Made by a program: the position numbers and the translations under genes
Source: Mesorhizobium sp. SARCC-RB16n
GTDB lineage: Bacteria; Pseudomonadota; Alphaproteobacteria; Rhizobiales; Rhizobiaceae
Direction of reading: 5' to 3'
DNA length: 64,000 nt
NCBI RefSeq assembly: GCF_008520305.1
Contig: NZ_ML703258.1
Location: 1 to 64,000, forward strand
Notes under the pieces: model-generated
What the model was told of the DNA's origin: nothing
The model's database searches: none
The model's input: the letters and a program-made list of their open reading frames with translations, nothing else
Shown: positions 1 through 64,000 of the stretch, in pieces
How positions within the stretch are numbered: the stretch's first letter is position 1
Layout: the number at the start of each line of letters is the position of its first letter

Positions 1-17
1 CAGAATTGTGCAACAGG

Positions 18-140
18 CCCACTTGGGGGGAGATTGGCCATAACCCCGGCCTTCGCCAATCTCAACGTTGCAGGAGGAGAGCCGGCGCCAAAGCTGCCAA
101 TCTCCCTCCTTGTGGGGGAGATGTCCGGCAGGACAGAGGG
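18..140. repeat. Intergenic palindromic repeat
   Basis: Two arms at about 18-38 and 96-116 are inverted copies of each other (CCCACTTGGGGGGAGATTGG against its reverse complement, with small mismatches). The element continues into a GGGGGAGATGTCCGGCAGGA stretch that recurs near 9.42 kb. Such extragenic palindromes are common in Mesorhizobium-type genomes. I see no gene in positions 1-204. Confidence 0.6.
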
Positions 141-204
141 GGGCGCCGTAGAGCGCTACTTTGGAGCCGTTTGCGCCCTAACGAAGCAACAACGGCCGCC
201 CGCG

Positions 205-672
205 TCAGCCCGCGAGCCGCTTGCTCATATAGACCGTCGTTCCGTTCATGAACGGCTCCTCCCGGTCGATGATATAGCCAAGCTTGCGATAGAGCGACAC
301 ATTGGCTTCGAAGGCGCCGTTGGTCAACAGGCGGAACTCCGGACGTCCTGCTTCAACCGCCTGCCGCTCGGCCCGCTCCAGCAACAGCCGGCCGACGCCC
401 CTGCCCTGCGCCTCCGGTGCGACGCAGACATTCTCGATCCAGAGGTGATCTTCGGCCAGCATGGTCTCGATCATGCCGACAATGCGGCCGTCCTCGACGG
501 CGAGCTCGAACGGATGCTCGGCAACGGCCTTGTCGTAATCGGCGCGCATCGGCAGCGGCTCGCGGCCGATCACCGGCACCCATCTGGCATAGGCGGCACG
601 CACGATGTCGCGGATCGCTGCGGCGTCGGCAGGCTCGGCTGGGCGAAACTGGATGGAAGAACTGGCAATCAT
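205..672 (-). CDS. GNAT family N-acetyltransferase
   Basis: A 155-residue protein that would transfer an acetyl group from acetyl-CoA to an unknown amine. The acetyl-CoA binding core is visible in the middle: a hydrophobic strand followed by VAPEAQGRGVGRLLLERAE, which fits the R/Q-x-x-G-x-G/A motif, and the end has the usual N-x-x-SLYRKLGY helix-strand. The length is normal for a single-domain GNAT. I chose ATG at 672 over the TTG just upstream because GGAG lies about 7 bases before it. It stands alone, with a terminator-like hairpin just upstream that would end transcription entering from the right. The substrate cannot be read from the sequence. Confidence 0.85.
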   Translation of the reverse strand: MIASSSIQFRPAEPADAAAIRDIVRAAYARWVPVIGREPLPMRADYDKAVAEHPFELAVEDGRIVGMIETMLAEDHLWIENVCVAPEAQGRGVGRLLLERAERQAVEAGRPEFRLLTNGAFEANVSLYRKLGYIIDREEPFMNGTTVYMSKRLAG

Positions 673-693
673 CAAAGGCTCCAGGCATCAAAA

Positions 694-722
694 AACCCGC
701 CGGCGTTTTTCGCGGGCGGGCT
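694..722 (-). terminator. Rho-independent terminator-like hairpin (minus strand)
   Basis: Read on the minus strand, a GC-rich stem (CCCGCC paired with GGCGGG) surrounds a GCGAAAAACGCC-type inner stem-loop and is followed by a run of T. It sits just upstream of the acetyltransferase start and so would insulate it from minus-strand transcription coming from the aldo-keto reductase operon. Confidence 0.5.
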
Positions 723-2402
<1,680 letters not shown>

Positions 2403-2459
2403 GACAGTTTTCCTTCGTTGAGAGACATTGATCCCGAAATGGTACCGGGCACCCCAGGG

Positions 2460-2855
2460 TCAAATGCCGTATTGCGCTTCGGTGACCTTCTCCATCCAGT
2501 CGACGACCTTGCCGTCGAGCGCTTCGGCAATGGCGATGTGGCTCATCGCCGTGGCCGGCGCCGCGCCATGCCAGTGCTTCTCGCCGGGCTCGAACCAGAC
2601 GATGTCGCCGGGGCGGATCTGTTCGATCGGCGCGCCTTCGCGCTGCACCAGCCCGGCGCCCGAAAGGACGATCAGCGTCTGGCCGAGCGGGTGCGTGTGC
2701 CAGGCGGTACGCGCGCCGGGCTCGAAGGTCACCGTGGCGCCGCTGACGCGGGCGGCATCGCTGCCCTTGAAGGGCGCATCGACGCGCACCGATCCGGTGA
2801 AATAGTCGGCCGACCCCTTCGCCGAGGGTTGCGAGCCGCTTCGCTTGATATCCAT
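2460..2855 (-). CDS. Cupin domain protein
   Basis: A 131-residue single-domain cupin. Motif 1 reads [17 protein letters not shown], giving two His ligands, and motif 2 reads [16 protein letters not shown], giving the later His, so a metal-binding site appears intact. ATG at 2855 is preceded by GGAAGGGA, while the in-frame extension upstream has no such site and lies in the regulatory gap. It is the first gene of the operon with the CMD protein and the aldo-keto reductase. Proteins of this kind often bind or oxidise small aromatic or quinone-like compounds. That role here is an inference. Confidence 0.88.
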
Positions 2856-2983
2856 GGGCTTTTCCCTTCCTTGCCGGGCAGGATCCGCGACCGGCCGCCG
2901 ATTTTGATGAGGCCTATTTAGGGCCTGCGATCGGTCGCGATTAGCTGCTATATCAGGCATGTACTTATGAGAGAGGCTCATGA
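2856..2983. promoter_or_regulatory. Divergent promoter/operator between LysR gene and cupin operon
   Basis: This 128-base gap separates two divergent starts, the standard place for a LysR binding site. It contains an imperfect palindrome at 2910-2926 (AGGCCTATTTAGGGCCT) and a GCGATCGGTCGCG block just beside it. No promoter was resolved with confidence. Confidence 0.4.
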
Positions 2984-3877
2984 ATGCGCCGTGACAACCT
3001 CAACGAGCTGACCGCCTTCCTTGCCGTCGCGCGCGAACAGAGCTTCACCAAAGCGGCGGCTCGGCTAGGGGTTTCGCAGTCGGCGCTGAGCCACACCATC
3101 CGCGCGCTGGAGGAACGGCTGGGCCTTCGGTTACTCACCCGCACCACCCGCAGCGTGTCGCCGACCGAGGCGGGCGAGCGCCTGCTGCGGACGGTGGGAC
3201 CGAGGCTCGACGAGATCGAGACCGAGCTGACGGCGCTGGGCGAATTGCGCGAAAAACCCGCCGGCACCATCCGCATCACCGCCGGCGAGCATTCAGCCAA
3301 CACGATCCTGTGGCCGGCGATCGCCAGGCTGCTGCCGGACTATCCCGATATCAGGATGGAGATCATTGTCGACTATGGCCTGACCGACATCGTCGCCGAG
3401 CGCTACGACGCCGGGGTGCGGCTTGGCGAACAGGTGGCGCGCGACATGATCGCCGTGCGCATCGGGCCCGACATGCGCATGGCGGTGGTCGCATCGCCGG
3501 CCTATTTCGCCAGGAAGCCAAAGCCGCGCACGCCGCAGGACCTGACCGACCACAACTGCATCAATCTACGCCTCCCGACCTATGGCGGGCTCTATGCCTG
3601 GGAATTCGAGAAGGCCGGACGCGAGCTGAAGGTGCGCGTTGAGGGCCAGTTGATCTTCAACATGGCAGCGCTGCGCATGAATGCGGTGCTGGCTGGCCTC
3701 GGCCTTGCCTACCTGCCCGAGGACCAGGTGACGGCGCGGTTGGCCGACGGCCAACTGGTGCGGGTGCTGGCCGACTGGTGCCCGCCCTTCCCTGGTTACC
3801 ACCTCTATTATCCCAGCCGCCGGCAGGCGACGCCGGCCTTCTCGCTGCTGGTCGAGGCCTTGCGATATCGCGGGTAA
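2984..3877 (+). CDS. LysR family transcriptional regulator
   Basis: A 297-residue LTTR. The N-terminal winged helix-turn-helix covers about residues 5-65 ([20 protein letters not shown], then [20 protein letters not shown]). The C-terminal two-lobed effector domain follows and ends in the usual [20 protein letters not shown] segment. The length is typical. It is divergent from the cupin-CMD-AKR operon and most likely controls it in response to a small molecule. The effector is unknown. The sequence resembles the CrgA/YafC-like LTTR subfamily, judged only from the general pattern. Confidence 0.93.
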
Positions 3878-3943
3878 GCGCTGGATTATATCCATGGCCG
3901 TTCTATCTTCCCGGTCGGCCGTTCTAGCACTGGAGCCATCGCC

Positions 3944-4321
3944 GTGACCGAGACCGACCTCTATCGAGGCTATATCGACTGTCTCAACAACCAGGATTGG
4001 GAACGGCTGCATCGCTTCGTCCATGACGAGGTGCATTACAATGGCGACCGGGTCGGGCTGTCGGGATACCGCGACATGCTGGAGCGGGATTTTCGCGAAA
4101 TCCCGGACCTCTATTTCGATGTCCAGCTTCTGATCTCCGACCCGCCATTCATAGCCAGCCGCCTCCAGTTCAACTGCACGCCGAAGGGAAATTTCTTCGG
4201 CCTGCCCATCAACGGCAAGAAAGTCTCCTTCAGCGAGAACGTCTTCTATGAATTCCTGAACGACCGGATCAGGAACGTCTGGTCCGTGATCGACAAGGCG
4301 GCCATCGAAGCGCAGCTCTGA
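3944..4321 (+). CDS. SnoaL-like / ester cyclase family protein
   Basis: A 125-residue protein with the NTF2-like alpha+beta pattern of the SnoaL family. It has an N-terminal helix (YRGYIDCLNNQDWERLHRFV), the VHYNGDRVGLSGYRDML region, DLYFDVQLLISD, and a C-terminal strand ending in VWSVIDKAAIEAQL. GTG at 3944 is used, with GGAG about 8 bases upstream. Members catalyse aldol cyclisations or have unknown roles as small-molecule binding proteins. It follows the LysR gene at 66 bases on the same strand and may be co-transcribed. Confidence 0.8.
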   Translation: MTETDLYRGYIDCLNNQDWERLHRFVHDEVHYNGDRVGLSGYRDMLERDFREIPDLYFDVQLLISDPPFIASRLQFNCTPKGNFFGLPINGKKVSFSENVFYEFLNDRIRNVWSVIDKAAIEAQL

Positions 4322-4465
4322 CGCAGTCGCCGCAAGCCCAAGGCAGGCTGTCGCCCTTGCGTCCGGTAGCACCCCCTCCCAGTTCGGCGCCCGACCTCGC
4401 CGGACTAGCAATCGTTCGGAAAAATCGATCATTATAAACAAAACAATTCGTTGGAAAGATTGATT

Positions 4466-5569
4466 ATGAAATGGCATTTCTCCGGCATACACGCCCGGAG
4501 AATTGCATTGTCTTCCTTGACCCGCATCGCGAACGATATTCCGAAAAGCACGATTTCCGCCGATCTGGCCGCAGGTCGCAAGCGTCTCGATTCCCTATGG
4601 AACGGGATCATTCCCGGCATCGTGCTGGTGGCGATGATCACAGCCGTCGCCTTCTCGGCCCACAATGTCTCCGGCTTCGCTTTGTTCAGCCCGATGATCC
4701 TGGCCGTCGTCGCCGGCATGATCTATTCCAACGTGCTCGGCACGCCCGCACACGCCAAGGCCGGCATCGCCTTCTCGCAAAAGCGCCTGCTGCGCTTCGC
4801 CATCGTACTGCTCGGCTTCCAGCTGACGCTCGGCCAGGTCGTCTCCATCGGCGCCAGCGGCGTCGGCATCGTGGCGCTGACCCTTGGCGCCACCTTCGTC
4901 TTCACCATCACGCTCGGCCGGCTGATCGGCGTCGACGCCAAGCTGGCGCAACTGATCGCCGCCGGCACCTCGATCTGCGGCGCCTCGGCGATCGTGGCCA
5001 CCAACATCGTCACCGACGCGCGCGACGAGGACGTCACCTATGCCGTCGCCTCGATCACCTTGTTCGGCACCGTAGCCATGCTCGGCTTCCCGCTGCTGGC
5101 GCCGCTGCTCGGCCTCGACCAGCACGCTTTCGGCCTGTGGGCGGGCGCTTCGATCCATGAGGTGGCGCAGGTCATCGGCGCCGGCTTCCAGAACGGCACC
5201 CAGTCCGGCGAGATCGCCACGGTGGCCAAGCTGACGCGCGTCGCCATGCTGGCGCCGATGGTCATTGCGCTCGGCCTGATGGCGCGCCGCAGGAGCGGCG
5301 ACCCGTCGGCGGCACGCCCGCCCATGCCGTGGTTCGTCGCCGCCTTCGTCGCCGTCGTGGCGCTGAACAGCCTGGTCGCGATACCGGCCGAAGTGAAGCA
5401 GGCAATGGCGCTCGCCACCACCCTCATGCTCACCATGGGACTGGCCGCCATGGGCCTGCAGGCCGACATCTCGCAGCTGCGCTCGCGCGGCCTGCGCCCG
5501 CTGGCGCTCGCCTTCTGCGCCTTCCTGTTCATCGGCGGCTTCAGCCTGATGCTGGTGAAGCTCGCCTAG
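4466..5569 (+). CDS. YeiH family putative sulfate exporter (UPF0324)
   Basis: A 367-residue integral membrane protein with about ten hydrophobic helices, matching the YeiH/UPF0324 family annotated as putative sulfate exporters. Diagnostic stretches are [39 protein letters not shown] and [19 protein letters not shown] at 4466 (MKWHFSG) is preceded by a GGAAAG site. A further upstream TTG is possible but less likely. No partner gene lies next to it. The transported ion is assigned only by family annotation. Confidence 0.88.
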
Positions 5570-5663
5570 TCACCTATCCCTGCGCGCGAAGGCGCCCGGG
5601 CAGATGAAATGCGTCAAAACAAGGGCTTAGAAGGCCTTTCCTGAATCTGTTTGTGAGCCGGCT

Positions 5664-6161
5664 TCAATCCACAAACGAACTCGCCGCGACATAGATCGCC
5701 GCCAGCGCCTCGATGCCGGCCTGGTCGGCACTGTCGAAACGGCCGGGCGTCGGGCTGTCGAGATCGAGCACGCCGAAGACGCCCTCTTCGTCTTCCAGCA
5801 GCACCACCAGCTCGGAGCGCGAGGCGGCGTCGCAGGCGATATGGCCGGGGAAATCATGCACGTCCTTGATCAGCATCGAGGTGCCGAGCTCGACCGCCGT
5901 TCCGAATACGCCCTTGCCGACAGCGATGCGCACGCAGGCCGGCTTGCCCTGGAAGGGCCCGAGCACCAGTTCCTCGTCCGATGCCAGGAAGTAGAAGCCG
6001 GCCCAGTTGAGGTCGGGCACCATCTGGAAGATCAGCGCCGAGGTGTTGGCGGCGTTGGCGATGGAATCGCCCTCGCCCTCCAGCAATGCCTTCAGTTGCG
6101 CGGCGAGATCGCGGTAGAACGCGGCCTTGTCCGAGGTATCGATGGCCTTGGCGGCAAACAT
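5664..6161 (-). CDS. GAF domain protein, free methionine-(R)-sulfoxide reductase family
   Basis: A 165-residue single GAF domain like E. coli MsrC/YebR, which reduces free methionine-R-sulfoxide. The family pattern is clear: NWAGFYFL, GPFQGKPAC, then GHIACDAASRSELVV. Two of the three conserved cysteines are present (the one in GKPAC and the one in HIACD). The middle cysteine of the GKGVCG motif is Phe here (GKGVFG), so the redox relay may be changed. ATG at 6161 has GGAG upstream; the longer frame reaching 6224 lacks a ribosome site. It is convergent with the YeiH gene. Confidence 0.88.
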   Translation of the reverse strand: MFAAKAIDTSDKAAFYRDLAAQLKALLEGEGDSIANAANTSALIFQMVPDLNWAGFYFLASDEELVLGPFQGKPACVRIAVGKGVFGTAVELGTSMLIKDVHDFPGHIACDAASRSELVVLLEDEEGVFGVLDLDSPTPGRFDSADQAGIEALAAIYVAASSFVD

Positions 6162-6487
6162 GCTTGTCTCCGTATTGAGGATCGCGGTTCCGTTTTCCGC
6201 AAACGCCCTGCACCAAACGACCACCGGACCATCCTAGGCAATTTCAGGGAGGTGCGAAACGGATTTCGGTTCGAAACGCCGTCTGTTGGCACCTTGGCAC
6301 GATCTCCCTTTCCCGGCAGCAAGGATAATCTCGCCCGGAGGAAAATATTCAAAAGTATTATTTCAGCGCCCGGCTTCCCGACGGCCGCAAGGGGTCAAAC
6401 AATTCGAAAGATTGAATTTTTCCTGCCGAGCGCCTATTTATCGAACAAGTTCGTTTTCACGATTTCAGCATGAAGGAGATTTGTTCG
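6162..6487. other. Intergenic region
   Basis: A 326-base gap between divergent genes. It becomes AT-rich towards the small plus-strand gene (6340-6470) and presumably carries both promoters. A weak inverted repeat AATTC...GAATT followed by T lies at about 6401-6422. Nothing else was recognised. Confidence 0.4.
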
Positions 6488-6721
6488 ATGGCCGATGGCA
6501 ATCAGACTCTGATGGAAAAAGCCCAAGCCCGCTTTGCCGACAAGCAGAAGAAGACGGCGGACCACAACAAGGCAACCGCTGAATACATCTCCGAGGCGCG
6601 GGCCAGGGAGATCAAGACAAGACGGCTGAGAGAATTGCGGCTGGCCAAGGAAGAAGCCGACCGTGCGGCGGAGGCCCAGAACCCGGCACCGAAGAAAAAA
6701 CGGGTTGCGAAGAAGGCCTAG
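6488..6721 (+). CDS. Small basic hypothetical protein
   Basis: A 77-residue, charged, probably helical protein rich in Lys, Arg, Glu and Ala, with no membrane segment. It ends in a strongly basic tail (PAPKKKRVAKKA). The middle (ARAREIKTRRLRELRLAKEEAD) could form a coiled coil. AAGGAGAT seven bases before ATG 6488 fixes the start better than the ATG at 6470. Short lysine-tailed proteins of this sort are widespread in rhizobia without known function. The basic tail would suit nucleic-acid binding, which is speculative. Confidence 0.72.
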   Translation: MADGNQTLMEKAQARFADKQKKTADHNKATAEYISEARAREIKTRRLRELRLAKEEADRAAEAQNPAPKKKRVAKKA

Positions 6722-6833
6722 AAAACCAGGAAAAGTTTGCGGCGGTTTTCCGCTCGCGATTGCGTCAGGTCAAATTCCACAACGGCTTCTATGACGCACC
6801 GATCCTGCGGATCAGGGCCAAGAGCGCCGAGCC

Positions 6834-7907
6834 TCACGCTGCGGCGCTTTGCCCTTTCACCTGCCCGTCGGCCTTGAAGATGCGGAACGTGTTGCGGCCT
6901 GCTGCCTTGGCGGCATAGAGCGCGGTGTCGGCCTGTGCGAACAGGTCGCAGGGCCGGTCCGCCCCGGCGAAGGCGATGCCGATCGAGGCGCCGAGCCTGA
7001 GCGACTGGCCACGGACGGGAAGCGGCCTGGCCATCGCCTCGATGAGGTGGCGCGCCATGCCGGAGATGGCGGCTCGATCGAGATGCGAGCCAAGCAGCAC
7101 CGCGAATTCGTCGCCGCCGACGCGCGCCACCAGTTCCGCTTCGCCGCAACCGCCGGCAAGGCGTTCGGCCGCCGCCTTCAGGCACTCGTCGCCAATGACA
7201 TGGCCGAACGTGTCGTTGACGGCCTTGAAGCCATCGAGGTCGATCAAAAGCAGCGCGCCGAGCGGGCGGCCATCCTCCACATGCCCGAGCCGCGCCTGGA
7301 AGTTGGCGCGGTTGGCAAGCCCGGTCATGGCGTCGAATTCGGCTAGGTAGCGCATCCGGTCCGAGAGGATTTTTTCCTCGGTAATGTCCTGCTTCATGCC
7401 GAAGATGCGCACGGGCACGTCCGCCTCGCACTCGACGGTGGCGGTGATGCGGATCCAGCGGCGATGGCCGGCCAGGCTGGTGATCTCGGCATCGAGGGTG
7501 AAGCCGCTGCGCTCGGCGATTGCACGGCCGCGCAGGCTGTCCAGCGCCTTGCGCGATTCAGCCGGATAGCACTTGATGATCTCGCCGCGGTCTACCACCG
7601 AGCCGCGCGGCAGGTCGAACAGGTCGTAGACCACATCGGTCCAGCTAAGCCGCTCGTCGGGCAGGCTGCACTCCCACACGCCGATGCGCGCGGCGGCCGA
7701 CGCGCGGTCGAAGATCTTGCGGCTGTGGGCCAGCGAAACATCCTGCCTGGCGATCGGCGCGGCTTGAGCGGCGAGTTCCGCCTCGAGCCCGGCGATGGTC
7801 GCGGCCTCGCGGTGGCGGCCGTCGGCGCTGCCTTGCTCATCTCCCCTGCCGCGTGCCGAAGCGTTGGGCCGTACCGTGCCTTGAGGGGTGTAGGATGTAT
7901 CGGCCAT
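6834..7907 (-). CDS. Diguanylate cyclase with PAS domain
   Basis: A 357-residue predicted cytoplasmic enzyme making cyclic di-GMP from two GTP. Residues ~30-60 form a short helical stretch, followed by a PAS/PAC domain (RIGVWECSLPDERLSWTDVV, ending in MKQDITEEK). The GGDEF domain occupies roughly residues 190-345, with an intact GGDEF at about 264-268 and DAMTGLANRANF at its start. The inhibitory I-site RxxD expected upstream of GGDEF reads GEAE, so product inhibition at that site is probably lost. There is no EAL domain and no membrane segment. ATG at 7907 is chosen. An ATG 12 codons upstream is possible, and neither has a strong ribosome site. Confidence 0.9.
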   Translation of the reverse strand: MADTSYTPQGTVRPNASARGRGDEQGSADGRHREAATIAGLEAELAAQAAPIARQDVSLAHSRKIFDRASAAARIGVWECSLPDERLSWTDVVYDLFDLPRGSVVDRGEIIKCYPAESRKALDSLRGRAIAERSGFTLDAEITSLAGHRRWIRITATVECEADVPVRIFGMKQDITEEKILSDRMRYLAEFDAMTGLANRANFQARLGHVEDGRPLGALLLIDLDGFKAVNDTFGHVIGDECLKAAAERLAGGCGEAELVARVGGDEFAVLLGSHLDRAAISGMARHLIEAMARPLPVRGQSLRLGASIGIAFAGADRPCDLFAQADTALYAAKAAGRNTFRIFKADGQVKGQSAAA

Positions 7908-8022
7908 GCGGGAGCTCTGCGGGTCTTGGCTGATGATCAGCATGGCGTGCAAGCGATTAACACTTCGCTGACAGCCGGTCTGGTTTTGCCGAAAATGATT
8001 GTCGAAGTCAGCGCCGCGGCCT

Positions 8023-8056
8023 GCCACTTCTCCGGCCCTTATCCGGGGAGAAGTGC
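8023..8056. repeat. Intergenic hairpin
   Basis: A perfect-looking inverted repeat, CCACTTCTCC...GGGGAGAAGTGG-like arms separated by a short spacer, sits between the acyltransferase stop and the diguanylate cyclase start. It may act as a terminator for the acyltransferase or be one of the palindromic elements of this genome. Confidence 0.45.
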
Positions 8057-8065
8057 CAGGCGCTG

Positions 8066-9160
8066 TTACGTCCGGCTTGACTCGGTGGCTGCGGTCAGCG
8101 GCGTTTTCGGCGCCGTCTGGGCGGCGCTGCCGTCGACATGTGCCCAGGCCGGCCGCTCGAACAGGAACATGCCGAAACCGATGCGCTGGACGATGAAATA
8201 GAGCACGACGGGGCTTATGATCGAGACCAGCAGCACCGCCAGGCTGAGCATGCCCGTGTCGGTCAACAGGCCGCTTGCCAACGCAGCGCCGCGAAACAGC
8301 GACATCGGGATGGTGAAGGCGACATAGACGACCAGCGAATGCTCGCCCAGCCAGCGCAGCCATTCCATGGCGGGAAATTTCGACAGGAAGCCGCCAAGCA
8401 CGCAAAGCGCCACCGCTCCAGCGACGGCCAGCACCAGATGCAGCGGCGGCCATGCCGCCAGACCCATCTGCATGCCGACCGGCTGCATCGCATAACCCGG
8501 CGAATAGACGAGCAGGCCGTTGATAGCAGCCCACAGCAGCAGACCGGCGACGGCCAGCGCCGGGCGGGCCTGCGTCCATTCGACGAGCCGGAACACCAGC
8601 GGGGCCATTACGAAGCCGACGTAGAAGAAGACGAAATAGGCCGCGAATTGTTCGACCGCATAGCTGTCGGGATGCGGCGCCCACATTTGCAGGCAGGCGG
8701 CGATCGGGATGACGATCCAGGCGGGCACCGCAAACTGCCGCAGCAGCTTCGCGGCAAGGCCGAACACCGCCAGCATGTAGATAAACCACAAGACGCCATA
8801 GGGCTGGACGACGGCCATCGCCAGGTCGTGCAGCATGCCGCCGGGATCCCTGCTGAAGATGCCGATCTTCAGCCCGATCGAGATGATAGCCCACAGCACG
8901 TAGAAATAGAGGTAATGGACGACGCGCCGGTCGACATAGCGCCGCCACGGCCGGTCGATTACCTGCGACAGGAACAGACCCGAGATGAGGAAGAATTCGG
9001 GCATCCGAAACGGTGTCGCGAAGCCGATGACATAGTGGAGGAAGCCGACGCCGCCCGTGTACTCGCCGGTGTTGTAGGCCGAATACATCATGACCACGAG
9101 GATGATCGAGAGGCCTTTGGCCGTGTCCACCCACGGCATGCGCATCGGGCTGCTGTTCAT
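8066..9160 (-). CDS. Acyltransferase family membrane protein (acyltransferase 3 / OpgC-like)
   Basis: A 364-residue polytopic membrane protein with about ten hydrophobic helices. The N-terminus (RMPWVDTAKGLSIILVVMMY, then GFATPFRMPEFFLISGLFL) matches the acyltransferase-3 fold, in which an invariant W-D/I-D-x-x-K/R-G-I-x-I-I/L opening and an F-x-x-M/S-P-x-F-F-x-x-S-G motif are typical. Such enzymes O-acylate surface glycans or periplasmic glucans. It lies upstream of the diguanylate cyclase on the same strand, 158 bases apart with a hairpin between. The substrate is unknown. Confidence 0.85.
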   Translation of the reverse strand: MNSSPMRMPWVDTAKGLSIILVVMMYSAYNTGEYTGGVGFLHYVIGFATPFRMPEFFLISGLFLSQVIDRPWRRYVDRRVVHYLYFYVLWAIISIGLKIGIFSRDPGGMLHDLAMAVVQPYGVLWFIYMLAVFGLAAKLLRQFAVPAWIVIPIAACLQMWAPHPDSYAVEQFAAYFVFFYVGFVMAPLVFRLVEWTQARPALAVAGLLLWAAINGLLVYSPGYAMQPVGMQMGLAAWPPLHLVLAVAGAVALCVLGGFLSKFPAMEWLRWLGEHSLVVYVAFTIPMSLFRGAALASGLLTDTGMLSLAVLLVSIISPVVLYFIVQRIGFGMFLFERPAWAHVDGSAAQTAPKTPLTAATESSRT

Positions 9161-9287
9161 GGCGGCGAATCCAAACCGGGCCGGCCCGGCTGGCCAGCCA
9201 TCATCCGGTGCTATCTAGCACCATCAAGCTTCCCAGATCGTAAACGCGCTGCGACGGAAATGATGATTGCAATTTCCATCGTCGGCG

Positions 9288-9458
9288 CTGCCCCTCACCT
9301 GCCTGCCGGCATCCTCTCCCCGTAAACGGGGCGAGGGACGCTGTCGCGGCTGCTTTCGACAATTGTCAGCGTTGCAAGAAAGGCGCCGGCGTTGCGGCCA
9401 GCCCTCTCGCCCCGTTTACGGGGAGAGATGTCCGGCAGGACAGTGAGGGGCAGCGCCG
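9288..9458. repeat. Long imperfect inverted repeat (intergenic element)
   Basis: The left arm at about 9288-9335 (GGCGCTGCCCCTCAC, then CTCTCCCCGTAAACGGGGCG) reappears inverted at about 9404-9458 (CTCGCCCCGTTTACGGGGAG, ending TGAGGGGCAGCGCC), about 170 bases end to end. Each arm contains its own small palindrome (CCCCGTAAACGGGG). It fills most of the 338-base gap between the DUF1801 group and the acyltransferase. It looks like a rhizobial extragenic repeat, not a coding element. Confidence 0.7.
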
Positions 9459-9498
9459 ACGGCGACCGCCAAACAACAGGGACTGTGACGCAGCGGAT

Positions 9499-9897
9499 TT
9501 AACGTCTGGCCTTCGACTTGTTCAACGCCACGGCGGCGCGCACCAGTGCCTTGAAGGCCTCCTCGTTGATCTCTTCGCCTTTCTGGAAGTCGATGGCGCG
9601 GCGCGTATTGCCTTCGAGGCTGGAGTTGAACAGGCGTGCGGGATCGGGCAGCGCCGCACCCTTGGCGAAGGTCAGCTTGACGACGGCCTTGTAGGTCTCG
9701 CCCGTGCAGATCATGCCGGCATCTTCCCACACCGGCACGCCGCGCCATTTCCACGTCTCGACCACATCGGGATCGGCTTGATGGATCAGCGCGCGCAACC
9801 GCCCCAGCATCTCGCCGCGCCAGTCGCCCAATTCCTTGATCCTGCCGTCGATCAGCTCGGAGGGAGATTTGCTGTCCTGCAGTCCGGTGGTCGTCAT
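9499..9897 (-). CDS. DUF1801 domain protein
   Basis: A 132-residue cytoplasmic protein of the DUF1801 (YdhG-like) family, recognised from ETWKWRGVPVWEDAGMICTG, KAVVKLTFAKGAALPDPARLFNSSLEG and the C-terminal RRAIDFQKGEEINEEAFKALV. AAGGAG precedes the ATG. No biochemical function is established for the family. It is followed by a second, divergent DUF1801 gene in the same orientation 34 bases upstream, so the two are probably co-transcribed with the membrane-protein and VOC genes further up. Confidence 0.85.
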   Translation of the reverse strand: MTTTGLQDSKSPSELIDGRIKELGDWRGEMLGRLRALIHQADPDVVETWKWRGVPVWEDAGMICTGETYKAVVKLTFAKGAALPDPARLFNSSLEGNTRRAIDFQKGEEINEEAFKALVRAAVALNKSKARR

Positions 9898-9931
9898 GCC
9901 GTTTCTCCTTCGATCTCTAGAAATAGCGCAC

Positions 9932-10375
9932 TCACATGCGCTCGCCAGGCAAATGGCTGGCCTGCTTCACCCAGGCGCTGAACTGCGCCTCGTCGAGTTG
10001 ACCGTCCTCGCGGATGTCGAGATAGCGCGTATACGCGCTCTTGGATTCGCCGGGCGGCACCGGGTCCAGCGACTGGCCGCGGAAGAAAGCGACCTTGATG
10101 TACTTGGTGAAGCAATGGATGCCGAGAAACCAGCCCTCGCCTTCGAGGCCATAGAGCGGCGAGTTCCATTTCACCGCCTTCCGCACGCCGGGCACGGCGC
10201 GCTCGATCAGCGCGTCGAGGCGTTGGCCGACCTCGCGCTTCCAGCCCGGCATGGCCGCGATATAGGCCTGCACCGGCGCATCGCCATAGCCCTTGGCGAT
10301 CCGCGGGTTGCCGCCGGAAAGCAGCTTCGGTTCAGCCTTGGTGGGCTTGCTCGATTTCGGCTCGCTCTTGGCCAT
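9932..10375 (-). CDS. DUF1801 domain protein
   Basis: A 147-residue DUF1801-family protein with a lysine- and serine-rich N-terminal tail (about residues 1-25) before the domain. The domain is visible as KAVKWNSPLYGLEGEGWFLG, KYIKVAFFRGQSLDPVPPG and YLDIREDGQLDEAQFSAWV. GGGAG lies before the ATG. It differs enough from its neighbour at 9499-9897 to be an old duplication. Its start overlaps the end of the small membrane protein gene by 44 bases, which suggests coupling. Function unknown. Confidence 0.85.
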   Translation of the reverse strand: MAKSEPKSSKPTKAEPKLLSGGNPRIAKGYGDAPVQAYIAAMPGWKREVGQRLDALIERAVPGVRKAVKWNSPLYGLEGEGWFLGIHCFTKYIKVAFFRGQSLDPVPPGESKSAYTRYLDIREDGQLDEAQFSAWVKQASHLPGERM

Positions 10376-10610
10376 GCGGCTCCCTTCCTATCCGTTGGCC
10401 CCGCTGCACGCTGCGTCCCTTGGAAACATAGGGCAGCACGAACATATAGAGGCCGCTGAACAGCAAAAGAAAGAGCGGCAGGAGTGGCGAATAGACCACC
10501 CAGGCGGGCGGCTGCTCGAACGCCATGGTGACGAAGTTCGCCGCGACGGTGATCGTGAAAATGATCGACAGCCAGCGATGCGCCTGCCTGATCCATTTGC
10601 TCCAGTCCAA
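10332..10610 (-). CDS. Small two-helix membrane protein
   Basis: A 92-residue protein with two hydrophobic segments (about residues 12-32 and 38-60, including WVVYSPLLPLFLLLFSGLYM) followed by a basic, polar tail. TTG at 10610 is the start, supported by GGGAGG nine bases upstream. Its last 44 bases overlap the start of the DUF1801 gene in another frame. I do not recognise a family beyond a generic small membrane protein. Its position between VOC and DUF1801 genes suggests one transcription unit. Confidence 0.65.
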   Translation of the reverse strand: MDWSKWIRQAHRWLSIIFTITVAANFVTMAFEQPPAWVVYSPLLPLFLLLFSGLYMFVLPYVSKGRSVQRGQRIGREPHGQERAEIEQAHQG

Positions 10611-10652
10611 TGCTACCTCCCGTGAAATGTGCGTGAAACAGACCAGGCGCCG

Positions 10653-11045
10653 CTACCAGCGCGCCAGCTCCGTGATCTGGACGAGATTGCCGCAGCCATC
10701 ATTCACCTGCGCGATGGTCGAGCCGGTCACCTCGGTCGGCGCCATGGCGAAGGCACCGCCATTCGCCTTGATGCGCTCATGGTCGCCCTTGATGTCGTCG
10801 GTGAAGAGCATCAGCGCCGGCTGGCCCTGCTTGAAGATCGCCTGCTGGTAGGCCTTGGCCGCCGGGTTGTCGTTCAGCGCCAGCTGCAATTCGGTTCCGT
10901 CGGGTTCTTCGGCCGAGACGACCGTCAGCCAGCGGAACGGACCGTTGCTGAAATCGGCTTTCTTGGTGAAGCCCAGTACGCCGGTGTAGAAGGCGAGCGC
11001 CTTTTCCTGATCGTCGACATAGATGCTGGTCAGTTTGAGTTTCAT
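10653..11045 (-). CDS. VOC family (glyoxalase/bleomycin resistance-like) protein
   Basis: A 130-residue vicinal-oxygen-chelate protein with two beta-alpha-beta-beta-beta modules. The opening is SIYVDDQEKALAFYTGVLGF, the first module ends ELQLALND, and the second contains ALMLFTDDIKGDHERIKANG and the closing DGCGNLVQITEL. The position usually occupied by a metal-binding His at the N-terminus is not obviously filled, so a catalytic role is uncertain. GGAGAAA precedes the ATG. It is downstream of the ArsR-SRPBCC pair. Such ArsR-SRPBCC-VOC-DUF1801 groupings recur in alphaproteobacteria. Confidence 0.87.
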   Translation of the reverse strand: MKLKLTSIYVDDQEKALAFYTGVLGFTKKADFSNGPFRWLTVVSAEEPDGTELQLALNDNPAAKAYQQAIFKQGQPALMLFTDDIKGDHERIKANGGAFAMAPTEVTGSTIAQVNDGCGNLVQITELARW

Positions 11046-11120
11046 CGCTGTTTCTCCATGGGTTTTCTGGCGGAGAACCGCCCTGTAAAATTGCTGTGTG
11101 GCTTGCCTGGCCGAGAGGCC

Positions 11121-11552
11121 TCAGTCCGTCCGCGCCAGAAGCTCTTCCAGCTTCTCCAGGAATTGCGGCCACCCCACCTTGGCGCCGCCATAGGCCCGTC
11201 TCTGGTCGGGCCGGAAACCGGCCTGCTCCATGCGCAGATGGGTTCCCGTCGGCGTCGGAGTGAGCGTGAAAGTCACCACGCTCCTGAGATCGAAGGCCGG
11301 ATCCTGGTGCGCGAGGTTCCAGCTGTAGGACAGCGTCCTGTGCGGCTCGACGGCGAGCACCTCGCAGTCCAGCACGCCGCCCCAGTCGCCGCTGAGGTTG
11401 AAGCGATGGCCGACGACGGGATTGAAATCATTCTTCATCAGCCACTCCTCGATCAGATGCGGTTGCGTCAGCGCGCGCCAGAGTTTTTCAGGCGGATGGG
11501 AGATTTCCCGCTCGACCACGACAGTGCGGGTCTCCTTGGCACTATCGTTCAC
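11121..11552 (-). CDS. SRPBCC (AHSA1-like START) domain protein
   Basis: A 143-residue AHSA1/CalC-type protein with the helix-grip fold, a hydrophobic-ligand pocket. The REISHPPEKLWRALTQPHLI opening, EVLAVEPHRTLSYSW and the C-terminal GWPQFLEKLEELL helix are diagnostic. GTG at 11552 is preferred because it overlaps the ArsR stop (GTGA) and has GAGGA at the right distance. The longer frame to 11627 lies inside the ArsR gene. Translational coupling to ArsR implies regulation by it. The ligand is unknown. Confidence 0.88.
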   Translation of the reverse strand: MNDSAKETRTVVVEREISHPPEKLWRALTQPHLIEEWLMKNDFNPVVGHRFNLSGDWGGVLDCEVLAVEPHRTLSYSWNLAHQDPAFDLRSVVTFTLTPTPTGTHLRMEQAGFRPDQRRAYGGAKVGWPQFLEKLEELLARTD

Positions 11553-11872
11553 TGGTCCATCCTCTTGAGTAAATCCTCGAGGTCGTCGAACCGGCTCACC
11601 CAGAACCCCGCCATCTCCCGCGTCCACTCCATCAGCGGCGCCAGCGCGCCGAGCTGCGCGCTGTAATGCGTCTGGCGGCCTTCATGGCGATCACGCACCA
11701 GCCCGGCGTGCTTGAGCACGCCCAGGTGCTTCGACACCGCCGGTTGCGAGACGCCGGACTGGCTCGTCAGTGCCCCGACCGTCTGCTCTCCCTGCCGGCA
11801 CAGCCGCTCGAAGATCGCCCGCCTGGTCGGGTCGGCGAGCGTCCTGAAGAGCATGTCATGAGCATCCGGCAT
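11549..11872 (-). CDS. ArsR family transcriptional regulator
   Basis: A 107-residue winged helix-turn-helix protein of the ArsR/SmtB family (LADPTRRAIFERLCRQGEQTV, SGVSQPAVSKHLGVLKHAGLV, then a DRHEGRQTHY wing). It lacks a cysteine metal-binding box, and belongs to the subgroup usually paired with SRPBCC genes and not with metal resistance. Its last 4 bases overlap the SRPBCC start. It probably represses its own operon (SRPBCC, VOC, membrane protein, DUF1801 genes) in response to an unidentified signal. Confidence 0.9.
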   Translation of the reverse strand: MPDAHDMLFRTLADPTRRAIFERLCRQGEQTVGALTSQSGVSQPAVSKHLGVLKHAGLVRDRHEGRQTHYSAQLGALAPLMEWTREMAGFWVSRFDDLEDLLKRMDQ

Positions 11873-11968
11873 CCGAGATCGATAACCCGTTGGCTATTGG
11901 TTGACGTATAACCGCAGGGATATATGTTTGTCAAGCGGAAGATTGGAGTGTCCTGAATCCGGTGACGG

Positions 11969-12688
11969 CTAGATGGTGGCGTGGCTACGCCCGATCTCCT
12001 GCGCCACCAGTTCCTGCAACTGCCACAGATTGCGGTCGCGGATGCCGCAGGCGTCGAGATGGCGGATTGTCTCGAACAGATATTCAGCGCCCGAGCCCCA
12101 ATGGCCGACGGCTCTGGCCAGCGTAGCCGCGACCGCAGGCTTGTCGAGCTTGCCGGCATAGCGCGGATTGGCGGGATCGACGACGAAGCCGAGCGCCTGG
12201 CTCATCCCGCCTTCGGTGCTCACCCGCAGCCAGCGCGGCACGTTGACGGCGGGCAGGATGGTCATTTCGCGGCGCAGCAGCGCTTCCAGATTGGCGGCAA
12301 CCGGTTCGGCGATTTCGAACACCATGCCCTGGCATTGGCCGCCACGGTCGAGCGCCATCATCAGCCCGGGCTGATCGAGCGTGCCGCGAAAGCGCTGCAC
12401 GGTGAAGCAGAACGACCGGTGCCAGCCCCGCGCCACCGCCCGTTCGCCACCCCTCACCTCCCCTGCCGGCTTCCACAGCAGCGAGCCATAGGCGAACAGT
12501 TTCAGCGGCCCGGCTGGTGCCGAGGCCAGGATCTCGTCACGAAAACGCGCATAATCGGCGTCGCGCATATAGACCATGCCCGGCGTCGGCCCGGCATCCT
12601 CGACCGTGCGCAGCGTGCGCGTCACCAGCGCCTCGGTCAGCGCCATCGGCGCCTTGCGCGGCGGTGCGGCGGAAATGGCCTTGCTCAT
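11969..12688 (-). CDS. ChaC-like gamma-glutamylcyclotransferase
   Basis: A 239-residue protein of the ChaC family, which splits glutathione into 5-oxoproline and Cys-Gly. The substrate-binding opening FAYGSLLWKP is present, followed by GWHRSFCFTVQRFRG, the LDRGGQCQGMVFEI strand and the REMTILPAVNVPRWLRV segment. ATG at 12688 follows GGGAGCG; the frame continues upstream to 12739 without a ribosome site. Residues 1-45 are an N-terminal extension rich in Ala and Pro. It is monocistronic and would act in cytosolic glutathione turnover. Confidence 0.87.
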   Translation of the reverse strand: MSKAISAAPPRKAPMALTEALVTRTLRTVEDAGPTPGMVYMRDADYARFRDEILASAPAGPLKLFAYGSLLWKPAGEVRGGERAVARGWHRSFCFTVQRFRGTLDQPGLMMALDRGGQCQGMVFEIAEPVAANLEALLRREMTILPAVNVPRWLRVSTEGGMSQALGFVVDPANPRYAGKLDKPAVAATLARAVGHWGSGAEYLFETIRHLDACGIRDRNLWQLQELVAQEIGRSHATI

Positions 12689-12777
12689 CCTTGCGCTCCC
12701 AGCCTTGCCGCCATCTTGCCGAAGCTGGGAGATTCTCAAGAGGGCCTCCTTGCGACCGGCGCCAAATCCGCCGGCTA

Positions 12778-12832
12778 GAGCATGATGCCGAAAAGTGTGA
12801 AGCGGTTTTCGGACGACATTATGCTCTATCTA
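12778..12832. repeat. Rhizobial intergenic palindrome
   Basis: The element AGAGCATGATGCCGAAAAGT...ACTTTTCGG-type arms with GCGGTTTTCGGACGACATTA is the familiar Rhizobiales extragenic repeat with partial dyad symmetry. Related copies occur at about 6727-6765 and 46257-46300 in this window. Confidence 0.6.
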
Positions 12833-12881
12833 TCTGACTTAGAGGCGGGCGTGCGCGTCCCGCGCGCCCGGCAGCTCTGTT

Positions 12882-13403
12882 CTAGTGCTTGGTGCCCTTG
12901 CCGCCGATGGGGATGCGCTTGGCCTTGTTCTGCGCTTTCTCGGATTTCGGCAAGCTCACGGACAGGACGCCGTTGCGGAAATCGGCGGCGATCTTGTCCT
13001 CCACGACTTCGAAGCCGATCGGGATACGACGTTCGAAGCGGCCGTAGAACCGCTCGGAGAACTGACGGTCCTTGTCCTCGGTTTCGGCGTGTTTTTCGCC
13101 GCGCAACGTCAGGACGCCGTCATCGAGCAGCACTTCGACGTCCTTCTCCTCCATGCCAGGTATCTCGGCTGTCACGCGGAACTCCTTGTCCGTTTCGGAG
13201 ATTTCCACGCTGGGCCAACCGGTGCCGGCCAAAGAGAACCTGCCCATGGAAGGAAGCCGCGAATCGAAGCCCCGGAACATGTCGTCGACCAGGCGGCTCA
13301 TTTCACGATGCAGACCCATGAAGGGGTCCCGGTCGCCTTCGCGAAAGAGGGTCGCGGACTGGCTGGTGTCGCGGCTCCACGGCATGAGATCACGAATGGT
13401 CAT
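12882..13403 (-). CDS. Hsp20 family small heat-shock protein
   Basis: A 173-residue ATP-independent holdase chaperone. The alpha-crystallin domain runs from about residue 60 to 155 (WPSVEISETDKEFRVTAEIP, VEVLLDDGVLTLRGEKH, FYGRFERRIPIG, then the conserved A-D-F-R-N-G-V-L-S-V-S-L-P). The tail carries an I-P-I motif for oligomerisation. ATG at 13403 with AAGGAG is chosen; the frame runs on to 13580 but has no ribosome site there. Regulation by heat is expected for the family. I could not identify a ROSE-type thermometer with confidence in the leader. Confidence 0.93.
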   Translation of the reverse strand: MTIRDLMPWSRDTSQSATLFREGDRDPFMGLHREMSRLVDDMFRGFDSRLPSMGRFSLAGTGWPSVEISETDKEFRVTAEIPGMEEKDVEVLLDDGVLTLRGEKHAETEDKDRQFSERFYGRFERRIPIGFEVVEDKIAADFRNGVLSVSLPKSEKAQNKAKRIPIGGKGTKH

Positions 13404-13848
13404 TGCATTTCTCCTTTCTTGATCCTGTTTCTGGTACGCTTGCATACTCTGGCTGCCATGCTCCGGGGGGACAATGCGCCGTCTGACGCAGGCATCGCTG
13501 CCGACCCCGTTTGCGCTCGCTGTTTTCGCTCTGCTTTTGGTCCGATCCGCTCCACCTTTGGGACCGCCCTTGCCGGTCACGCGTCTCGCGAGGCGTCATC
13601 GCCTCCCGTGTCCGATGGTCACCAGACCATCGCCCGACGCGCCGCCATGAAGCGTGCACGCGCCTGGACCGGCCATCTGCGCCGGCATGGTCGATTTGGG
13701 CTTCATTGCGGTGGGGTCAAGACATGGTAATGCAATGTGATCGACGCCACTGTTCGAAATGGAGTGGGACTAAAAATCAAAGCTCCACGCCGCGGTCGTC
13801 ATGGAACGAGATCGCTCCAGGAACGTTTCATCCAGTTGGGAGGAAGCC
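13404..13848. other. Divergent intergenic region (Hsp20 / DUF2270)
   Basis: A 445-base gap between divergent genes. It should hold the heat-shock gene promoter and leader and the promoter of the DUF2270-antiporter unit. The stretch 13690-13800 is less GC-rich. No operator could be assigned. Confidence 0.4.
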
Positions 13849-14541
13849 ATGAACGATGCGCCGGCAACGCCCGTCGGCAGGACGCTTTCGCCAGGCGAAC
13901 TGGTGACGGTGATGTCCCATTTCCATCGCGCCGAGATCGCACGCATGGCCGGCTGGCGCGACCGGATAGATCGAACCAGCAACTGGGCGATTACCGTTGT
14001 CGCGGCGATGCTGTCGGTGTCGTTGTCGACGGCCAGCGCCCACCACGGCGTGCTGCTTTTCGCCATGCTGCTGGTGATGCTGTTGCTGTGGATCGAGGCT
14101 CGCCGCTATCGCTTCTTCGATGTCTACCGCGCTCGCGTGCGCCAGTTCGAGCGCCACTATTTCGCACAGATCTTTTCCCCGCAGCCGGATTTTGCCTCCG
14201 ACTGGCTGCTGGTCATCGGCGAAAGCCTGCGCACGCCTAAATTCCTGGTTTCGCAGCGGGTGGCGCTGGTGCGCCGTTTGCGCCGCAACTACATCCACCT
14301 GATGCTGATCCTGCTACTTGCCTGGATCCTCAAACTGTCGACTCCGAGCCTGCTTGACAAAGCCGCACCGGTCGGCTTCGTCGGTACATTGCGCGAGGCC
14401 GTCAACGCCGCAGCCTTGGGTCCCGTTCCCGGCATGGTCATCGTCGCGCTGGTCGTGCTCCTCTATGCCGGGCTGCTGGCCGCCGCTTTCCTGACACCCG
14501 GCGATGACGGCGAACTTTCCTTTGGCGACGTCCACGTCTGA
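13849..14541 (+). CDS. DUF2270 integral membrane protein
   Basis: A 230-residue protein of the DUF2270 family. After a hydrophilic start (residues 1-50, with HFHRAEIARMAGWRDRIDRT) there are two close hydrophobic helices at about 52-90 (IEARRYRFFDVYRARVRQFE follows), a cytoplasmic middle, and two more helices near 155-170 and 195-220. ATG at 13849 has GGGAGGAAG upstream. It lies 117 bases before the antiporter gene on the same strand. Function unknown. Its stop codon sits within a 23-base tandem duplication. Confidence 0.82.
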   Translation: MNDAPATPVGRTLSPGELVTVMSHFHRAEIARMAGWRDRIDRTSNWAITVVAAMLSVSLSTASAHHGVLLFAMLLVMLLLWIEARRYRFFDVYRARVRQFERHYFAQIFSPQPDFASDWLLVIGESLRTPKFLVSQRVALVRRLRRNYIHLMLILLLAWILKLSTPSLLDKAAPVGFVGTLREAVNAAALGPVPGMVIVALVVLLYAGLLAAAFLTPGDDGELSFGDVHV

Positions 14542-14567
14542 CATCTGGCGACGTCCACGTCTGACAT
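14523..14567. repeat. 22-base tandem duplication across a stop codon
   Basis: The sequence TGGCGACGTCCACGTCTGAC plus AT occurs twice, at 14523-14544 and 14546-14567, separated by one base (period 23). The first copy encodes the last codons and the stop of the DUF2270 gene, and the second lies just downstream. Confidence 0.9.
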
Positions 14568-14658
14568 TGACTTCGATTTCTTGATGACAAACGGCTGCAA
14601 CGCAAACGCCAGCCGCGCGTTGTGATGGTCAGTCCGTCGCGGCGTCTTGAGGGAATCC

Positions 14659-16992
14659 ATGAACCGGCAACCGGCAACGAGGTCACGCGCCGCTGTGGCC
14701 GCTCTTCTGCTCGCCGTCCTCGCCCTGGTTCCGGCAAGCCACGCGCTGGCCGCGCAGCCGGCCGGTCACGCCTCGGGCATGGGCGGCTCGGCGGAGGGGC
14801 TGTTCGTCGCCGAAATCGTGCTCCTGCTTCTGGTCGGGCGCGGGCTGGGCGAAATCTTCCAGCGCTACCGCCAGCCGGCGATCATGGGCCAGCTGATCGG
14901 CGGCATCCTGCTCGGACCGTCGCTGTTCGGTTGGCTCTGGCCCGACGCGCAGCACCTGATCTTTTCCACCGATCCGGCGCAGAAAAGCATGATCGATGCC
15001 GTCTCGCAGCTCGGCATCCTGCTCCTCCTCCTGCTCACCGGCATGGAGACGGACCTGCGCCTCGTTCGCCGGGTAGGTGCGGCCTGCTTCTCGATCTCGA
15101 TCACTGGCGTCGTCCTGCCCTTTGCCTGCGGCTTCGCGCTGGCGCAGGTGCTGCCGGATTCCCTTCTGCCCGAGCCGACCGAGCGCATCGTCGCCGGACT
15201 GTTCCTCGGCACGGCGCTGTCGATCTCCTCGGTCAAGATCGTCGCCATGGTGGTGCGCGAAATGAACTTCATGCGCCGCAATCTCGGCCAGATCATCGTC
15301 TCCTCCGCCATCATCGAGGACACGTTCGGCTGGCTGATCATCGCCGTCACCTTCGGCATCGCCACCAATGGCAGCCTGCAGGTGCTGCCATTGGTGCTGA
15401 CGGTCGCCGAAGTGGCGCTGTTCATGCTGGTCTCCTTCACCATCGGCCGCCGCCTGGTGTTCACCCTGATCCGCTGGAGCAACGATTCCTTCCGCAGCGA
15501 ATACGCCGTCATATCGGTCATCCTGATCATCATGGGCGTGATGGCGCTGATCACCAACCTGATCGGCGTGCACACCGTGCTCGGCGCCTTCGTCGCCGGC
15601 ATACTGGTCGGGGAATCGCCGATCTTGTCCGACCACATCGAAGGCCAGTTGCGCGGCGTCATCACGGCGCTGTTCATGCCGGTGTTCTTCGGCATGGCCG
15701 GCCTGTCCGCCGACCTCACCGTGCTTGCCGACCCGACGCTGGCGCTGCTGACGCTGGCGCTGGTGCTGATCGCCAGCATCGGCAAATTCTCGGGCGCCTT
15801 CCTCGGCGGCCGGCTGGCCGGCATGTCGCTGAAGGAGTCGATCGCCGTCGGCAGCGCCATGAACGCGCGCGGCTCGACAGAGGTCATCGTCGCCTCGATC
15901 GGCCTGTCGATGAACATCCTCTCCCACAATCTGTTCACGATGATCGTCACCATGGCCGTCATCACCACGCTGGCCATGCCGCCAATGCTGCGCTGGGCGC
16001 TCGGCCGGCTGCCGGTCGGCGATGCGGAAAAGCAGCGCGTCGACCGCGAACTGCTCGACGAGCGCGGCTTCGTCTCCAAGCTCGAGCGCCTGCTGCTGCT
16101 CGTCGACGACAGCCCGGTCGGCAAGTTCACCGCCTATCTCGCCGGTCTGGTCGGCGGCGGCAGCGGCATGCCGACCACGCTGCTCCACCTCGAAGGCGGG
16201 AAGCTGCCCGGCCCTGCCCGCGACAAAGGTTCCGAGCGGGCCTCGCAGCAGGTCAAGAAAGGGGCGGCCAGAAGCGCCAGGGCTGTCCGCAAGGCCGAGG
16301 ATACGCCCGTCGACAAGGTCCACCTGACGGCCCGCACCGAGATCGAGGCCACCACGGAGACGATCGCCGCGGAAGCGCGCAAGGGCTACGGCCTGCTGCT
16401 GGTCGGGCTGGACAACGCGCTGACCGACAAGGGCACCTTCAGCGGCACGCTGAACGATATCACCAGCGGCTTCGACGGCCCGCTCTGCCTGGTGCTGAAC
16501 GGTGCCAAATCCAGCGGCAAAATGCCGTTGCTGCGCACCAGTGCGACCATTCTGGTTCCCGTCAACGGCACCGAAGTCGCGCGGCGCGCGGCCGAGTTCG
16601 CGCTCGCCCTGGCGCGGCCGCACCGGGCCCGCGTGAAAGCCCTCTATGTCTCGCAGGCCCGCAAGGGCAGCCCGCCGAGCTCGGTTTCACACCGCCGCGA
16701 GGAGGCCGTGCTCAAGGATGTCGCCGATCTCGCCGATCGCTATGGCGTCGCCGTCGAGACCGCTATCAGGACGCGCGCCACGCCCGACAGGGCGATCGCC
16801 AGGGAGGTGGCCAAGGGCGCCGCCATGGTGGTGATGGGCGTCACGCAGCGGCCGGGCGAAGAGCTGTTCTTCGGCGACACGGCGACCGCGGTGCTGGCCG
16901 CCGTCGCCTGCCCGGTCGTGCTTCTGGCCAGCGACCGCGTCAGGCGAGCCGAAGCCGGCGCCGAGGAGGCGACAGCCGGGACCAGCGCCTGA
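14659..16992 (+). CDS. Cation/proton antiporter with C-terminal Usp-like domain
   Basis: A 777-residue CPA2-type (Kef-like) monovalent cation/H+ exchanger. A signal-like N-terminus ending ASHALA is followed by the Na/H-exchanger domain with about twelve helices (residues ~50-440). It includes RQPAIMGQLIGGILLGPSLF, the conserved helix start TAL-S-I-S-S-V-K-I, and GVHTVLGAFVAGILVGE. A long soluble region follows. Residues ~560-620 look like a degenerate Usp half and ~625-770 like a Usp domain (ATILVPVNGTEVARRAAEFA, ending VACPVVLLAS), though the usual G-2x-G-9x-G-S/T loop is only partly kept. ATG 14659 with GAGGGAA is used. Role: ion or pH homeostasis. Confidence 0.9.
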   Translation: MNRQPATRSRAAVAALLLAVLALVPASHALAAQPAGHASGMGGSAEGLFVAEIVLLLLVGRGLGEIFQRYRQPAIMGQLIGGILLGPSLFGWLWPDAQHLIFSTDPAQKSMIDAVSQLGILLLLLLTGMETDLRLVRRVGAACFSISITGVVLPFACGFALAQVLPDSLLPEPTERIVAGLFLGTALSISSVKIVAMVVREMNFMRRNLGQIIVSSAIIEDTFGWLIIAVTFGIATNGSLQVLPLVLTVAEVALFMLVSFTIGRRLVFTLIRWSNDSFRSEYAVISVILIIMGVMALITNLIGVHTVLGAFVAGILVGESPILSDHIEGQLRGVITALFMPVFFGMAGLSADLTVLADPTLALLTLALVLIASIGKFSGAFLGGRLAGMSLKESIAVGSAMNARGSTEVIVASIGLSMNILSHNLFTMIVTMAVITTLAMPPMLRWALGRLPVGDAEKQRVDRELLDERGFVSKLERLLLLVDDSPVGKFTAYLAGLVGGGSGMPTTLLHLEGGKLPGPARDKGSERASQQVKKGAARSARAVRKAEDTPVDKVHLTARTEIEATTETIAAEARKGYGLLLVGLDNALTDKGTFSGTLNDITSGFDGPLCLVLNGAKSSGKMPLLRTSATILVPVNGTEVARRAAEFALALARPHRARVKALYVSQARKGSPPSSVSHRREEAVLKDVADLADRYGVAVETAIRTRATPDRAIAREVAKGAAMVVMGVTQRPGEELFFGDTATAVLAAVACPVVLLASDRVRRAEAGAEEATAGTSA

Positions 16993-17004
16993 TGCCCCAC
17001 AGTG

Positions 17005-17148
17005 CTACAGGCCGAAGAACTGCCGCCCGATCATGTAGCCCAGCGCCGCCGCGACCAGCGGAAACAGCGCCGGCGCGACCTTGCCGAAAAAGGAGACGCT
17101 TATGTCCTTGGGCGGCACATAGCGTCCATTGCCGAGATTCTTGGTCAT
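17005..17148 (-). CDS. Small membrane protein, 47 residues
   Basis: A short frame from ATG 17148 to TAG 17005 on the minus strand, which reads MTKNLGNGRYVPPKDISVSF and then one hydrophobic helix (VAPALFPLVAAALGYMIG) before ending RQFFGL. GGGG lies about 8 bases before the ATG. The codon use has the strong GC3 bias of real genes here. One transmembrane segment with a polar N-terminus is typical of small membrane proteins. It is convergent with the antiporter gene. No family recognised. Confidence 0.55.
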   Translation of the reverse strand: MTKNLGNGRYVPPKDISVSFFGKVAPALFPLVAAALGYMIGRQFFGL

Positions 17149-17250
17149 TGCGTACCCCGAAAATTAGCAGATGCTTATTGACGCATGGCCGAATTAACGG
17201 ATTGCAAATAAATTCGATCGAATAGCCGACCATTCCATGCGACCCACAGC

Positions 17251-17354
17251 CTAAAGCGCGTCGCATCGAAACGGATTCAGGCGACGCGCTTTAGGTCTTT
17301 GTTTTTATGCATGTCGTCTTCCCAAAACCGAGGTCACTTTTGGGCGACATGCAT
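17251..17354. repeat. Two adjacent rhizobial palindromes
   Basis: CTAAAGCGCGTCGC (17251-17264) pairs perfectly with GCGACGCGCTTTAG (17281-17294). Directly after it, ATGCATGTCG...CCCAAAA (from 17307) pairs with TTTTGGG-CGACATGCAT (to 17354). Both are classic Rhizobiales extragenic palindromes. The whole 17149-17455 gap (307 bases) holds nothing else recognisable apart from the presumed promoter of the downstream gene. Confidence 0.75.
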
Positions 17355-17455
17355 TATTTGTCGCCGATCTAGGCGCAGGCCGCACCGGCTACAGACAAGC
17401 CGCCCGGGCTTCGGCTAGAGTTTCCGCCAGACGCCACATAAGGGGGAGCATCGAG

Positions 17456-17902
17456 ATGAGCGAAGCCAATTCAACGCCGGCCGGGCAGCCCAGCCCCGCC
17501 AATCCAAGACCGCTCGCGGAGATCGCCAGCTACCACGCCCATATCTACTATGACGGACAGGCCGAGCGGCAGCACGCCGAACGGCTGCGCCAGCGCATCG
17601 CCGAACGTTTCCGCGTGCGCCTCGGCAACTGGCACGACGGACCGGTCGGCCCGCACGGGCAGGCCATGTACCAGGTCTCCTTCGCCACCGGGATTTTCGC
17701 CACGCTGGTGCCATGGCTGATGCTGAACCACCAGGGCCTGAGCATCCTCATCCACCCCAACACCACCAACCCCAAGCGCGACCACCTGGTCGACCCGATC
17801 TGGATCGGCCGGGCGTTGGAGGTGCATGGCGAGGTGCTTGGCGAGGAGCATGAGGCGGAAGAGGCGCTGGAGGTGAATACGGAGCCGACGCTGGGGGCGT
17901 GA
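17456..17902 (+). CDS. DOPA 4,5-dioxygenase family protein
   Basis: A 148-residue protein of the DOPA-dioxygenase family, small metal-dependent extradiol ring-cleaving enzymes. Conserved His residues are visible in IASYHAHIYYD, NWHDGPVGPHG and NHQGLSILIHPNTTN, and the FATLVPWLMLNH core matches the family. ATG 17456 follows GGGGGAG-like sequence. The reaction would open a catechol. The natural substrate in bacteria is usually unknown. It lies 46 bases before an ornithine-cyclodeaminase-family gene, with which it is probably co-transcribed. Confidence 0.88.
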   Translation: MSEANSTPAGQPSPANPRPLAEIASYHAHIYYDGQAERQHAERLRQRIAERFRVRLGNWHDGPVGPHGQAMYQVSFATGIFATLVPWLMLNHQGLSILIHPNTTNPKRDHLVDPIWIGRALEVHGEVLGEEHEAEEALEVNTEPTLGA

Positions 17903-17948
17903 GTGCCCGCGCTGAGTGGCCGTTTGGCCCTCGCAGGTTTGATGAACC

Positions 17949-18965
17949 ATGGGGAATGACAGGATGAAACCCTTGGCCGCCGAAACCTTGCCCTATCTGT
18001 CATCCGCGCTGCTCGACCGCCTGTCGATCTCGACAGTCGACATGGTCGACGAGATCGAACGCCAGATATCAGGTCAGAGGCGCGGCGAGGTCTGGTGCGC
18101 CCCGAAGGCGGTCGTGCTGCCGGGCGACGACCGCTACATCATGGCGACGCTTGGCGTTGCCTCCACGCCGCCCGTGCTGGCCACGAAGTCGCTTGTCGTC
18201 AATCCGCGCAACGCCGGGCGCGGACTGCCCACGCTCAATTCGCTGATCACGCTGCTCGACGCCGAAACGGGCCTGCCGCTTGCCCTGGTCGACGGCAATT
18301 GGGTGACCGAGAAACGCACGGCCGCCTTGAGCGCCGTCGCCGCCAGGCGCATGGCGAGCGGCGATGCATCATCCCTGGCCTTCATCGGCTGCGGCGTGCA
18401 GGCGCGCGGCCACCTCGAAGCCTTCGCCGACCTCTTCCCCTTGCGCGAAATCCGCGCCTTCGGCCGCGGCGCGGCCAATCGCGACGCGCTGTGCCAGATG
18501 GCACGCTCGCGAGGGCTGCAAGCAGTCCCATGCGACACGGCAAGGGCCGCGATCGAAGGCGCCGACATGGTGGTGACGACGGTGACCCTGGTGCCCAGGC
18601 CCGCGCCATTCCTCGATGCGAACTGGCTGAAGCCGGGAAGCTTCACCGTGATGACCGACCAGGCCCTGCCCTGGCTGCCCGAGACGATGCCCCGCTTCGA
18701 CCGCATCATCGTCGACGACCTGGAGCAGGAAGCGAAAATGCCCAAGCCCATGATCGACCCCGGCCTGGTCGCCGGCGACCTGACGGGTTTGGTGTGCGGT
18801 GACTTTGTGGGGCGAGAGAGCCCGGGCGAGGCCACGGCGTTTGTTTTTCGGGGGCTGGCGGTTGGGGATCTGGCGGTGGCCGCGCTGGCGTATGAGCGGG
18901 CAAAGGTGGCTGGGGTCGTTCCCTCCTCGTGCGCAAACGCTGCTCGGGACAGCTTGTTGACATAA
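17949..18965 (+). CDS. Ornithine cyclodeaminase / mu-crystallin family protein
   Basis: A 338-residue NAD(P)-binding protein of the OCD/mu-crystallin family, which includes ornithine cyclodeaminase, alanine dehydrogenase and ketimine reductases. The Rossmann motif reads FIGCGVQARGHLEAF (about 145-160). The substrate-side K/R and the VDGNWVTEKRTAALSAVAA block are in place, and the C-terminus has the GLAVGDLAVAALAYERA helix. The start is ambiguous between 17949 and an ATG five codons later. The last ~150 bases have fewer GC-ending codons than the rest, close to the boundary with the low-GC island. Which imine it reduces is unknown. Confidence 0.88.
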   Translation: MGNDRMKPLAAETLPYLSSALLDRLSISTVDMVDEIERQISGQRRGEVWCAPKAVVLPGDDRYIMATLGVASTPPVLATKSLVVNPRNAGRGLPTLNSLITLLDAETGLPLALVDGNWVTEKRTAALSAVAARRMASGDASSLAFIGCGVQARGHLEAFADLFPLREIRAFGRGAANRDALCQMARSRGLQAVPCDTARAAIEGADMVVTTVTLVPRPAPFLDANWLKPGSFTVMTDQALPWLPETMPRFDRIIVDDLEQEAKMPKPMIDPGLVAGDLTGLVCGDFVGRESPGEATAFVFRGLAVGDLAVAALAYERAKVAGVVPSSCANAARDSLLT

Positions 18966-19148
18966 CACCGGACGACACGACAGCAGTGGGATTCGGTTTG
19001 TTGAACACGCAGGCAGCGAGGAGAATTTTTGCCTTCTACGGAACGGCCGTAACGGAGGCTGGATGCATCATCAACCGACAGGACTTTCCAATTGATTTGG
19101 TAACCTTGCCGCACGACGACTAGCGACGAAGCCTATTCTGCAAACCTG
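18966..19148. other. Left boundary of low-GC island
   Basis: An 183-base gap between convergent genes where base composition drops. It contains GTGGGATTCGG at about 18985, an 8-base match (GGGATTCG) to the tRNA-like fragment at the other side of the island. This is too short to prove an attachment repeat. No gene seen. Confidence 0.3.
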
Positions 19149-20600
19149 CTACCGTGAGAACGAACTTGGCTTTGCCAAACTTCCCTGAATGAGGCAGCAC
19201 ACGATGTAGACGGGGCTCGTGCCGGTATCAATCGGATAAACGAACAGCCCATCCTCCACTGGAAACGGTACCTCTTTCTTCGGGCTGCAATCGAGAACAC
19301 ACAGCACTGCAATCCGTCGATTTGTTCCGACCGCATAGCTCACGGGCTGTGAAGCGTAGTGCTTGCAATCTTCAGGCAGCAGTTTCTTCGCCGTTTCAGA
19401 TTTAAGCTCTATGCGGATGCCTCGAAAAGATAAATCCGTCCGGCCGCCCGTCGAATGGGCTTGTTCCTCTAGCGCCACGCCTATAGCCGGTTGTTGGCGA
19501 AGCCACTCGCGCACCTGTCGTTGAAACTCAGCTTCAGAAATGGCGGCGGGAAATTTGTTGTCCTGCACGGCCTGCCCCATGAGATTGGCAAGGGGAACGA
19601 GAACTGCAAGCAGGTCTTCAAGATCGTTTTCCGGAACAAGAGGTTCGAGGCGCAAAGCATCCCTCAAAGCGATGAGCTTCCTGTCGATGCCGGGATAGCC
19701 CGTAATCGGCTGCCGGCCCAGCTCGGAGCCATCCAGGCGAAGCGTTCTTTGCCCGGCAATGGAGACAGGTTTTTCCGATGGTGCCGGCTGAAATTCCGCC
19801 GAGTACATAAATTCGAATGGGCGCGCCTTGAGGTTCTGAGGTGCGTGCAAAATCATTCTGCCACGCTGCTGGAAGAAGTAGGGAGGCTCGCCAGACGGAC
19901 GGGAAAATCGAAAGTTGGGAAGATCATAGCTGTCACGCGGCTCTAATGAGACCGGGCTTAATACCAAAGTGGTCGCCGTTTCTGGCCAGCGCGAGACACG
20001 CACCGCAATGTCGAGATCATGGGTCTCTCGCGGCCGAAGGGTCTGGATTCTCTCTGCGGTAGTTCCGTTGATTTTGAACTCGACGAAGGCAACCGTGAGA
20101 TCAGGCTTTTGCTGCGTCGGAATCTGCTCCTGCTCGCGCGTCCAGTCGGGCCGCTCGAACGGGGGATCGGAAAAAATGGCGATTGGCAATGGAATGCCCG
20201 CAAGCTGCCGCCGCAAATGCCCAATTGCCGATATCTCGAATGCACCATTAATGGCGGATAAGACTTCGACCAAGCGCGTTACAAATGAATCAGGTTCCGA
20301 CCCTTCTCGTAGTTGCTTCAACCGCAACCGTGCGGCACGCAAGAATCGGTCAGCATCAATTGCAGCGCTAAGCGATGCCTGTTCCCACTCAGTCAAAAAG
20401 CGAACGACCTCTAACGCGGTAGCAAGGGCATGCCAATGTTTTGCAGCTGGCGCGTCTCCGAACGCCTTCGCCACTCCGTTTGCGTCATGTGCGAGCGTCT
20501 CAAACGTCGTCGCATCGTCACGCGATCCCGCTGCTTGCAGGGCGAGAACCGACTTAGAGCGGACGGGAAAAACTTGATCGAGAATTGCGTTTTTGGACAT
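19149..20600 (-). CDS. Unknown protein with C-terminal PD-(D/E)xK nuclease motif
   Basis: A 483-residue protein I cannot assign to a named family. The N-terminal ~380 residues are mixed alpha/beta (ALATALEVVRFLTEWEQASL; PDLTVAFVEFKINGTTAERI; ITGYPGIDRKLIALRDALRL). The C-terminal part has GGRTDLSFRGIRIELKSETA, with Asp389, Glu398 and Lys400 in the D-x8-E-x-K spacing of PD-(D/E)xK nucleases. It is followed by a CKHYASQPVSYAVG helix and the IAVLCVLD strand expected of that fold. ATG 20600 follows AGGCGG. Its first 47 bases overlap the end of the upstream 905-residue gene, so the two are coupled. Codon use is lower in GC than the chromosome. A DNA-cutting effector role is an inference. Confidence 0.72.
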   Translation of the reverse strand: MSKNAILDQVFPVRSKSVLALQAAGSRDDATTFETLAHDANGVAKAFGDAPAAKHWHALATALEVVRFLTEWEQASLSAAIDADRFLRAARLRLKQLREGSEPDSFVTRLVEVLSAINGAFEISAIGHLRRQLAGIPLPIAIFSDPPFERPDWTREQEQIPTQQKPDLTVAFVEFKINGTTAERIQTLRPRETHDLDIAVRVSRWPETATTLVLSPVSLEPRDSYDLPNFRFSRPSGEPPYFFQQRGRMILHAPQNLKARPFEFMYSAEFQPAPSEKPVSIAGQRTLRLDGSELGRQPITGYPGIDRKLIALRDALRLEPLVPENDLEDLLAVLVPLANLMGQAVQDNKFPAAISEAEFQRQVREWLRQQPAIGVALEEQAHSTGGRTDLSFRGIRIELKSETAKKLLPEDCKHYASQPVSYAVGTNRRIAVLCVLDCSPKKEVPFPVEDGLFVYPIDTGTSPVYIVCCLIQGSLAKPSSFSR

Positions 20601-23271
20601 CCGCCTGGAATTCCTTATATCGTTGAGCGTTTTCCTCCCATTGCCGCGCAAGGGCCTCTAAATCGCCCGTCCTACCCTCTGCGACGGCTTCTTCGAAGGC
20701 CGCAATAATTTCCACGGACTTCATCATTATTCGATGCCATTGATTGTGCACCGTCGCGTCGGGGCGGTTAACACCGGCCTCTGCGATCCTGCGCGCTTCT
20801 GCTAGGGCGCCCGCCCGGCCGAGTGCCTCAATAATGTGAAGCGCCAGCCAAGGCCGGTCCAACCCAATATCCATACCCAGCTTTGCAAGCTCGGCTTTGC
20901 GCGACAGGATAACTTCGTTCGGCAATTCTGCCAGCAAATCGAGTTCATCGCTTCGATGATCGCGGTCGTCGCTATCGGGAATGAGCTTGATTAAAAGATC
21001 AATGAACCCCTCAGTTCCGTAAAGAATCCTCCCCAGCGAGCTCAAGTGGTTTGTTAGGTAAAGCTGCTCAACACCCAGCAGCACCTTGATGAGGTACTGC
21101 CCGACCTCGCCAGCGGTGTTGCCAACCCCCCTGAGTTCATAAGCCAGGCGCTCCACGCAATCGACAAGGAAATCATCCTCGCCAGATTTTTGCGAATAGT
21201 GGCGAATCAAGTTGAGTAAAGCTTGAGCCGCCCGGTTTCGTAGGCTCTCCGGTAACTGGAAATAGCCGAGCGCACGGACTGCAGCCTTGTGGACCGCTAC
21301 ATATTGGTCCCACAACAACACCGAGAAAGCCTCGTAGACAAGCGGCGGGATATTCTCCTGCGGCGCTTTGCCGAGTGCCGCTGCGGCGTAGGCCCTTACC
21401 GCGACGGAATTTCCTACAAGTCCTGAATAGAGGTGAGGCAGAACCAAGTTCAGTCCTTCGACCGTGTCCCCAATATGCGCGATACAGGCAAGCATCATGC
21501 CTTTGAGATGGTCCCGGCCGTCCGGAATTTGATCGAAGAGGCCGATAACCTTTTTGACGAGCACGGGATCATCCTTGGCCGCGATGCTTGCCCATTCGAC
21601 CAGTGACGTAATGAGATACGTGATGCTGCTGCGCCGATTGTTCCGCTCCATCAATTTCAGAACATTCTGCTCTTTAGGCGCGGGCGTTTCATCGTGGCGG
21701 CGCAGCCGGTCATCAAGCAGCAGGATTGCCCCTAACAATCCATCCAACTCTGCACGCGCAATATCGATCATTTCATACGGTCGCCCCCGGAAAACCTCCC
21801 GTGCGCATTGCAAGATTTCTTCGCTCTCCTCTGTTGTCGAGGCCCAAAGAAGCCGTTGAAAACATATCCGGTGAACACGCGAATCCGGGGAAATCGGCGG
21901 CTCATCATGACGATGCCCGCGCAACGGAGCTTCATAGATTTTGTAAGCTCGATCCTTGGTGTTTCGATCCGATGTGGTGATGAACTCCTGCACCAGCGTG
22001 TCGACCTCATCCGGAAAGTCAGCAAAAGCTACTGCCAAGGCATCACGCAGATGCCGAAAAGCCTTGTGGTGTTCGTCGAAATCATCGAGCAGCAACTCGG
22101 CGCGAGAGAACTTCGATATCATCGTGCGCAAAAAGCCGTGCATCGCGCGCGGGTCACTTTGCTGCAATACCAGCAAACCGCGCGCGGCCAGCTCGACCTG
22201 GTAGGTGTGCCGGGAGGAAAGCAGTCGATCCAATCCGGCCCTCACAGCCGCCTGGTGTGTTGTCCAAAGGGCGAGCAAAAGTTCGGGTTCTGGCTCCGGC
22301 ATCGCTCGGCCAAAGCCATACTCGTTATAAGGCTTGGCGCGTTCGATGATGTTGGGCAGGGCCTCGGTGACAAGTGCTGCATCTGCCATTGAAAGCCTGC
22401 TCAGGAGCACGCGGCCTATCGTTTCTGTCGGCCGTGTTTGGGCCAAAGACGTAAGGGCGATCCTCACAATCCGCGCCGGATCAGCCTTCAGATGGTCAAG
22501 AACAGTGAGACCGGCTTCAGCAAACCACGTCTCCCGTTCGGCCAGGTCAAAAATGTAATCAACAATCGGTTGAGTGAAATGCTCTGGTGCGAGCCGCGCG
22601 CTTTCGCAAAGCCGGTCGCGGTGTTCCTGGTCGCGGTGTTCATCGTATTCGTCAATATGATCGACAATCGCACTGGACACAGAACCCAAGCCTACCCGCA
22701 ATTGCGAGCGGGCCAGCTTTCTAGAATTCTGTATCTCCAATCGCCGCGCTTCCGCCGCGGTTGCCTCTTTTGCCTCTTCCGCGCGCCGCTCGTCCCGCTC
22801 TTTGACCAGGCTCAAAAGGTTGGGAATGCTGACTGGTTTCCGATGTTTGCAGTCGATGCAATTCCGGTCGTAGAAATCAAGCGCCGCGTCCTGCAAGTCC
22901 CACGTGAACATGCCGCCAGCGGTGGCGTAGTCGCATTTCAAACCATGGTGGCCAATTGGAAGGCCGGTGGCTTGCTCAACCAGGCCGGTGCCGCCATGTT
23001 TTTCGACTTTCGCGTGCGCGCACCAATTGCGCACAAGCTCCATCGCCGCGCGGTTTCGTTCGCCTGCCTCGATAGCCTTTTGAATTTCCTTGTCCACGGG
23101 GCGAAATCCTGACGCGAAATTCAGCGTCGACTTGAGATGGAGAAAATGGGAACATACATAGAACGAATAGTAGAATCCATAGTATCGCGTGCCAAGGACG
23201 AATGGCGATGCGTTCGATACCTTGTCCGCAGGATTTTGGAAAAAAAGTACATCATGGGCAGTAATTTCCAA
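20554..23271 (-). CDS. Large unknown helical-repeat protein with HEPN-like motif
   Basis: A protein of about 905 residues with no family I can name. The first ~170 residues contain aromatic helices (GTRYYGFYYSFYVCSHFLHL) and then LVRNWCAHAKVE, an R-x4-H motif (Arg81, His86) like the catalytic motif of HEPN ribonucleases. A Cys/His pair (CIDCKHRK) follows. The remaining ~700 residues are almost wholly helical, with repeating blocks such as AAALGKAPQENIPPLVYEAF that resemble HEAT/ARM repeats. The start is uncertain. The frame is open to a GTG at 23358, but that would bury the start of the divergent neighbour, so TTG 23271 is my choice. It still overlaps the neighbour by 18 bases. Cotranscribed with the nuclease-motif gene. 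Confidence 0.7.
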   Translation of the reverse strand: MEITAHDVLFFQNPADKVSNASPFVLGTRYYGFYYSFYVCSHFLHLKSTLNFASGFRPVDKEIQKAIEAGERNRAAMELVRNWCAHAKVEKHGGTGLVEQATGLPIGHHGLKCDYATAGGMFTWDLQDAALDFYDRNCIDCKHRKPVSIPNLLSLVKERDERRAEEAKEATAAEARRLEIQNSRKLARSQLRVGLGSVSSAIVDHIDEYDEHRDQEHRDRLCESARLAPEHFTQPIVDYIFDLAERETWFAEAGLTVLDHLKADPARIVRIALTSLAQTRPTETIGRVLLSRLSMADAALVTEALPNIIERAKPYNEYGFGRAMPEPEPELLLALWTTHQAAVRAGLDRLLSSRHTYQVELAARGLLVLQQSDPRAMHGFLRTMISKFSRAELLLDDFDEHHKAFRHLRDALAVAFADFPDEVDTLVQEFITTSDRNTKDRAYKIYEAPLRGHRHDEPPISPDSRVHRICFQRLLWASTTEESEEILQCAREVFRGRPYEMIDIARAELDGLLGAILLLDDRLRRHDETPAPKEQNVLKLMERNNRRSSITYLITSLVEWASIAAKDDPVLVKKVIGLFDQIPDGRDHLKGMMLACIAHIGDTVEGLNLVLPHLYSGLVGNSVAVRAYAAAALGKAPQENIPPLVYEAFSVLLWDQYVAVHKAAVRALGYFQLPESLRNRAAQALLNLIRHYSQKSGEDDFLVDCVERLAYELRGVGNTAGEVGQYLIKVLLGVEQLYLTNHLSSLGRILYGTEGFIDLLIKLIPDSDDRDHRSDELDLLAELPNEVILSRKAELAKLGMDIGLDRPWLALHIIEALGRAGALAEARRIAEAGVNRPDATVHNQWHRIMMKSVEIIAAFEEAVAEGRTGDLEALARQWEENAQRYKEFQADVQKRNSRSSFSRPL

Positions 23272-24060
23272 ATCATTCAGCTTGGTATCGAGCCAGAAGC
23301 TTTGAAGAAATTCCCGAATCGCCAGCGCAACCAGCTTGTGGGCTGCATGCACGCCCACAACGAGCTCGCCGTATTGAACCGCCTTCTGATGTTTTCACTC
23401 AACGACGTGGGAGATGGGGAGCTTCACGACGATGCTCATGGCGTTCAAATGTGGACAATTATGCAGTTACTCAGCGGCAAGCTGTTCGAGACGTGGAATA
23501 TGCTGGCGGAACGTCTTCTGGCGGCAAAACCGGAAGATCCAGCCATCACGGGCCTGAGTGACCAGCACAAAATCAGCCTTGCCTGGCTTAAGGATTATTT
23601 TGGCGAACCGAGCCTCAAAGAAACAGCGCTTCGCACAATCCGCGACAAGACAGCCTTTCACTACGACAGGCTGAATTTGGATCAGGCCGTCGCCAGCCTC
23701 ACCGAGCAAGAAAGCAAGGTGTATCTGGCTGAGTATCCTGCCAATAGTTGCTATTATGTCGGGGCAGCATTGGTGTTCCGCGCCGCTTTTACGCTGGTAG
23801 CAGATAAAGCAATTGATACCGCAACAATGAGCGACGGCGAGCGCATGGAGGCTGGCGCCAAGATCGCACTTGACGCCTTGAATGAGGCCAACCTTCACAT
23901 TCACAATGTTCTCTATGGGCTCATCGACGGATTGTTGCAGGTGGCAATCGGAATGCCGCTTGAGCACGTTGAACAGCTTCGCATTCCGGTGGTGGACTCA
24001 CCCGCGCCAACGGTCATAGGTCTGCCGATGTTTGTGGACATTGGGAACGGAGAAAGGTGA
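23254..24060 (+). CDS. Unknown protein with HEPN-like R-x5-H motif
   Basis: A 268-residue mostly helical protein. It contains HNELAVLNRLLMFSLNDVGD, the tryptophan-rich helix SGKLFETWNMLAERLL, and TALRTIRDKTAFHYDRL, in which Arg130 and His136 give the R-x5-H pattern of HEPN nucleases. No membrane segment or signal is present. ATG 23254 (MGSNFQIIQLG) is chosen; the upstream frame to 23137 runs into the divergent gene's coding sequence. It is 6 bases upstream of the next gene and clearly forms an operon with it. Codon use is low-GC like the rest of the island. Function unknown; membership in a defence module is inferred from context. Confidence 0.72.
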   Translation: MGSNFQIIQLGIEPEALKKFPNRQRNQLVGCMHAHNELAVLNRLLMFSLNDVGDGELHDDAHGVQMWTIMQLLSGKLFETWNMLAERLLAAKPEDPAITGLSDQHKISLAWLKDYFGEPSLKETALRTIRDKTAFHYDRLNLDQAVASLTEQESKVYLAEYPANSCYYVGAALVFRAAFTLVADKAIDTATMSDGERMEAGAKIALDALNEANLHIHNVLYGLIDGLLQVAIGMPLEHVEQLRIPVVDSPAPTVIGLPMFVDIGNGER

Positions 24061-24066
24061 AGGAGA

Positions 24067-25095
24067 ATGCCTGACAGGTTCATTGCTGACTTTCTTGTCG
24101 AGTCCAATATTGTCCTCACAAACGAGAGCAAAAAGCTGTCCTATCCGGCTCCAAACGGTGAGTACGAGGTTCACATATCTGATGCCAAGGCGAGCGATGA
24201 TCCCGACGCCAGTTTGAATATGCAGGTCATTTTACATGCGGAAGACATTGATGAGGCCGAAGAGCAGGCCCGACCAATACTCAGGAAATTTCTACATCTT
24301 TTAAGCTTTGTCACCAATAGCCAGTTTCGGATTCATCGGCTGGTGCGGCTCGTTAATTGGACGCCTGGCGTGGAGCGCCGAGAGGCCTATTTCTATTCCT
24401 CGGCGTATAGCGAGCCACCCATTCAAGCCCTGACCAGTGGTCTTCTGAGAACCGTTGAGAACCTTCAGAAGGAAGGTCCCAATCCGCTGGCTGAGGCTGC
24501 GTTGATGTGGTTCGCCAATGGGGTCGGTGCCTCGACTATGGAGGATCAGTTCCAATATTTTTGGTTTGTGGTGGAGACGGTTGCAGTTGGCACAAAATCC
24601 GCGATGAAAGTAACTGACAAATGCCAGAAATGCGGGGGCGGTCTGGTTTGTAGTTCATGTGGCAAGGCTTCCGAACACAGGCCGTTTGGAAAACAGGTCA
24701 TCCGAACATTGTTTGAACGGCTGGGTTTTGCAGAAGAGGTGATCGAGTTCTTTTTCTACATACGGAACGCGCTCATGCACGGAGAGGCCAGGGAGGTAAT
24801 CGAGGAGAAACTGACAGCGAGGCAGCCGAAATTTTCTTTCGAAAAGGCCGTGGATTTCATAGGCAAAGCGGCATTCGGTGCAGCTCAAATGGCTTTTACC
24901 CACGGCCAAAGGTCCGTGAAGCCTGGACAAATGCTCTTTCCCAGCACGTACGTGTCCCGGAAAATGACCGGCAAGTTTCGGATGATTATAGGCGTCGAAG
25001 GCGACGTCAATGATCCGAAGATTGAAGACGTAATGATGCCGGAAATCTCGCTCGTTCCGATTGGTAGCGTAGGATCCAACCCGGGGAGTAATTGA
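24067..25095 (+). CDS. Unknown protein with zinc ribbon and HEPN-like motif
   Basis: A 342-residue soluble protein. A four-cysteine zinc ribbon is formed by Cys186, Cys189, Cys195 and Cys198 (CQKCGGGLVCSSCG). About 35 residues later FFFYIRNALMHGEA gives an R-x4-H motif (Arg233, His238) in a helical context, as in HEPN domains with an inserted zinc knuckle. The N-terminal half has strands and helices (YEVHISDAKASDDPD, RIHRLVRLVNWTPG) and could be a sensor or binding part. GAAGGAGA precedes the ATG closely. It is the second gene of a two-gene operon. An RNase or RNA-binding effector role is possible but unproved. Confidence 0.73.
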   Translation: MPDRFIADFLVESNIVLTNESKKLSYPAPNGEYEVHISDAKASDDPDASLNMQVILHAEDIDEAEEQARPILRKFLHLLSFVTNSQFRIHRLVRLVNWTPGVERREAYFYSSAYSEPPIQALTSGLLRTVENLQKEGPNPLAEAALMWFANGVGASTMEDQFQYFWFVVETVAVGTKSAMKVTDKCQKCGGGLVCSSCGKASEHRPFGKQVIRTLFERLGFAEEVIEFFFYIRNALMHGEAREVIEEKLTARQPKFSFEKAVDFIGKAAFGAAQMAFTHGQRSVKPGQMLFPSTYVSRKMTGKFRMIIGVEGDVNDPKIEDVMMPEISLVPIGSVGSNPGSN

Positions 25096-25104
25096 ATTTC
25101 GACG

Positions 25105-25135
25105 TTTGGCAATGCGCGGGATTCGAACCCATTCG
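25105..25135 (-). other. tRNA T-arm-like fragment
   Basis: The minus strand reads GGGTTCGAATCCCGCGCATT at this place, resembling a tRNA T-loop with a short 3' stem. No matching 5' acceptor strand or anticodon arm is found upstream, so this is not a tRNA gene. It might be a remnant of a tRNA 3' end used as an integration site at the right side of the low-GC island. Confidence 0.3.
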
Positions 25136-25261
25136 CTGAAAGTAGTCTGTTAGCGCTCGAAAATCTCCCGGGCAAAGACCGCTTTTGGTGGTTGCCCACC
25201 GCAGTTCTAGCGACCTACATGAGGCGCCAAGCTCCCACTATATTCAACTCGTCCCTCCCCC

Positions 25262-25507
25262 TCACCCCCCCGCCAGCCGCGGCAGCAAAAAAATCTCCGC
25301 CCCCGGCGGCAGTTCCTTCGACCAGGTATCCCGATAGATCGTGCCGTCGATCGCGACAGCAATCCCGCGATCGATCCATGGCTCCAGGCCGGGATACTGT
25401 TCAGCCAGTTTCCTGAACAGCTCCCTTATGTCCTTGGCTTCGACCTCGACCTTGCTCTTGCCTCCGGCGGTCGTGGCGAGTGCACCCCAGAGCGTGACTT
25501 CGACCAT
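25262..25507 (-). CDS. MoaD/ThiS family sulfur-carrier-like protein
   Basis: An 81-residue ubiquitin-fold protein that ends in the Gly-Gly required for sulfur-carrier activation (LLPRLAGG). It opens VEVTLWGALATTAGGKSKVE and keeps the P-G-L-E-P-W and PPGAEIFLLP elements of MoaD. MoaD normally delivers sulfur to molybdopterin. As the last gene of the molybdenum hydroxylase operon, 19 bases after the large subunit, it probably serves cofactor supply for this enzyme. A weak ribosome site lies upstream. An alternative carrier role cannot be excluded. Confidence 0.85.
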   Translation of the reverse strand: MVEVTLWGALATTAGGKSKVEVEAKDIRELFRKLAEQYPGLEPWIDRGIAVAIDGTIYRDTWSKELPPGAEIFLLPRLAGG

Positions 25508-25526
25508 TGCGCCGCTTGCCCCTGCC

Positions 25527-27791
25527 CTAGCCTTCCCGTTCCGCCTCGATCGCCGCCAGGATGCGCGGCGGCGACATCGGGATGTGGGTCATGCGCACGC
25601 CGGCGGCGTTCGACACCGCGTTGGCGATCGCCGCCAGCGGCGGCACGATCGAGGTTTCGCCGACGCCGCGCACGCCATAGGGGTGGTTGGGGTTGGGGAT
25701 TTCCAGGATCTGCGTGTCGATCATCGGCAGGTCGGAGCAGACCGGGATGCGGTAGTCGAGGAAGCCGGCGTTCTGCAGCCGGCCGTCCTTGCCGTAAATA
25801 TACTCCTCGTTGAGCGCCCAGCCGATGCCTTGCGCGGCACCGCCCTGGTACTGGCCCTCGACATAGGTCGGGTGCACCGCCTTGCCGGCATCCTGCACCA
25901 CCGTGTAGCGGATCACCCTGGTCGAACCCGTCTCGGGGTCGACCTCGACGTCGCATATATGGGTGGCGAAGGAGACGCCGGCGCCGTCGGCGACGAGTTC
26001 GCTGTGGCCGGCGATCGGCCCGCCGGTGGTGCCGGATTTGGCCGCGATTTCCTTCAGCGACAGCTTGCCGAGATTGCCGTGCTTCTCGCCCTTGGCGACC
26101 GCGTGGCCCTGTTCCCAGACCACGTCGTCGACGGAAATATCCCACATCTGCGCGGCGCGCTCGCGCAGGATCTTGATCGCGTTGCGGGCGGCCGAGATTG
26201 TCGCCATGGACGACGAGAAGGTACCCCGGCTGCCGTCGGTCATGTCGTTATAGCCGAGGCTCGACGTGTCGGCGACGATGGCCTTCAGCTGGCTGTAGTC
26301 GATGCCGAGCTCCTCCGCCGCCACCAGCGACAGCGAGGCGCGGGAGCCGCCGACATCGACCGTGCCGACGGCGAGCGAGACCGAGCCGTCCATGCCGATG
26401 TTCAGGTCGACGCAGGTCTGGCCGCCGAAATTGAACCAGAAGCCGCAGGCCATGCCGCGTCCCTGGTTCTTCTTGAGCGGCGCCTTCATGTGCGGATGGA
26501 CTTTCACCGCTTCCAGCGTCGGGCCGATGCCGATCGGGCCGTAGACCGGGCCGTAGGACGAGCGCGTGCCTTCCTGGGCGGCGTTCCTGATGCGGAACTC
26601 GACCGGATCCATGCCGAGTTCCTTGGCGAGCTCGTCGACGGTGCTTTCCACCGCGAAGGCCGCCATCGGCGCCGACGGCGCGCGGTAGGCGGCGGTCTTG
26701 GGCCGGTTGACCAGCACTTCGAAGCCCACGGTCTTGACGTTGTCTAGACGATAGCAGGCAAACGCCGTCATGGCGCCGATCTCGGCCCATGAACCGGCAT
26801 AGGGACCGGCGGAATAGCGCAGCGTCGCTTCGGCCGCCGTGATGGTGCCGTCCTTGCGGGCGCCGATCTTGACGTCGATCGAGGTGGCGCTGGTCGGGCC
26901 CGAGGCGCGGAACACCTCGTCGCGGGTCATCACCAGCTTCACCGGGCGTCCGGCCTTGCGCGACAGAGCAAGCGCCACCGGCTCGGCCCAGACATGGGTC
27001 TTGCCGCCGAAACCGCCGCCGATTTCCGAGGAGGTGACGCGCAGCTTCGAGGCTTCCATGCCGAGCAGCTGCGCGCAGTGCTGGCGGTAGACGAAATGCC
27101 CCTGAGTGCAGACCCACAGGTCGGCGGTGCCGTCGGTGCTGACATTGGCCACGCAGGCATGCGGCTCGATATAGCCCTGGTGCGTCTGCTCGGTCTTGAA
27201 CGAGCGCTCGACGATGAAATCGGAGTGGCCGAAACCCTGATGAACGTCGCCATGGCCGAACTGCGAGCGCTTGGTGACGTTGGACGGCTTGACCGGCTTT
27301 TCCTCCAGCCCCTCGGTGAAGACCGTGTCGTTGATCAGCGGCGCGTGGTGCTGCATCGCCTCGTCGACATCGGTGACATGCGGCAGCACTTCGTAGTCGA
27401 CCTCGATCAGCTTCAGCGCTTGCCTGGCCGTGCGGGCATCGATCGCCGCGACAGCGGCCACCGCGTGGCCGTCATAGAGCGCCTTGGTGCGCGCCATGCA
27501 ATTGTCGAGGATGTCGTACATGGCGGCATCGCCATCGGTCAGATCAGGCAGGTCGGCGGCGGTGATCACCGCCTTGACGCCGGCGAGCGCTTCCGCCTTC
27601 GAGGTGTCGATCTTGCGGATCTTGGCATGCGCGTGCGGGCTGCGCAGCACCCGGCCGACCAGCTGGCCGGCCATGTTGAAGTCGGCGCCGTAGCGGGCGC
27701 GGCCGGTCACCTTGTCGACGCCGTCGGGACGGATCGGGCGCGTGCCGACGGAAGCGAATTTACGCCCTGAAAAACGCGGATCGAAATTCAT
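25527..27791 (-). CDS. Molybdenum hydroxylase, molybdopterin-binding large subunit (xanthine dehydrogenase family)
   Basis: A 754-residue catalytic subunit binding molybdopterin cytosine dinucleotide. Family marks include RPDGVDKVTGRARYGAD at the start, SEIGGGFGGKTHVWAEPVAL, the loop TAAYRAPSAPMAAFAVES and the C-terminal GVGETSIVPPLAAIANA with the catalytic Glu. The active loop is AYRAPSAP, neither AYxCSFR of form I CO dehydrogenase nor AYRGAGR of form II. The substrate is therefore probably another small aldehyde, N-heterocycle or aromatic acid. GGGAG precedes the ATG. It sits one base after the 2Fe-2S subunit stop. The complete FAD/2Fe-2S/Mo set is encoded by three adjacent genes. Confidence 0.93.
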   Translation of the reverse strand: MNFDPRFSGRKFASVGTRPIRPDGVDKVTGRARYGADFNMAGQLVGRVLRSPHAHAKIRKIDTSKAEALAGVKAVITAADLPDLTDGDAAMYDILDNCMARTKALYDGHAVAAVAAIDARTARQALKLIEVDYEVLPHVTDVDEAMQHHAPLINDTVFTEGLEEKPVKPSNVTKRSQFGHGDVHQGFGHSDFIVERSFKTEQTHQGYIEPHACVANVSTDGTADLWVCTQGHFVYRQHCAQLLGMEASKLRVTSSEIGGGFGGKTHVWAEPVALALSRKAGRPVKLVMTRDEVFRASGPTSATSIDVKIGARKDGTITAAEATLRYSAGPYAGSWAEIGAMTAFACYRLDNVKTVGFEVLVNRPKTAAYRAPSAPMAAFAVESTVDELAKELGMDPVEFRIRNAAQEGTRSSYGPVYGPIGIGPTLEAVKVHPHMKAPLKKNQGRGMACGFWFNFGGQTCVDLNIGMDGSVSLAVGTVDVGGSRASLSLVAAEELGIDYSQLKAIVADTSSLGYNDMTDGSRGTFSSSMATISAARNAIKILRERAAQMWDISVDDVVWEQGHAVAKGEKHGNLGKLSLKEIAAKSGTTGGPIAGHSELVADGAGVSFATHICDVEVDPETGSTRVIRYTVVQDAGKAVHPTYVEGQYQGGAAQGIGWALNEEYIYGKDGRLQNAGFLDYRIPVCSDLPMIDTQILEIPNPNHPYGVRGVGETSIVPPLAAIANAVSNAAGVRMTHIPMSPPRILAAIEAEREG

Positions 27792-27792
27792 C

Positions 27793-28272
27793 TCAGGCTC
27801 CCTTCATCACGGTGGCGGCATCCTGGACGGCGCGCACGATCTTGTCGTAGCCGGTGCAGCGGCAGAGGTTGCCGGCCAGCCCGAAGCGGATTTCCTCCTC
27901 GGTCGGGTCGGGGTTTTTCGCCAGCAGGTCCTTGGCCGCGATGAGGAAGCCCGGCGTGCAGATGCCGCATTGGAGCGCCGCGTGCTCCAAAAACTTCTGC
28001 TGCAGCGGGTGCAGCTTGTCGCCATGCGCCATGCCCTCGACGGTCTCGATGCGCCGGCCTTCCGCTTCCGCGCCCAGCACCAAGCACGAACACACCAGCC
28101 GGTCGTCGATGATCACGCTGCAGGCGCCGCAGTCGCCCGTGCCGCAGCCTTCCTTGGCGCCGGTCAGTCCGAGCCGATCGCGCAGCACGTCGAGCAGTGT
28201 CTCGTCGGGCTGGCAGAGATACTCGATCGTGTCGCCGTTGATTGTCGTTGAAACCGCTACGCCAGCCATCAT
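27793..28272 (-). CDS. Molybdenum hydroxylase, 2Fe-2S subunit
   Basis: A 159-residue electron-transfer subunit with both expected clusters. The plant-type ferredoxin cluster is in KEGCGTGDCGACSVIIDD with a later Cys in RLVCSC. The helical-bundle cluster is in QCGICTPGF and GNLCRCTGY. It is homologous to CoxS/XdhC-type small subunits. The start overlaps the FAD-subunit stop (ATGA) and GGAGG lies just before it. It passes electrons from the molybdenum centre to the FAD subunit. Confidence 0.94.
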   Translation of the reverse strand: MMAGVAVSTTINGDTIEYLCQPDETLLDVLRDRLGLTGAKEGCGTGDCGACSVIIDDRLVCSCLVLGAEAEGRRIETVEGMAHGDKLHPLQQKFLEHAALQCGICTPGFLIAAKDLLAKNPDPTEEEIRFGLAGNLCRCTGYDKIVRAVQDAATVMKGA

Positions 28273-29129
28273 TTGCCTCCTGCACGTGCATAGGCGGTCT
28301 GTGCGGCCCGCCTGGCCAGCACGCCCGCAACCTTGCGCCTGAATTCGATTGTGCCTCTTTTGTCGTCGATCGGCCGGCAGGCCCCGGCGCAGACCTTGGC
28401 CAGCCGCTCGAGCGCTGCTTCGTCGAGCTTGCGGCCGATCAGGGCCTCGGCCCCTTCTTCCACCAAAAGCACGGTCGGCGCGGCGGCGCCGATCGCCACG
28501 CGGGCCGCCGTCACGACGCCAGCCTCGTCGAGCGTCAGGTTGACGCCGGCGCTGACCACGGCGATGTCCATCTCGGTGCGCGGAATGAACCTGAGATACG
28601 CATCGGCCGAACGCGGCGCGCGCTTGCCGAGCAGGATCGCCTCGATGATCTCGCCCTTGGCGAGCGATGTCCTGCCCGGCGCGGTCGGCACGGTCTCGAC
28701 GGCGATCGTGCGCTTGCCCGAGGGGCCGACGACCGCCGCCCTGGCGCCCGCCGCCACCAGCGCCGGCACGCTGTCGGCCGCCGGCGAGGCGTTGCACAAA
28801 TTGCCAACGATGGTGCAGCGTCCCTGCACCTGCTTGGAGCCGATCAGCTTCGCCGCTTCGACGACGCCGGGCCACGCCTTCTTCAGCGCGGCGTTCTCGC
28901 CCAGCACGGCGCAAGGCACGGCGGCACCTATGCTGAAGCCGTCGGCGGTTTCGCTGATGTCGCGCAAGCCGGCGATCGACTTGATGTCGATGATCAGTTC
29001 GGGTTCGACAAAGCCGCCCTTCATCCTCACCAGCAGGTCACTGCCCCCGGCAAGGATGGCGGCCAGGCCGGCTGAGCCGGCCAGTTGACCGACGGCGTCT
29101 TCGATTGAAAGCGGACGTATGTAGCGCAT
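28269..29129 (-). CDS. Molybdenum hydroxylase, FAD-binding subunit
   Basis: A 286-residue CoxM-like subunit. The FAD-binding features are LAAILAGGSDLLVRMKGG near residue 30 and TIVGNLCNASPAADSVPALVA near 107. The C-terminal CO dehydrogenase flavoprotein domain runs from about 175 (DAYLRFIPRTEMDIAVVSAG). It is the first gene of the operon, with stop overlapping the 2Fe-2S gene start. Transcription must begin in the 29130-29341 gap shared with a divergent gene. Confidence 0.93.
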   Translation of the reverse strand: MRYIRPLSIEDAVGQLAGSAGLAAILAGGSDLLVRMKGGFVEPELIIDIKSIAGLRDISETADGFSIGAAVPCAVLGENAALKKAWPGVVEAAKLIGSKQVQGRCTIVGNLCNASPAADSVPALVAAGARAAVVGPSGKRTIAVETVPTAPGRTSLAKGEIIEAILLGKRAPRSADAYLRFIPRTEMDIAVVSAGVNLTLDEAGVVTAARVAIGAAAPTVLLVEEGAEALIGRKLDEAALERLAKVCAGACRPIDDKRGTIEFRRKVAGVLARRAAQTAYARAGGK

Positions 29130-29341
29130 CGTCTCCCCTTGGTATCGCGATTTCAGCGACCGTTATAAACAATCGTCTCATAATGACCATCCGTTTCCCG
29201 GGCCGAGGCGATTGGGCCAGGTGCGGCAAAATGCGGTCCACCTGACCTGAAGCCCGCCCAGGAAAGCGTAGATGCTGGGCCGCATTAAGGCTTGACCGGA
29301 TGATGCCGCGCGTCAATCCTTCCCCCCAGGGAGGAGTTTCC

Positions 29342-29797
29342 ATGCGACGTCTCTTGGCTGTGCTTTGCGCCGTGATGCTGGCCTCGCCGGCGGGCGCCGC
29401 GACGCTCTATTACGGCTCCAGGGTCGGAATGGAGCTTACCATCGTCAAAAAATCGGGCATCGGCTCCACCCACGCCAGCATCCTGGCCAGACACGACAGG
29501 CGGAAGGCCCGCGTCTACTGCCGCGAATATGGCCACGATTTCACCGAGGCGTGTGTCGACGCGGAGATGACGGTGCCCCTGCACTTCGAAATCACCGCCA
29601 ACTGCAAGACCGGCGAGTTCACCACCTTCTATGGCGCCAAGATGCTGTTCCAGGGCCGCAACACGGGCACCGACGTGTCGACCGATTACCGGATCACCGC
29701 CGTCGACGAGAACGTGGTGCTCGATGGCTCCGGCGCTTCCGGCTACGACTACACGCTCGATCAGTTCAAGGCGCTCTGCCCCAATCGCGTGAAATAG
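29342..29797 (+). CDS. Secreted hypothetical protein
   Basis: A 151-residue protein with a clean signal peptide (MRRLLAVLCAVMLASPAGAA) and a mature part of about 130 residues containing four cysteines that could form disulfides in the periplasm. Recognisable stretches are RKARVYCREYGHDFTEACVD and GAKMLFQGRNTGTDV. ATG 29342 has GGGAGGAG upstream. I do not recognise a named family. It is divergent from the molybdenum hydroxylase operon and about 100 bases before the amidohydrolase. Confidence 0.75.
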   Translation: MRRLLAVLCAVMLASPAGAATLYYGSRVGMELTIVKKSGIGSTHASILARHDRRKARVYCREYGHDFTEACVDAEMTVPLHFEITANCKTGEFTTFYGAKMLFQGRNTGTDVSTDYRITAVDENVVLDGSGASGYDYTLDQFKALCPNRVK

Positions 29798-29896
29798 CGA
29801 GCGCAAACGTTCCTGGCCCGCCGAAGCCCGGAACTTGGACCGTGGCGGGCACGGCCGTTTATCGCTAGCACAGGAATGCAGTGGAGGCGAAAAAGC

Positions 29897-31045
29897 ATGA
29901 CCCTGACCAATCGCGACATTGTCGAGCTGACCGAGTGGCGGCGCAAGCTGCATCGGCAGCCGGAAATCTCGAACGAGGAGGAGAAGACGGCGAAAGAAGT
30001 CGTCTCCTTCCTCGCCGACACCGGGCCGGACAAGGTGCTGACCGGTCTTGGCGGGCATGGCGTGGCAGCCATCTACGACAGCGGCAAAAACGGACCGACC
30101 GTCCTGTTTCGTTCGGAACTCGATGCGCTGCCGATCGAGGAACTTTCCGGCGTGCCGCATGCATCGCAAGTGCCGGGCAAGTCGCATATGTGCGGCCATG
30201 ACGGACACACCGCCATCCTGGCCTCGCTTGGCCGCCAGTTCGGCCGCGAGCGGCCGGCCAGCGGCCGCGTCGTGCTGATGTTCCAGCCGGCGGAGGAAAC
30301 CGGCAATGGCGCGGCCGGCGTCGTCGCCGATCCGCGCTTCGGCGAGATCGCGCCCGATTTCGCCTTCTCGCTGCACAATCTGCCCGGCGTGCCGTTCGGC
30401 GAGGTCAGGCTCAAGCCCGGCGTGGTCAACTGCGCCTCGCGCGGCATGCGCATCGTACTCGAAGGCAAGACCGCGCATTCCTCCATGCCCGAGACCGGAA
30501 CCTCGCCCATGCCGGCGATCTCAGAGCTGATGCCGGCTCTGCCCGCGCTCGGCCGCGCGACCTTCGCCGATGACGACTTCTCGATGGTCACCGTCACCCA
30601 TGCGCGGATGGGCGAAGCCGTGTTCGGCATCGCGCCCGCCCACGCCGAGGTCTGGGCGACGCTGCGCACCCGCCGCGACGAGCGCATGGCCGACCTCTGC
30701 GCCGCGGCCGAAGCCCTGGTTAAGGAGATCGCCGGCCGGCATCGACTGTCCGCCAATTGGGATTATCACGAGATCTTCGTCGCCAGCGTCAACGCGCCGG
30801 ATGCGGTCGAGCACCTGCGGCGCGCCCTCGATGAAGAGAGCGTCGCGCACGGACAGGAAGCCCTGCCGATGCGCGCCTCGGAGGATTTCGGCCTGTTCGG
30901 CCACAGCGCCTCGTCGGCGATGTTCTTCCTCGGTGCCGGCGAACGCCACCCGGCGCTGCACAATCCCGACTATGACTTTCCCGACGACCTGATCCCGATC
31001 GGCTCGAAAATCTTCATGCGCACGGCGCGCAACCTTCTCGGCTGA
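29897..31045 (+). CDS. M20 family amidohydrolase
   Basis: A 382-residue metallopeptidase-like hydrolase of the M20D group (hippurate hydrolase / N-acyl-amino-acid amidohydrolase type). Metal and catalytic marks are FRSELDALPIEE, HMCGHDGHTAILA and FQPAEETGNGAAG, then the dimerisation-domain His in HSSMPETG, and a C-terminal MRASEDFGLFG and H-N-P-D-Y-D-F-P-D. GGAGG precedes ATG 29897. It would release an amino acid from an N-acylated compound. The exact substrate is not clear. Monocistronic by position. Confidence 0.92.
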   Translation: MTLTNRDIVELTEWRRKLHRQPEISNEEEKTAKEVVSFLADTGPDKVLTGLGGHGVAAIYDSGKNGPTVLFRSELDALPIEELSGVPHASQVPGKSHMCGHDGHTAILASLGRQFGRERPASGRVVLMFQPAEETGNGAAGVVADPRFGEIAPDFAFSLHNLPGVPFGEVRLKPGVVNCASRGMRIVLEGKTAHSSMPETGTSPMPAISELMPALPALGRATFADDDFSMVTVTHARMGEAVFGIAPAHAEVWATLRTRRDERMADLCAAAEALVKEIAGRHRLSANWDYHEIFVASVNAPDAVEHLRRALDEESVAHGQEALPMRASEDFGLFGHSASSAMFFLGAGERHPALHNPDYDFPDDLIPIGSKIFMRTARNLLG

Positions 31046-31175
31046 TTTCAGCGGAACCCGGCCAACGCGGCGGCTGCGTCCCCGATCAACTGGCCACCTG
31101 GACTCTTCGAAATTGTGATATTTCCAAGGAACCAGATTGTGTGGCATCTGTTGGGGCAACGCGAGGAGTTCGAAA

Positions 31176-31802
31176 ATGTACACGCCGCCCGCCTTCCGCG
31201 ACGACGACAAGGACAGCCTCATGGCGACGATCCGCGCCGCGCGGCTGGCCAACTTCGTCACCGCCACGGCGGACGGACCGCTCGCCACTCCCCTGCCCCT
31301 CTTTCTCGACGAGACCGAGGGCGAGCACGGCGTGATCCATGGCCATCTGGCCAGGGCCAACCCGCAGTGGCGTGTTCCGGCGATTGGCGACGGGCTCGCC
31401 ATCTTCATGGGGCCGGACGCCTATGTGACGCCGGTCTGGTATGCCACCAAGCAGGAAACCGGCAAGGTCGTGCCGACCTGGAACTACGCCGCCGTCCACG
31501 CCTATGGACCGGTCGAGTTCTTCGACGATGCAGACAGGCTGCTGGACGTCGTCACCCGGCTGACCAACCTGCATGAGGGCGCACGCGATGCGCCGCGCTG
31601 GGCAGTATCAGACGCGCCGCCCGACTTCATCCAGTCGCAGCTTCGCGCCATTGTCGGCCTGCGCATGCCGGTCATGAGGCTCGAAGGCAAGCGCAAGATG
31701 AGCCAGAACCGCAACGCCGCCGACCGCGCCGGCGTGGTCGCCGGGCTGGCGGCCAGCGAGCGCCCGTCCGACCGCGAGGTCTCCGCCCTCATCCCATCGT
31801 AA
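31176..31802 (+). CDS. FMN-binding negative transcriptional regulator (PaiB family)
   Basis: A 208-residue PaiB-type protein with the pyridoxamine-oxidase-like FMN-binding fold. The family opening MYTPPAFRDDDKDSLMATIR is followed by PLATPLPLFLDE, GHLARANPQW and VPTWNYAAVHAYGPVEFF, and ends with GKRKMSQNR, all as in PaiB. PaiB represses sporulation and protease genes in Bacillus. In proteobacteria members are mostly uncharacterised. ATG 31176 follows GAGGAG. Confidence 0.9.
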   Translation: MYTPPAFRDDDKDSLMATIRAARLANFVTATADGPLATPLPLFLDETEGEHGVIHGHLARANPQWRVPAIGDGLAIFMGPDAYVTPVWYATKQETGKVVPTWNYAAVHAYGPVEFFDDADRLLDVVTRLTNLHEGARDAPRWAVSDAPPDFIQSQLRAIVGLRMPVMRLEGKRKMSQNRNAADRAGVVAGLAASERPSDREVSALIPS

Positions 31803-31877
31803 AGGCACGGCGCCTCGCCTTGATACGGCGGCTTGCGCAGGCGTTGATCCGGCCCGCGACCTGTGCCGGCCTGTTGC

Positions 31878-32804
31878 CTATCGGCGTTCACCACTGGAAG
31901 AGCCGGCTTGCCTTGCCAGCACCAGTTCCGCGTCGTCGAGAACGTACCTGGTATAACGGTAGTCGCGAATGAAGCTGATCCGGCCTTCACGCCATTCCAG
32001 CCACATGAAATGAGCTGGCTTCGGGGCGGCCCTGTCCTCGAACACCGCGATCACCTCGCGGCCCTCGACCCATGCCGGCTTGAGCCACAAGCCGTCGCTC
32101 TTGGCGTAGATCGTGAAGAACATGCCGACGTCGGCGGCTCCCGCGCGCGGCGGGTGCATGGACTGATGGAGCTTCACATCGTCGGCGAGCAGCGCGCGCA
32201 GGCCGTCCCAGTCGCGTTGGTTGAACAGATTGACGTAGCGCACGGTTGCCGCCGATGCGATGCGCGCATCCGGAAGCGGATTGGCCTCGGCATTGATCCG
32301 CCGAAGCCGGGCGCGGCCGCGCGCCAGATGCGCCTTCACCGCATCGATCGTGATGCCAAGCAGAGCGGCGATGTCGGCCAGCGGCTCGTCGAGCACATCC
32401 CTTAGGATGATCGCGCTGCGTTGCGGCACCGGAAGCTCCGCGAAGCGCGACACGGCGGTTTGCACGGCTTGCCTCCGCATCAGCATCTCCACCGGATCGG
32501 CCGCGTCGGCAATGTCAAGCGCCGCCTCGATCGGCTCCGCCGCGCGGATCGCGCGGCTGCGCAAAAGGTCCAGCGCGCGATTATGAGCAATCCGGAACAG
32601 CCAGGGCCTGAGCTGCGGCACTTCGCGCAACTCGTCGAGCGCAATGAAGGCGCGCGCGAACGTGTCCTGCACGACATCCTCGCCGTCGATCACCGAGCCC
32701 ATGAGCCGCGAACAGTAGCGGTGCAGTTCCGGCCGCAAGCCGGCGGCAAGGGCAAGCAGCCCTTCCTGCCGGTCGCGCTCCACGGCTGGCTTTCCGTCGC
32801 TCAA
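31878..32804 (-). CDS. ECF-type RNA polymerase sigma factor with SnoaL-like C-terminal domain
   Basis: A 308-residue extracytoplasmic-function sigma factor. Sigma-2 is at about residues 15-80 (VIDGEDVVQDTFARAFIALD; LRPWLFRIAHNRALDLLRSR) and sigma-4 at about 110-165 (LPVPQRSAIILRDVLDEPLA, then a helix-turn-helix with DIAALLGITIDAVKAHLARG). Residues ~185-295 form an NTF2/SnoaL-like domain ending in IRDYRYTRYVLDDAEL, a fusion known from several ECF groups in which the extra domain modulates activity. TTG 32804 overlaps the stop of the SDR gene and has GGAGG four bases upstream. A GTG at 32783 is an alternative. No separate anti-sigma gene is adjacent. Confidence 0.88.
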   Translation of the reverse strand: MSDGKPAVERDRQEGLLALAAGLRPELHRYCSRLMGSVIDGEDVVQDTFARAFIALDELREVPQLRPWLFRIAHNRALDLLRSRAIRAAEPIEAALDIADAADPVEMLMRRQAVQTAVSRFAELPVPQRSAIILRDVLDEPLADIAALLGITIDAVKAHLARGRARLRRINAEANPLPDARIASAATVRYVNLFNQRDWDGLRALLADDVKLHQSMHPPRAGAADVGMFFTIYAKSDGLWLKPAWVEGREVIAVFEDRAAPKPAHFMWLEWREGRISFIRDYRYTRYVLDDAELVLARQAGSSSGERR

Positions 32805-33553
32805 GGGCCCTCCATGATCGTCACGCCCGCGTCGCCGCTGAGGCCGAAGACGACACCATCCGCATATTGCGGGTCTTCCAGCACGGAAACCACCATGTCG
32901 CCGAACGCCCGGGGCGGCATCGGCGCGCCGAAGCGGGTGACGAATTGTTCCGGCGTGATGCCCATCGAGCCGGCATAGGCGCCGGCCGCCGCGTCGCCGA
33001 TCCCGGTGCCAAGGATCATCTGCCGGGGCACGATCGCCTGGAAGCGGATGCCGAGGCCCTTCTCCTGCGCCACGCCATTGGCGTATTTGGCCATGAACCA
33101 GAGCATCCGCTTGGCGCCGCCATAGCCGCCCGACATCTGCGACCCGGTGACGGCGGCCCCGCTCGACCCGACCAGAACCCGGCTGCCCGGCCTGAGCGGC
33201 AGGTTCAGCGCCGCCTGCAGCCAGTAGAGCCCGGCCTTGACGTCGGTCTCCCAGGCGACGGAGAAATCCTCCCACTTCAACTGGTCCAGCCGCCCCATCC
33301 GGGGCGTTGCACCGGCGTTCAGCACCACTATGTCGGGGCGGACCTCGCCAAGAATACGATAGGCCGCATCCTCGTCCGTGACATCGGCCGCGATGGTGGC
33401 GACCCCAAGCCGCGCACCGACCGCCTCCAGCGCCTCGGCGCCCCGCGCGACCACGGTCACGCTGGCCCCCTGCTCGACCAGCGCTTCGACCAATCCGAGG
33501 CCAAGCCCCCGGCTGCCGCCGGTGACCACGATTTTCCTATCCCTGAGGCTCAT
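32801..33553 (-). CDS. Short-chain dehydrogenase/reductase (SDR)
   Basis: A 250-residue Rossmann-fold oxidoreductase. The cofactor loop VVTGGSRGLGLGL, the N-A-G motif in VVLNAGATPRMG and the catalytic Ser-Tyr-Lys (VGSSGAAVTG then GGYGGAKRMLWFM) are visible. ATG 33553 follows GGAGCAGGG. Its stop overlaps the ECF sigma-factor start, so the pair should be expressed together. Pairs of an ECF-SnoaL sigma factor and an oxidoreductase are frequent. Substrate unknown. Confidence 0.9.
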   Translation of the reverse strand: MSLRDRKIVVTGGSRGLGLGLVEALVEQGASVTVVARGAEALEAVGARLGVATIAADVTDEDAAYRILGEVRPDIVVLNAGATPRMGRLDQLKWEDFSVAWETDVKAGLYWLQAALNLPLRPGSRVLVGSSGAAVTGSQMSGGYGGAKRMLWFMAKYANGVAQEKGLGIRFQAIVPRQMILGTGIGDAAAGAYAGSMGITPEQFVTRFGAPMPPRAFGDMVVSVLEDPQYADGVVFGLSGDAGVTIMEGP

Positions 33554-33757
33554 TTGACCCTGCTCCAGTGTTTCACCGTAGCTAAGACGTTTGAGGGTCG
33601 GGAAAAGAGTCAGGGGTGAGCGAGATTGGCGATGGTGTCTGGACATGACGCCGACGCGCAAAGCGATCGTTGAGCAGCAAGCGATTGCCAAAATGACCGC
33701 AACGGCAAAGGATACGTCGGGGCAGTTTTACGAATGCGTGTGGGTTCGGGTGAGATC

Positions 33758-36373
33758 ATGTTCAGGCAAACAATCTTCGCCGTGGCGGCTGGCCTCTCGG
33801 TCCTGATGCTTCTTTACACGCTTCCGAGCCATGCGGAGACGCTCCGTCTGAACGGATCCATGCATTGGGTGATCCTCGCGGCTACCCCGGACCCGGACAT
33901 CGCAATAGGCGTCGCCAGGAGCTACGGCGGGCTCACACAAGGGGCGCAGGTTTTTCAGGCGCGAAATGGCTCCTACACGGTGGTTACTGGTCCGATCAGT
34001 GCGCGAACCATTTCGGACGCCAAGGCACAGATTACGAAATGGGATCCATTGCCCGATGATGCCTATCTTTCGTCCGGATCCGAGTTCGAGCGAAAGATTT
34101 GGAGCTTTTCGTCGCCAGTTCTGGCAAGCGGTAACTACAAGGCCGGCGCGGCCACGAGCATCCGGTACCAGGACATTCGGGTTGATCTCAGTGTCGCGCC
34201 CCATGGCGACATGTCGGTGCCGGTGGTCAACGTCTGGGAGGGCGACAAGGCGGCCTTCAGCTTCGTCGGGTCAGACGAATATGCGATGCCTTCGGCTGTT
34301 CTCAGTGCCAATATTGTCTGGCTCGATAAAACGTCGAGCAAGCCACAGATTGTAATCACGACATTCACTGGCGGTGCCCATTGCTGCGTCAAAACGATTC
34401 TTATCGGAAAGCCCCCCTCCAATACGTGGCAATTGGCCAAGGGAGAAGATCTCGACGGAGGCGGATACGGGCTTGAGGACGTCGACGGTGATGGCAATGC
34501 CGAACTGATCAATTCCGACAATCATTTCCTCTATGCTTTCAGCTCGTATGCGGACTCTTTTTCTCCGATCCGGATCAGCAAGTTTGTTGACGGCGGATTG
34601 ATCGACGTCACGGATCGGCCGGCGATGCAGCATCGCTTAGTTCAGCACGCGAACCAACTTGAGTATGCCGCCAGGCGACAACCAGATCTCTGGCATTCAA
34701 ATGGCTTCCTGGCTGGATGGGTGGCTTCGAAGATTCTCGTGGAGCAGGGCGACCAGGCGTGGTCCCGCATGACGATGAGTTATACCGCTATCTCGGATCT
34801 TGGCCCTGAGACGTGCGCGAACGGTGGCGCGGTAGAAGGATGTCCGCCTGATCTGGTGCGGAAAATCCCTTTCCCCACGGCTCTGCTAAAACTTCTCAAG
34901 GAGTTGCGCTACACGCCACTCCCCAACGTCACGGATAGGCCTGGCAGCGCAGCGTCGACGCCGGCGGACTACAATGCAGCGCGGACGGCATTTGAAAGCA
35001 TGCCGCTTGAAACACGCTACCAGTTCCAGATGCTGCTAGGCGTGGCCGGATACTGGCCTGCCGTGAGCAATGACAATTTTGGCAGACGCCTCTTCGAGGC
35101 GATCCAGAGCTTTCAAACGGACAATCACCTGCCTGTCACGGGTTCGCCGACGCAGGAAACGCAAGGCATTCTGGCACAGGCCGCTTCGCCATTGCTGCAG
35201 CAATGGGGGCTGAAGGAGATCTCACACCCCGCGGCTGCCTCACGGCTTTGGGTTCCGGCCGGCATTGGACTGAGTCAGATTCCGACCAAATCGGGGTACA
35301 GCTTCGCTTCCAGCTCAGGGATCGCGATCTCCTTTGACTATTACCCCGGGAGCAACCTTACAGCGAGCTATGACTCTCTCTTGAGGTATGCCGGACAGTA
35401 TCAAATTGTCTACAAGGTGAAAAAATCCCGGTTCTTCGCCTTGAACTTCCTCGACAACAATCGGAACACCTATGCCAGATACGAGGCTGCGTTAGGGGGC
35501 CTCATCGGCTTCACGATCAGTTGGCAAGCCGATTCACCGCTTCACGGCGAGCGCCTTTCAACCGTGATGTCCGATCTGTTTCGAGCGAATGTCGAGCTGT
35601 TGCAAGAGCGCGTTCCGCCAAGCGCCTTGGTGGGAGCCACCACCAGCGCCTCCGCCAACCCTCCGCCAGCGCCCTCGGTTGAACCGCCTCCCGCACCACA
35701 GCAAGCTGTCTCTCCAGCTCCGCCCGAAGGAAACGACCCAGCCGAAAGCCTCACTGGCGATACCGGATCCGGCTTCTTTGTGACGCCCTCGGGCCAGTTG
35801 GTGACGAACGAGCATGTGGTTCATGAATGCAAGACCATAGCAGTGCAGTTTCACAATGTGACGTTGCCAGCAAACCTGATAGCTCGTGACCCTGCAAACG
35901 ATCTGGCCGTTCTCGACACGCACAATCCAGGCATGACCGCTGTTTCGATGCGTGAAAGCGCCCGGCTGGGTGAAGGGATCGCGGTGTTTGGGTTTCCGCT
36001 CAATGGCATCCTGTCCAGTGGCGGAAATTTCACCTTGGGAAATGTGACAGCGACGTCAGGCTTGGGCGATGACAGCAGGCATTTGCAGATTTCGGCGCCG
36101 GTCCAGCCCGGCAACAGTGGCGGGCCGCTTTTGGATCTGTCCGGCAATGTTGTCGGCATTGTTCAGGCCAAATTCAACGCGATCAGGATGGCTTCAGTAA
36201 CCAATGACATCGCTGAAAATATAAATTTTGCGATAAAGTCTGAGATCATAACAAGCTTTCTGAAATCGAATGGCATTTCATATTCTGTCGGCGATCAATC
36301 GAATTTGCTGAAGCCTGAAGATCTCGCAGATCGCGCCAAAGGTTTTACGGCTCTAGTTGTTTGCTTGAAGTAG
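33758..36373 (+). CDS. Large exported protein with C-terminal trypsin-like serine protease domain
   Basis: An 871-residue protein with a signal peptide (IFAVAAGLSVLMLLYTLPSH). The N-terminal ~400 residues are unassigned. A D-x-D-x-D-G block (EDVDGDGNAELINSD, about 239-253) suggests a calcium-binding FG-GAP/EF-type loop. Residues ~417-480 resemble a peptidoglycan-binding helical domain (GRRLFEAIQSFQTDNHLPVT). A Pro/Ala-rich linker (~635-665) leads to a chymotrypsin-like domain with His686 (NEHVVH), Asp715 (ANDLAVLD) and Ser787 (QPGNSGGPL), all intact. There is no PDZ domain, unlike DegP. ATG 33758 is chosen. Codon use is less GC-biased than neighbours. Probably a periplasmic or envelope protease. 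Confidence 0.85.
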   Translation: MFRQTIFAVAAGLSVLMLLYTLPSHAETLRLNGSMHWVILAATPDPDIAIGVARSYGGLTQGAQVFQARNGSYTVVTGPISARTISDAKAQITKWDPLPDDAYLSSGSEFERKIWSFSSPVLASGNYKAGAATSIRYQDIRVDLSVAPHGDMSVPVVNVWEGDKAAFSFVGSDEYAMPSAVLSANIVWLDKTSSKPQIVITTFTGGAHCCVKTILIGKPPSNTWQLAKGEDLDGGGYGLEDVDGDGNAELINSDNHFLYAFSSYADSFSPIRISKFVDGGLIDVTDRPAMQHRLVQHANQLEYAARRQPDLWHSNGFLAGWVASKILVEQGDQAWSRMTMSYTAISDLGPETCANGGAVEGCPPDLVRKIPFPTALLKLLKELRYTPLPNVTDRPGSAASTPADYNAARTAFESMPLETRYQFQMLLGVAGYWPAVSNDNFGRRLFEAIQSFQTDNHLPVTGSPTQETQGILAQAASPLLQQWGLKEISHPAAASRLWVPAGIGLSQIPTKSGYSFASSSGIAISFDYYPGSNLTASYDSLLRYAGQYQIVYKVKKSRFFALNFLDNNRNTYARYEAALGGLIGFTISWQADSPLHGERLSTVMSDLFRANVELLQERVPPSALVGATTSASANPPPAPSVEPPPAPQQAVSPAPPEGNDPAESLTGDTGSGFFVTPSGQLVTNEHVVHECKTIAVQFHNVTLPANLIARDPANDLAVLDTHNPGMTAVSMRESARLGEGIAVFGFPLNGILSSGGNFTLGNVTATSGLGDDSRHLQISAPVQPGNSGGPLLDLSGNVVGIVQAKFNAIRMASVTNDIAENINFAIKSEIITSFLKSNGISYSVGDQSNLLKPEDLADRAKGFTALVVCLK

Positions 36374-36698
36374 ATTAATAGTTATTGAGGCTGCCTGGCT
36401 AGTATTCCTAGCGTCGGCGTCAGTGACTACCTCCTCCATATCGATCCCGACGATATCTCCTTCAGGACCAGGTGAAGCCGATATCTGCGGTCGAGACTGC
36501 GCAACCGAGAGGCACAACATTGCAAACGGCGATGTCTGCTTCTAGGTGCAGGCAGAGGCTGGTTGTAGGGCCGACATCAGAGCAAAGCGGCCATATGGCT
36601 TGGGGGCCGGCGCCAGACCGGCAGCTTCAAGGGCATGCCCAGTGGACGGTCCGCGGGACATGTGCTCCATGGTGGGGTGACGAAGTGGCGGGGAAGAA
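36374..36698. other. Intergenic region
   Basis: A 325-base gap between two plus-strand genes. No gene with acceptable codon use is seen. It ends with GGGGAAGAA, the ribosome site of the downstream lipoprotein gene. Confidence 0.4.
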
Positions 36699-37757
36699 GT
36701 GAAGCGCGTTTTTCGATTGTTTGCCGCGGTGGTTATGGCGTCCGCAGTGAGCGGTTGCACCAGCATTTCCTACTACGCGCAATCATTGGAGGGTCATGTC
36801 CGGATCATGGCCGCGCGCGAAGACGTCGGAAAATTGATCAAGGCCCCGTCGACCCCTGAGGCACTGCGCGCCAGGTTGACGTCGGCGAGCGCCATAAGGC
36901 GGTTCGCGACAGACGAGCTGGCATTGCCTGAAAACAGCAGCTACCACAGCTATGTCGACATCCACCGGGACGCTGTGACCTGGGCAGTCTTTGCCGCGCC
37001 GCAATTCTCGCTCACCCCAAAAACATGGTGCTTTCCGGTTTTCGGCTGCGTTCCCTACCGGGGTTACTTCGATCGGAAATCCGCGACGGAAAGCGCCGCC
37101 GAGCTTCATGGACAGGGGTTCGACGTCTACGTCACGGGCGTCACCGCCTATTCCACGCTGGGCTGGTCCAGTGACCCGCTGCTCAGCACCATGCTGCGTC
37201 AGGACGACACCTATCTCGCAAGCCTTATCTTTCATGAACTGGCGCATCAGCGCCTCTATGTGAACGGCGATTCCGCATTCAACGAGGCCTTCGCGGTTTC
37301 CGTCGAAGTCACCGGCACAAGAAAATGGCTGCGCGCGGCCGGCGATCGTGCCGGATTGCGCCGCTACGAAGCCTCCCGCAAGCGCAGCGCCGATTTTCTC
37401 GGACTGGCGTCGAAGACCCGCGACGAGTTGAGGCAGGTTTATGAAAGCTCCCGCGCCCCGGATGAGATGGCGGCTGCCAAGGCAGCCGCGCTCGACAGGC
37501 TGCGGATGCGCTACCGGCAAATGCGCGACAGAAGCTGGGCCGGATACCGGGGATACGACGCCTGGTTCGATGCCCCGATCAACAACGCAAAGCTCGCCGC
37601 GACTGCCGTCTACGGCGAACAGGTTCCCGCGTTTATTCGTTTGTTCGACCTGTGCTCCGGCGATTATCCGAGGTTCTACGCTTCCGTTCGACGGATCGCG
37701 AATTTGCACGAACCTGCCCGTGCCGAAGCGCTCAAGGCCGCGACCACCTGTGATTGA
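36699..37757 (+). CDS. Putative aminopeptidase lipoprotein (HExxH)
   Basis: A 352-residue protein that starts with a lipoprotein signal (FRLFAAVVMASAVSGC, lipobox ending at Cys20) and so is probably membrane-anchored. The zinc-protease motif is FHELAHQ (His179, Glu180, His183), with a further Glu in FNEAFAVSVE that could be the third ligand. The pattern fits the family annotated as putative aminopeptidase (PF10023 type): GGYFDRKSA-like and GVTAYSTLGWSSDPLLSTM segments. GTG 36699 has GGGGAAGAA before it. Confidence 0.85.
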   Translation: MKRVFRLFAAVVMASAVSGCTSISYYAQSLEGHVRIMAAREDVGKLIKAPSTPEALRARLTSASAIRRFATDELALPENSSYHSYVDIHRDAVTWAVFAAPQFSLTPKTWCFPVFGCVPYRGYFDRKSATESAAELHGQGFDVYVTGVTAYSTLGWSSDPLLSTMLRQDDTYLASLIFHELAHQRLYVNGDSAFNEAFAVSVEVTGTRKWLRAAGDRAGLRRYEASRKRSADFLGLASKTRDELRQVYESSRAPDEMAAAKAAALDRLRMRYRQMRDRSWAGYRGYDAWFDAPINNAKLAATAVYGEQVPAFIRLFDLCSGDYPRFYASVRRIANLHEPARAEALKAATTCD

Positions 37758-37828
37758 CTTGAACAGAAGGACCCGGTCCCTGGAATGCTCCGATGTCGGA
37801 TTGGTGCCGCGAGCGGATGCCTCAACGT

Positions 37829-38398
37829 TTAGCAGTCTGGCATCGCATTGCTCGCCAACGATCCGACGTCCGCGTCGAGTGCAAAACGCTCGCAGTGCTC
37901 GCCGTCGGCCTCATCGATGAAGCTCTCGATATGTTTGAAGCCGAGCTTCGCCAATATCCGCAGCGACGCGGAATTGCGCGCCACCGCCTCGGCCGTGACC
38001 TGTTCAAGCGCCAGGGTTTCGAAGGCGTAGCGAACCACTTCCCGCGCGGCCTCGCTGCCCAGTCCCTGTCCCCAATGCGCACGCGCCAGCACAAATCCCA
38101 AGGCCGCTGCCTTGGCGTCGGTTGCGAAGGACAGGGTTATCGTCCCGATCGCGTCCGAGACGCCTGCCTGGTCTAGGGACCACTGGATCGCCTTGCCGTC
38201 GGCGAACCGCTGACGCGAACGGGCTAACCATCGCTCGCCCGCACTGATGTCGTCGGGAACGGGATCGCCGGCAAGGGAGGCCGATTCGACATCGCTCGCC
38301 CGCGCAAACCATGCCGCGATATCCCGCTCGCTCGGCGCCCGAAGCACGAGCCTTGGGGTCGTGAGCCTGGGGAATCGGACTGCTTTCATCGGAGGCAT
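37829..38398 (-). CDS. GNAT family acetyltransferase (RimJ/RimL-like)
   Basis: A 189-residue acetyltransferase of the RimJ/RimL group, which modify N-termini, amines or antibiotics. It opens with FPRLTTPRLVLRAPSERDIA and has the acetyl-CoA motif ALGFVLARAHWGQGLGSEAA followed by EQVTAEAVARNSASLRILAK, the usual closing block N-x-x-S-x-x-x-L-x-K-L-G-F. ATG 38398 is chosen (GGATCAAA before it), with a second ATG three codons later. The upstream frame to 38443 is less convincing. Substrate unknown. Confidence 0.85.
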   Translation of the reverse strand: MPPMKAVRFPRLTTPRLVLRAPSERDIAAWFARASDVESASLAGDPVPDDISAGERWLARSRQRFADGKAIQWSLDQAGVSDAIGTITLSFATDAKAAALGFVLARAHWGQGLGSEAAREVVRYAFETLALEQVTAEAVARNSASLRILAKLGFKHIESFIDEADGEHCERFALDADVGSLASNAMPDC

Positions 38399-38630
38399 TT
38401 TGATCCGGGGCGGCGCCAATGCAACGGCGGCGACAGGGCGCATGCGACTGTGGCCAAGAGGTTTGACGGCTGCGAAAAGAGCCAGGTTGCCGTGAGGCTC
38501 GGCACAGCGCGGTAACGCGGAATCTGCCGGCTCTTTATCAATACTTCACCATAGGAACAACGGTGACGGAACCTTCCTGACCGCGGCAGACTTCTGGTGG
38601 CACTCTGAATTCGAATGAAGAGGTCTCCGG

Positions 38631-38936
38631 ATGAAAGTCACCGCAGCAGGTATCGACCGCATCAAGATCGGCAATGCGGACGCGAGCGGCCAAGGCGCGC
38701 ATTTCGTCGTCTGGCTTTATCTTCAGGTTGACGAAGGCGGCACACAGACAGGTCAGGAACTTGTAGTGTCGGTGCCCTACGACGCGCAGATGACGTTCGA
38801 CGATCTCGCCACCCAGGCTTTCGAGAAGGCGCACGCCATGCTTCTGGCCTGCTGCGAGATAGATGAGGCCATGTGGTGGAAGCAGTTCAACCGCAGCCTG
38901 GCGCCGCTGCCCGAATGGACGCCCGGCGCCCAGTAG
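38631..38936 (+). CDS. Hypothetical protein
   Basis: A 101-residue acidic protein, with no signal peptide or membrane helix, which I do not recognise. It includes GQGAHFVVWLYLQVDEGGTQ, ELVVSVPYDAQMTFDDLATQ and a C-terminal helix AFEKAHAMLLACC ending in WTPGAQ. GAGG lies about 9 bases before ATG 38631. An antisense frame at 38538-39011 is also open, but codon use and ribosome site favour the plus strand. Confidence 0.6.
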   Translation: MKVTAAGIDRIKIGNADASGQGAHFVVWLYLQVDEGGTQTGQELVVSVPYDAQMTFDDLATQAFEKAHAMLLACCEIDEAMWWKQFNRSLAPLPEWTPGAQ

Positions 38937-39488
38937 CTGGCAAAACCCGAACCAATCTGGCGGGCGGGTGATAGTCCGGCCCAAGATTCGCGCCAGGTCG
39001 AACACCGACATTCATCCAGGCGGAGGGGTCAACAGGCAGGCCCGCTTTGAGGAGCCCGTTCGTGATCCAGATCCTGCGGATTCTTGAACGGCATCTGGCC
39101 GATCTTCCACGAACGATTACGCCAGCGAAATTCCCCATTCGGACGCTGATGTCGGTGCGCAGCCTTATGTAGTCCGTGCCGCCATATTCGACGAGGATGA
39201 CGCTGACGCTGTGGTCCTTGCTCTCAGGACCGGCAACGTGCGTCTCGTAACCGTCACATCCACGTTCTACCCCCGGTGGCAGCATGACGGGCCGACCTGC
39301 CTACACAACTCTGTCACGAAGCCAGCTTATCCGATCATCAGGAATGAAACATCCGCATGACACGCCTTGAAACCGCCTCGCCGGAGGGCGATCCGGAAAT
39401 GCGAAATGTTGTTTTCGGAGACGACCATGCTTGAACGGACGACAGCGCCGCGCCCAACAGGGATCACCCGAAGAAACAGGATCTATGG
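38937..39488. other. Intergenic region with a degenerate gene
   Basis: A 552-base stretch with no intact gene. Its minus strand holds a broken frame at 39030-39285, listed separately. The plus strand between 39090 and 39360 also has an open frame without a usable start. The last ~100 bases lead into phnM. Confidence 0.4.
39030..39285 (-). pseudogene. Frameshifted small gene (unknown function)
   Basis: On the minus strand one frame reads VILVEYGGTDYIRLRTDISV with strong GC3 bias and then turns into unrelated sequence. A second frame picks up at once as GEFRWRNRSWKIGQMPFKNP and stops at 39030. Joining them at about 39138-39142 with one extra base gives a continuous ~85-residue protein. The upstream start (ATG 39285) lacks a good ribosome site. 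This is either a decayed gene or a sequencing error. No family recognised. Confidence 0.45.
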
Positions 39489-40694
39489 CTGAGCGAATTC
39501 GAAATTGTCCTGCGTGATCGTGTCATTCCGAACGGCGCCGTCAGGATCGAAGACGGCCGGATCGCCGAGATCCGCGACAAGCCTGTCGAGAATGCCGACT
39601 TGTCAGGCGGCGGCCGCCTGCTGCTGCCGAGCTTCATCGACATGCATGGCGACATGGTGGAGAAGGAAGTCGAGCCGCGCATCGGCGTGCACGTGCCGAT
39701 GCGGATCGGCATCGCCGAGCTGGACAAGAAGCTCGCCTCGTGCGGCGTCACCACAGCCTATGCGGCGCTCTCCTTCATCGGCGCCAGCGTTACCAGCGGC
39801 GTGCTGCGCTCGGAAGACCATACCTCGGCGATCATCGACACCATTGCCGGGATGAAGGACGACCTTTTGGTCGATCATCGCATCCATGCCCGCTTCGAAG
39901 TAACCTTCGCGCCGGCCATCGCCATGCTGCAAAAACTGATGGACGCCGGCAGGCTGCACCTGATCTCGCTGATGGATCACACGCCTGGGCAGGGGCAGTA
40001 CCGCGACGTCGAACTCTACATCGCCCGCATCGCCAAGGAACGCGGCATGTCTGTCGCCGCGGCGTCCGAGGTCGTCGGCAAGCGCATGGCCGGTCGCGAA
40101 GGCCAGGGCGATGTGCTCAACGCGCTGCAGGATATTTCGGCCCGCGCCAAGGCTCGCGGCATCGTGCTCGCCTCGCATGATGACGACACGCTGGAAAAGG
40201 TCGAACTCGTCCACGGCCTGGGCGCGACACTCAGCGAATTCCCGGTAACCCTGGAGGCGGCCCGGGAAGCCCGCAGGCTCGGCATGCACACCGCCATGGG
40301 CGCGCCAAACGCGCTGCGCGGAGAGTCCTATTCAGGCAACCTTTCCGCCCGGCAGGCTTATGAGGCCGGACTGCTCGACATGCTGGCCAGCGATTACCAC
40401 CCGGCCTCGATCCTGCCGGCCATTCTCGGCCTGTCGGAACTGAGCGACGGCGGCCTTGTGGCGGCAACCGCGCTGACCAGCGCCAATCCGGCAACGGCGC
40501 TCGGGCTTGCCGATCGCGGCGCCATCGAGCCCGGGCTCCTGGCCGACCTCGTTGTCGCCGACCGCCAGCCGGTGCCTCGTGTGCGCGCCACCTTCCGCGC
40601 CGGCCGGATGATCTACGGCGATGGCACGCTTGAGCTGGCGCGGAAAGCGGAACGCGTTGGTCTCGCCACGGCCGAGCGGCTACCAGCCGCCTAG
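39489..40694 (+). CDS. phnM: Alpha-D-ribose 1-methylphosphonate 5-triphosphate diphosphatase (PhnM)
   Basis: About 401 residues of the PhnM amidohydrolase family, which removes pyrophosphate from ribose 1-methylphosphonate 5-triphosphate in the C-P lyase pathway. The match to PhnM is clear: GRLLLPSFIDMHGDMVEKEV, LISLMDHTPGQGQYRDVELY, LASHDDDTLEKVE, MGAPNALRGESYSGN and LASDYHPASILPAILG. The N-terminal strand LSEFEIVLRDRVIPNGAVRI lies upstream of the first TTG (39600) and belongs to the protein, yet the frame has no ATG, GTG or TTG there. I give CTG 39489 as a nominal start. An ATG at 39485 with AGGA before it is out of frame by one base. No other phn genes are in the window. Confidence 0.85.
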   Translation: MSEFEIVLRDRVIPNGAVRIEDGRIAEIRDKPVENADLSGGGRLLLPSFIDMHGDMVEKEVEPRIGVHVPMRIGIAELDKKLASCGVTTAYAALSFIGASVTSGVLRSEDHTSAIIDTIAGMKDDLLVDHRIHARFEVTFAPAIAMLQKLMDAGRLHLISLMDHTPGQGQYRDVELYIARIAKERGMSVAAASEVVGKRMAGREGQGDVLNALQDISARAKARGIVLASHDDDTLEKVELVHGLGATLSEFPVTLEAAREARRLGMHTAMGAPNALRGESYSGNLSARQAYEAGLLDMLASDYHPASILPAILGLSELSDGGLVAATALTSANPATALGLADRGAIEPGLLADLVVADRQPVPRVRATFRAGRMIYGDGTLELARKAERVGLATAERLPAA

Positions 40695-40701
40695 GATTGC
40701 G

Positions 40702-40901
40702 CTAAACGTCGAGCGCCACCGTCATTCCGCGCACCTCTGCCATTTCCAGCAGCAGGTCCTGCAAGCTTTCGATGGTCAGCGCCGCGCCGGCTGTCACCGG
40801 CAGTTCCGCATGCTCTCCTTCATCGAAATCACGGCGACCCCGGTTTTTTCCGAAAGCAGCCGTGCGATGGCTGCGCGCACAAGCGCATTCTGGTCAGGCA
40901 T
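40702..40901 (-). pseudogene. Frameshifted small gene (unknown function)
   Basis: ATG 40901, preceded by GGGGGAATT, opens MPDQNALVRAAIARLLSEKT and GVAV, then the frame degrades and stops. The neighbouring frame continues as DFDEGEHAELPVTAGAALTI and ends SLQDLLLEMAEVRGMTVALDV at TAG 40702. A single missing base near 40829-40834 would explain it. Restored length is about 66 residues. It is tail-to-tail with phnM, 7 bases apart. I do not recognise the family. The reading could be a true pseudogene or a sequencing error. Confidence 0.55.
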
Positions 40902-40980
40902 AATTCCCCCTTCATGCTGTGATAACGGCACCATTTTCTTTCATGCTCTATGCCTTGTCACAACTTATGCGAGCGTTCAT

Positions 40981-41211
40981 TCACGCTTGCAAGTCGTCTC
41001 GTTGATATTCGTATGATTGACAGCCGCTCAACAGCGGGAGTGATGGCATCCCGCTGTCGGGCTCCATGGCGGCGGCGAGCAGGGCCAGCGGCACCTCGTG
41101 TCGATGGAGCCCGATCAAAGTCCTGCCTTCCACCGTAACCGGCAATTCGGTATATCTGTCGAAAATGGAATACGTGCCTGTCGGCTCGTACAGGATCTCG
41201 AAACGGTCCAA
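40981..41211 (-). CDS. Small hypothetical protein
   Basis: A 76-residue protein reading DRFEILYEPTGTYSIFDRYT, then a strand-rich GRTLIGLHRHEVPLALLAA. TTG 41211 is favoured because GGAGGAGG lies nine bases upstream. The frame is also open from GTG 41247. It has no signal peptide. No family is recognised. The divergent gap on its right leads to the membrane-protein/methyltransferase pair. Confidence 0.5.
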   Translation of the reverse strand: MDRFEILYEPTGTYSIFDRYTELPVTVEGRTLIGLHRHEVPLALLAAAMEPDSGMPSLPLLSGCQSYEYQRDDLQA

Positions 41212-41301
41212 ATCGCAAAACCTCCTCCCGGGGAGGCTGTAACGCACGCGTCCATCAGAGGTTGCATTAAAAATCGATTCTTTCCGGCCGCGTGCGGTTG
41301 A

Positions 41302-41811
41302 TCAGGGGTGGGAGCCCTGAACCGCTTCGGACTGGCGCCGCATCAGCAGATAGAACGCGGCGACGTGCGTGATCATCAGCAGCGGCACATAGAGGATCGG
41401 GATCGCGTAGGCGGCGCCCAACTCTCCCGCCAGATCGGGAAGGCCGAGCTGGACCCCATGATAATAGTCGACGACGATATCGACGGTTCCCACGAGGTTG
41501 AAGGCGACCACGAGCGGCCAGAAGACCGAAGGAGCCCTTGCCGTCAGAAGCGCCAGCATGGCCAGCAGGCCGGTCGCGAAGTCCGCGTAGGCAGCGAAGA
41601 CCGTGAAAGCAGCGGGCAGATTGGGCCCAACGACACCCGGAAGCATGAAGACAAGCCCGAAGAAGCGGAAGCTGTGCAGCGTGGCGATCGCGCGTTGCGC
41701 TTCGAAGCGGTTCATCGACTTGAGCCTCGGCCAGACATAGGCGCCGAAGCACAGCAACCATGGCACGTAGCCCAAAGCGAGATGGATATTGAAGATCATT
41801 GCCGGCGACAT
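41302..41811 (-). CDS. Integral membrane protein, unknown function
   Basis: A 169-residue protein with about five hydrophobic helices: FNIHLALGYVPWLLCFGAYV at the start, FGLVFMLPGVVGP, ATGLLAMLALLTARAP, FWPLVVAFNLVGTVDIVVDY, and YAIPILYVPLLMITHVAAFY. The VVDYYHG motif is notable. The gene is 12 bases downstream of the methyltransferase and likely co-transcribed with it. I cannot name the family. Confidence 0.78.
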   Translation of the reverse strand: MSPAMIFNIHLALGYVPWLLCFGAYVWPRLKSMNRFEAQRAIATLHSFRFFGLVFMLPGVVGPNLPAAFTVFAAYADFATGLLAMLALLTARAPSVFWPLVVAFNLVGTVDIVVDYYHGVQLGLPDLAGELGAAYAIPILYVPLLMITHVAAFYLLMRRQSEAVQGSHP

Positions 41812-41823
41812 TCCCGCCTCCTC

Positions 41824-42654
41824 TCAGGCCTTGCCCGGAATGGCTTCGAAGACGGCGGTCAGGATGCCCAACCGGCCTTCCCCGAGATTGCGTCCAAGGT
41901 TGGCGGCAAGTTCCGCGAAGTCCGGCCCCATGACGACGCCAAGATTGAGCAAAGGGGGTGGTCCGGACGCCCGCAATTGTGAAAACCACGCCTTGCCTGC
42001 CTCGGTGTCGTCTTGCCACACCAACGTTTCAAAGCCTGCCTGCTCGATCCGCTCCCGCGTTTCAGCTGCGGTGAGCAAGAAACTGTCCGCCGGGCTTCGT
42101 GCCCAGGGAACGGGATAATGCGGATCGCCGCTATTCAACACGACGTCGTAGGTGGCAAACCGGCCGCCCGGCTTCAGTACCCGCCTGATCTCGCCATAGA
42201 GCCGCGCCCGCTCGGTGATGTTCATCGCCACATGCTGCAGCAACACGACGTCGAAATGGCTGTCGTCGAAGGGAAGCGCCAGCGCGCTGGCGCTCTCGAA
42301 CGTCACCAGTTCGCTCAGCCCCATTCGTTCGGCCAGATAGTGCGCGGCCTCGACGAACGGCTCGCTGAGGTCTACGCCCGTCACCCGGCAGCCATGGGTA
42401 GCCGCCAGGAAACGGGCCGGCCCACCGAGTCCCGATCCGACATCCAAAACCGTCGTGTCCGGGCCAACCCCGGCCAACCCGGCAAGCTCGGCGGTCGCCG
42501 CGAGCCCGCGGGTGTGGAACTGGTCGAGCCCGGCCAACTGCTCCGGCATGAGCCGTTGGTCCTCTGGTCCTAGGGCGGCCAGCGCCACCTTGAGACGCTC
42601 GGTCAGGCCGCTGGCGCGATAGTGAGCGCGCACGCCGTCGAGATTATCGGTCAT
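41824..42654 (-). CDS. Class I SAM-dependent methyltransferase
   Basis: A 276-residue methyltransferase with motif I TVLDVGSGLGGPARFLA, motif II VTGVDLSEPFVEAA and the acidic FDVVLLQHVAMNI strand, followed by RVLKPGGRFATYDVV. This pattern is that of small-molecule (sarcosine/dimethylglycine- or menaquinone-like) methyltransferases. ATG 42654 has AGAGGAA upstream; the frame extends to 42690 without a ribosome site. It is divergent from a LysR gene and upstream of a membrane-protein gene. Confidence 0.88.
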   Translation of the reverse strand: MTDNLDGVRAHYRASGLTERLKVALAALGPEDQRLMPEQLAGLDQFHTRGLAATAELAGLAGVGPDTTVLDVGSGLGGPARFLAATHGCRVTGVDLSEPFVEAAHYLAERMGLSELVTFESASALALPFDDSHFDVVLLQHVAMNITERARLYGEIRRVLKPGGRFATYDVVLNSGDPHYPVPWARSPADSFLLTAAETRERIEQAGFETLVWQDDTEAGKAWFSQLRASGPPPLLNLGVVMGPDFAELAANLGRNLGEGRLGILTAVFEAIPGKA

Positions 42655-42736
42655 TGCAGGTTCCTCTGGTTGTGTCGTTACTGGAGACATAGGACCGCTT
42701 TCGAGCCGCGACTATCCGCGATAATGTCGATGCGTC
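42655..42736. promoter_or_regulatory. Divergent promoter/operator between LysR and methyltransferase genes
   Basis: An 82-base gap between divergent starts. It contains the short palindrome-like CCGCGACTATCCGCGATAA just before the LysR start. It is the expected site of LysR control, but no box was resolved. Confidence 0.35.
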
Positions 42737-43663
42737 ATGAAGCAGAACTTCACAGTCAGGCAAGGAGCGCTCGACGGTGTCGAGGCTTTCCTGAGCGTCG
42801 CCCGGCACCGCAACTTCCGCAAGGCCGCGGCCGAGCTGAAGGTGACGCCATCGGCCATGAGCCAGGCGATCCGCACGCTCGAGGCGCGCATCGGCGCCGC
42901 GCTGTTCATTCGCACGACGCGCAGCGTCGGCCTGACCGAGGCCGGCGAGCGCTTTCTCGCGCGTGCCGGGCCCGCATTCGACGAACTGGTCGCCGCGAGC
43001 GAGGTTGCGCGCGATCTCGGCCAGCGACCGACCGGACTGCTGCGCCTCTCGGTGCCGCCGTCGGTGGTGCCGATCCTGCTGGAGCCGGTCATCGCATCTT
43101 TCTGTCAAGCCTATCCGGAAATCGAGCTGGAGATCGTGGCCAGTGGCGAACTCGTCGATCTTGCCGCCGAGGGCTTCGATGCAGGCATCCGGCCCGGCGA
43201 ATTTGTCGCCGCCGACATGATCGCGGTGCGCTTGACGCCGCCGCTGCCATTCGTGGTCGTCGGCAGTCCCGATTATCTGCGCCAGCGAAACGTGCCGCAA
43301 CGCATCGAGGATCTGCGCAGCCATGCCTGCCTGCGCATGCGCCGCTCGAACGGATCGATCGCGCCCTGGCCCTTTGTCGACGGCAACAAGTCGGTCGAGG
43401 CCATCGTCTCCGGGCCGCTGATCGCGCATGATTATCCGACGCTTCTGGGCGCGGCGATGCAAGGTGCCGGGCTTGCCCAGGTACCCCAACCACTCGCCAG
43501 AGTGCCGGTCGCTGACGGCCGGTTGCAGGAAGTGTTGAAACCGTTTGCCGTGACCTTGCCTGGCGTTTTCCTGTACTACCCGGCGAAACGTCAGGTCCTG
43601 CCCAAGCTGCGCGCGTTCATCGACCATGTCAGGCATCGAGGCGAGGCCGAGGCACGCGCCTGA
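42737..43663 (+). CDS. LysR family transcriptional regulator
   Basis: A 308-residue LTTR. The helix-turn-helix covers about residues 15-75 (FLSVARHRNFRKAAAELKVT, then AMSQAIRTLEARIGAALFIR). The effector domain follows (GLLRLSVPPSVVPILLEPVI) and the protein ends in a YYPAKRQVLPKLRAFIDHVR segment. It is similar in build to the regulator at 2984-3877, but a distinct paralogue. It is divergent from the methyltransferase-membrane protein pair, its likely target. Inducer unknown. Confidence 0.93.
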   Translation: MKQNFTVRQGALDGVEAFLSVARHRNFRKAAAELKVTPSAMSQAIRTLEARIGAALFIRTTRSVGLTEAGERFLARAGPAFDELVAASEVARDLGQRPTGLLRLSVPPSVVPILLEPVIASFCQAYPEIELEIVASGELVDLAAEGFDAGIRPGEFVAADMIAVRLTPPLPFVVVGSPDYLRQRNVPQRIEDLRSHACLRMRRSNGSIAPWPFVDGNKSVEAIVSGPLIAHDYPTLLGAAMQGAGLAQVPQPLARVPVADGRLQEVLKPFAVTLPGVFLYYPAKRQVLPKLRAFIDHVRHRGEAEARA

Positions 43664-43748
43664 GACCGCAACGAATCGCGATTGGCTCTTGCCGAAGCCG
43701 GCGCCCGCCTTCATCCATGGCGCTTAATCCAGTGACCGTCCGGGGCCA

Positions 43749-45767
43749 ATGATGACCGATGCCAGCCTTCATCTCGTCGAAGCAACGATCGCCCAACTGC
43801 GCCGCGCGCTCGATGACGGCCTCGTCACCAGCGTCGAGCTGGTAGCGGCGTATGTCAGGCGCATCGCGCATTTTGACCGGCACGGTATAAGCCTCAACGC
43901 CGTGCCTGTGCTCAACCCTGATATGTCTTGGGAAGCCGCCGCTTCCGACCAGCGGCGCCGGCAAGGCAAGACGCTCGGGCCGCTCGACGGCATCCCCTAC
44001 ACCGCCAAGGACAGCTACAAGGTCAAGGGCCTGACGGTGGCCGCCGGCTCGCCGGCCTTCGAGCACCTCGTCGCCAATGAGGACGCCTTCACCATCGGCA
44101 GGTTGCGTGCCGGCGGCGCGGTGCTGATCGGCCTCACCAACATGCCGCCCATGGCCAATGGCGGCATGCAGCGTGGCGTCTATGGCCGCGCCGAAAGCCC
44201 GTACAATGCCGACTACCTGACCGCCGCCTTCGCGTCGGGCTCCTCCAATGGCTCGGGCACCGCGACGGCGGCCAGCTTCTGCGCCTTCGGTCTTGGCGAG
44301 GAAACCTGGTCGTCCGGCCGCGCGCCCGCCACCAACAATGCGCTGGTCGCCTACACGCCGTCGCGTGGCGTGATCTCGGTGCGCGGGAACTGGCCCTTGG
44401 TGCCGACCATGGACGTGGTGGTGCCGCATACGCGCAGCGTGCCCGACATGCTCGAACTGCTCGACGTCATCGTCGCCGACGATCCGGAAACGCGGGGCGA
44501 TTTCTGGCGCGCGCAGCCCTGGGTCGCGCTGCCCAGGAGTTCCGAGACGCGCCCTCCCCGCTATACGGATCTGGCGCTGGAAGGGTCACTCAAGGGCAAG
44601 CGGCTCGGCGTGCCCAGCATGTATATCGGCCGAGATACAGAAAACGACCGCCCGATCGAAACCCGCGCCTCGGTGCTTGCTTTGTGGGAGCAGGCAGCGG
44701 CGGATTTGCGACGGCTCGGCGCCGAGGTGGTCGAGGTCGATTTCCCCGTCGTCTCGAACTATGAGCACGACCGGCCCGGCACGCAAACGATGGCCGAGCG
44801 CGGGCTGGTGCCGCCGGACTTCGCCGACCGCGAACTCTGGGATCTCTGCATCTGGGGCTGGGACGATTTCCTGCGCGCCAATGCCGACCCTGCCTTGCCC
44901 GATCTCGTCTCCGTCGACGGCCCGAAAATCTTTCCGCGGCCGCCGGGCACCCTGCCCGACCGCTATGAGGGCGGCTTCGATCTGGCGAAGTATGTCGAGC
45001 GGGCAAAGCTCGGCGTCGCGCCCTTGGCCGACATCCCCACGATCGCGGATGGCGTCAAGGGACTTGAGGCAACAAGGCGCATCGACTTCGAGGACTGGCT
45101 CGATGCCAACCGCCTCGACGCCGTGGTGCTGCCGGCCGCCGCCGATGTCGGCCCGGCCGATGCCGACATCAATGAGGCGTCCGCCGCGCTCGCCTGGCGC
45201 AACGGCACCTGGGTCGCCAACGGCAATCTGGTCTGGCGCCATTTCGGCATCCCGACGGTTACCGTGCCGATGGGCACCATGGCCGACATCGGCATGCCGG
45301 TCGGCCTCACCTTGGCCGGCAAGGCCTATGACGATGAAAGGCTGCTGCGCATGGCCGGCGATTACGAACGGTCGACCCAGCGCCGCACCAGCCCGCCGCG
45401 CACGCCTGAGCTGCCCGATGACGTGTTTTCGCGCCGATCCACCCAAGCTGGCAATGGCAAGGCGCCCGCGCTCAAGCTTGCGGCCGACACGATCAATTCC
45501 GGTGATCAGGATGAAATCACCATCACGATCGAAATGGTTGGCGAGGCAACTGAAGCGGCCAGCATCGTGGTGCATGTCAACGGAGAGCCCGTCGCGATGC
45601 AGCGAAGCGGCGCGCGCTTCACCGGGCGGGCGCTTGTCCCTGCCGCCGAGCATCGTCGGTTCCACAGTGTCTGGCGCGGCTCGTATGGTTCTATCGTGAC
45701 AGCGACGGTGCGGCTGCAGGATGGACGCACCGCCGGCGCCTATGCGGTTGCCGGCGGAATCGAGTGA
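43749..45767 (+). CDS. Amidase signature family protein with C-terminal extension
   Basis: A 672-residue amidase, longer than usual (about 450-500). Residues ~20-560 carry the amidase signature fold: catalytic Lys in YTAKDSYKVKG, Ser in AFASGSSNGSGTATAAS, and the nucleophile region GEETWSSGRAPA in place of the common T-G-G-S. The C-terminal ~95 residues (from about 575) look like an Ig-like beta domain (DEITITIEMVGEATEAASIV; HSVWRGSYGSIVTATVRLQD). It hydrolyses an amide or ester of unknown nature. ATG 43749 is used. It is 58 bases before the VOC gene. Confidence 0.88.
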   Translation: MMTDASLHLVEATIAQLRRALDDGLVTSVELVAAYVRRIAHFDRHGISLNAVPVLNPDMSWEAAASDQRRRQGKTLGPLDGIPYTAKDSYKVKGLTVAAGSPAFEHLVANEDAFTIGRLRAGGAVLIGLTNMPPMANGGMQRGVYGRAESPYNADYLTAAFASGSSNGSGTATAASFCAFGLGEETWSSGRAPATNNALVAYTPSRGVISVRGNWPLVPTMDVVVPHTRSVPDMLELLDVIVADDPETRGDFWRAQPWVALPRSSETRPPRYTDLALEGSLKGKRLGVPSMYIGRDTENDRPIETRASVLALWEQAAADLRRLGAEVVEVDFPVVSNYEHDRPGTQTMAERGLVPPDFADRELWDLCIWGWDDFLRANADPALPDLVSVDGPKIFPRPPGTLPDRYEGGFDLAKYVERAKLGVAPLADIPTIADGVKGLEATRRIDFEDWLDANRLDAVVLPAAADVGPADADINEASAALAWRNGTWVANGNLVWRHFGIPTVTVPMGTMADIGMPVGLTLAGKAYDDERLLRMAGDYERSTQRRTSPPRTPELPDDVFSRRSTQAGNGKAPALKLAADTINSGDQDEITITIEMVGEATEAASIVVHVNGEPVAMQRSGARFTGRALVPAAEHRRFHSVWRGSYGSIVTATVRLQDGRTAGAYAVAGGIE

Positions 45768-45825
45768 TGATGCGCTTTGCGGGCCGCCTCACCATGCGCA
45801 ACCGGCCAGACCACGGAACCCAGCC

Positions 45826-46245
45826 ATGATCAAAGTGAAGCAACTCGCCCATGTCTGCATCTTCGCCAATGATCTCGAAGAGACGCGGCGCTTCTACAGC
45901 GATGTCCTGGGCATGGACATCCAGTTCAATTTCCTGCGCGACGGCGCGATTTTCGGGTTCTACCTCAATTGCGGCGGCCGCAGCCATGTCGAAGTGTTCC
46001 AGAAGGATGGGGCGCGATTTAGCGAGATGGACCAGATCAACCATTTCTGCCTGGAAGTCGAAAACATCGACGCCGCGATCGCCCACATCGCCTCCATGGG
46101 CATCGATGTCACCGCCAGGAAACTCGCCTGCGACGACACCTACCAGGCCTGGCTGCGCGACCCCAATGGCGTAAAGATCGAACTGTTCGAATACACCGGC
46201 AAAAGCGCGCAATTCACCGGCGGCGACCGGGTCGCCGACTGGTAG
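45826..46245 (+). CDS. VOC family (glyoxalase-like) protein
   Basis: A 139-residue vicinal-oxygen-chelate protein. The metal site is plausible: His in KQLAHVCIF, Glu in SHVEVFQ, His in INHFCLEVE and Glu in VKIELFEYTG. It resembles glyoxalase I or fosfomycin-resistance-like proteins but lacks their longer inserts. ATG 45826 is preceded by GGAAC. It follows the amidase on the same strand and may be expressed with it. Confidence 0.87.
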   Translation: MIKVKQLAHVCIFANDLEETRRFYSDVLGMDIQFNFLRDGAIFGFYLNCGGRSHVEVFQKDGARFSEMDQINHFCLEVENIDAAIAHIASMGIDVTARKLACDDTYQAWLRDPNGVKIELFEYTGKSAQFTGGDRVADW

Positions 46246-46249
46246 GCTA

Positions 46250-46330
46250 CAGCAATTCCAGGAAAAGTGTGTACCGGTTTTCCGTCCGGAATTGCGTAAA
46301 AACAAAGAGTTAGAGCGGGTCGGCGATTCA
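46250..46330. repeat. Rhizobial intergenic palindrome
   Basis: CAATTCCAGGAAAAGTGTGT is followed by the near-complement ACCGGTTTTCCGTCCGGAATTG, giving a hairpin typical of Rhizobiales extragenic elements. It fills the gap between the convergent VOC and ThuA genes. Confidence 0.6.
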
Positions 46331-46348
46331 ATTAAACGCTGAACCGCT

Positions 46349-46996
46349 CTACTCGCGCGCGGCCCACAGCAAACCGCGTTCGACCATCAGCGCCATTTCC
46401 GGCACCGCGAACTCATCCGCGGTGTGGCCGAGGGAACTGTAGAAAACCTTGCCGGCGCCATAGCGGCGCTTCCAGACGACCGGCATGACGACGCCGCCAA
46501 TGCCCGGGAAATGCGCGTCGGTGAAGGTGGTTGTCGCCAGCACCTCGTTGCTGGGATCGACATGCATGTAATATTGCTCCGACCGGTAGGCGAAATCGCT
46601 GACGCCTTTTGTGATCGGATCGTCCGGCCGGGTGATGACGACACGATAGTCGATGATGTCGCCGGGATGCGCGACCCATTGGCCGCCGGTCATGAACTGG
46701 TAGTCCGGCTCATTGCGGAAACTGTCGCCCGTCGTGCCGTGAAAGCCGCCGAGCCCGCTCCCTTGGCGAACCGCCTGCGTCAGGTTCTTCAGTTCGGCTT
46801 TTTCGATCGTCGACATGGTGATGACAGGCACGATGAGATCGAATGAAGCAAGCTCCGGATCGGCGAACATCGCCGTGCCGTGGCCGAGCGTGACCGCGAA
46901 CCCGTTACGCCGGAGCATGTCGCGCACGACATTGGCGCTGCGCTCGGGTATGTGGCCTTCCCAGCCGCCCCAGGCGATCAAAGCCTTCTTCGGCAT
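46349..46996 (-). CDS. ThuA domain protein
   Basis: A 215-residue ThuA-like protein with a class-I glutamine-amidotransferase-like fold. Diagnostic parts are ALIAWGGWEGHIPERS, SFDLIVPVITMSTI, GSGLGGFHGTTGDSF, and SDFAYRSEQYYMHVDPSNEV, and it ends with VFYSSLGHTADEF. In rhizobia ThuA takes part in trehalose use, but this copy has no sugar genes next to it. GGGAGG precedes the ATG. Substrate unknown. Confidence 0.9.
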   Translation of the reverse strand: MPKKALIAWGGWEGHIPERSANVVRDMLRRNGFAVTLGHGTAMFADPELASFDLIVPVITMSTIEKAELKNLTQAVRQGSGLGGFHGTTGDSFRNEPDYQFMTGGQWVAHPGDIIDYRVVITRPDDPITKGVSDFAYRSEQYYMHVDPSNEVLATTTFTDAHFPGIGGVVMPVVWKRRYGAGKVFYSSLGHTADEFAVPEMALMVERGLLWAARE

Positions 46997-47050
46997 GCCG
47001 TGAACCTCCCTGGACCTGTCGCCGTGGCCGATGGTTACACGGCGCGGCCC

Positions 47051-48073
47051 TCAGCGCCACCCCAGCGCCGGCGCGACATGGGTCAGGATCGCCTCGATGA
47101 CGTGGGCGTTGTAATCGACGCCGAGCTGGTTGGGCACCGTGAGCAGCAGCGTATCGGCCTCGGCGATCGCCTCGTCCTGCGCCAGCTCATTGATCAGCAC
47201 GTCCGGTTCGGCGGCGTAGCTGCGGCCGAAGATCGCGCGCGTATTCTCCTCGATAAAGCCGATCTGGTCGCGGCTCTCGTTGCCGCGCCCGAAATAGGCA
47301 CGGTCGCGGTCGTCGACCAGCGCGAAGATGCTGCGGCTGACCGAGACGCGCGGTTCGCGCTCATGCCCGGCCGCTTTCCAGGCTTCACGGTAGATCCGAA
47401 TCTGCTCGGCCTGCTGGATATGGAAAGGCTTGCCGGTCTCGTCGAATTTGAGTGTCGAGCTCTGCAGGTTCATGCCGAGCTTGGCCGCCCATTCCGAGGT
47501 GGCGTTGGTGGCCGCGCCCCACCAGATGCGCTCGCGCAGGCCTTCCGAATGCGGCTCGAGCCTGAGCAGGCCGGGCGGATTGGGGAACATCGGTCGTGGA
47601 TTGGGCTGCGCGAACCCCTCGCCGCGCAGCGTGTCGAGAAAAACCTCGGCGTGATGGCGCGCCATGTCGGCGTCGCTTTTACCTTCCTGCGGCACGTAGC
47701 CGAAGTAACGCCAGCCATCGATGACCTGTTCGGGCGAGCCGCGGCTGATGCCGAGCTGCAGCCGGCCGCCTGCGATGATGTCGGCCGCACCCGCGTCCTC
47801 GGCCATGTAGAGCGGATTCTCGTAGCGCATGTCGATGACGGCCGTACCGATCTCGATGCGGCTGGTCTTGGCGCCGACGGCCGCCAGCAGCGGGAATGGC
47901 GAGGCGAGCTGGCGGGCGAAGTGATGCACCCGGAAATAGGCGCCGTCCGCGCCGAGCTGCTCGGCCGCGACGGCCAGATCGATGGATTGCAGCAGCGCGT
48001 CGGATGCCGAACGCACCTGCGATTGCGACGAGGGCGTCCAGTGCCCGAATGACAGGAAACCGATTTTCTTCAT
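47051..48073 (-). CDS. LLM class flavin-dependent oxidoreductase
   Basis: A 340-residue luciferase-like monooxygenase family protein that would use FMN and a reductase partner. The N-terminus (KKIGFLSFGHWTPSSQSQVR), DGAYFRVHHFARQLASPFPL, IEIGTAVIDMRYENP and the glycine-rich IIAGGRLQLGISRGSP are typical. The C-terminus has LLLTVPNQLGVDYNAHVIEA. It is located between ThuA and a divergent CoA-transferase. Substrate unknown. Confidence 0.9.
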   Translation of the reverse strand: MKKIGFLSFGHWTPSSQSQVRSASDALLQSIDLAVAAEQLGADGAYFRVHHFARQLASPFPLLAAVGAKTSRIEIGTAVIDMRYENPLYMAEDAGAADIIAGGRLQLGISRGSPEQVIDGWRYFGYVPQEGKSDADMARHHAEVFLDTLRGEGFAQPNPRPMFPNPPGLLRLEPHSEGLRERIWWGAATNATSEWAAKLGMNLQSSTLKFDETGKPFHIQQAEQIRIYREAWKAAGHEREPRVSVSRSIFALVDDRDRAYFGRGNESRDQIGFIEENTRAIFGRSYAAEPDVLINELAQDEAIAEADTLLLTVPNQLGVDYNAHVIEAILTHVAPALGWR

Positions 48074-48200
48074 CGCCGTGAAGTATATGCGGGCGGCACG
48101 TGCTTCAATGGCAAAAGAGCGGGGTTACACACCGTCGCCCCCTCGATACCAAAAGTTCGCAATTCCAAAGCACCGTAGGGCGAACGCCGTGGAGGATGGG

Positions 48201-49286
48201 ATGCTCAGGGGAATCCGCATCGTCGAGATCGAGGCGCTGGGACCGGCGCCCTTCGCCGGAATGCTGCTCGCCGATCTCGGCGCCGATGTCATCGTCGTCC
48301 ATCGCAGGCAAGCGTCCGTGCCGGGCGCGCCTGAGCGCTCGCTGCTCGATCGCGGCAAGCGCTCCATCGCGCTCGATCTTAAGGACGCACAGGATGTGGC
48401 CGTGCTGATGCGCCTCATCGCCACCGCCGACGGGCTGATCGAAGGATTCCGGCCCGGCGTCATGGAGCGTCTCGGGCTCGGCCCGGAGGCCTGCCTCGCC
48501 GTCAACCCTAGCCTCGTCTATGGCCGCATGACGGGCTGGGGCCAGGACGGACCGCTCGCCGGCACCGCCGGGCATGACATGAACTATATCGGCCTGTCGG
48601 GTGCGCTCTGGTACGCCTCCTTGCCAAGCGAGCCGCCCATGGCGCCGCCGACGCTTGTCGGCGACATTGGCGGCGGCGCGCTCTATCTGGTGATCGGCAT
48701 GCTGGCCGGCATCATGAATGCCCGCGCCTGCAGCCAGGGCACCGTCGTCGATGCCGCGATCGTCGATGGCTCCGCGCATATGATGAACCTGCTGATGTCG
48801 CTCGGCCAGTCCGGCGCGCTTGCCGCCGGGCGCGGTCAAAGCCTGCTCGACGGGCCACATTGGTGCCGCGTCTACCGGACATCGGATGGCGGCTTCATCA
48901 GCGTCCAGTGCGTCGAGCCGAAATTCTACGCGCTCTTCCTCGACAGGGTTGGCCTCGCCGCCGATCCGCAATTCGCCAGCCAGTTCGATCGCGATCTCTG
49001 GCTGGAACTCAGCGACCGGCTGGCGGCGATCTTTGCCGCGAAATCCCGTGACGAATGGATCAGCCTGTTCGAGGGCTCCGACGCCTGTGTCGGCCCGGTG
49101 CTTGGCCCGCATGAAGCGGCATTGCATCCGCACATGGCCGCGCGCGGCACATGGCAGACGGTGGACGGCGCGCTGCAGGCGGCTGCGGCACCGCGCTTTT
49201 CCGGATGGGAACAAAAGACGCCGGCCAAAAGCCCGGCGCGCGGCGAACACGATGCCGAAATCCGTGCCGGCCTGACGGAACGATGA
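48201..49286 (+). CDS. CaiB/BaiF family III CoA-transferase (alpha-methylacyl-CoA racemase-like)
   Basis: A 361-residue class III CoA-transferase. The opening LRGIRIVEIEALGPAPFAGM, LLADLGADVIVVHR, RGKRSIALDLKD, the LIEGFRPGVMERLGLGPE block and GQDGPLAGTAGHDMNYIGLS, with the catalytic Asp in GHD, match alpha-methylacyl-CoA racemase more than formyl-CoA transferase. ATG 48201 has GGAGG six bases upstream. It would act on branched acyl-CoA in degradation. Divergent from the LLM gene. Confidence 0.9.
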   Translation: MLRGIRIVEIEALGPAPFAGMLLADLGADVIVVHRRQASVPGAPERSLLDRGKRSIALDLKDAQDVAVLMRLIATADGLIEGFRPGVMERLGLGPEACLAVNPSLVYGRMTGWGQDGPLAGTAGHDMNYIGLSGALWYASLPSEPPMAPPTLVGDIGGGALYLVIGMLAGIMNARACSQGTVVDAAIVDGSAHMMNLLMSLGQSGALAAGRGQSLLDGPHWCRVYRTSDGGFISVQCVEPKFYALFLDRVGLAADPQFASQFDRDLWLELSDRLAAIFAAKSRDEWISLFEGSDACVGPVLGPHEAALHPHMAARGTWQTVDGALQAAAAPRFSGWEQKTPAKSPARGEHDAEIRAGLTER

Positions 49287-49366
49287 TGACGCCGTGCCAG
49301 GCTATGCGAGTATTCCCGGTCACCTGCGGCTTACCAACGAGATGATTGGCAGTTAGGACGAGGTCC

Positions 49367-49867
49367 ATGGCGGTTCGACCGATCGTGAGGTTCCCAAATC
49401 CCCTCCTCCGCGCCGTGGCGGAGGCTGTAGAACTGTTCGACAGCGACCTGCACGATTTGGCCGCCGACCTCATCGACACCATGCACGCGGCGCCCGGGAT
49501 CGGCATCACCGGCCCGCATATCGGCATCTTGAAACGCCTGGTCGTCATCCAGCTTCCTTCCGCCCCGGAACCGGGAGTTTATGCAAATCCATCTGTCGTC
49601 CAGGCCTCGACCGAGATGATCCGTCATGCGGAAGGCAGCGTTTCGATGCCTGGCGTTACCGAGGATATCGAGCGGCACGCCCGCATACGCGTTCGCTATC
49701 AGGATCTGCATGGCAACGAGCGGTTCGAGGACGCCGAAGGCCTGCTGGCGGTTTGCCACCAGCATGAGATCGATCAGCTCGACGGGCTCTTCTGGACGCA
49801 CGGGCTGACGCGCCTCAAGCGCGACCGGCTGATCAAGCGCTACGGCAAACTGATACGGGCCTTGTAG
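49367..49867 (+). CDS. Degenerate peptide deformylase-like protein
   Basis: A 166-residue protein with the peptide deformylase fold (VRFPNPLLRAVAEAVELFDS; HARIRVRYQDLHGNERFEDA). The three catalytic motifs are altered. Motif 1 G-x-G-x-A-A-x-Q reads GIGITGPH. Motif 2 E-G-C-x-S reads EGSVS, losing the Cys metal ligand. Motif 3 H-E-x-D-H reads HEIDQ, losing the second His. One His and the catalytic Glu remain. An active Fe/Zn deformylase is unlikely. It may be a paralogue with another role. ATG 49367 has GAGG upstream. No formyltransferase gene is adjacent. Confidence 0.85.
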   Translation: MAVRPIVRFPNPLLRAVAEAVELFDSDLHDLAADLIDTMHAAPGIGITGPHIGILKRLVVIQLPSAPEPGVYANPSVVQASTEMIRHAEGSVSMPGVTEDIERHARIRVRYQDLHGNERFEDAEGLLAVCHQHEIDQLDGLFWTHGLTRLKRDRLIKRYGKLIRAL

Positions 49868-50004
49868 CCGCTATACCGCATCGCCGGAGAAGCGCGATCG
49901 CGGCCCGAGCTGAGGAGATAATGTCTGGTCGTTTTCGACGTCACGCCGGCAGAGCGGACCAACTCGGCAACGTGCCGGCCTGCCGGCCGGCGAGGGTCAG
50001 CCGA

Positions 50005-50280
50005 TCATTTCCCGCAGTGGTGATCGTTGATCTTGTTTATCGCAAACCCGTCCGGTCCAGTTCGGTCGTAGGAACAGGCCCCGGCAGCCGTCGTGAACAA
50101 TTGCTGATCGTAATAACGCGGGCCGCCGAACAGGAAATCGATGAGATCGTCGTTGGCCGGAACGTAGCGTTCCTGTTCGTCCTGATGGTGCCGGTGCTTG
50201 GCCCCGGCGAATACCGAGGAGGACATGCCGCAGCCCATTGCGAGGACAAGAGCGCAGATCGCTAACCGTTTGGTCGTCAT
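50005..50280 (-). CDS. Small secreted hypothetical protein
   Basis: A 91-residue protein with a signal peptide (MTTKRLAICALVLAMGCGMS; likely cleaved near SVFA) and a short mature part (KHRHHQDEQERYVPANDDLI, then FLFGGPRYYDQQLF) rich in His and Tyr, with two cysteines. AAGGG lies upstream of ATG 50280. The upstream extension to 50376 is not supported. I do not recognise a family. Confidence 0.65.
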   Translation of the reverse strand: MTTKRLAICALVLAMGCGMSSSVFAGAKHRHHQDEQERYVPANDDLIDFLFGGPRYYDQQLFTTAAGACSYDRTGPDGFAINKINDHHCGK

Positions 50281-50394
50281 CGGCAACACCCTTCTGTTTG
50301 GGTTCGATCTTATATCCAAATCGTCAGATGACGAAAAGTTCCTGAGCAGTCGCCAGCTATTTGCGGCCGGCCTCACCTGAATATCGCCGCCCCC

Positions 50395-51891
50395 TCAGTC
50401 CGTCTGGATCCAGATGGACTTGGTCTCCAGATATTCGTGCAGATGCTCGACCCCGCCCTCACGGCCATAGCCGGACATCTTCAAGCCGCCGAACGGCACG
50501 GCCGGGTCGATGGCATGGTACATGTTGACCCAGACCGAACCGGCCTTGATGCGGCGCGCCAGCTTGTGCGCGGTGCCGAGATGGCTGGTGAAGATGCCGG
50601 CCGCCAGCCCGTAGGGCGAGGCATTGGCACGCGCCACGGCTTCGTCCAGTGTGTCGAAAGGCATCGCCGAAATCACCGGCCCGAAGATCTCTTCGCGCGC
50701 GATGGTCATTGTGTCCGACACCGCGCCGAAGACGGTCGGCGCGATGAAGTTGCCGCCATCATAGAGCGCGCCCGTCAGCCGCGAGCCGCCGGCGACCAGT
50801 TGGGCGCCTTCGTCGCTGCCGGCCTTGATGTAGCCTTCCACCTTGCCGGCTTGCCTGGCATTGATGAGCGGCCCGATTTCCGTCTCCGCCTCGATGCCGT
50901 GCCCGATACGCAGCCCGCCGGCGAACTCGGCCAACCGTCGCACGAACTCGTCATGGATTTCGCGCGCCACGAACAGCCGCGAGCCGGCAATGCAGATCTG
51001 GCCCGAATGCACGAACACCGCCATCGCCGCGATGGGAACGGCCTTGTCGATATCGGCGTCGCGGCAGACGATGATCGGCGATTTGCCGCCAAGCTCCAGC
51101 GAAACGCGCTTGAGATTGGTCACGCCCGCCCGCGCGATCGCCTGGCCGGTCAGCGTCGAGCCGGTGAACACGATCTTGTTGACGTCGGGATGTTCGGCGA
51201 GCCGCGCGCCCGCTTCGGCGCCGGTTCCGGTGACGATGTTGACGACGCCGTCGGGCACGCCGGCTTCCTGCATCAGCCGGGCGATCAGCAGCGGCGTCAG
51301 CGATGCATCCTCGGAAGGTTTGAGCACGACAGTGCAGCCCGTGGCGAGCGCCGGCGCGATCTTCCAGATCGAGGCCGCGGTCGGCGCATTCCAGGGAATG
51401 ATCGCGCCGACGACGCCCACCGGCTCGCGCCTTGTGAAGGTGACGATCTCGCCGGGAATGGAATTGTCGATCGCCTCGCCATGCAGCGCGGTCGCCATGC
51501 CGGCATAGAAGCGCAGCATGCCGATGACGCGGCGCCGGTTGGCCAGCGTGCGCGTGATCGGCAGCCCCATGTCGAGCGTGTCGGAAACGCTGAGCTCTTC
51601 CCAATGGGTCTCGAACAGGTCGGCGATCCTGAGCAGCACGCATTGCCGCTCATAGGGCGAAAATTTCGACCAGGGCCCTTCAAAAGCCGCGCGCGCCGCC
51701 ACCACCGCTGCATCCACATCGGCGGCTCCGGCGCGCGGCACGGTCGCCAGCACTTCGCCGGTCGCCGGGTTCAGCGCCTGCATCACCTGGCCGGACTGCG
51801 CCGCAACCCACTTGCCCCCGATGAACATGGGCCGGAATTCGCCGTGGTAGAGCGTCGTGGCCTTCGCCCTCGGGTCGAAGCTCAGCGTCAT
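50395..51891 (-). CDS. Aldehyde dehydrogenase family protein
   Basis: A 498-residue NAD(P)-dependent aldehyde dehydrogenase. The active-site Glu in VSLELGGKSPIIV and the Cys in HSGQICIAGSRLFV are present. The NAD fold is seen in IVFTGSTLTGQAIA, and EEIFGPVISAMPF and PFGGLKMSGYGREGG lie near the end. ATG 51891 follows GAGGAGGAAGAG; the frame continues upstream without a better start. The family covers betaine-, vanillin- and 4-aminobutyraldehyde-type enzymes. The specific substrate cannot be chosen. Confidence 0.92.
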   Translation of the reverse strand: MTLSFDPRAKATTLYHGEFRPMFIGGKWVAAQSGQVMQALNPATGEVLATVPRAGAADVDAAVVAARAAFEGPWSKFSPYERQCVLLRIADLFETHWEELSVSDTLDMGLPITRTLANRRRVIGMLRFYAGMATALHGEAIDNSIPGEIVTFTRREPVGVVGAIIPWNAPTAASIWKIAPALATGCTVVLKPSEDASLTPLLIARLMQEAGVPDGVVNIVTGTGAEAGARLAEHPDVNKIVFTGSTLTGQAIARAGVTNLKRVSLELGGKSPIIVCRDADIDKAVPIAAMAVFVHSGQICIAGSRLFVAREIHDEFVRRLAEFAGGLRIGHGIEAETEIGPLINARQAGKVEGYIKAGSDEGAQLVAGGSRLTGALYDGGNFIAPTVFGAVSDTMTIAREEIFGPVISAMPFDTLDEAVARANASPYGLAAGIFTSHLGTAHKLARRIKAGSVWVNMYHAIDPAVPFGGLKMSGYGREGGVEHLHEYLETKSIWIQTD

Positions 51892-52385
51892 CTCTTCCTC
51901 CTCACGAATTCCGTGACGACTATTACTCCCGGCGCGGTCGACCTCAAACAAGGAAAGCTGAAAGGGCGTTTCGGCGGCCCCGACCGGGGGGCACGCATCG
52001 CGTCCGTTTAGGCGACGGCTGGGCCGCTCTGTTCGGCGTGCCGAGCTTCATACAGGTCCTGACGAGGCCAGGCGCATGTCCTAAGTCAAGACTTATGGCA
52101 GGTCCGAATGGTGTAATCTTTCCGAACAAATTCAATAGTTTACCGGATAGTTATCCAATCCGCATCCTTCGTATGATCTCGTGTGGTCTGGCGAACCTGA
52201 TAAGAGCTCCGAAATGAGCAGGAGACGCCGAACGACGCCAACAGCTCGTGTTTGCCGGAAGACACCGCAGGGGCGCATTAGGAGACATGTCTTGTCGGTA
52301 ATGTAAATTGAAAGCAGTAGGCTGGAAAATCGCCACTGCCAGGCTAGTTTATCAACGAGTGCTAAAATGACCTGGAGATCCCAAA
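51892..52385. other. Intergenic region upstream of the glycan cluster
   Basis: A 494-base gap between divergent genes. GC falls from about 52080 onward (for example AACAAATTCAATAGTTTACC), as in promoter-rich DNA. It presumably carries the promoter of the two nucleotide-sugar genes. No gene is credible: the minus-strand frame at 52132-52482 overlaps the start of the next gene and has poor codon use. Confidence 0.4.
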
Positions 52386-53360
52386 ATGCAGCGTGCGAAA
52401 CAAATTCTGGTGACTGGGGGCGCGGGTTTTCTGGGATCGTTCTTGTGCGAGCGACTGCTCGATGAAGGTCACGCAGTTGCATGTGTCGACAATTTTTTCA
52501 CGGGAAATCGAAGAAACGTCTCGCAATTGCTAGACAACAGGTCCTTCGAGATCATCCGCCACGATGTCACGTTTCCACTCTACGTAGAGGTTGACGAGAT
52601 ATACAACCTTGCCTGCCCCGCGAGCCCGGTTCACTACCAGTTCGATCCGGTCCAGACGACCAAGACCAGCGTCCACGGGGCAATCAACATGCTAGGACTG
52701 GCCAAGCGCGTTCGCGCAAAAATTCTTCAGGCGTCCACGTCGGAAGTTTACGGCGACCCCGAAATTCACCCGCAGACCGAGGACTATTGGGGCAAGGTAA
52801 ACCCGATAGGACCCCGTTCCTGTTACGACGAAGGCAAAAGATGCGCCGAAACTCTGTTTTTCGACTACTGGCGACAGCACAGGGTGCGGATCAAAGTCGC
52901 GCGCATCTTCAACACATACGGCCCGAGGATGCGTCCGGATGACGGCCGCGTCATTTCCAACTTCATCGTGCAAGCACTGCAGAACGAGCCGATAACAGTG
53001 TACGGCACGGGCCAGCAGACACGTTCATTTTGCTATGTCGACGATCTCATCGAAGGTCTGGTTCGCATGATGCAGACGGCTGACGATGTTACCGGTCCGA
53101 TCAATCTTGGCAATCCGGTCGAATTTACGATGCTTGAACTCGCCAATCTTGTGATCGAGCTCACCGGAAGTCGGTCGACGATTAGATTTATGCCGCTGCC
53201 GATTGACGATCCAAAACAGCGACAGCCCGATATCGGGACAGCCGTGCGTGAGTTGAATTGGAAGCCGAAGACCGCGTTGCGCGATGGTCTCGCCAAGACC
53301 ATTACCTATTTCGAAGGCTTGGCTTCGTCGGGCCATTTACGGGCCGTCGCCGCCGAATGA
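52386..53360 (+). CDS. UDP-glucuronate decarboxylase-like NAD-dependent epimerase/dehydratase
   Basis: A 324-residue extended SDR. The Rossmann loop is [17 protein letters not shown] and the catalytic Tyr-Lys is in [13 protein letters not shown] with Ser in [55 protein letters not shown] and [15 protein letters not shown] are characteristic of UDP-glucuronate decarboxylases (UXS), which make UDP-xylose. GGAG precedes ATG 52386. Its stop overlaps the start of the epimerase gene (ATGA). It lacks a formyltransferase domain, so it is not ArnA-like. Confidence 0.9.
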
Positions 53361-54331
53361 AGACAGTCCTGGTCACCGGCGGAGCCGGCTATATCGGATC
53401 GCATTGTTGCAAGGCGTTCGCCGAAGCCGGTTGGTCTGTCATTGCATATGACAATCTCTCGCGCGGTTGGCGCGATGCGGTCAAATGGGGTCCGATTGTC
53501 GAGGGCGACATTTCCGACGCCGCAGCCGTGTCGGCGGCGCTGCGACTATACAGGCCTGATGTGGTGGCGCATTTCGCCGCCTACGCCTATGTGGGCGAGT
53601 CTGTCGAGCACCCGGAACTCTATTACCGAAACAACAGTTTCGGGTCGCTGGTTTTGTTCGAGGAAATGCTGAAGGCTGGCGCCGACAAGCTGATCTTTTC
53701 CAGCACCTGCGCATCCTATGGCGTTCCGGTTCGCTCGCCGATTGACGAAACGCATCCGCAGTCGCCCATCAATCCCTATGGATGGTCGAAATTCATCATA
53801 GAGCGGATGGTGGACAATCTGTCGTATGCCCACGGTCTGAACGCGGTCGTACTCCGGTATTTCAACGCGGCCGGATGCGATCCCGATGGCGAGATCGGTG
53901 AACGGCATGAACCGGAAACACACGTCATACCGCTCGCCATCGAGGCGGCGGTCAGGCCGGGCCGGACTTTTACCGTCAACGGCACCGACTTCGACACCCG
54001 TGATGGGACGGCGGTACGGGACTATGTCCATGTCACCGATCTCGCGCGTGCTCACGTCCTTGCAGGGGAGAAGCTTCTCCGCGACAAGGGTGTCGACGTT
54101 TACAATCTCGGAACCGGAACCGGAACGACGGTGAAGGAATTGGTCGATGCGGTGAACCGCGCTTCGGGATCGAGCGTTCCGGTGGTCTACGGTCCGCGCA
54201 GGGCTGGTGACCCGCCAGCGCTCGTGGCCGCGGCAGGCAAGGCGCGCCGGGAACTCGGCTGGGTGCCCGAGCAATCTGGAATCGACAGGATCGTCGAGAC
54301 GGCACTGGCTTGGTATCGCAGCCGATTGTGA
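53357..54331 (+). CDS. galE: UDP-glucose 4-epimerase (GalE-like)
   Basis: A 324-residue extended SDR epimerase interconverting UDP-glucose and UDP-galactose. [20 protein letters not shown] at the start, [20 protein letters not shown], Ser in [11 protein letters not shown], the Tyr-Lys in [15 protein letters not shown], and [20 protein letters not shown] are classic GalE. ATG 53357 overlaps the preceding gene. It ends 38 bases from the convergent ABC gene. The cluster context suggests a galactose- or galactosamine-containing glycan. Epimerisation at C4 of another UDP-sugar is possible. Confidence 0.88.
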
Positions 54332-54369
54332 TAGCTACGCAAGACAGCCGGCTGGCCCGTAAGGAGGGA

Positions 54370-56184
54370 TCACTTACCCTCAGCCTCGGAGGCACATACG
54401 ATTTCGTGCTGGCGACGTTGATATTGAGGAACGACGAGAGAGGCGGGCCCTTGGCTGTTGACTCTGCCGTCCTCTATCCAAATCACATTTGCCGCGTCAC
54501 GCGCCGTTTCAATGCGGTGCGTGATCAACAAGATGGTCCTGTTGCCAAGCTTTCTATCAATCGCACGCCGCACTTGGTCCTCGAGCGCGGTATCGAGTGC
54601 GTTCATCGCCTCATCCAGGATCAGGAAGTCCGGATCGCGCAATACAGCTCGCGCGAGGCCAATGCGCTGCCGCTGGCCACCGGAAAATCGCAGTCCTTCC
54701 TGTCCGATCCAGGTGTCGTAACCGTCGGGAAGGTCCTCGACGAATGCCGCGACACCTGCACTGCGGGCGGCGGCAAGGATCTCTTCTTCGGTCGCATCGG
54801 CTTTGGCCATTCGGATGTTCTCCGTCACCGTGCCCTCGACGAGGTCGACGTCCTGCCCCGTCACGGCGATCTTGGAAAGCCAATCGTCCCGCCTGATATC
54901 CTGGAGCCGGGTACCGTCAATCTTGATGTCGCCGGAGGTCGGTTCGTATAGCCGCAGGAGGAGATTCACGATCGTGGTCTTGCCAGCGCCACTTGCGCCG
55001 ATCAGCGCAGTGGTTACTCCGGCTGGAATCTCGAGCGACAGGTCCGTGAGCACCGGTGCCTTTGGATCATATCCAAAGGTTACGCGCTCGAAGACGATAC
55101 TCCCCTTCAAATTCGTGAGCGCAATTGTTCCCTGCGATGGATATTCCTTGTCTTCGGACTGGATCATCTCCAGGACCGAGCGCAGTTGCGGCTGCATCTG
55201 CGCCAGAAACAGCAGGTTGCTTTCGAACTCCTGGGTATGCGGTTGCAATCGATACAGCAGCGCGACCGCGGCCAGCGTCACCTCGAAGCTGATGTGCCAC
55301 CACCCCGAGACCAGAACGATGGAGCCCAACATTCCCAGATAGCCGATCTCGGTGGTTGGCCCGATCCATGACGAAAGGCGGATCATGGACAACGAAGCGT
55401 CGCGCGCGGCCGCCGACGATTGCACGAAGCGGCGCTGATGAAGCGCCTCCTGTCCGTAGGCGCGGATGGTGCGCAACGCCTGGAGCGTCATGAGCATGTG
55501 CTCGCCGAGCGATTGATGGATCTTCTTCACCTGATGCCCAAGGTCACGCGCAGGCCGCGAAAAGATGCGCAAGATCGCGGAGATCGCAATTGAGCCGAAG
55601 GCTGCGATCAGCAGGATCTTCCAGGAGATCGTGAGCAGGAAGACGGCGAACACGAAGATCGAGCAGCTATTTATGATGAGCCGGGTGACAGCGCCATAAG
55701 CTTGCGCGACCAGCCACGATTCGGTCCCGAGCACCTCCATGAGTTGCGACTGCTCGTGCTGCTGGATGGTTCCGAAAGCGACTCTGAGATATTGTTGGTG
55801 AACGAGGTTTCGTACGCGTTCGCTGATCCGTTCGCCAATGCTGGAGCTTATCAACGAATATACCAGCGCTAGTGCTCCACGTGCGAGGATGAGCAGCAGG
55901 ATCGCGAAGGCGAGCCGGGTAGGACTACCGAACCAGGCGACTGCCAGGCCCAGCGCCCGACCTTGAAGGCCACCTCCTGCCTCCGTGATCCGGTTGGACA
56001 CCAAATAGAGGAACAGCAGGATCAGAGTGATGCCGAGCGTCTCGGCCAAGGACGACAGAAAGCCAAGCGCGAGCAGCACGGGGGTCGCCCAGCGCGGCTT
56101 TCCAACGATGCGAAGCAGGTGTGAAAGATCGCGCAACGAAGCACGGACTGCACCGCGGCGTATGGCGTCTTTGGCGTCGCTCAT
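54370..56184 (-). CDS. ABC transporter, fused permease and ATPase (MsbA-like exporter)
   Basis: A 604-residue half-transporter. Six membrane helices occupy about residues 30-310 (ATPVLLALGFLSSLAETLGI; LLTISWKILLIAAFGSIAIS). The ATPase has Walker A GASGAGKTT, signature FSGGQRQR, Walker B LILDEAMNALD (usually DEATSALD) and the switch His in LITHRIETA. It would flip a lipid-linked oligosaccharide or polysaccharide unit across the inner membrane as a homodimer. It is the last gene of the glycan operon, overlapping the glycosyltransferase stop by 4 bases. Confidence 0.92.
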   Translation of the reverse strand: MSDAKDAIRRGAVRASLRDLSHLLRIVGKPRWATPVLLALGFLSSLAETLGITLILLFLYLVSNRITEAGGGLQGRALGLAVAWFGSPTRLAFAILLLILARGALALVYSLISSSIGERISERVRNLVHQQYLRVAFGTIQQHEQSQLMEVLGTESWLVAQAYGAVTRLIINSCSIFVFAVFLLTISWKILLIAAFGSIAISAILRIFSRPARDLGHQVKKIHQSLGEHMLMTLQALRTIRAYGQEALHQRRFVQSSAAARDASLSMIRLSSWIGPTTEIGYLGMLGSIVLVSGWWHISFEVTLAAVALLYRLQPHTQEFESNLLFLAQMQPQLRSVLEMIQSEDKEYPSQGTIALTNLKGSIVFERVTFGYDPKAPVLTDLSLEIPAGVTTALIGASGAGKTTIVNLLLRLYEPTSGDIKIDGTRLQDIRRDDWLSKIAVTGQDVDLVEGTVTENIRMAKADATEEEILAAARSAGVAAFVEDLPDGYDTWIGQEGLRFSGGQRQRIGLARAVLRDPDFLILDEAMNALDTALEDQVRRAIDRKLGNRTILLITHRIETARDAANVIWIEDGRVNSQGPASLVVPQYQRRQHEIVCASEAEGK

Positions 56185-57170
56185 TTCAGTTCCCCGGTCG
56201 GGAAGCGCGCGGTCACCTGCGGGCGGATCGGTCGCCGACCGCGCACCAGCCTCATCGCGACGCGCTTGGCCAACTGAGCGCTGATCCGCGGCAAATCGAA
56301 GGCTATTATCCGCATGGCAATCGCCGGATGATGGCGGAGCAAGAGTGACAGGATCGGAAGCACATAGCGCGGTTGCCTCTGGCGCAACGTTCGCTCCAAG
56401 AGCCAGGCCGAATAGAAATGCAGGCCCTCACGCAGCGTAGGTGCTGCATCGGGGTGGCGGCCGAGCATTTCGTCCACCACAAGCATCCAGGATCGCAGCA
56501 TGCGAGTCATGTTGCTCGACATATTTCCCGGCAGATAGCGATACCCGACCAGCGGCTCTTCGACGACTTCGAAGTGGTACCATTCGGCGACGCGACAATA
56601 GAAGAGGATGTCTTCACAACCCTGCGCACCCGCCTCGCGCAGCCCGCTCTCGAAACCGCCGGCGTCTATCAGTGCCTGCCGGCGTACCAGGGCGGCGCTG
56701 CCGTTACCAACGAAATTGCCGTGGAAGAGGCGTTCAAGCACATCGCCCCGCCAGTTTGGCCGATGCTGATCATCGGTTACCGTACCCTGGGCATCGACCA
56801 CCAGATACCAGCAGTAGACGAGCCCAACTTTCTCGTCTGTCCGATCGAACACAGCCATCTGACGCTCGATCTTGGTCGGCGCCCAGAGATCGTCGGCGTC
56901 GACAAATGCGATCAGATCAGATCGCGCCGCTTGCCATCCCCTGTTGCGAGCAGCGGCCACGCCGGCGTTTGCCTGCTCGATAAGCCGCACGCGCGGGTCG
57001 ATCTCCATGTGACCTCGGGCGATGGCAACAGTCTGGTCGCGCGAGCCATCGTCGACAACGATAATCTCAAGCGCTTTGTAGGACTGCGAGCGAACGCTGC
57101 GGAGCGTCTCGTCGATCGTATCTTGCGCGTTGTAAGCGGGGATAATGACGCTGACCGGTTCGCCGTTCAT
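56181..57170 (-). CDS. Family 2 glycosyltransferase
   Basis: A 329-residue inverting GT2 (GT-A fold). VSVIIPAYNAQDTIDETLRS at the start, IIVVDDGSRDQ with the nucleotide-binding Asp, AARNRGWQAA and the D-x-D metal motif AFVDADDLW are visible, followed by NFVGNGSAALV and a GAQGCEDILFYCRVAE segment. It transfers an unknown sugar in the cytoplasm. It is a paralogue of the enzyme at 61366-62361, sharing the N-F-V-G-N-G-S, A-Q-G-C-E-D and N-M-S-S blocks. Its start overlaps the fusion-protein stop (ATGA) and its stop overlaps the ABC gene start. Confidence 0.92.
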   Translation of the reverse strand: MNGEPVSVIIPAYNAQDTIDETLRSVRSQSYKALEIIVVDDGSRDQTVAIARGHMEIDPRVRLIEQANAGVAAARNRGWQAARSDLIAFVDADDLWAPTKIERQMAVFDRTDEKVGLVYCWYLVVDAQGTVTDDQHRPNWRGDVLERLFHGNFVGNGSAALVRRQALIDAGGFESGLREAGAQGCEDILFYCRVAEWYHFEVVEEPLVGYRYLPGNMSSNMTRMLRSWMLVVDEMLGRHPDAAPTLREGLHFYSAWLLERTLRQRQPRYVLPILSLLLRHHPAIAMRIIAFDLPRISAQLAKRVAMRLVRGRRPIRPQVTARFPTGELK

Positions 57171-60100
57171 TCAAGGACGGCCTCTACAATGGCAACAAAG
57201 TCATCGAGCGAACGATCGCCGCGAATCTCGATGCGGGGAAGGTCGATCGGATCGCAATCGAGGTCCGCCGGCCCATGTCTGCCGCCAAAGCCGATTCGAT
57301 AGCCGCACTGCTTGGCCAGCCGGCCAAGCCGTCGGTCGGTGACCGAGAAAGGTGCCGCTAACGCCATCGTCGGCCGGCCGGTCCACCGCTCGATGAACAT
57401 CCGTGAGCGTAACAACTCGGCGGCCAGCTCGGAGCTCGAAAGACCGTCGATCGCGCGATGCGTCGCCAGATGGCTTCCGAAGAACACACCTTCGGTGGCG
57501 AGGCGACGCACCGTTCCGGCGTCCATGAGCGGCGTCGGTGGACCAAGGTCGGCATCCCACCGCGCGCTTTCCCCCACCAGGTCCGTCACCAGGAACACCT
57601 CCGCGGTCAAGTCGTTCGCTCGCAGGATCGGCCAGGTTTGGTCGGCAAAGTTCTGAAAACCGTCATCGAAGGTAATGAGCACCGGGCGCCCAACGAAAGG
57701 GTGACGGTTGGCGACGAACCATTCCAGCTGATCGGAAATGATCGTGTGAAAGCCATTGGCGCGCAGCCATGCCATCTGCTCGGCAAACGCGGCGGGCGTC
57801 AACCGATAACGGGCGAGCGCGGCCGGACCTTCATCGGAGATGCTGTGATACATGAGAACAGGGATGCGTTGCCGCCGCTCGCTGCGCGCGACCTCGCGGC
57901 GCAACGCCCGCGCCCCGCCCCAGACGATATTTCGCGCGACCTCCATTTCGATCGGCGCGCGGATTGGGACATGATCGATCGTCGGTTCCGTCATCACTTC
58001 TTCAGGTGACACGCGGCGGAAGCGGTCGATGCGGTAGAGGTCGGTCTGGATCGATCGCTCGAGGATGAGGCCTTCCGTCGCTGCCAGCGTCTCCGAGATA
58101 ACTTGTGCACCGAATTTGTTGTCCCAATCGAAGCCCGTCCGTTCCAAATTGTCACGAAGCACGAATGCGTGTGCGCTGACAAAACTGCCGCCAGGCGCCA
58201 ACGCCCCGACGAGTTTTGTGGCGAGGTGTCGCAATTCGGCGAGATCGTCCAGGAAATAGAGCACCTCCGAGCAAATGATCAGGTCCATCCCACCCGGCAG
58301 GATATCCGCGGAGAAATCCAGCACGCCGAACTCGACATTCGGCTGGTCCGAGCAGCGCGCGCGCGCGCGTTCGATGGCTACGGCGGAAATGTCGGTTGCG
58401 GTCAGATGGCCCACCAGCGGCGCCAGTTGCCGCGTGAAGTGGCCCTCCGCACAGGCCAGTTCAAGCGCCCGTCCTATGGGACCGGCCGGCAGAATTTCGA
58501 GCTGCCGCTCGTATTTTTCCTGCTCATAGGCCGAACCGTAGTTCCAGGGATCCTCGGTCGCGAAATAGCGATCCCAGAACGACGCGCGATCATTGTCGCG
58601 CCTATCTTCGGCCCGGACAAGGCGCGGCGGCGCAAGAGGTTCCATTGGCTCGGCACTCGAACGCACCAGCCCTTGAGCTTCCGCTGCCAACCGCGCCAGT
58701 CTGCCGTAGTGGCTGCCCGGACCAGACCGGCGTCCCGCCGCCGACAGCAATGCCTCTGCTGCAAACATATCCGCCTTGTCGGCTCCAGCGTTCTGTTGCA
58801 GATCTGGTACAGGCGATCGGCGCGCCAGCCGCGCGGCTCCCTTCCAGAAGCGAAACGCCATGCGCTGATAGCCGGAAAGGCCGCGTATAACCTCCTGAGG
58901 AGGCACGAAATTCAGAATCAGTTCAATCCAATGACGCCTTGTCACTCTGCCGAGCACACCGAACTGCACCAGAGCCTCGATCTTGCCGTCGATCATCAGG
59001 TAGGCGTAGATTTGATCGATCCCTTCCGGCAATTCGGTCGAGGTTGGATTCCGAGCATCGATGCGAATGCCGAGCGTCAGCGCCAGCGGACGCGGCGCGG
59101 CAAGATCGTCGAAGTCGAGGAGCATTTGCTCTAGGTGATATTGTACGCGGCGACCCGCCACGGGATCGCCCCAGATTTGGCCGAGTTCGATGATCAGCCC
59201 GCTCAAGGGGCCGCCGAACCTGTTCCACTTGGAAGCCAATTGCTCCGGCGCCGATAAACTTCCCACCACCAGGCCGTCGAAAACCACCTTGGCGATCTCA
59301 CGCGCCCAATCATATCTGGCCGGGAGCGCACGCAGGGTCTGCGGGTTGATCGAGCCACCGCCGCTGCCGCAATCAGCTGCCGCGATCCACAGCGCGAACC
59401 ACGCCAGTGCTTCGGAAGCGGTGCGGCCGTCCGCCGAGGTCGCCCCATTGGCATGCGCCGACGCTGGATGCTTGACCCTGGGGTCGGCAGAAAAGCCGCG
59501 GGCGATAACGATTTGCGCGTCTGCCAGCATCTGCCTCGAATTGCGGGTGAGCGAGTTGGGGCTTGCCCGATAAAAAGCGAGCGGCTCGTCGATCATCACC
59601 CAACGTTTGCCTTGACGTGCGACGCGCTGCCACAAATCCCAGTCCTCGCAGGTGTGCAGCGACACATCGAAGCCGCCCAACTCGACAATTGTCGCCCGAT
59701 CGATCAGCAGCGCGTGAGTGCGGATGGCACATCGGCGCGCGAATGTCTCGAAGGGTTCATTCGCAACCTCGGCCGCGATGCTCGACGGGGTCAGTACGCC
59801 ATCGGGCATCACGCGCCGAGAACCGCAATAGCCAGCCACGGCATCAGGCGCGGCCTCCAGTGCTGCCAGCATCTTTGCGAGGAAATCGGCATCCACCCAA
59901 TCGTCCGCATCCAGGAACATCAGCCAGCGGCCGCGCGCCATCGAAATCCCTTTATTGCGCGCCCCCGCGGCGCTATGGGCGCAAGAGTTCGCGGTCCGAA
60001 ATCGGGCATCGCGCTCAACATAACCGGCGATGATTTCGGCGGTATTATCCGTCGAGCCATCGTCGACGATGATCGCCTCCCAATCAGCGATGCCCTGACC

Positions 60101-60184
60101 GAGGAGGCAATCGAGCGCTTGTGCCAGCGTGACTTCGGCGTTCCGCGCAGGTATCACGACTGAGACCAAGGGATTATGCGCCAC
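57167..60184 (-). CDS. Trifunctional fusion: GT2 glycosyltransferase, SAM methyltransferase, polysaccharide deacetylase
   Basis: A 1005-residue protein with three enzymatic modules. Residues ~5-240 are a GT2 domain (VSVVIPARNAEVTLAQALDC, DDGS at 41-44, LDADDW at 91-96). Residues ~270-520 are a linker, partly helical. Residues ~540-730 are a SAM methyltransferase of NodS-like type (FATEDPWNYGSAYEQEKYER; ALELACAEGHFTR at about 572-584). Residues ~765-1005 are a NodB-type polysaccharide deacetylase with TFDDGF near 838 and the H-x3-H metal motif in SHLATH. GTG 60184 starts it. The modules parallel NodC, NodS and NodB but act on a surface glycan more plausibly than on a Nod factor. It sits centrally in the glycan operon. 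Confidence 0.88.
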   Translation of the reverse strand: MAHNPLVSVVIPARNAEVTLAQALDCLLGQGIADWEAIIVDDGSTDNTAEIIAGYVERDARFRTANSCAHSAAGARNKGISMARGRWLMFLDADDWVDADFLAKMLAALEAAPDAVAGYCGSRRVMPDGVLTPSSIAAEVANEPFETFARRCAIRTHALLIDRATIVELGGFDVSLHTCEDWDLWQRVARQGKRWVMIDEPLAFYRASPNSLTRNSRQMLADAQIVIARGFSADPRVKHPASAHANGATSADGRTASEALAWFALWIAAADCGSGGGSINPQTLRALPARYDWAREIAKVVFDGLVVGSLSAPEQLASKWNRFGGPLSGLIIELGQIWGDPVAGRRVQYHLEQMLLDFDDLAAPRPLALTLGIRIDARNPTSTELPEGIDQIYAYLMIDGKIEALVQFGVLGRVTRRHWIELILNFVPPQEVIRGLSGYQRMAFRFWKGAARLARRSPVPDLQQNAGADKADMFAAEALLSAAGRRSGPGSHYGRLARLAAEAQGLVRSSAEPMEPLAPPRLVRAEDRRDNDRASFWDRYFATEDPWNYGSAYEQEKYERQLEILPAGPIGRALELACAEGHFTRQLAPLVGHLTATDISAVAIERARARCSDQPNVEFGVLDFSADILPGGMDLIICSEVLYFLDDLAELRHLATKLVGALAPGGSFVSAHAFVLRDNLERTGFDWDNKFGAQVISETLAATEGLILERSIQTDLYRIDRFRRVSPEEVMTEPTIDHVPIRAPIEMEVARNIVWGGARALRREVARSERRQRIPVLMYHSISDEGPAALARYRLTPAAFAEQMAWLRANGFHTIISDQLEWFVANRHPFVGRPVLITFDDGFQNFADQTWPILRANDLTAEVFLVTDLVGESARWDADLGPPTPLMDAGTVRRLATEGVFFGSHLATHRAIDGLSSSELAAELLRSRMFIERWTGRPTMALAAPFSVTDRRLGRLAKQCGYRIGFGGRHGPADLDCDPIDLPRIEIRGDRSLDDFVAIVEAVLE

Positions 60185-60190
60185 GCCGTC

Positions 60191-61369
60191 TTACCCGCGC
60201 CTGGTTCGGAGGTAGAACAGGATTCCCGAAGCATAGCCGGCGATTTCCTGCCAAAGGAAATGATCCTCAGGGACCCTGCGTCCAAGCAACCTTCTGCGAA
60301 CCCTGCCAAGGTACCAAAGTGGCTTCCATTTGAGAACCTGCCTCAAATTCGCCTTGACGCCAGTTCGTTCGTACTGGACGAGCAACGCGGCTGCGTGACC
60401 GCGCATGTAGAAGTAGATTTGCTTGGCCAAGCCTTCCATCGTCCGCCTGTGGAAATGGAACGCGACGGAGGTGGGCTGGTAACGGCAGTCATATCCATTG
60501 GCGAGCAGCCGATACCAATATTCGGAATCACCCGAACATCCTGCCTGACCGACGTCGAGGCGCTCGTCAAACAACCCGGCGCGGTCAAACACGTCGCGCC
60601 GGAACGCCATGCTGGCGCCGGCCCCGACTTTCCAGGCAGGGAACACCTCGTGCCTGCTGGCGGCAAAATCGGCCGCGCGGAAAATCTGAGATGTATAGCC
60701 CTGCCCGAAACTCCAGAATGTCTCGAAATAGCGCTGCGCTTCGGTGGCAATCTCGGCGGGCAACACGAGACCCGTCACCGCGCCGATCGAGGGGCTGTCA
60801 AATGCTGTGACCAGCCGCTCAAGCCATTGCGGATGAAGCAGAACGTCATCATCAGTGTATGCAACGATCTCCGAGGAAGCACGCAAAGCTCCCCGATTGC
60901 GGGCTATATCCAAGCCAGGTCGATCCTCACGCACATAGATGGCGCCGGCAGCGAGCGCTACCTCGCGCGTTTCGCTGCCTCTCGACGCGTTGTCGACCAC
61001 AATGACCTCTTCAGGAAGGAAGGTTTGCCGAGGAAGCGAGGCGAGGCAGCGCCGTAATTCGTTCGGCCTGTCGCGTGTGCAGATGACCACGCTGGCGCTA
61101 GGCAGATCCAGAACCGGTGCAGTGAGGCTTGCGTCTTGAGCGGTCGCAATTGGGGTAATGCGGCACTCCCCGTCGCTCGCCCTGAGCAAATGCCCGACCG
61201 GCAGTCCACCGCGCCACAAGACGATCATGCCGTCGTCGCAGCCTTGGGGAGCATCTTGGATGTCCAAATCCACATGGCGGACACCCGCGCAGCCGTCCAC
61301 GCCAAACATCTTGCGTAGTTCTGCTTCCAGCATATTTGCGTGCCCGTCTGGGATGGATGACATCTTCAC
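60191..61369 (-). CDS. Family 2 glycosyltransferase with N-terminal extension
   Basis: A 392-residue protein. After an ~85-residue N-terminal segment, the GT2 domain starts at SASVVICTRDRPNELRRCLA, with VIVVDNASRGS, ARNRGALRAS, D-D-D metal region in IVAYTDDDVLLHPQW and a C-terminal SGDSEYWYRLLANGYDCRYQ. It ends with basic helical residues. GTG 61369 overlaps the stop of the upstream gene (GTGA). The gap of six bases to the fusion gene start is the only non-overlap in this operon. Sugar unknown. Confidence 0.9.
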   Translation of the reverse strand: MKMSSIPDGHANMLEAELRKMFGVDGCAGVRHVDLDIQDAPQGCDDGMIVLWRGGLPVGHLLRASDGECRITPIATAQDASLTAPVLDLPSASVVICTRDRPNELRRCLASLPRQTFLPEEVIVVDNASRGSETREVALAAGAIYVREDRPGLDIARNRGALRASSEIVAYTDDDVLLHPQWLERLVTAFDSPSIGAVTGLVLPAEIATEAQRYFETFWSFGQGYTSQIFRAADFAASRHEVFPAWKVGAGASMAFRRDVFDRAGLFDERLDVGQAGCSGDSEYWYRLLANGYDCRYQPTSVAFHFHRRTMEGLAKQIYFYMRGHAAALLVQYERTGVKANLRQVLKWKPLWYLGRVRRRLLGRRVPEDHFLWQEIAGYASGILFYLRTRRG

Positions 61370-62361
61370 CAGCTAATTTCGCCATAAAGAGGCCGAAACT
61401 CGGCGTCTCTGTTTAGCATCCGTTTCATGCCAACCTTGATCCAGCGAGGAACCAGCCTGGCCCGGCAGTATAAGTTTACCATGTCGGGCAAACGCGAAAT
61501 CGTCGTGCGCGGATCCAGGGTGACTGACGTCTTCAACAGGCTGCCGGCCGCGTGAAACCGCCCCTCGATCAAAGCTCTTGTGGCAAGCCACTGGATCATG
61601 TCGACCAGATGGGCATCGAGATCGCTCTCGAATTGCGGATATTTTCCACGAAACTCGGCAAGGACAATTTCACAGGAACGAAGCATCTGCATGACATCGC
61701 TCGACATGTTGATGCTCGTCATCCGGTAACCCACGAGGTACTGAGGCACGACGCGGAACTCGTAACTTTCCGCTATTCGCAGACACATCAGAAGATCCTC
61801 GCAGCCTTGTGCGCTCCTGGCCCGCAGCGACGGATCGAATTGTCCCGCTCGCTCGAACGCGGAGCGACGGACAAGCATCGAACTTCCGTTACCGACAAAA
61901 TTTTGTCTGCACATGCGCTGGAGAACGTGACCTTGGGCATCGGGTTGATTGTGCAGCGAGAATACCCGGTCGTCCTCGTCGATATGCGCAAACCAACAAT
62001 ATGCCAGGCCAATTGAAGAGCCACCGTTCCTCAACGCGCGCAACTGAAGTGCGATTTTGGATGGAGCCCAAAGATCATCGGCGTCGACAAACGCCAGAAA
62101 CTCTGCGTCGGTAGAAGCGGCACCCCTATTGCGAGCGTGCGCAACGCCGCCATTTGACTGCCCTACGAGGCGTATGCGCCGATCTTTCTCGGCGCAGGAG
62201 GCCACGATCGCTGCGGACCCGTCCGTCGATCCATCGTCGACCACGATAATATCCAATGTCTGGTAGCTCTGCCGGCAGATACTGGTCAGGGTAGAGCGAA
62301 TGGTTCGCTCGGCATTGAACATCGGTACCACGACGCCTACTGTGGCTTTGTCCGAGATCAT
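61366..62361 (-). CDS. Family 2 glycosyltransferase
   Basis: A 331-residue GT2 and the first gene of the five-gene operon. The GT-A motifs are VGVVVPMFNAERTIRSTLTS, IIVVDDGSTDGSA, ARNRGAASTDAEFLAFVDAD and the FVDADDLW metal site. Near-identical motifs to the GT2 at 56181-57170 (NFVGNGSSMLV; ARSAQGCEDLLMCLRIAESY) show a duplication. The C-terminal ~80 residues are helical and basic. Acceptor and donor are unknown. Its promoter must lie in the AT-richer gap to the right. Confidence 0.91.
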   Translation of the reverse strand: MISDKATVGVVVPMFNAERTIRSTLTSICRQSYQTLDIIVVDDGSTDGSAAIVASCAEKDRRIRLVGQSNGGVAHARNRGAASTDAEFLAFVDADDLWAPSKIALQLRALRNGGSSIGLAYCWFAHIDEDDRVFSLHNQPDAQGHVLQRMCRQNFVGNGSSMLVRRSAFERAGQFDPSLRARSAQGCEDLLMCLRIAESYEFRVVPQYLVGYRMTSINMSSDVMQMLRSCEIVLAEFRGKYPQFESDLDAHLVDMIQWLATRALIEGRFHAAGSLLKTSVTLDPRTTISRLPDMVNLYCRARLVPRWIKVGMKRMLNRDAEFRPLYGEISW

Positions 62362-63063
62362 CGGGACTTCGTTTTCTCCGCAAGGGTTGATAAAAGTTAT
62401 GCGGGCATAGTCGTCGGTACCGCTCTCTTCAAAGATCGGGGCGAATTCGCGGCAAAACCGCTATTCCATTAGCTTCTCCTTAATAAGCCAGTCAACCAGC
62501 AGGCTCTGACCGCCGGGGCCGACCTGTCGCGAAGGCCGTTCTAAAAGTCGCTTGGCGTTGTCTCGCCAGGCAGGGGCCTCAACCAGGCAACTTATGGATG
62601 TGCCGGGTCACGATGACATTGAACACGCGGAACTCTATTCACGCGAGGCATCTTGGGTTCGTCCGGCGGTATAGGGGTATGGATCGGGTCGTAAGGCCAG
62701 TGAGCCGCAAGCCGCTGCTTGGCGAACCTTTTGACGAAATTATCCGTAAGATACTGATAAATAACAATAATGGTGGTGGATACAGTCTGAAGCGAACCTG
62801 TCTCCGGCAAATTCCCTGCTAGACGGCGAAAAACAGGGAGATTTCGTGAAAAGTAGCGAAATTGGCCAAATTCAAAATGTGATTAGTACGCTATTTCAAT
62901 CGCTTAGCTATCAAATTCCTGATATATCAGGAAATTTATCACAACAAACAGGCATGCCGTTGGGATATCGACGGCGGCGCGACGACAGAAGAACTGACGC
63001 AAGTTCGGGAGGGATGCACATCAAACGTTTGCTCGTCCACCCGCTACAGAGGCGCGTAACGCC
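62362..63063. other. AT-richer intergenic region upstream of the glycan operon
   Basis: A 702-base region with no convincing conserved gene. GC falls around 62740-62960, where an 18-base perfect palindrome TTCCTGATATATCAGGAA lies at 62916-62933. It probably carries the promoter of the minus-strand glycan operon and perhaps regulatory sites. Confidence 0.5.
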
Positions 63064-63073
63064 CTATTTGTAG
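62846..63073 (+). CDS. Doubtful small ORF
   Basis: A 75-residue frame starting at GTG 62846 with GGGAGAT at a good distance, reading KSSEIGQIQNVISTLFQSLS. The second half (RRRRDDRRTDASSGG and so on) is Arg-rich and of different composition. It contains the 18-base palindrome within its coding frame and runs 10 bases into the end of the glyoxalase gene. The good ribosome site is the only real support. Likely not a conserved gene. Confidence 0.25.
   Translation: MKSSEIGQIQNVISTLFQSLSYQIPDISGNLSQQTGMPLGYRRRRDDRRTDASSGGMHIKRLLVHPLQRRVTPYL
62916..62933. promoter_or_regulatory. Perfect 18-base palindrome, possible operator
   Basis: TTCCTGATATATCAGGAA is its own reverse complement over all 18 bases and lies in AT-rich DNA, the sort of site bound by a dimeric regulator. 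Its target is not known. It is about 555 bases upstream of the glycan operon start. Confidence 0.4.
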
Positions 63074-63459
63074 CGTCCGTGGCGCTGCAGCACCTCGATC
63101 TGGTAGCCGTCGGGGTCGGCCACGAAAAAGAACCGCGCAAGCAGCGCGCCTTCGCGGTTGAACTCGACAATTTTTCGCGGATTGAAACCTGCGGCCGCTA
63201 GGCGCTTGTATTCTGCGTAGAGATCGTCAACGCAAAGGGCCAAGTGGCCATAGCCGTCGCCAAGCGCGTAAGGCTCTCCCCTGCCCTTGTTGATCGTCAG
63301 TTCAAGCTCGAAATCGGCTTCCGCATTGCGCAGATAGACCAGTGTGAATGTGTCGAAATCCAATCGGTCCGCAACATCGAGTCCGAATGCGCCTTTGTAG
63401 AAACTGACCGACAGGTTCTCGTCCACCACCCGGATCATCGAATGAATTGCTTTCGCCAA
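63064..63459 (-). CDS. gloA: Lactoylglutathione lyase (glyoxalase I)
   Basis: A 131-residue glyoxalase I, which turns the methylglyoxal-glutathione hemithioacetal into S-lactoylglutathione. The metal ligands are in place: His in AIHSMIRVVDE, Glu in ADFELELTINKG, His in GYGHLALCVDD and Glu in GYQIEVLQRHG. The size equals that of E. coli GloA. TTG 63459 is chosen because GGAGG lies 8 bases before it. The longer frame to 63519 is Arg/Pro-rich and unsupported. Confidence 0.88.
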   Translation of the reverse strand: MAKAIHSMIRVVDENLSVSFYKGAFGLDVADRLDFDTFTLVYLRNAEADFELELTINKGRGEPYALGDGYGHLALCVDDLYAEYKRLAAAGFNPRKIVEFNREGALLARFFFVADPDGYQIEVLQRHGRYK

Positions 63460-63696
63460 AGGAACCTCCAGTCTGCCGGGTGGTCTCGGATGCCGCCGAC
63501 GATGGCCCATTGGTGGCAAAAGGGGTGGCAGCCGGTTACCACGTTAGGAAATTGGCGTGAGGCTGGTTCACGCACCAAGGTCCGATTGTAGTCACTGCAA
63601 ATTGAGCGGAAAATGCGCTTCGGGTTGGTATCATATCGGCGTATGGGCTCAGAAACCCCGCTTCGCCCAGACCAACATCAAACGGGAGGTCTTCGC

Positions 63697-64000
63697 ATGT
63701 GTAAGGTCTTTGCCGGGCAGGATCCGGAAGGGTATCGCCTAATCAATCGCTCAGTTCGAATAGGTGGCCATTCGACGAGCATCCAGCTCGAGGCCACTTT
63801 TTGGACCCTGTTGGACGAGATCGCCCATGGACAGGGGATGACGGCGCCGAAATTCCTCTCGACGCTTTACGATGAAGCGCTGGAGATCAACGGCCATATC
63901 CCGAACTTTGCCTCTATGCTGCGCACCACGTGCGCACTCTACCTGCGCAACAGGCAACCACTTGACAGCGACCGCTCGGAATTGACGAACAAGGCAGCCT
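63697..64000 (+). CDS. Ribbon-helix-helix domain protein (cut by window end)
   Basis: At least 101 residues, continuing past the window. GGGAGG lies before ATG 63697. The first part reads RSVRIGGHSTSIQLEATFWT, followed by LLDEIAHGQGMTAPKFLSTL, the ribbon-helix-helix pattern of the RHH_4 family in which a short strand pairs in the dimer and contacts DNA. Then NFASMLRTTCALYLRNRQ. The family is common in Rhizobiales with unknown target genes. The C-terminus is not visible. Confidence 0.82.
   Translation, partial: MCKVFAGQDPEGYRLINRSVRIGGHSTSIQLEATFWTLLDEIAHGQGMTAPKFLSTLYDEALEINGHIPNFASMLRTTCALYLRNRQPLDSDRSELTNKAA

Follow-up and report, generated by a model that had tools for sequence, protein, structure and literature searches.

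The locus described here, from the genome of Mesorhizobium sp. SARCC-RB16n, has its closest described counterparts in two defence systems, Lamassu and Olokun, and in the protein families AbiU2 and MauJ. Membership of Lamassu needs a full-length LmuA together with LmuB, an SMC-like protein. Olokun is represented in PADLOC by two models (PDLC03925 and PDLC03926), and its proteins OloA and OloB are encoded by adjacent genes, A then B. Its mechanism is called uncharacterised in the portions of two papers that deal with it (PMC12592470, PMC12926258), and neither these portions nor the corresponding ones of two further papers (PMC10121019, PMC12629846) give a mechanism. AbiU2 (PF18734) is one of several HEPN families; HEPN domains are frequent in toxins and abortive-infection proteins, according to the pertinent part of a review (PMC3710099). 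MauJ (PF17419) takes its name from methylamine utilisation, and our literature search returned no paper on it.

The window examined, by which we mean the whole stretch of 64,000 nucleotides (positions 1 to 64,000 of contig NZ_ML703258.1), holds a short segment with relatives of several of these families. With moderate confidence, we propose that this segment is a mobile, horizontally acquired defence island in which a divergent Olokun-like DNase pair is accompanied by independent HEPN-like cargo. We read the locus as related, at some distance, to antiphage systems already known, and not as a new machine of four genes.

Composition and gene content of the island

An earlier, sequence-only reading had described four adjacent genes in two divergent pairs, lower in GC than the surrounding chromosome. 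The four long open reading frames were indeed found at the positions given for them, and the GC content of the segment is 0.545, as compared with 0.654 and 0.655 in the adjacent 5-kb flanks. Equally low values occur in only 3 of 581 segments of island length taken across the 64 kb (step 100). The GC3 values of the four genes (0.58–0.61) likewise lie below those of the nearest neighbouring genes (0.84–0.90). The island is probably imported DNA, acquired horizontally. ARAGORN reports no tRNA genes in the window, and no direct repeats of more than 10 bases span the island edges; an attachment site was not found. By eye, the neighbours were named as an ornithine-cyclodeaminase-like gene on one side and, on the other, a cluster of xanthine-dehydrogenase type with a MoaD/ThiS-like gene. 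The features discussed below are as follows.

19149..25095, unstranded: low-GC island with four genes
19149..20600, minus strand: OloB-like gene, 483 aa from ATG 20600
19401..19436, minus strand: PD-(D/E)xK-type motif D389-x8-E398-x-K400, followed by Q418
20554..23097, minus strand: OloA-like gene, 847 aa from GTG 23097
22849..23022, minus strand: Cys/His domain (C26, H28, C55, C80, C83), which includes RNWCAH
23098..23253, unstranded: divergent promoter region
23254..24060, plus strand: 268-aa HEPN-like candidate gene
23641..23661, plus strand: motif R130-D-K-T-A-F-H136
24067..25095, plus strand: 342-aa MauJ-family gene
24622..24660, plus strand: probable zinc knuckle (C186, C189, C195, C198)
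24763..24780, plus strand: HEPN-type motif R233-N-A-L-M-H238

For three of the four genes the starts given differ from those of the mechanical open reading frames, which are too long. The mechanical OloA frame (934 aa) extends to 23358 and overstates the gene; translation probably begins at GTG 23097, because the homology of relatives begins at ORF residues 86–90. The first possible start lies at the matching position in two relatives (L022 and L033) and six residues earlier in a third (L012), and an AGGA was seen by eye nine bases upstream of the GTG. The mechanical OloB frame (500 aa) extends to 20651; the gene probably starts at ATG 20600, because the Bradyrhizobium tropiciagri copy (L001) starts there too, with 10 of the first 11 residues identical. 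With these starts the OloB-like and OloA-like genes overlap by 47 bases. The frame of the 268-aa gene (307 aa) begins at 23137, and its start is probably ATG 23254, because four of the five genome relatives match only from residues 40–44.

The minus-strand pair and the Olokun label

Both minus-strand proteins match the Olokun models when compared with PADLOC-DB by hmmscan, one with OloA (3.5e-53) and the other with OloB (5.7e-48), so that two of the four genes match models of a named system where the earlier reading had recognised none. The sole other PADLOC model matched by the pair at E ≤ 1 is LmuA (PDLC03853), positions 520–653 of 655, by the C-terminus of the OloB-like protein (3.1e-13). 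The same match is seen in the B. tropiciagri copy (1.7e-18) and in L011, and there is none at 1e-5 in the L012 OloB. Membership of Lamassu was considered and rejected, since LmuA is matched in its C-terminal part alone and none of the Lamassu models is matched by the remaining three proteins of the island.

The D-x8-E-x-K noted earlier in the OloB-like protein is present, and its residues D389, E398 and K400, with Q418, are invariant in all six OloB-like proteins. In a low-confidence structure model (pLDDT 66, pTM 0.39) the order of elements is helix 356–368, strands 377–381, 388–392 and 395–402, helix 409–416 and strand 430–437, which around D389–K400 agrees with a PD-(D/E)xK-type motif. No nuclease appeared among the rows of a structure search with this model, which barely tested the C-terminal part, where a nuclease fold may still be present.

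The OloA-like protein had been credited with a HEPN motif, RNWCAH, and this we reject: the position of the R is R in four of the six proteins and H in two (L022 and L033), and just 22 residues separate the motif from the likely start. What is invariant (6/6) is instead the Cys/His pattern C26, H28, C55, C80 and C83, which from its sequence is probably a zinc site. The suggestion that this is a helical-repeat protein acting as a partner is backed by HEAT matches, which are weak and below threshold.

The relationship of the pair to Olokun is complicated by a second family. The OloB model was used at E ≤ 1e-10 to survey 385 genomes of the class and 398 of the phylum, with matches in four and eight genomes respectively; one genome (G001) is common to both, giving 11 distinct genomes. 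Eight of these score 542–688 bits, one scores 299, and two (G001 and G848) score 165–170 bits. The latter two are of the type found in the window (the window type, 145–172 bits); the high-scoring type, here called the main type, is the commoner. The longest main-type OloA is about 600 aa, as compared with 847–861 aa in the window type, and main-type OloB has an invariant D47 and K67 near its N-terminus, whereas the window-type motif is C-terminal.

Profiles of six window-type and eight or nine main-type sequences were compared, and no clear similarity emerged from hmmsearch --max or hhalign. With sets of 6–9 sequences, the best hmmsearch E-values are 0.37 and 0.33 for OloB and 0.0082 and 0.0013 for OloA; the hhalign probability is 1% or less. 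The profiles are small, and a missing signal does not amount to separate origin. The weak OloA signal could come from HEAT-like repeats. Proteins of both types nevertheless match the same two PADLOC models, the main type with much better scores, and this reflects either extreme divergence or models built on mixed alignments.

Two systems may share the Olokun label, because its models match two families without detectable similarity, and for the window type the label may be wrong in descent, because it lacks detectable similarity to the better-matching family. If the models do join two families, then Olokun counts lump two systems together. There is a real chance that the pair merits its own name. 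We put forward more tentatively, as a possibility that falls short of probable, that it is a nuclease defence system of its own, made of two genes and so far undescribed, which goes under the Olokun label and is not homologous to main-type Olokun. It would comprise a sensor with a Cys/His domain and HEAT-like repeats and a beta-sandwich PD-(D/E)xK effector with a C-terminal nuclease that also occurs in Lamassu LmuA. In one lineage a divergent promoter used in common would link it to a new family of HEPN-like RNases. The window type offers clear sites for mutational tests, namely D389, E398 and K400 in the nuclease motif and C26, H28, C55, C80 and C83 in the Cys/His domain.

The plus-strand genes

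Motifs of the R-x4-6-H type alone mean little, since they occur in 28 of the 37 other genes listed in the window; the stricter R-[NDHQ]-x3-5-H occurs in six of the 37, and shuffling the residues produces it in 16% of cases for the 268-aa protein and in 13% for the 342-aa protein. Conservation was therefore the guide in judging the three R-x4/5-H proteins of the earlier reading: R and H are kept in these two, for the 342-aa protein in the one relative found, and the R of RNWCAH is not.

The R-x5-H of the 268-aa protein (RDKTAFH) is invariant in R and H in all nine aligned members of its family, down to 23–26% identity, and by eye in a tenth (L037, E 3.7e-8), which lacks a clean frame over its full length and was therefore viewed separately. 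At the limits used, Pfam, NCBIfam and PHROGs contain no family that the protein matches; its only PADLOC match (JetA2, E 0.021) is at chance level. A structure search with its model returned HEPN toxins, but interspersed with helical bundles that are unrelated and whose Z is as high or higher. Like HEPN RNases, including the AbiU2 family, it has its invariant R-x5-H at a helix end. Membership of AbiU2 itself is rejected: the protein has no PF18734 match at E ≤ 1, and hhalign gives 0.2% against four AbiU2 proteins, a set from which L041 (one internal stop) was left out. The AbiU2 model matches five of 31 genomes, and its sole match in G001 lies on C30 and is not the copy of the 268-aa gene, which is on C9. 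We regard the family as a HEPN-like candidate that has no Pfam model and is carried also on a phage-like contig (L014), together with VapE-type and helicase genes.

The 342-aa gene follows after a gap of six bases. Its product lies above the family cut-off for MauJ (1.7e-8; 35.8 bits, cut-off 28) across residues 145–269, and its one relative, L013 (33% identity), scores 43.4 bits. This relative keeps the probable zinc knuckle and reads RNSLMH at the RNALMH that had been noted as HEPN-type, so that R233 and H238 are conserved in 2/2, a count of two sequences only. No methylamine-utilisation genes were noticed next to the gene when the open reading frames were inspected by eye. A link of the family to ApeA was rejected, the one PDB match (9hxm_A, E 0.05) being weak and to a part without the motif; so was a likeness between the DUF5677 protein encoded beside the 342-aa relative and the 268-aa family (hhalign 1%). 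The part of the HEPN review that lists a family 'Bxe_C0808' places it 'in operon with AbiU2' (PMC3710099), and by that description the operon resembles the order of the 268-aa and then the 342-aa gene.

Linkage across genomes and a proposed explanation of the island

The OloA-like and OloB-like genes lie side by side at every one of six distinct loci, a number that excludes L023 as a near copy of L022; likewise dropped were L006–L010, L015–L018, L031 and L034, which repeat in shorter form loci otherwise counted. At four of the six the pair occurs with neither of the other island genes, and the 268-aa gene joins it at two, the window and B. tropiciagri. Conversely, the 268-aa gene has no pair in view at five of the seven loci of its close members (the window, L001–L005 and L014); at L002, one of the five, the DNA to the left covers just about 1.1 kb. 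None of the five genomes with 268-aa relatives matches the 342-aa gene, which has one match among 397 genomes of the order (G028), elsewhere and beside the DUF5677 gene. Counting the window's own genome, OloA relatives are found in 3 of the 397 genomes of the order and the 268-aa profile in 3 of 385 of the class. All four genes are together in the window only. Homologues of the four genes are mostly unlinked elsewhere, an outcome that the earlier reading had named as refuting it; the exception is B. tropiciagri, in which three of the four genes lie together in the same order and orientation.

Several of the related loci have mobile or defence genes close by. In B. tropiciagri the pair adjoins an Mrr_cat gene and one for AbiEii (PADLOC 1.4e-206); of ten chosen proteins from related loci compared with PADLOC, two match at 1e-3, both in B. 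tropiciagri. In L033 the pair sits next to a KfrA_N gene and the gene for a phage integrase, an HNH_5 gene follows it directly in L011, and a VapE-type gene is present on the viral contig that carries it in L022. By eye, the neighbours in L012 look ordinary and chromosomal.

We consider an antiphage function most likely for the island. For the pair, the mechanism that we consider most likely draws on family matches and conserved residues, and its sensing role and substrates on analogy. The OloA-like protein, in which a HEAT-like solenoid carries the Cys/His domain, would serve as a sensor or a scaffold, responding to an infection signal or to foreign DNA and controlling the OloB-like nuclease; the latter would then cut DNA through its C-terminal PD-(D/E)xK-type domain. 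The 268-aa and MauJ-family proteins are candidate RNases, which may cleave RNA and arrest growth. These two genes would form a HEPN-like cargo, divergent to the pair, that travels independently at most of the loci seen.

Cooperation of the pair with the 268-aa gene from a shared divergent promoter, as a three-gene subtype, we consider unlikely. B. tropiciagri shares the order and orientation seen in the window, and a block of the intergenic region (23150–23181) has 25 of 32 bases in common with its counterpart there, counted by eye in the alignment; the arrangement is nevertheless limited to two of six pair loci and two of seven loci of the 268-aa family. Because the two islands are close relatives (61% identity in OloA and 72% in OloB), common inheritance of one island explains the linkage equally well. 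The region contains a single promoter-like site (23195–23167, minus strand), with 0.4 expected.

Still less probable is a toxin–antitoxin system, unrelated to the pair, in which the 268-aa and 342-aa genes supply toxin and partner. The six-base gap and the frequency of HEPN domains in toxins and abortive-infection proteins speak for it, but no other genome examined was seen to pair the two genes, although toxin and antitoxin genes usually stay together, and a putative active-site motif is found in both proteins.

We give slightly less weight again to a role of the cargo or the whole island outside defence, for instance in maintaining plasmids or phages, or in metabolism close to the dehydrogenase cluster. 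The name of MauJ is in keeping with this, as is the occurrence, judged by eye, of some relatives among ordinary chromosomal or phage genes, and it is opposed by the PADLOC matches, the nuclease-type motifs, the AbiEii and Mrr_cat neighbours in B. tropiciagri and the foreign composition. One integrated four-gene system, as first proposed, in which one arm cuts RNA, another cuts DNA and the scaffold bears a HEPN motif, is very improbable: adjacency, shared low GC and conserved candidate nuclease motifs in three of the proteins are outweighed by the separate occurrence of the pair, the 268-aa gene and the 342-aa gene at other loci and by the rejection of the scaffold's HEPN motif.

In further searches by tblastn at 1e-3, plasmids yielded no match to either plus-strand protein, to the OloA ORF or to the L012 OloA, and phages none to the OloA ORF; PHROGs gave none at 0.01 for eight proteins, and the PDB gave no significant match by sequence. 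Searches of viral contigs turned up no relative of the 342-aa gene, of OloB or, with a single sequence as query, of the OloA ORF, and an alignment of OloA recovered L022 and L023 from them. The pairs of L019, L012 and L033 have no DNA match in E. coli; a main-type-like pair, from L032, is present at 69% in 2 of 5426 E. coli genomes.

The Olokun models and the gene pair on viral contigs

Each of PADLOC's two Olokun models, PDLC03925 and PDLC03926 (OloA and OloB), matches two protein families, and mutual alignment of these families was absent in the tests run here. The OloA/OloB-like pair is also carried by two viral contigs:

L022 4150-9155, OloA/OloB-like pair
L023 1783-6558, OloA/OloB-like pair

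These two copies are near-identical, but their orientations relative to a 200-aa neighbour gene and a VapE-type gene common to both contigs are opposite; the segment looks as if it had been inverted.

Neighbours of island-gene relatives at other loci

L003 10808-11968, HNH_5 gene (PF14279, 3.8e-13), directly after a relative of the 268-aa gene
L011 13573-14907, HNH_5 gene (PF14279, 3.1e-7), directly after an OloA/OloB-like pair
L013 9001-11168, the single relative found for the 342-aa MauJ-like gene and an adjoining, convergent DUF5677 gene (PF18928, 1e-16)

HNH_5 genes stand immediately behind relatives of different island genes in different genomes. Past the 268-aa gene in Bradyrhizobium tropiciagri (L001, 12069-20873) are genes that resemble, by eye, a contractile tail cluster.

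The right edge of the island and other low-GC stretches

Immediately beyond the right end of the island, at window 25110-25140, the + strand reads gcgcgggattcgaaccc, the reverse complement of which is similar to a tRNA T-arm; this T-arm-like sequence is possibly an attachment-site remnant. ARAGORN found no tRNA genes in the 64-kb window.

Three other stretches of the window have a lower GC content (about 0.53-0.58):

33500-37000, lower-GC stretch
52000-54000, lower-GC stretch
61500-64000, lower-GC stretch

Genes judged by eye to be glycosyltransferase-like lie within 56-62 kb.
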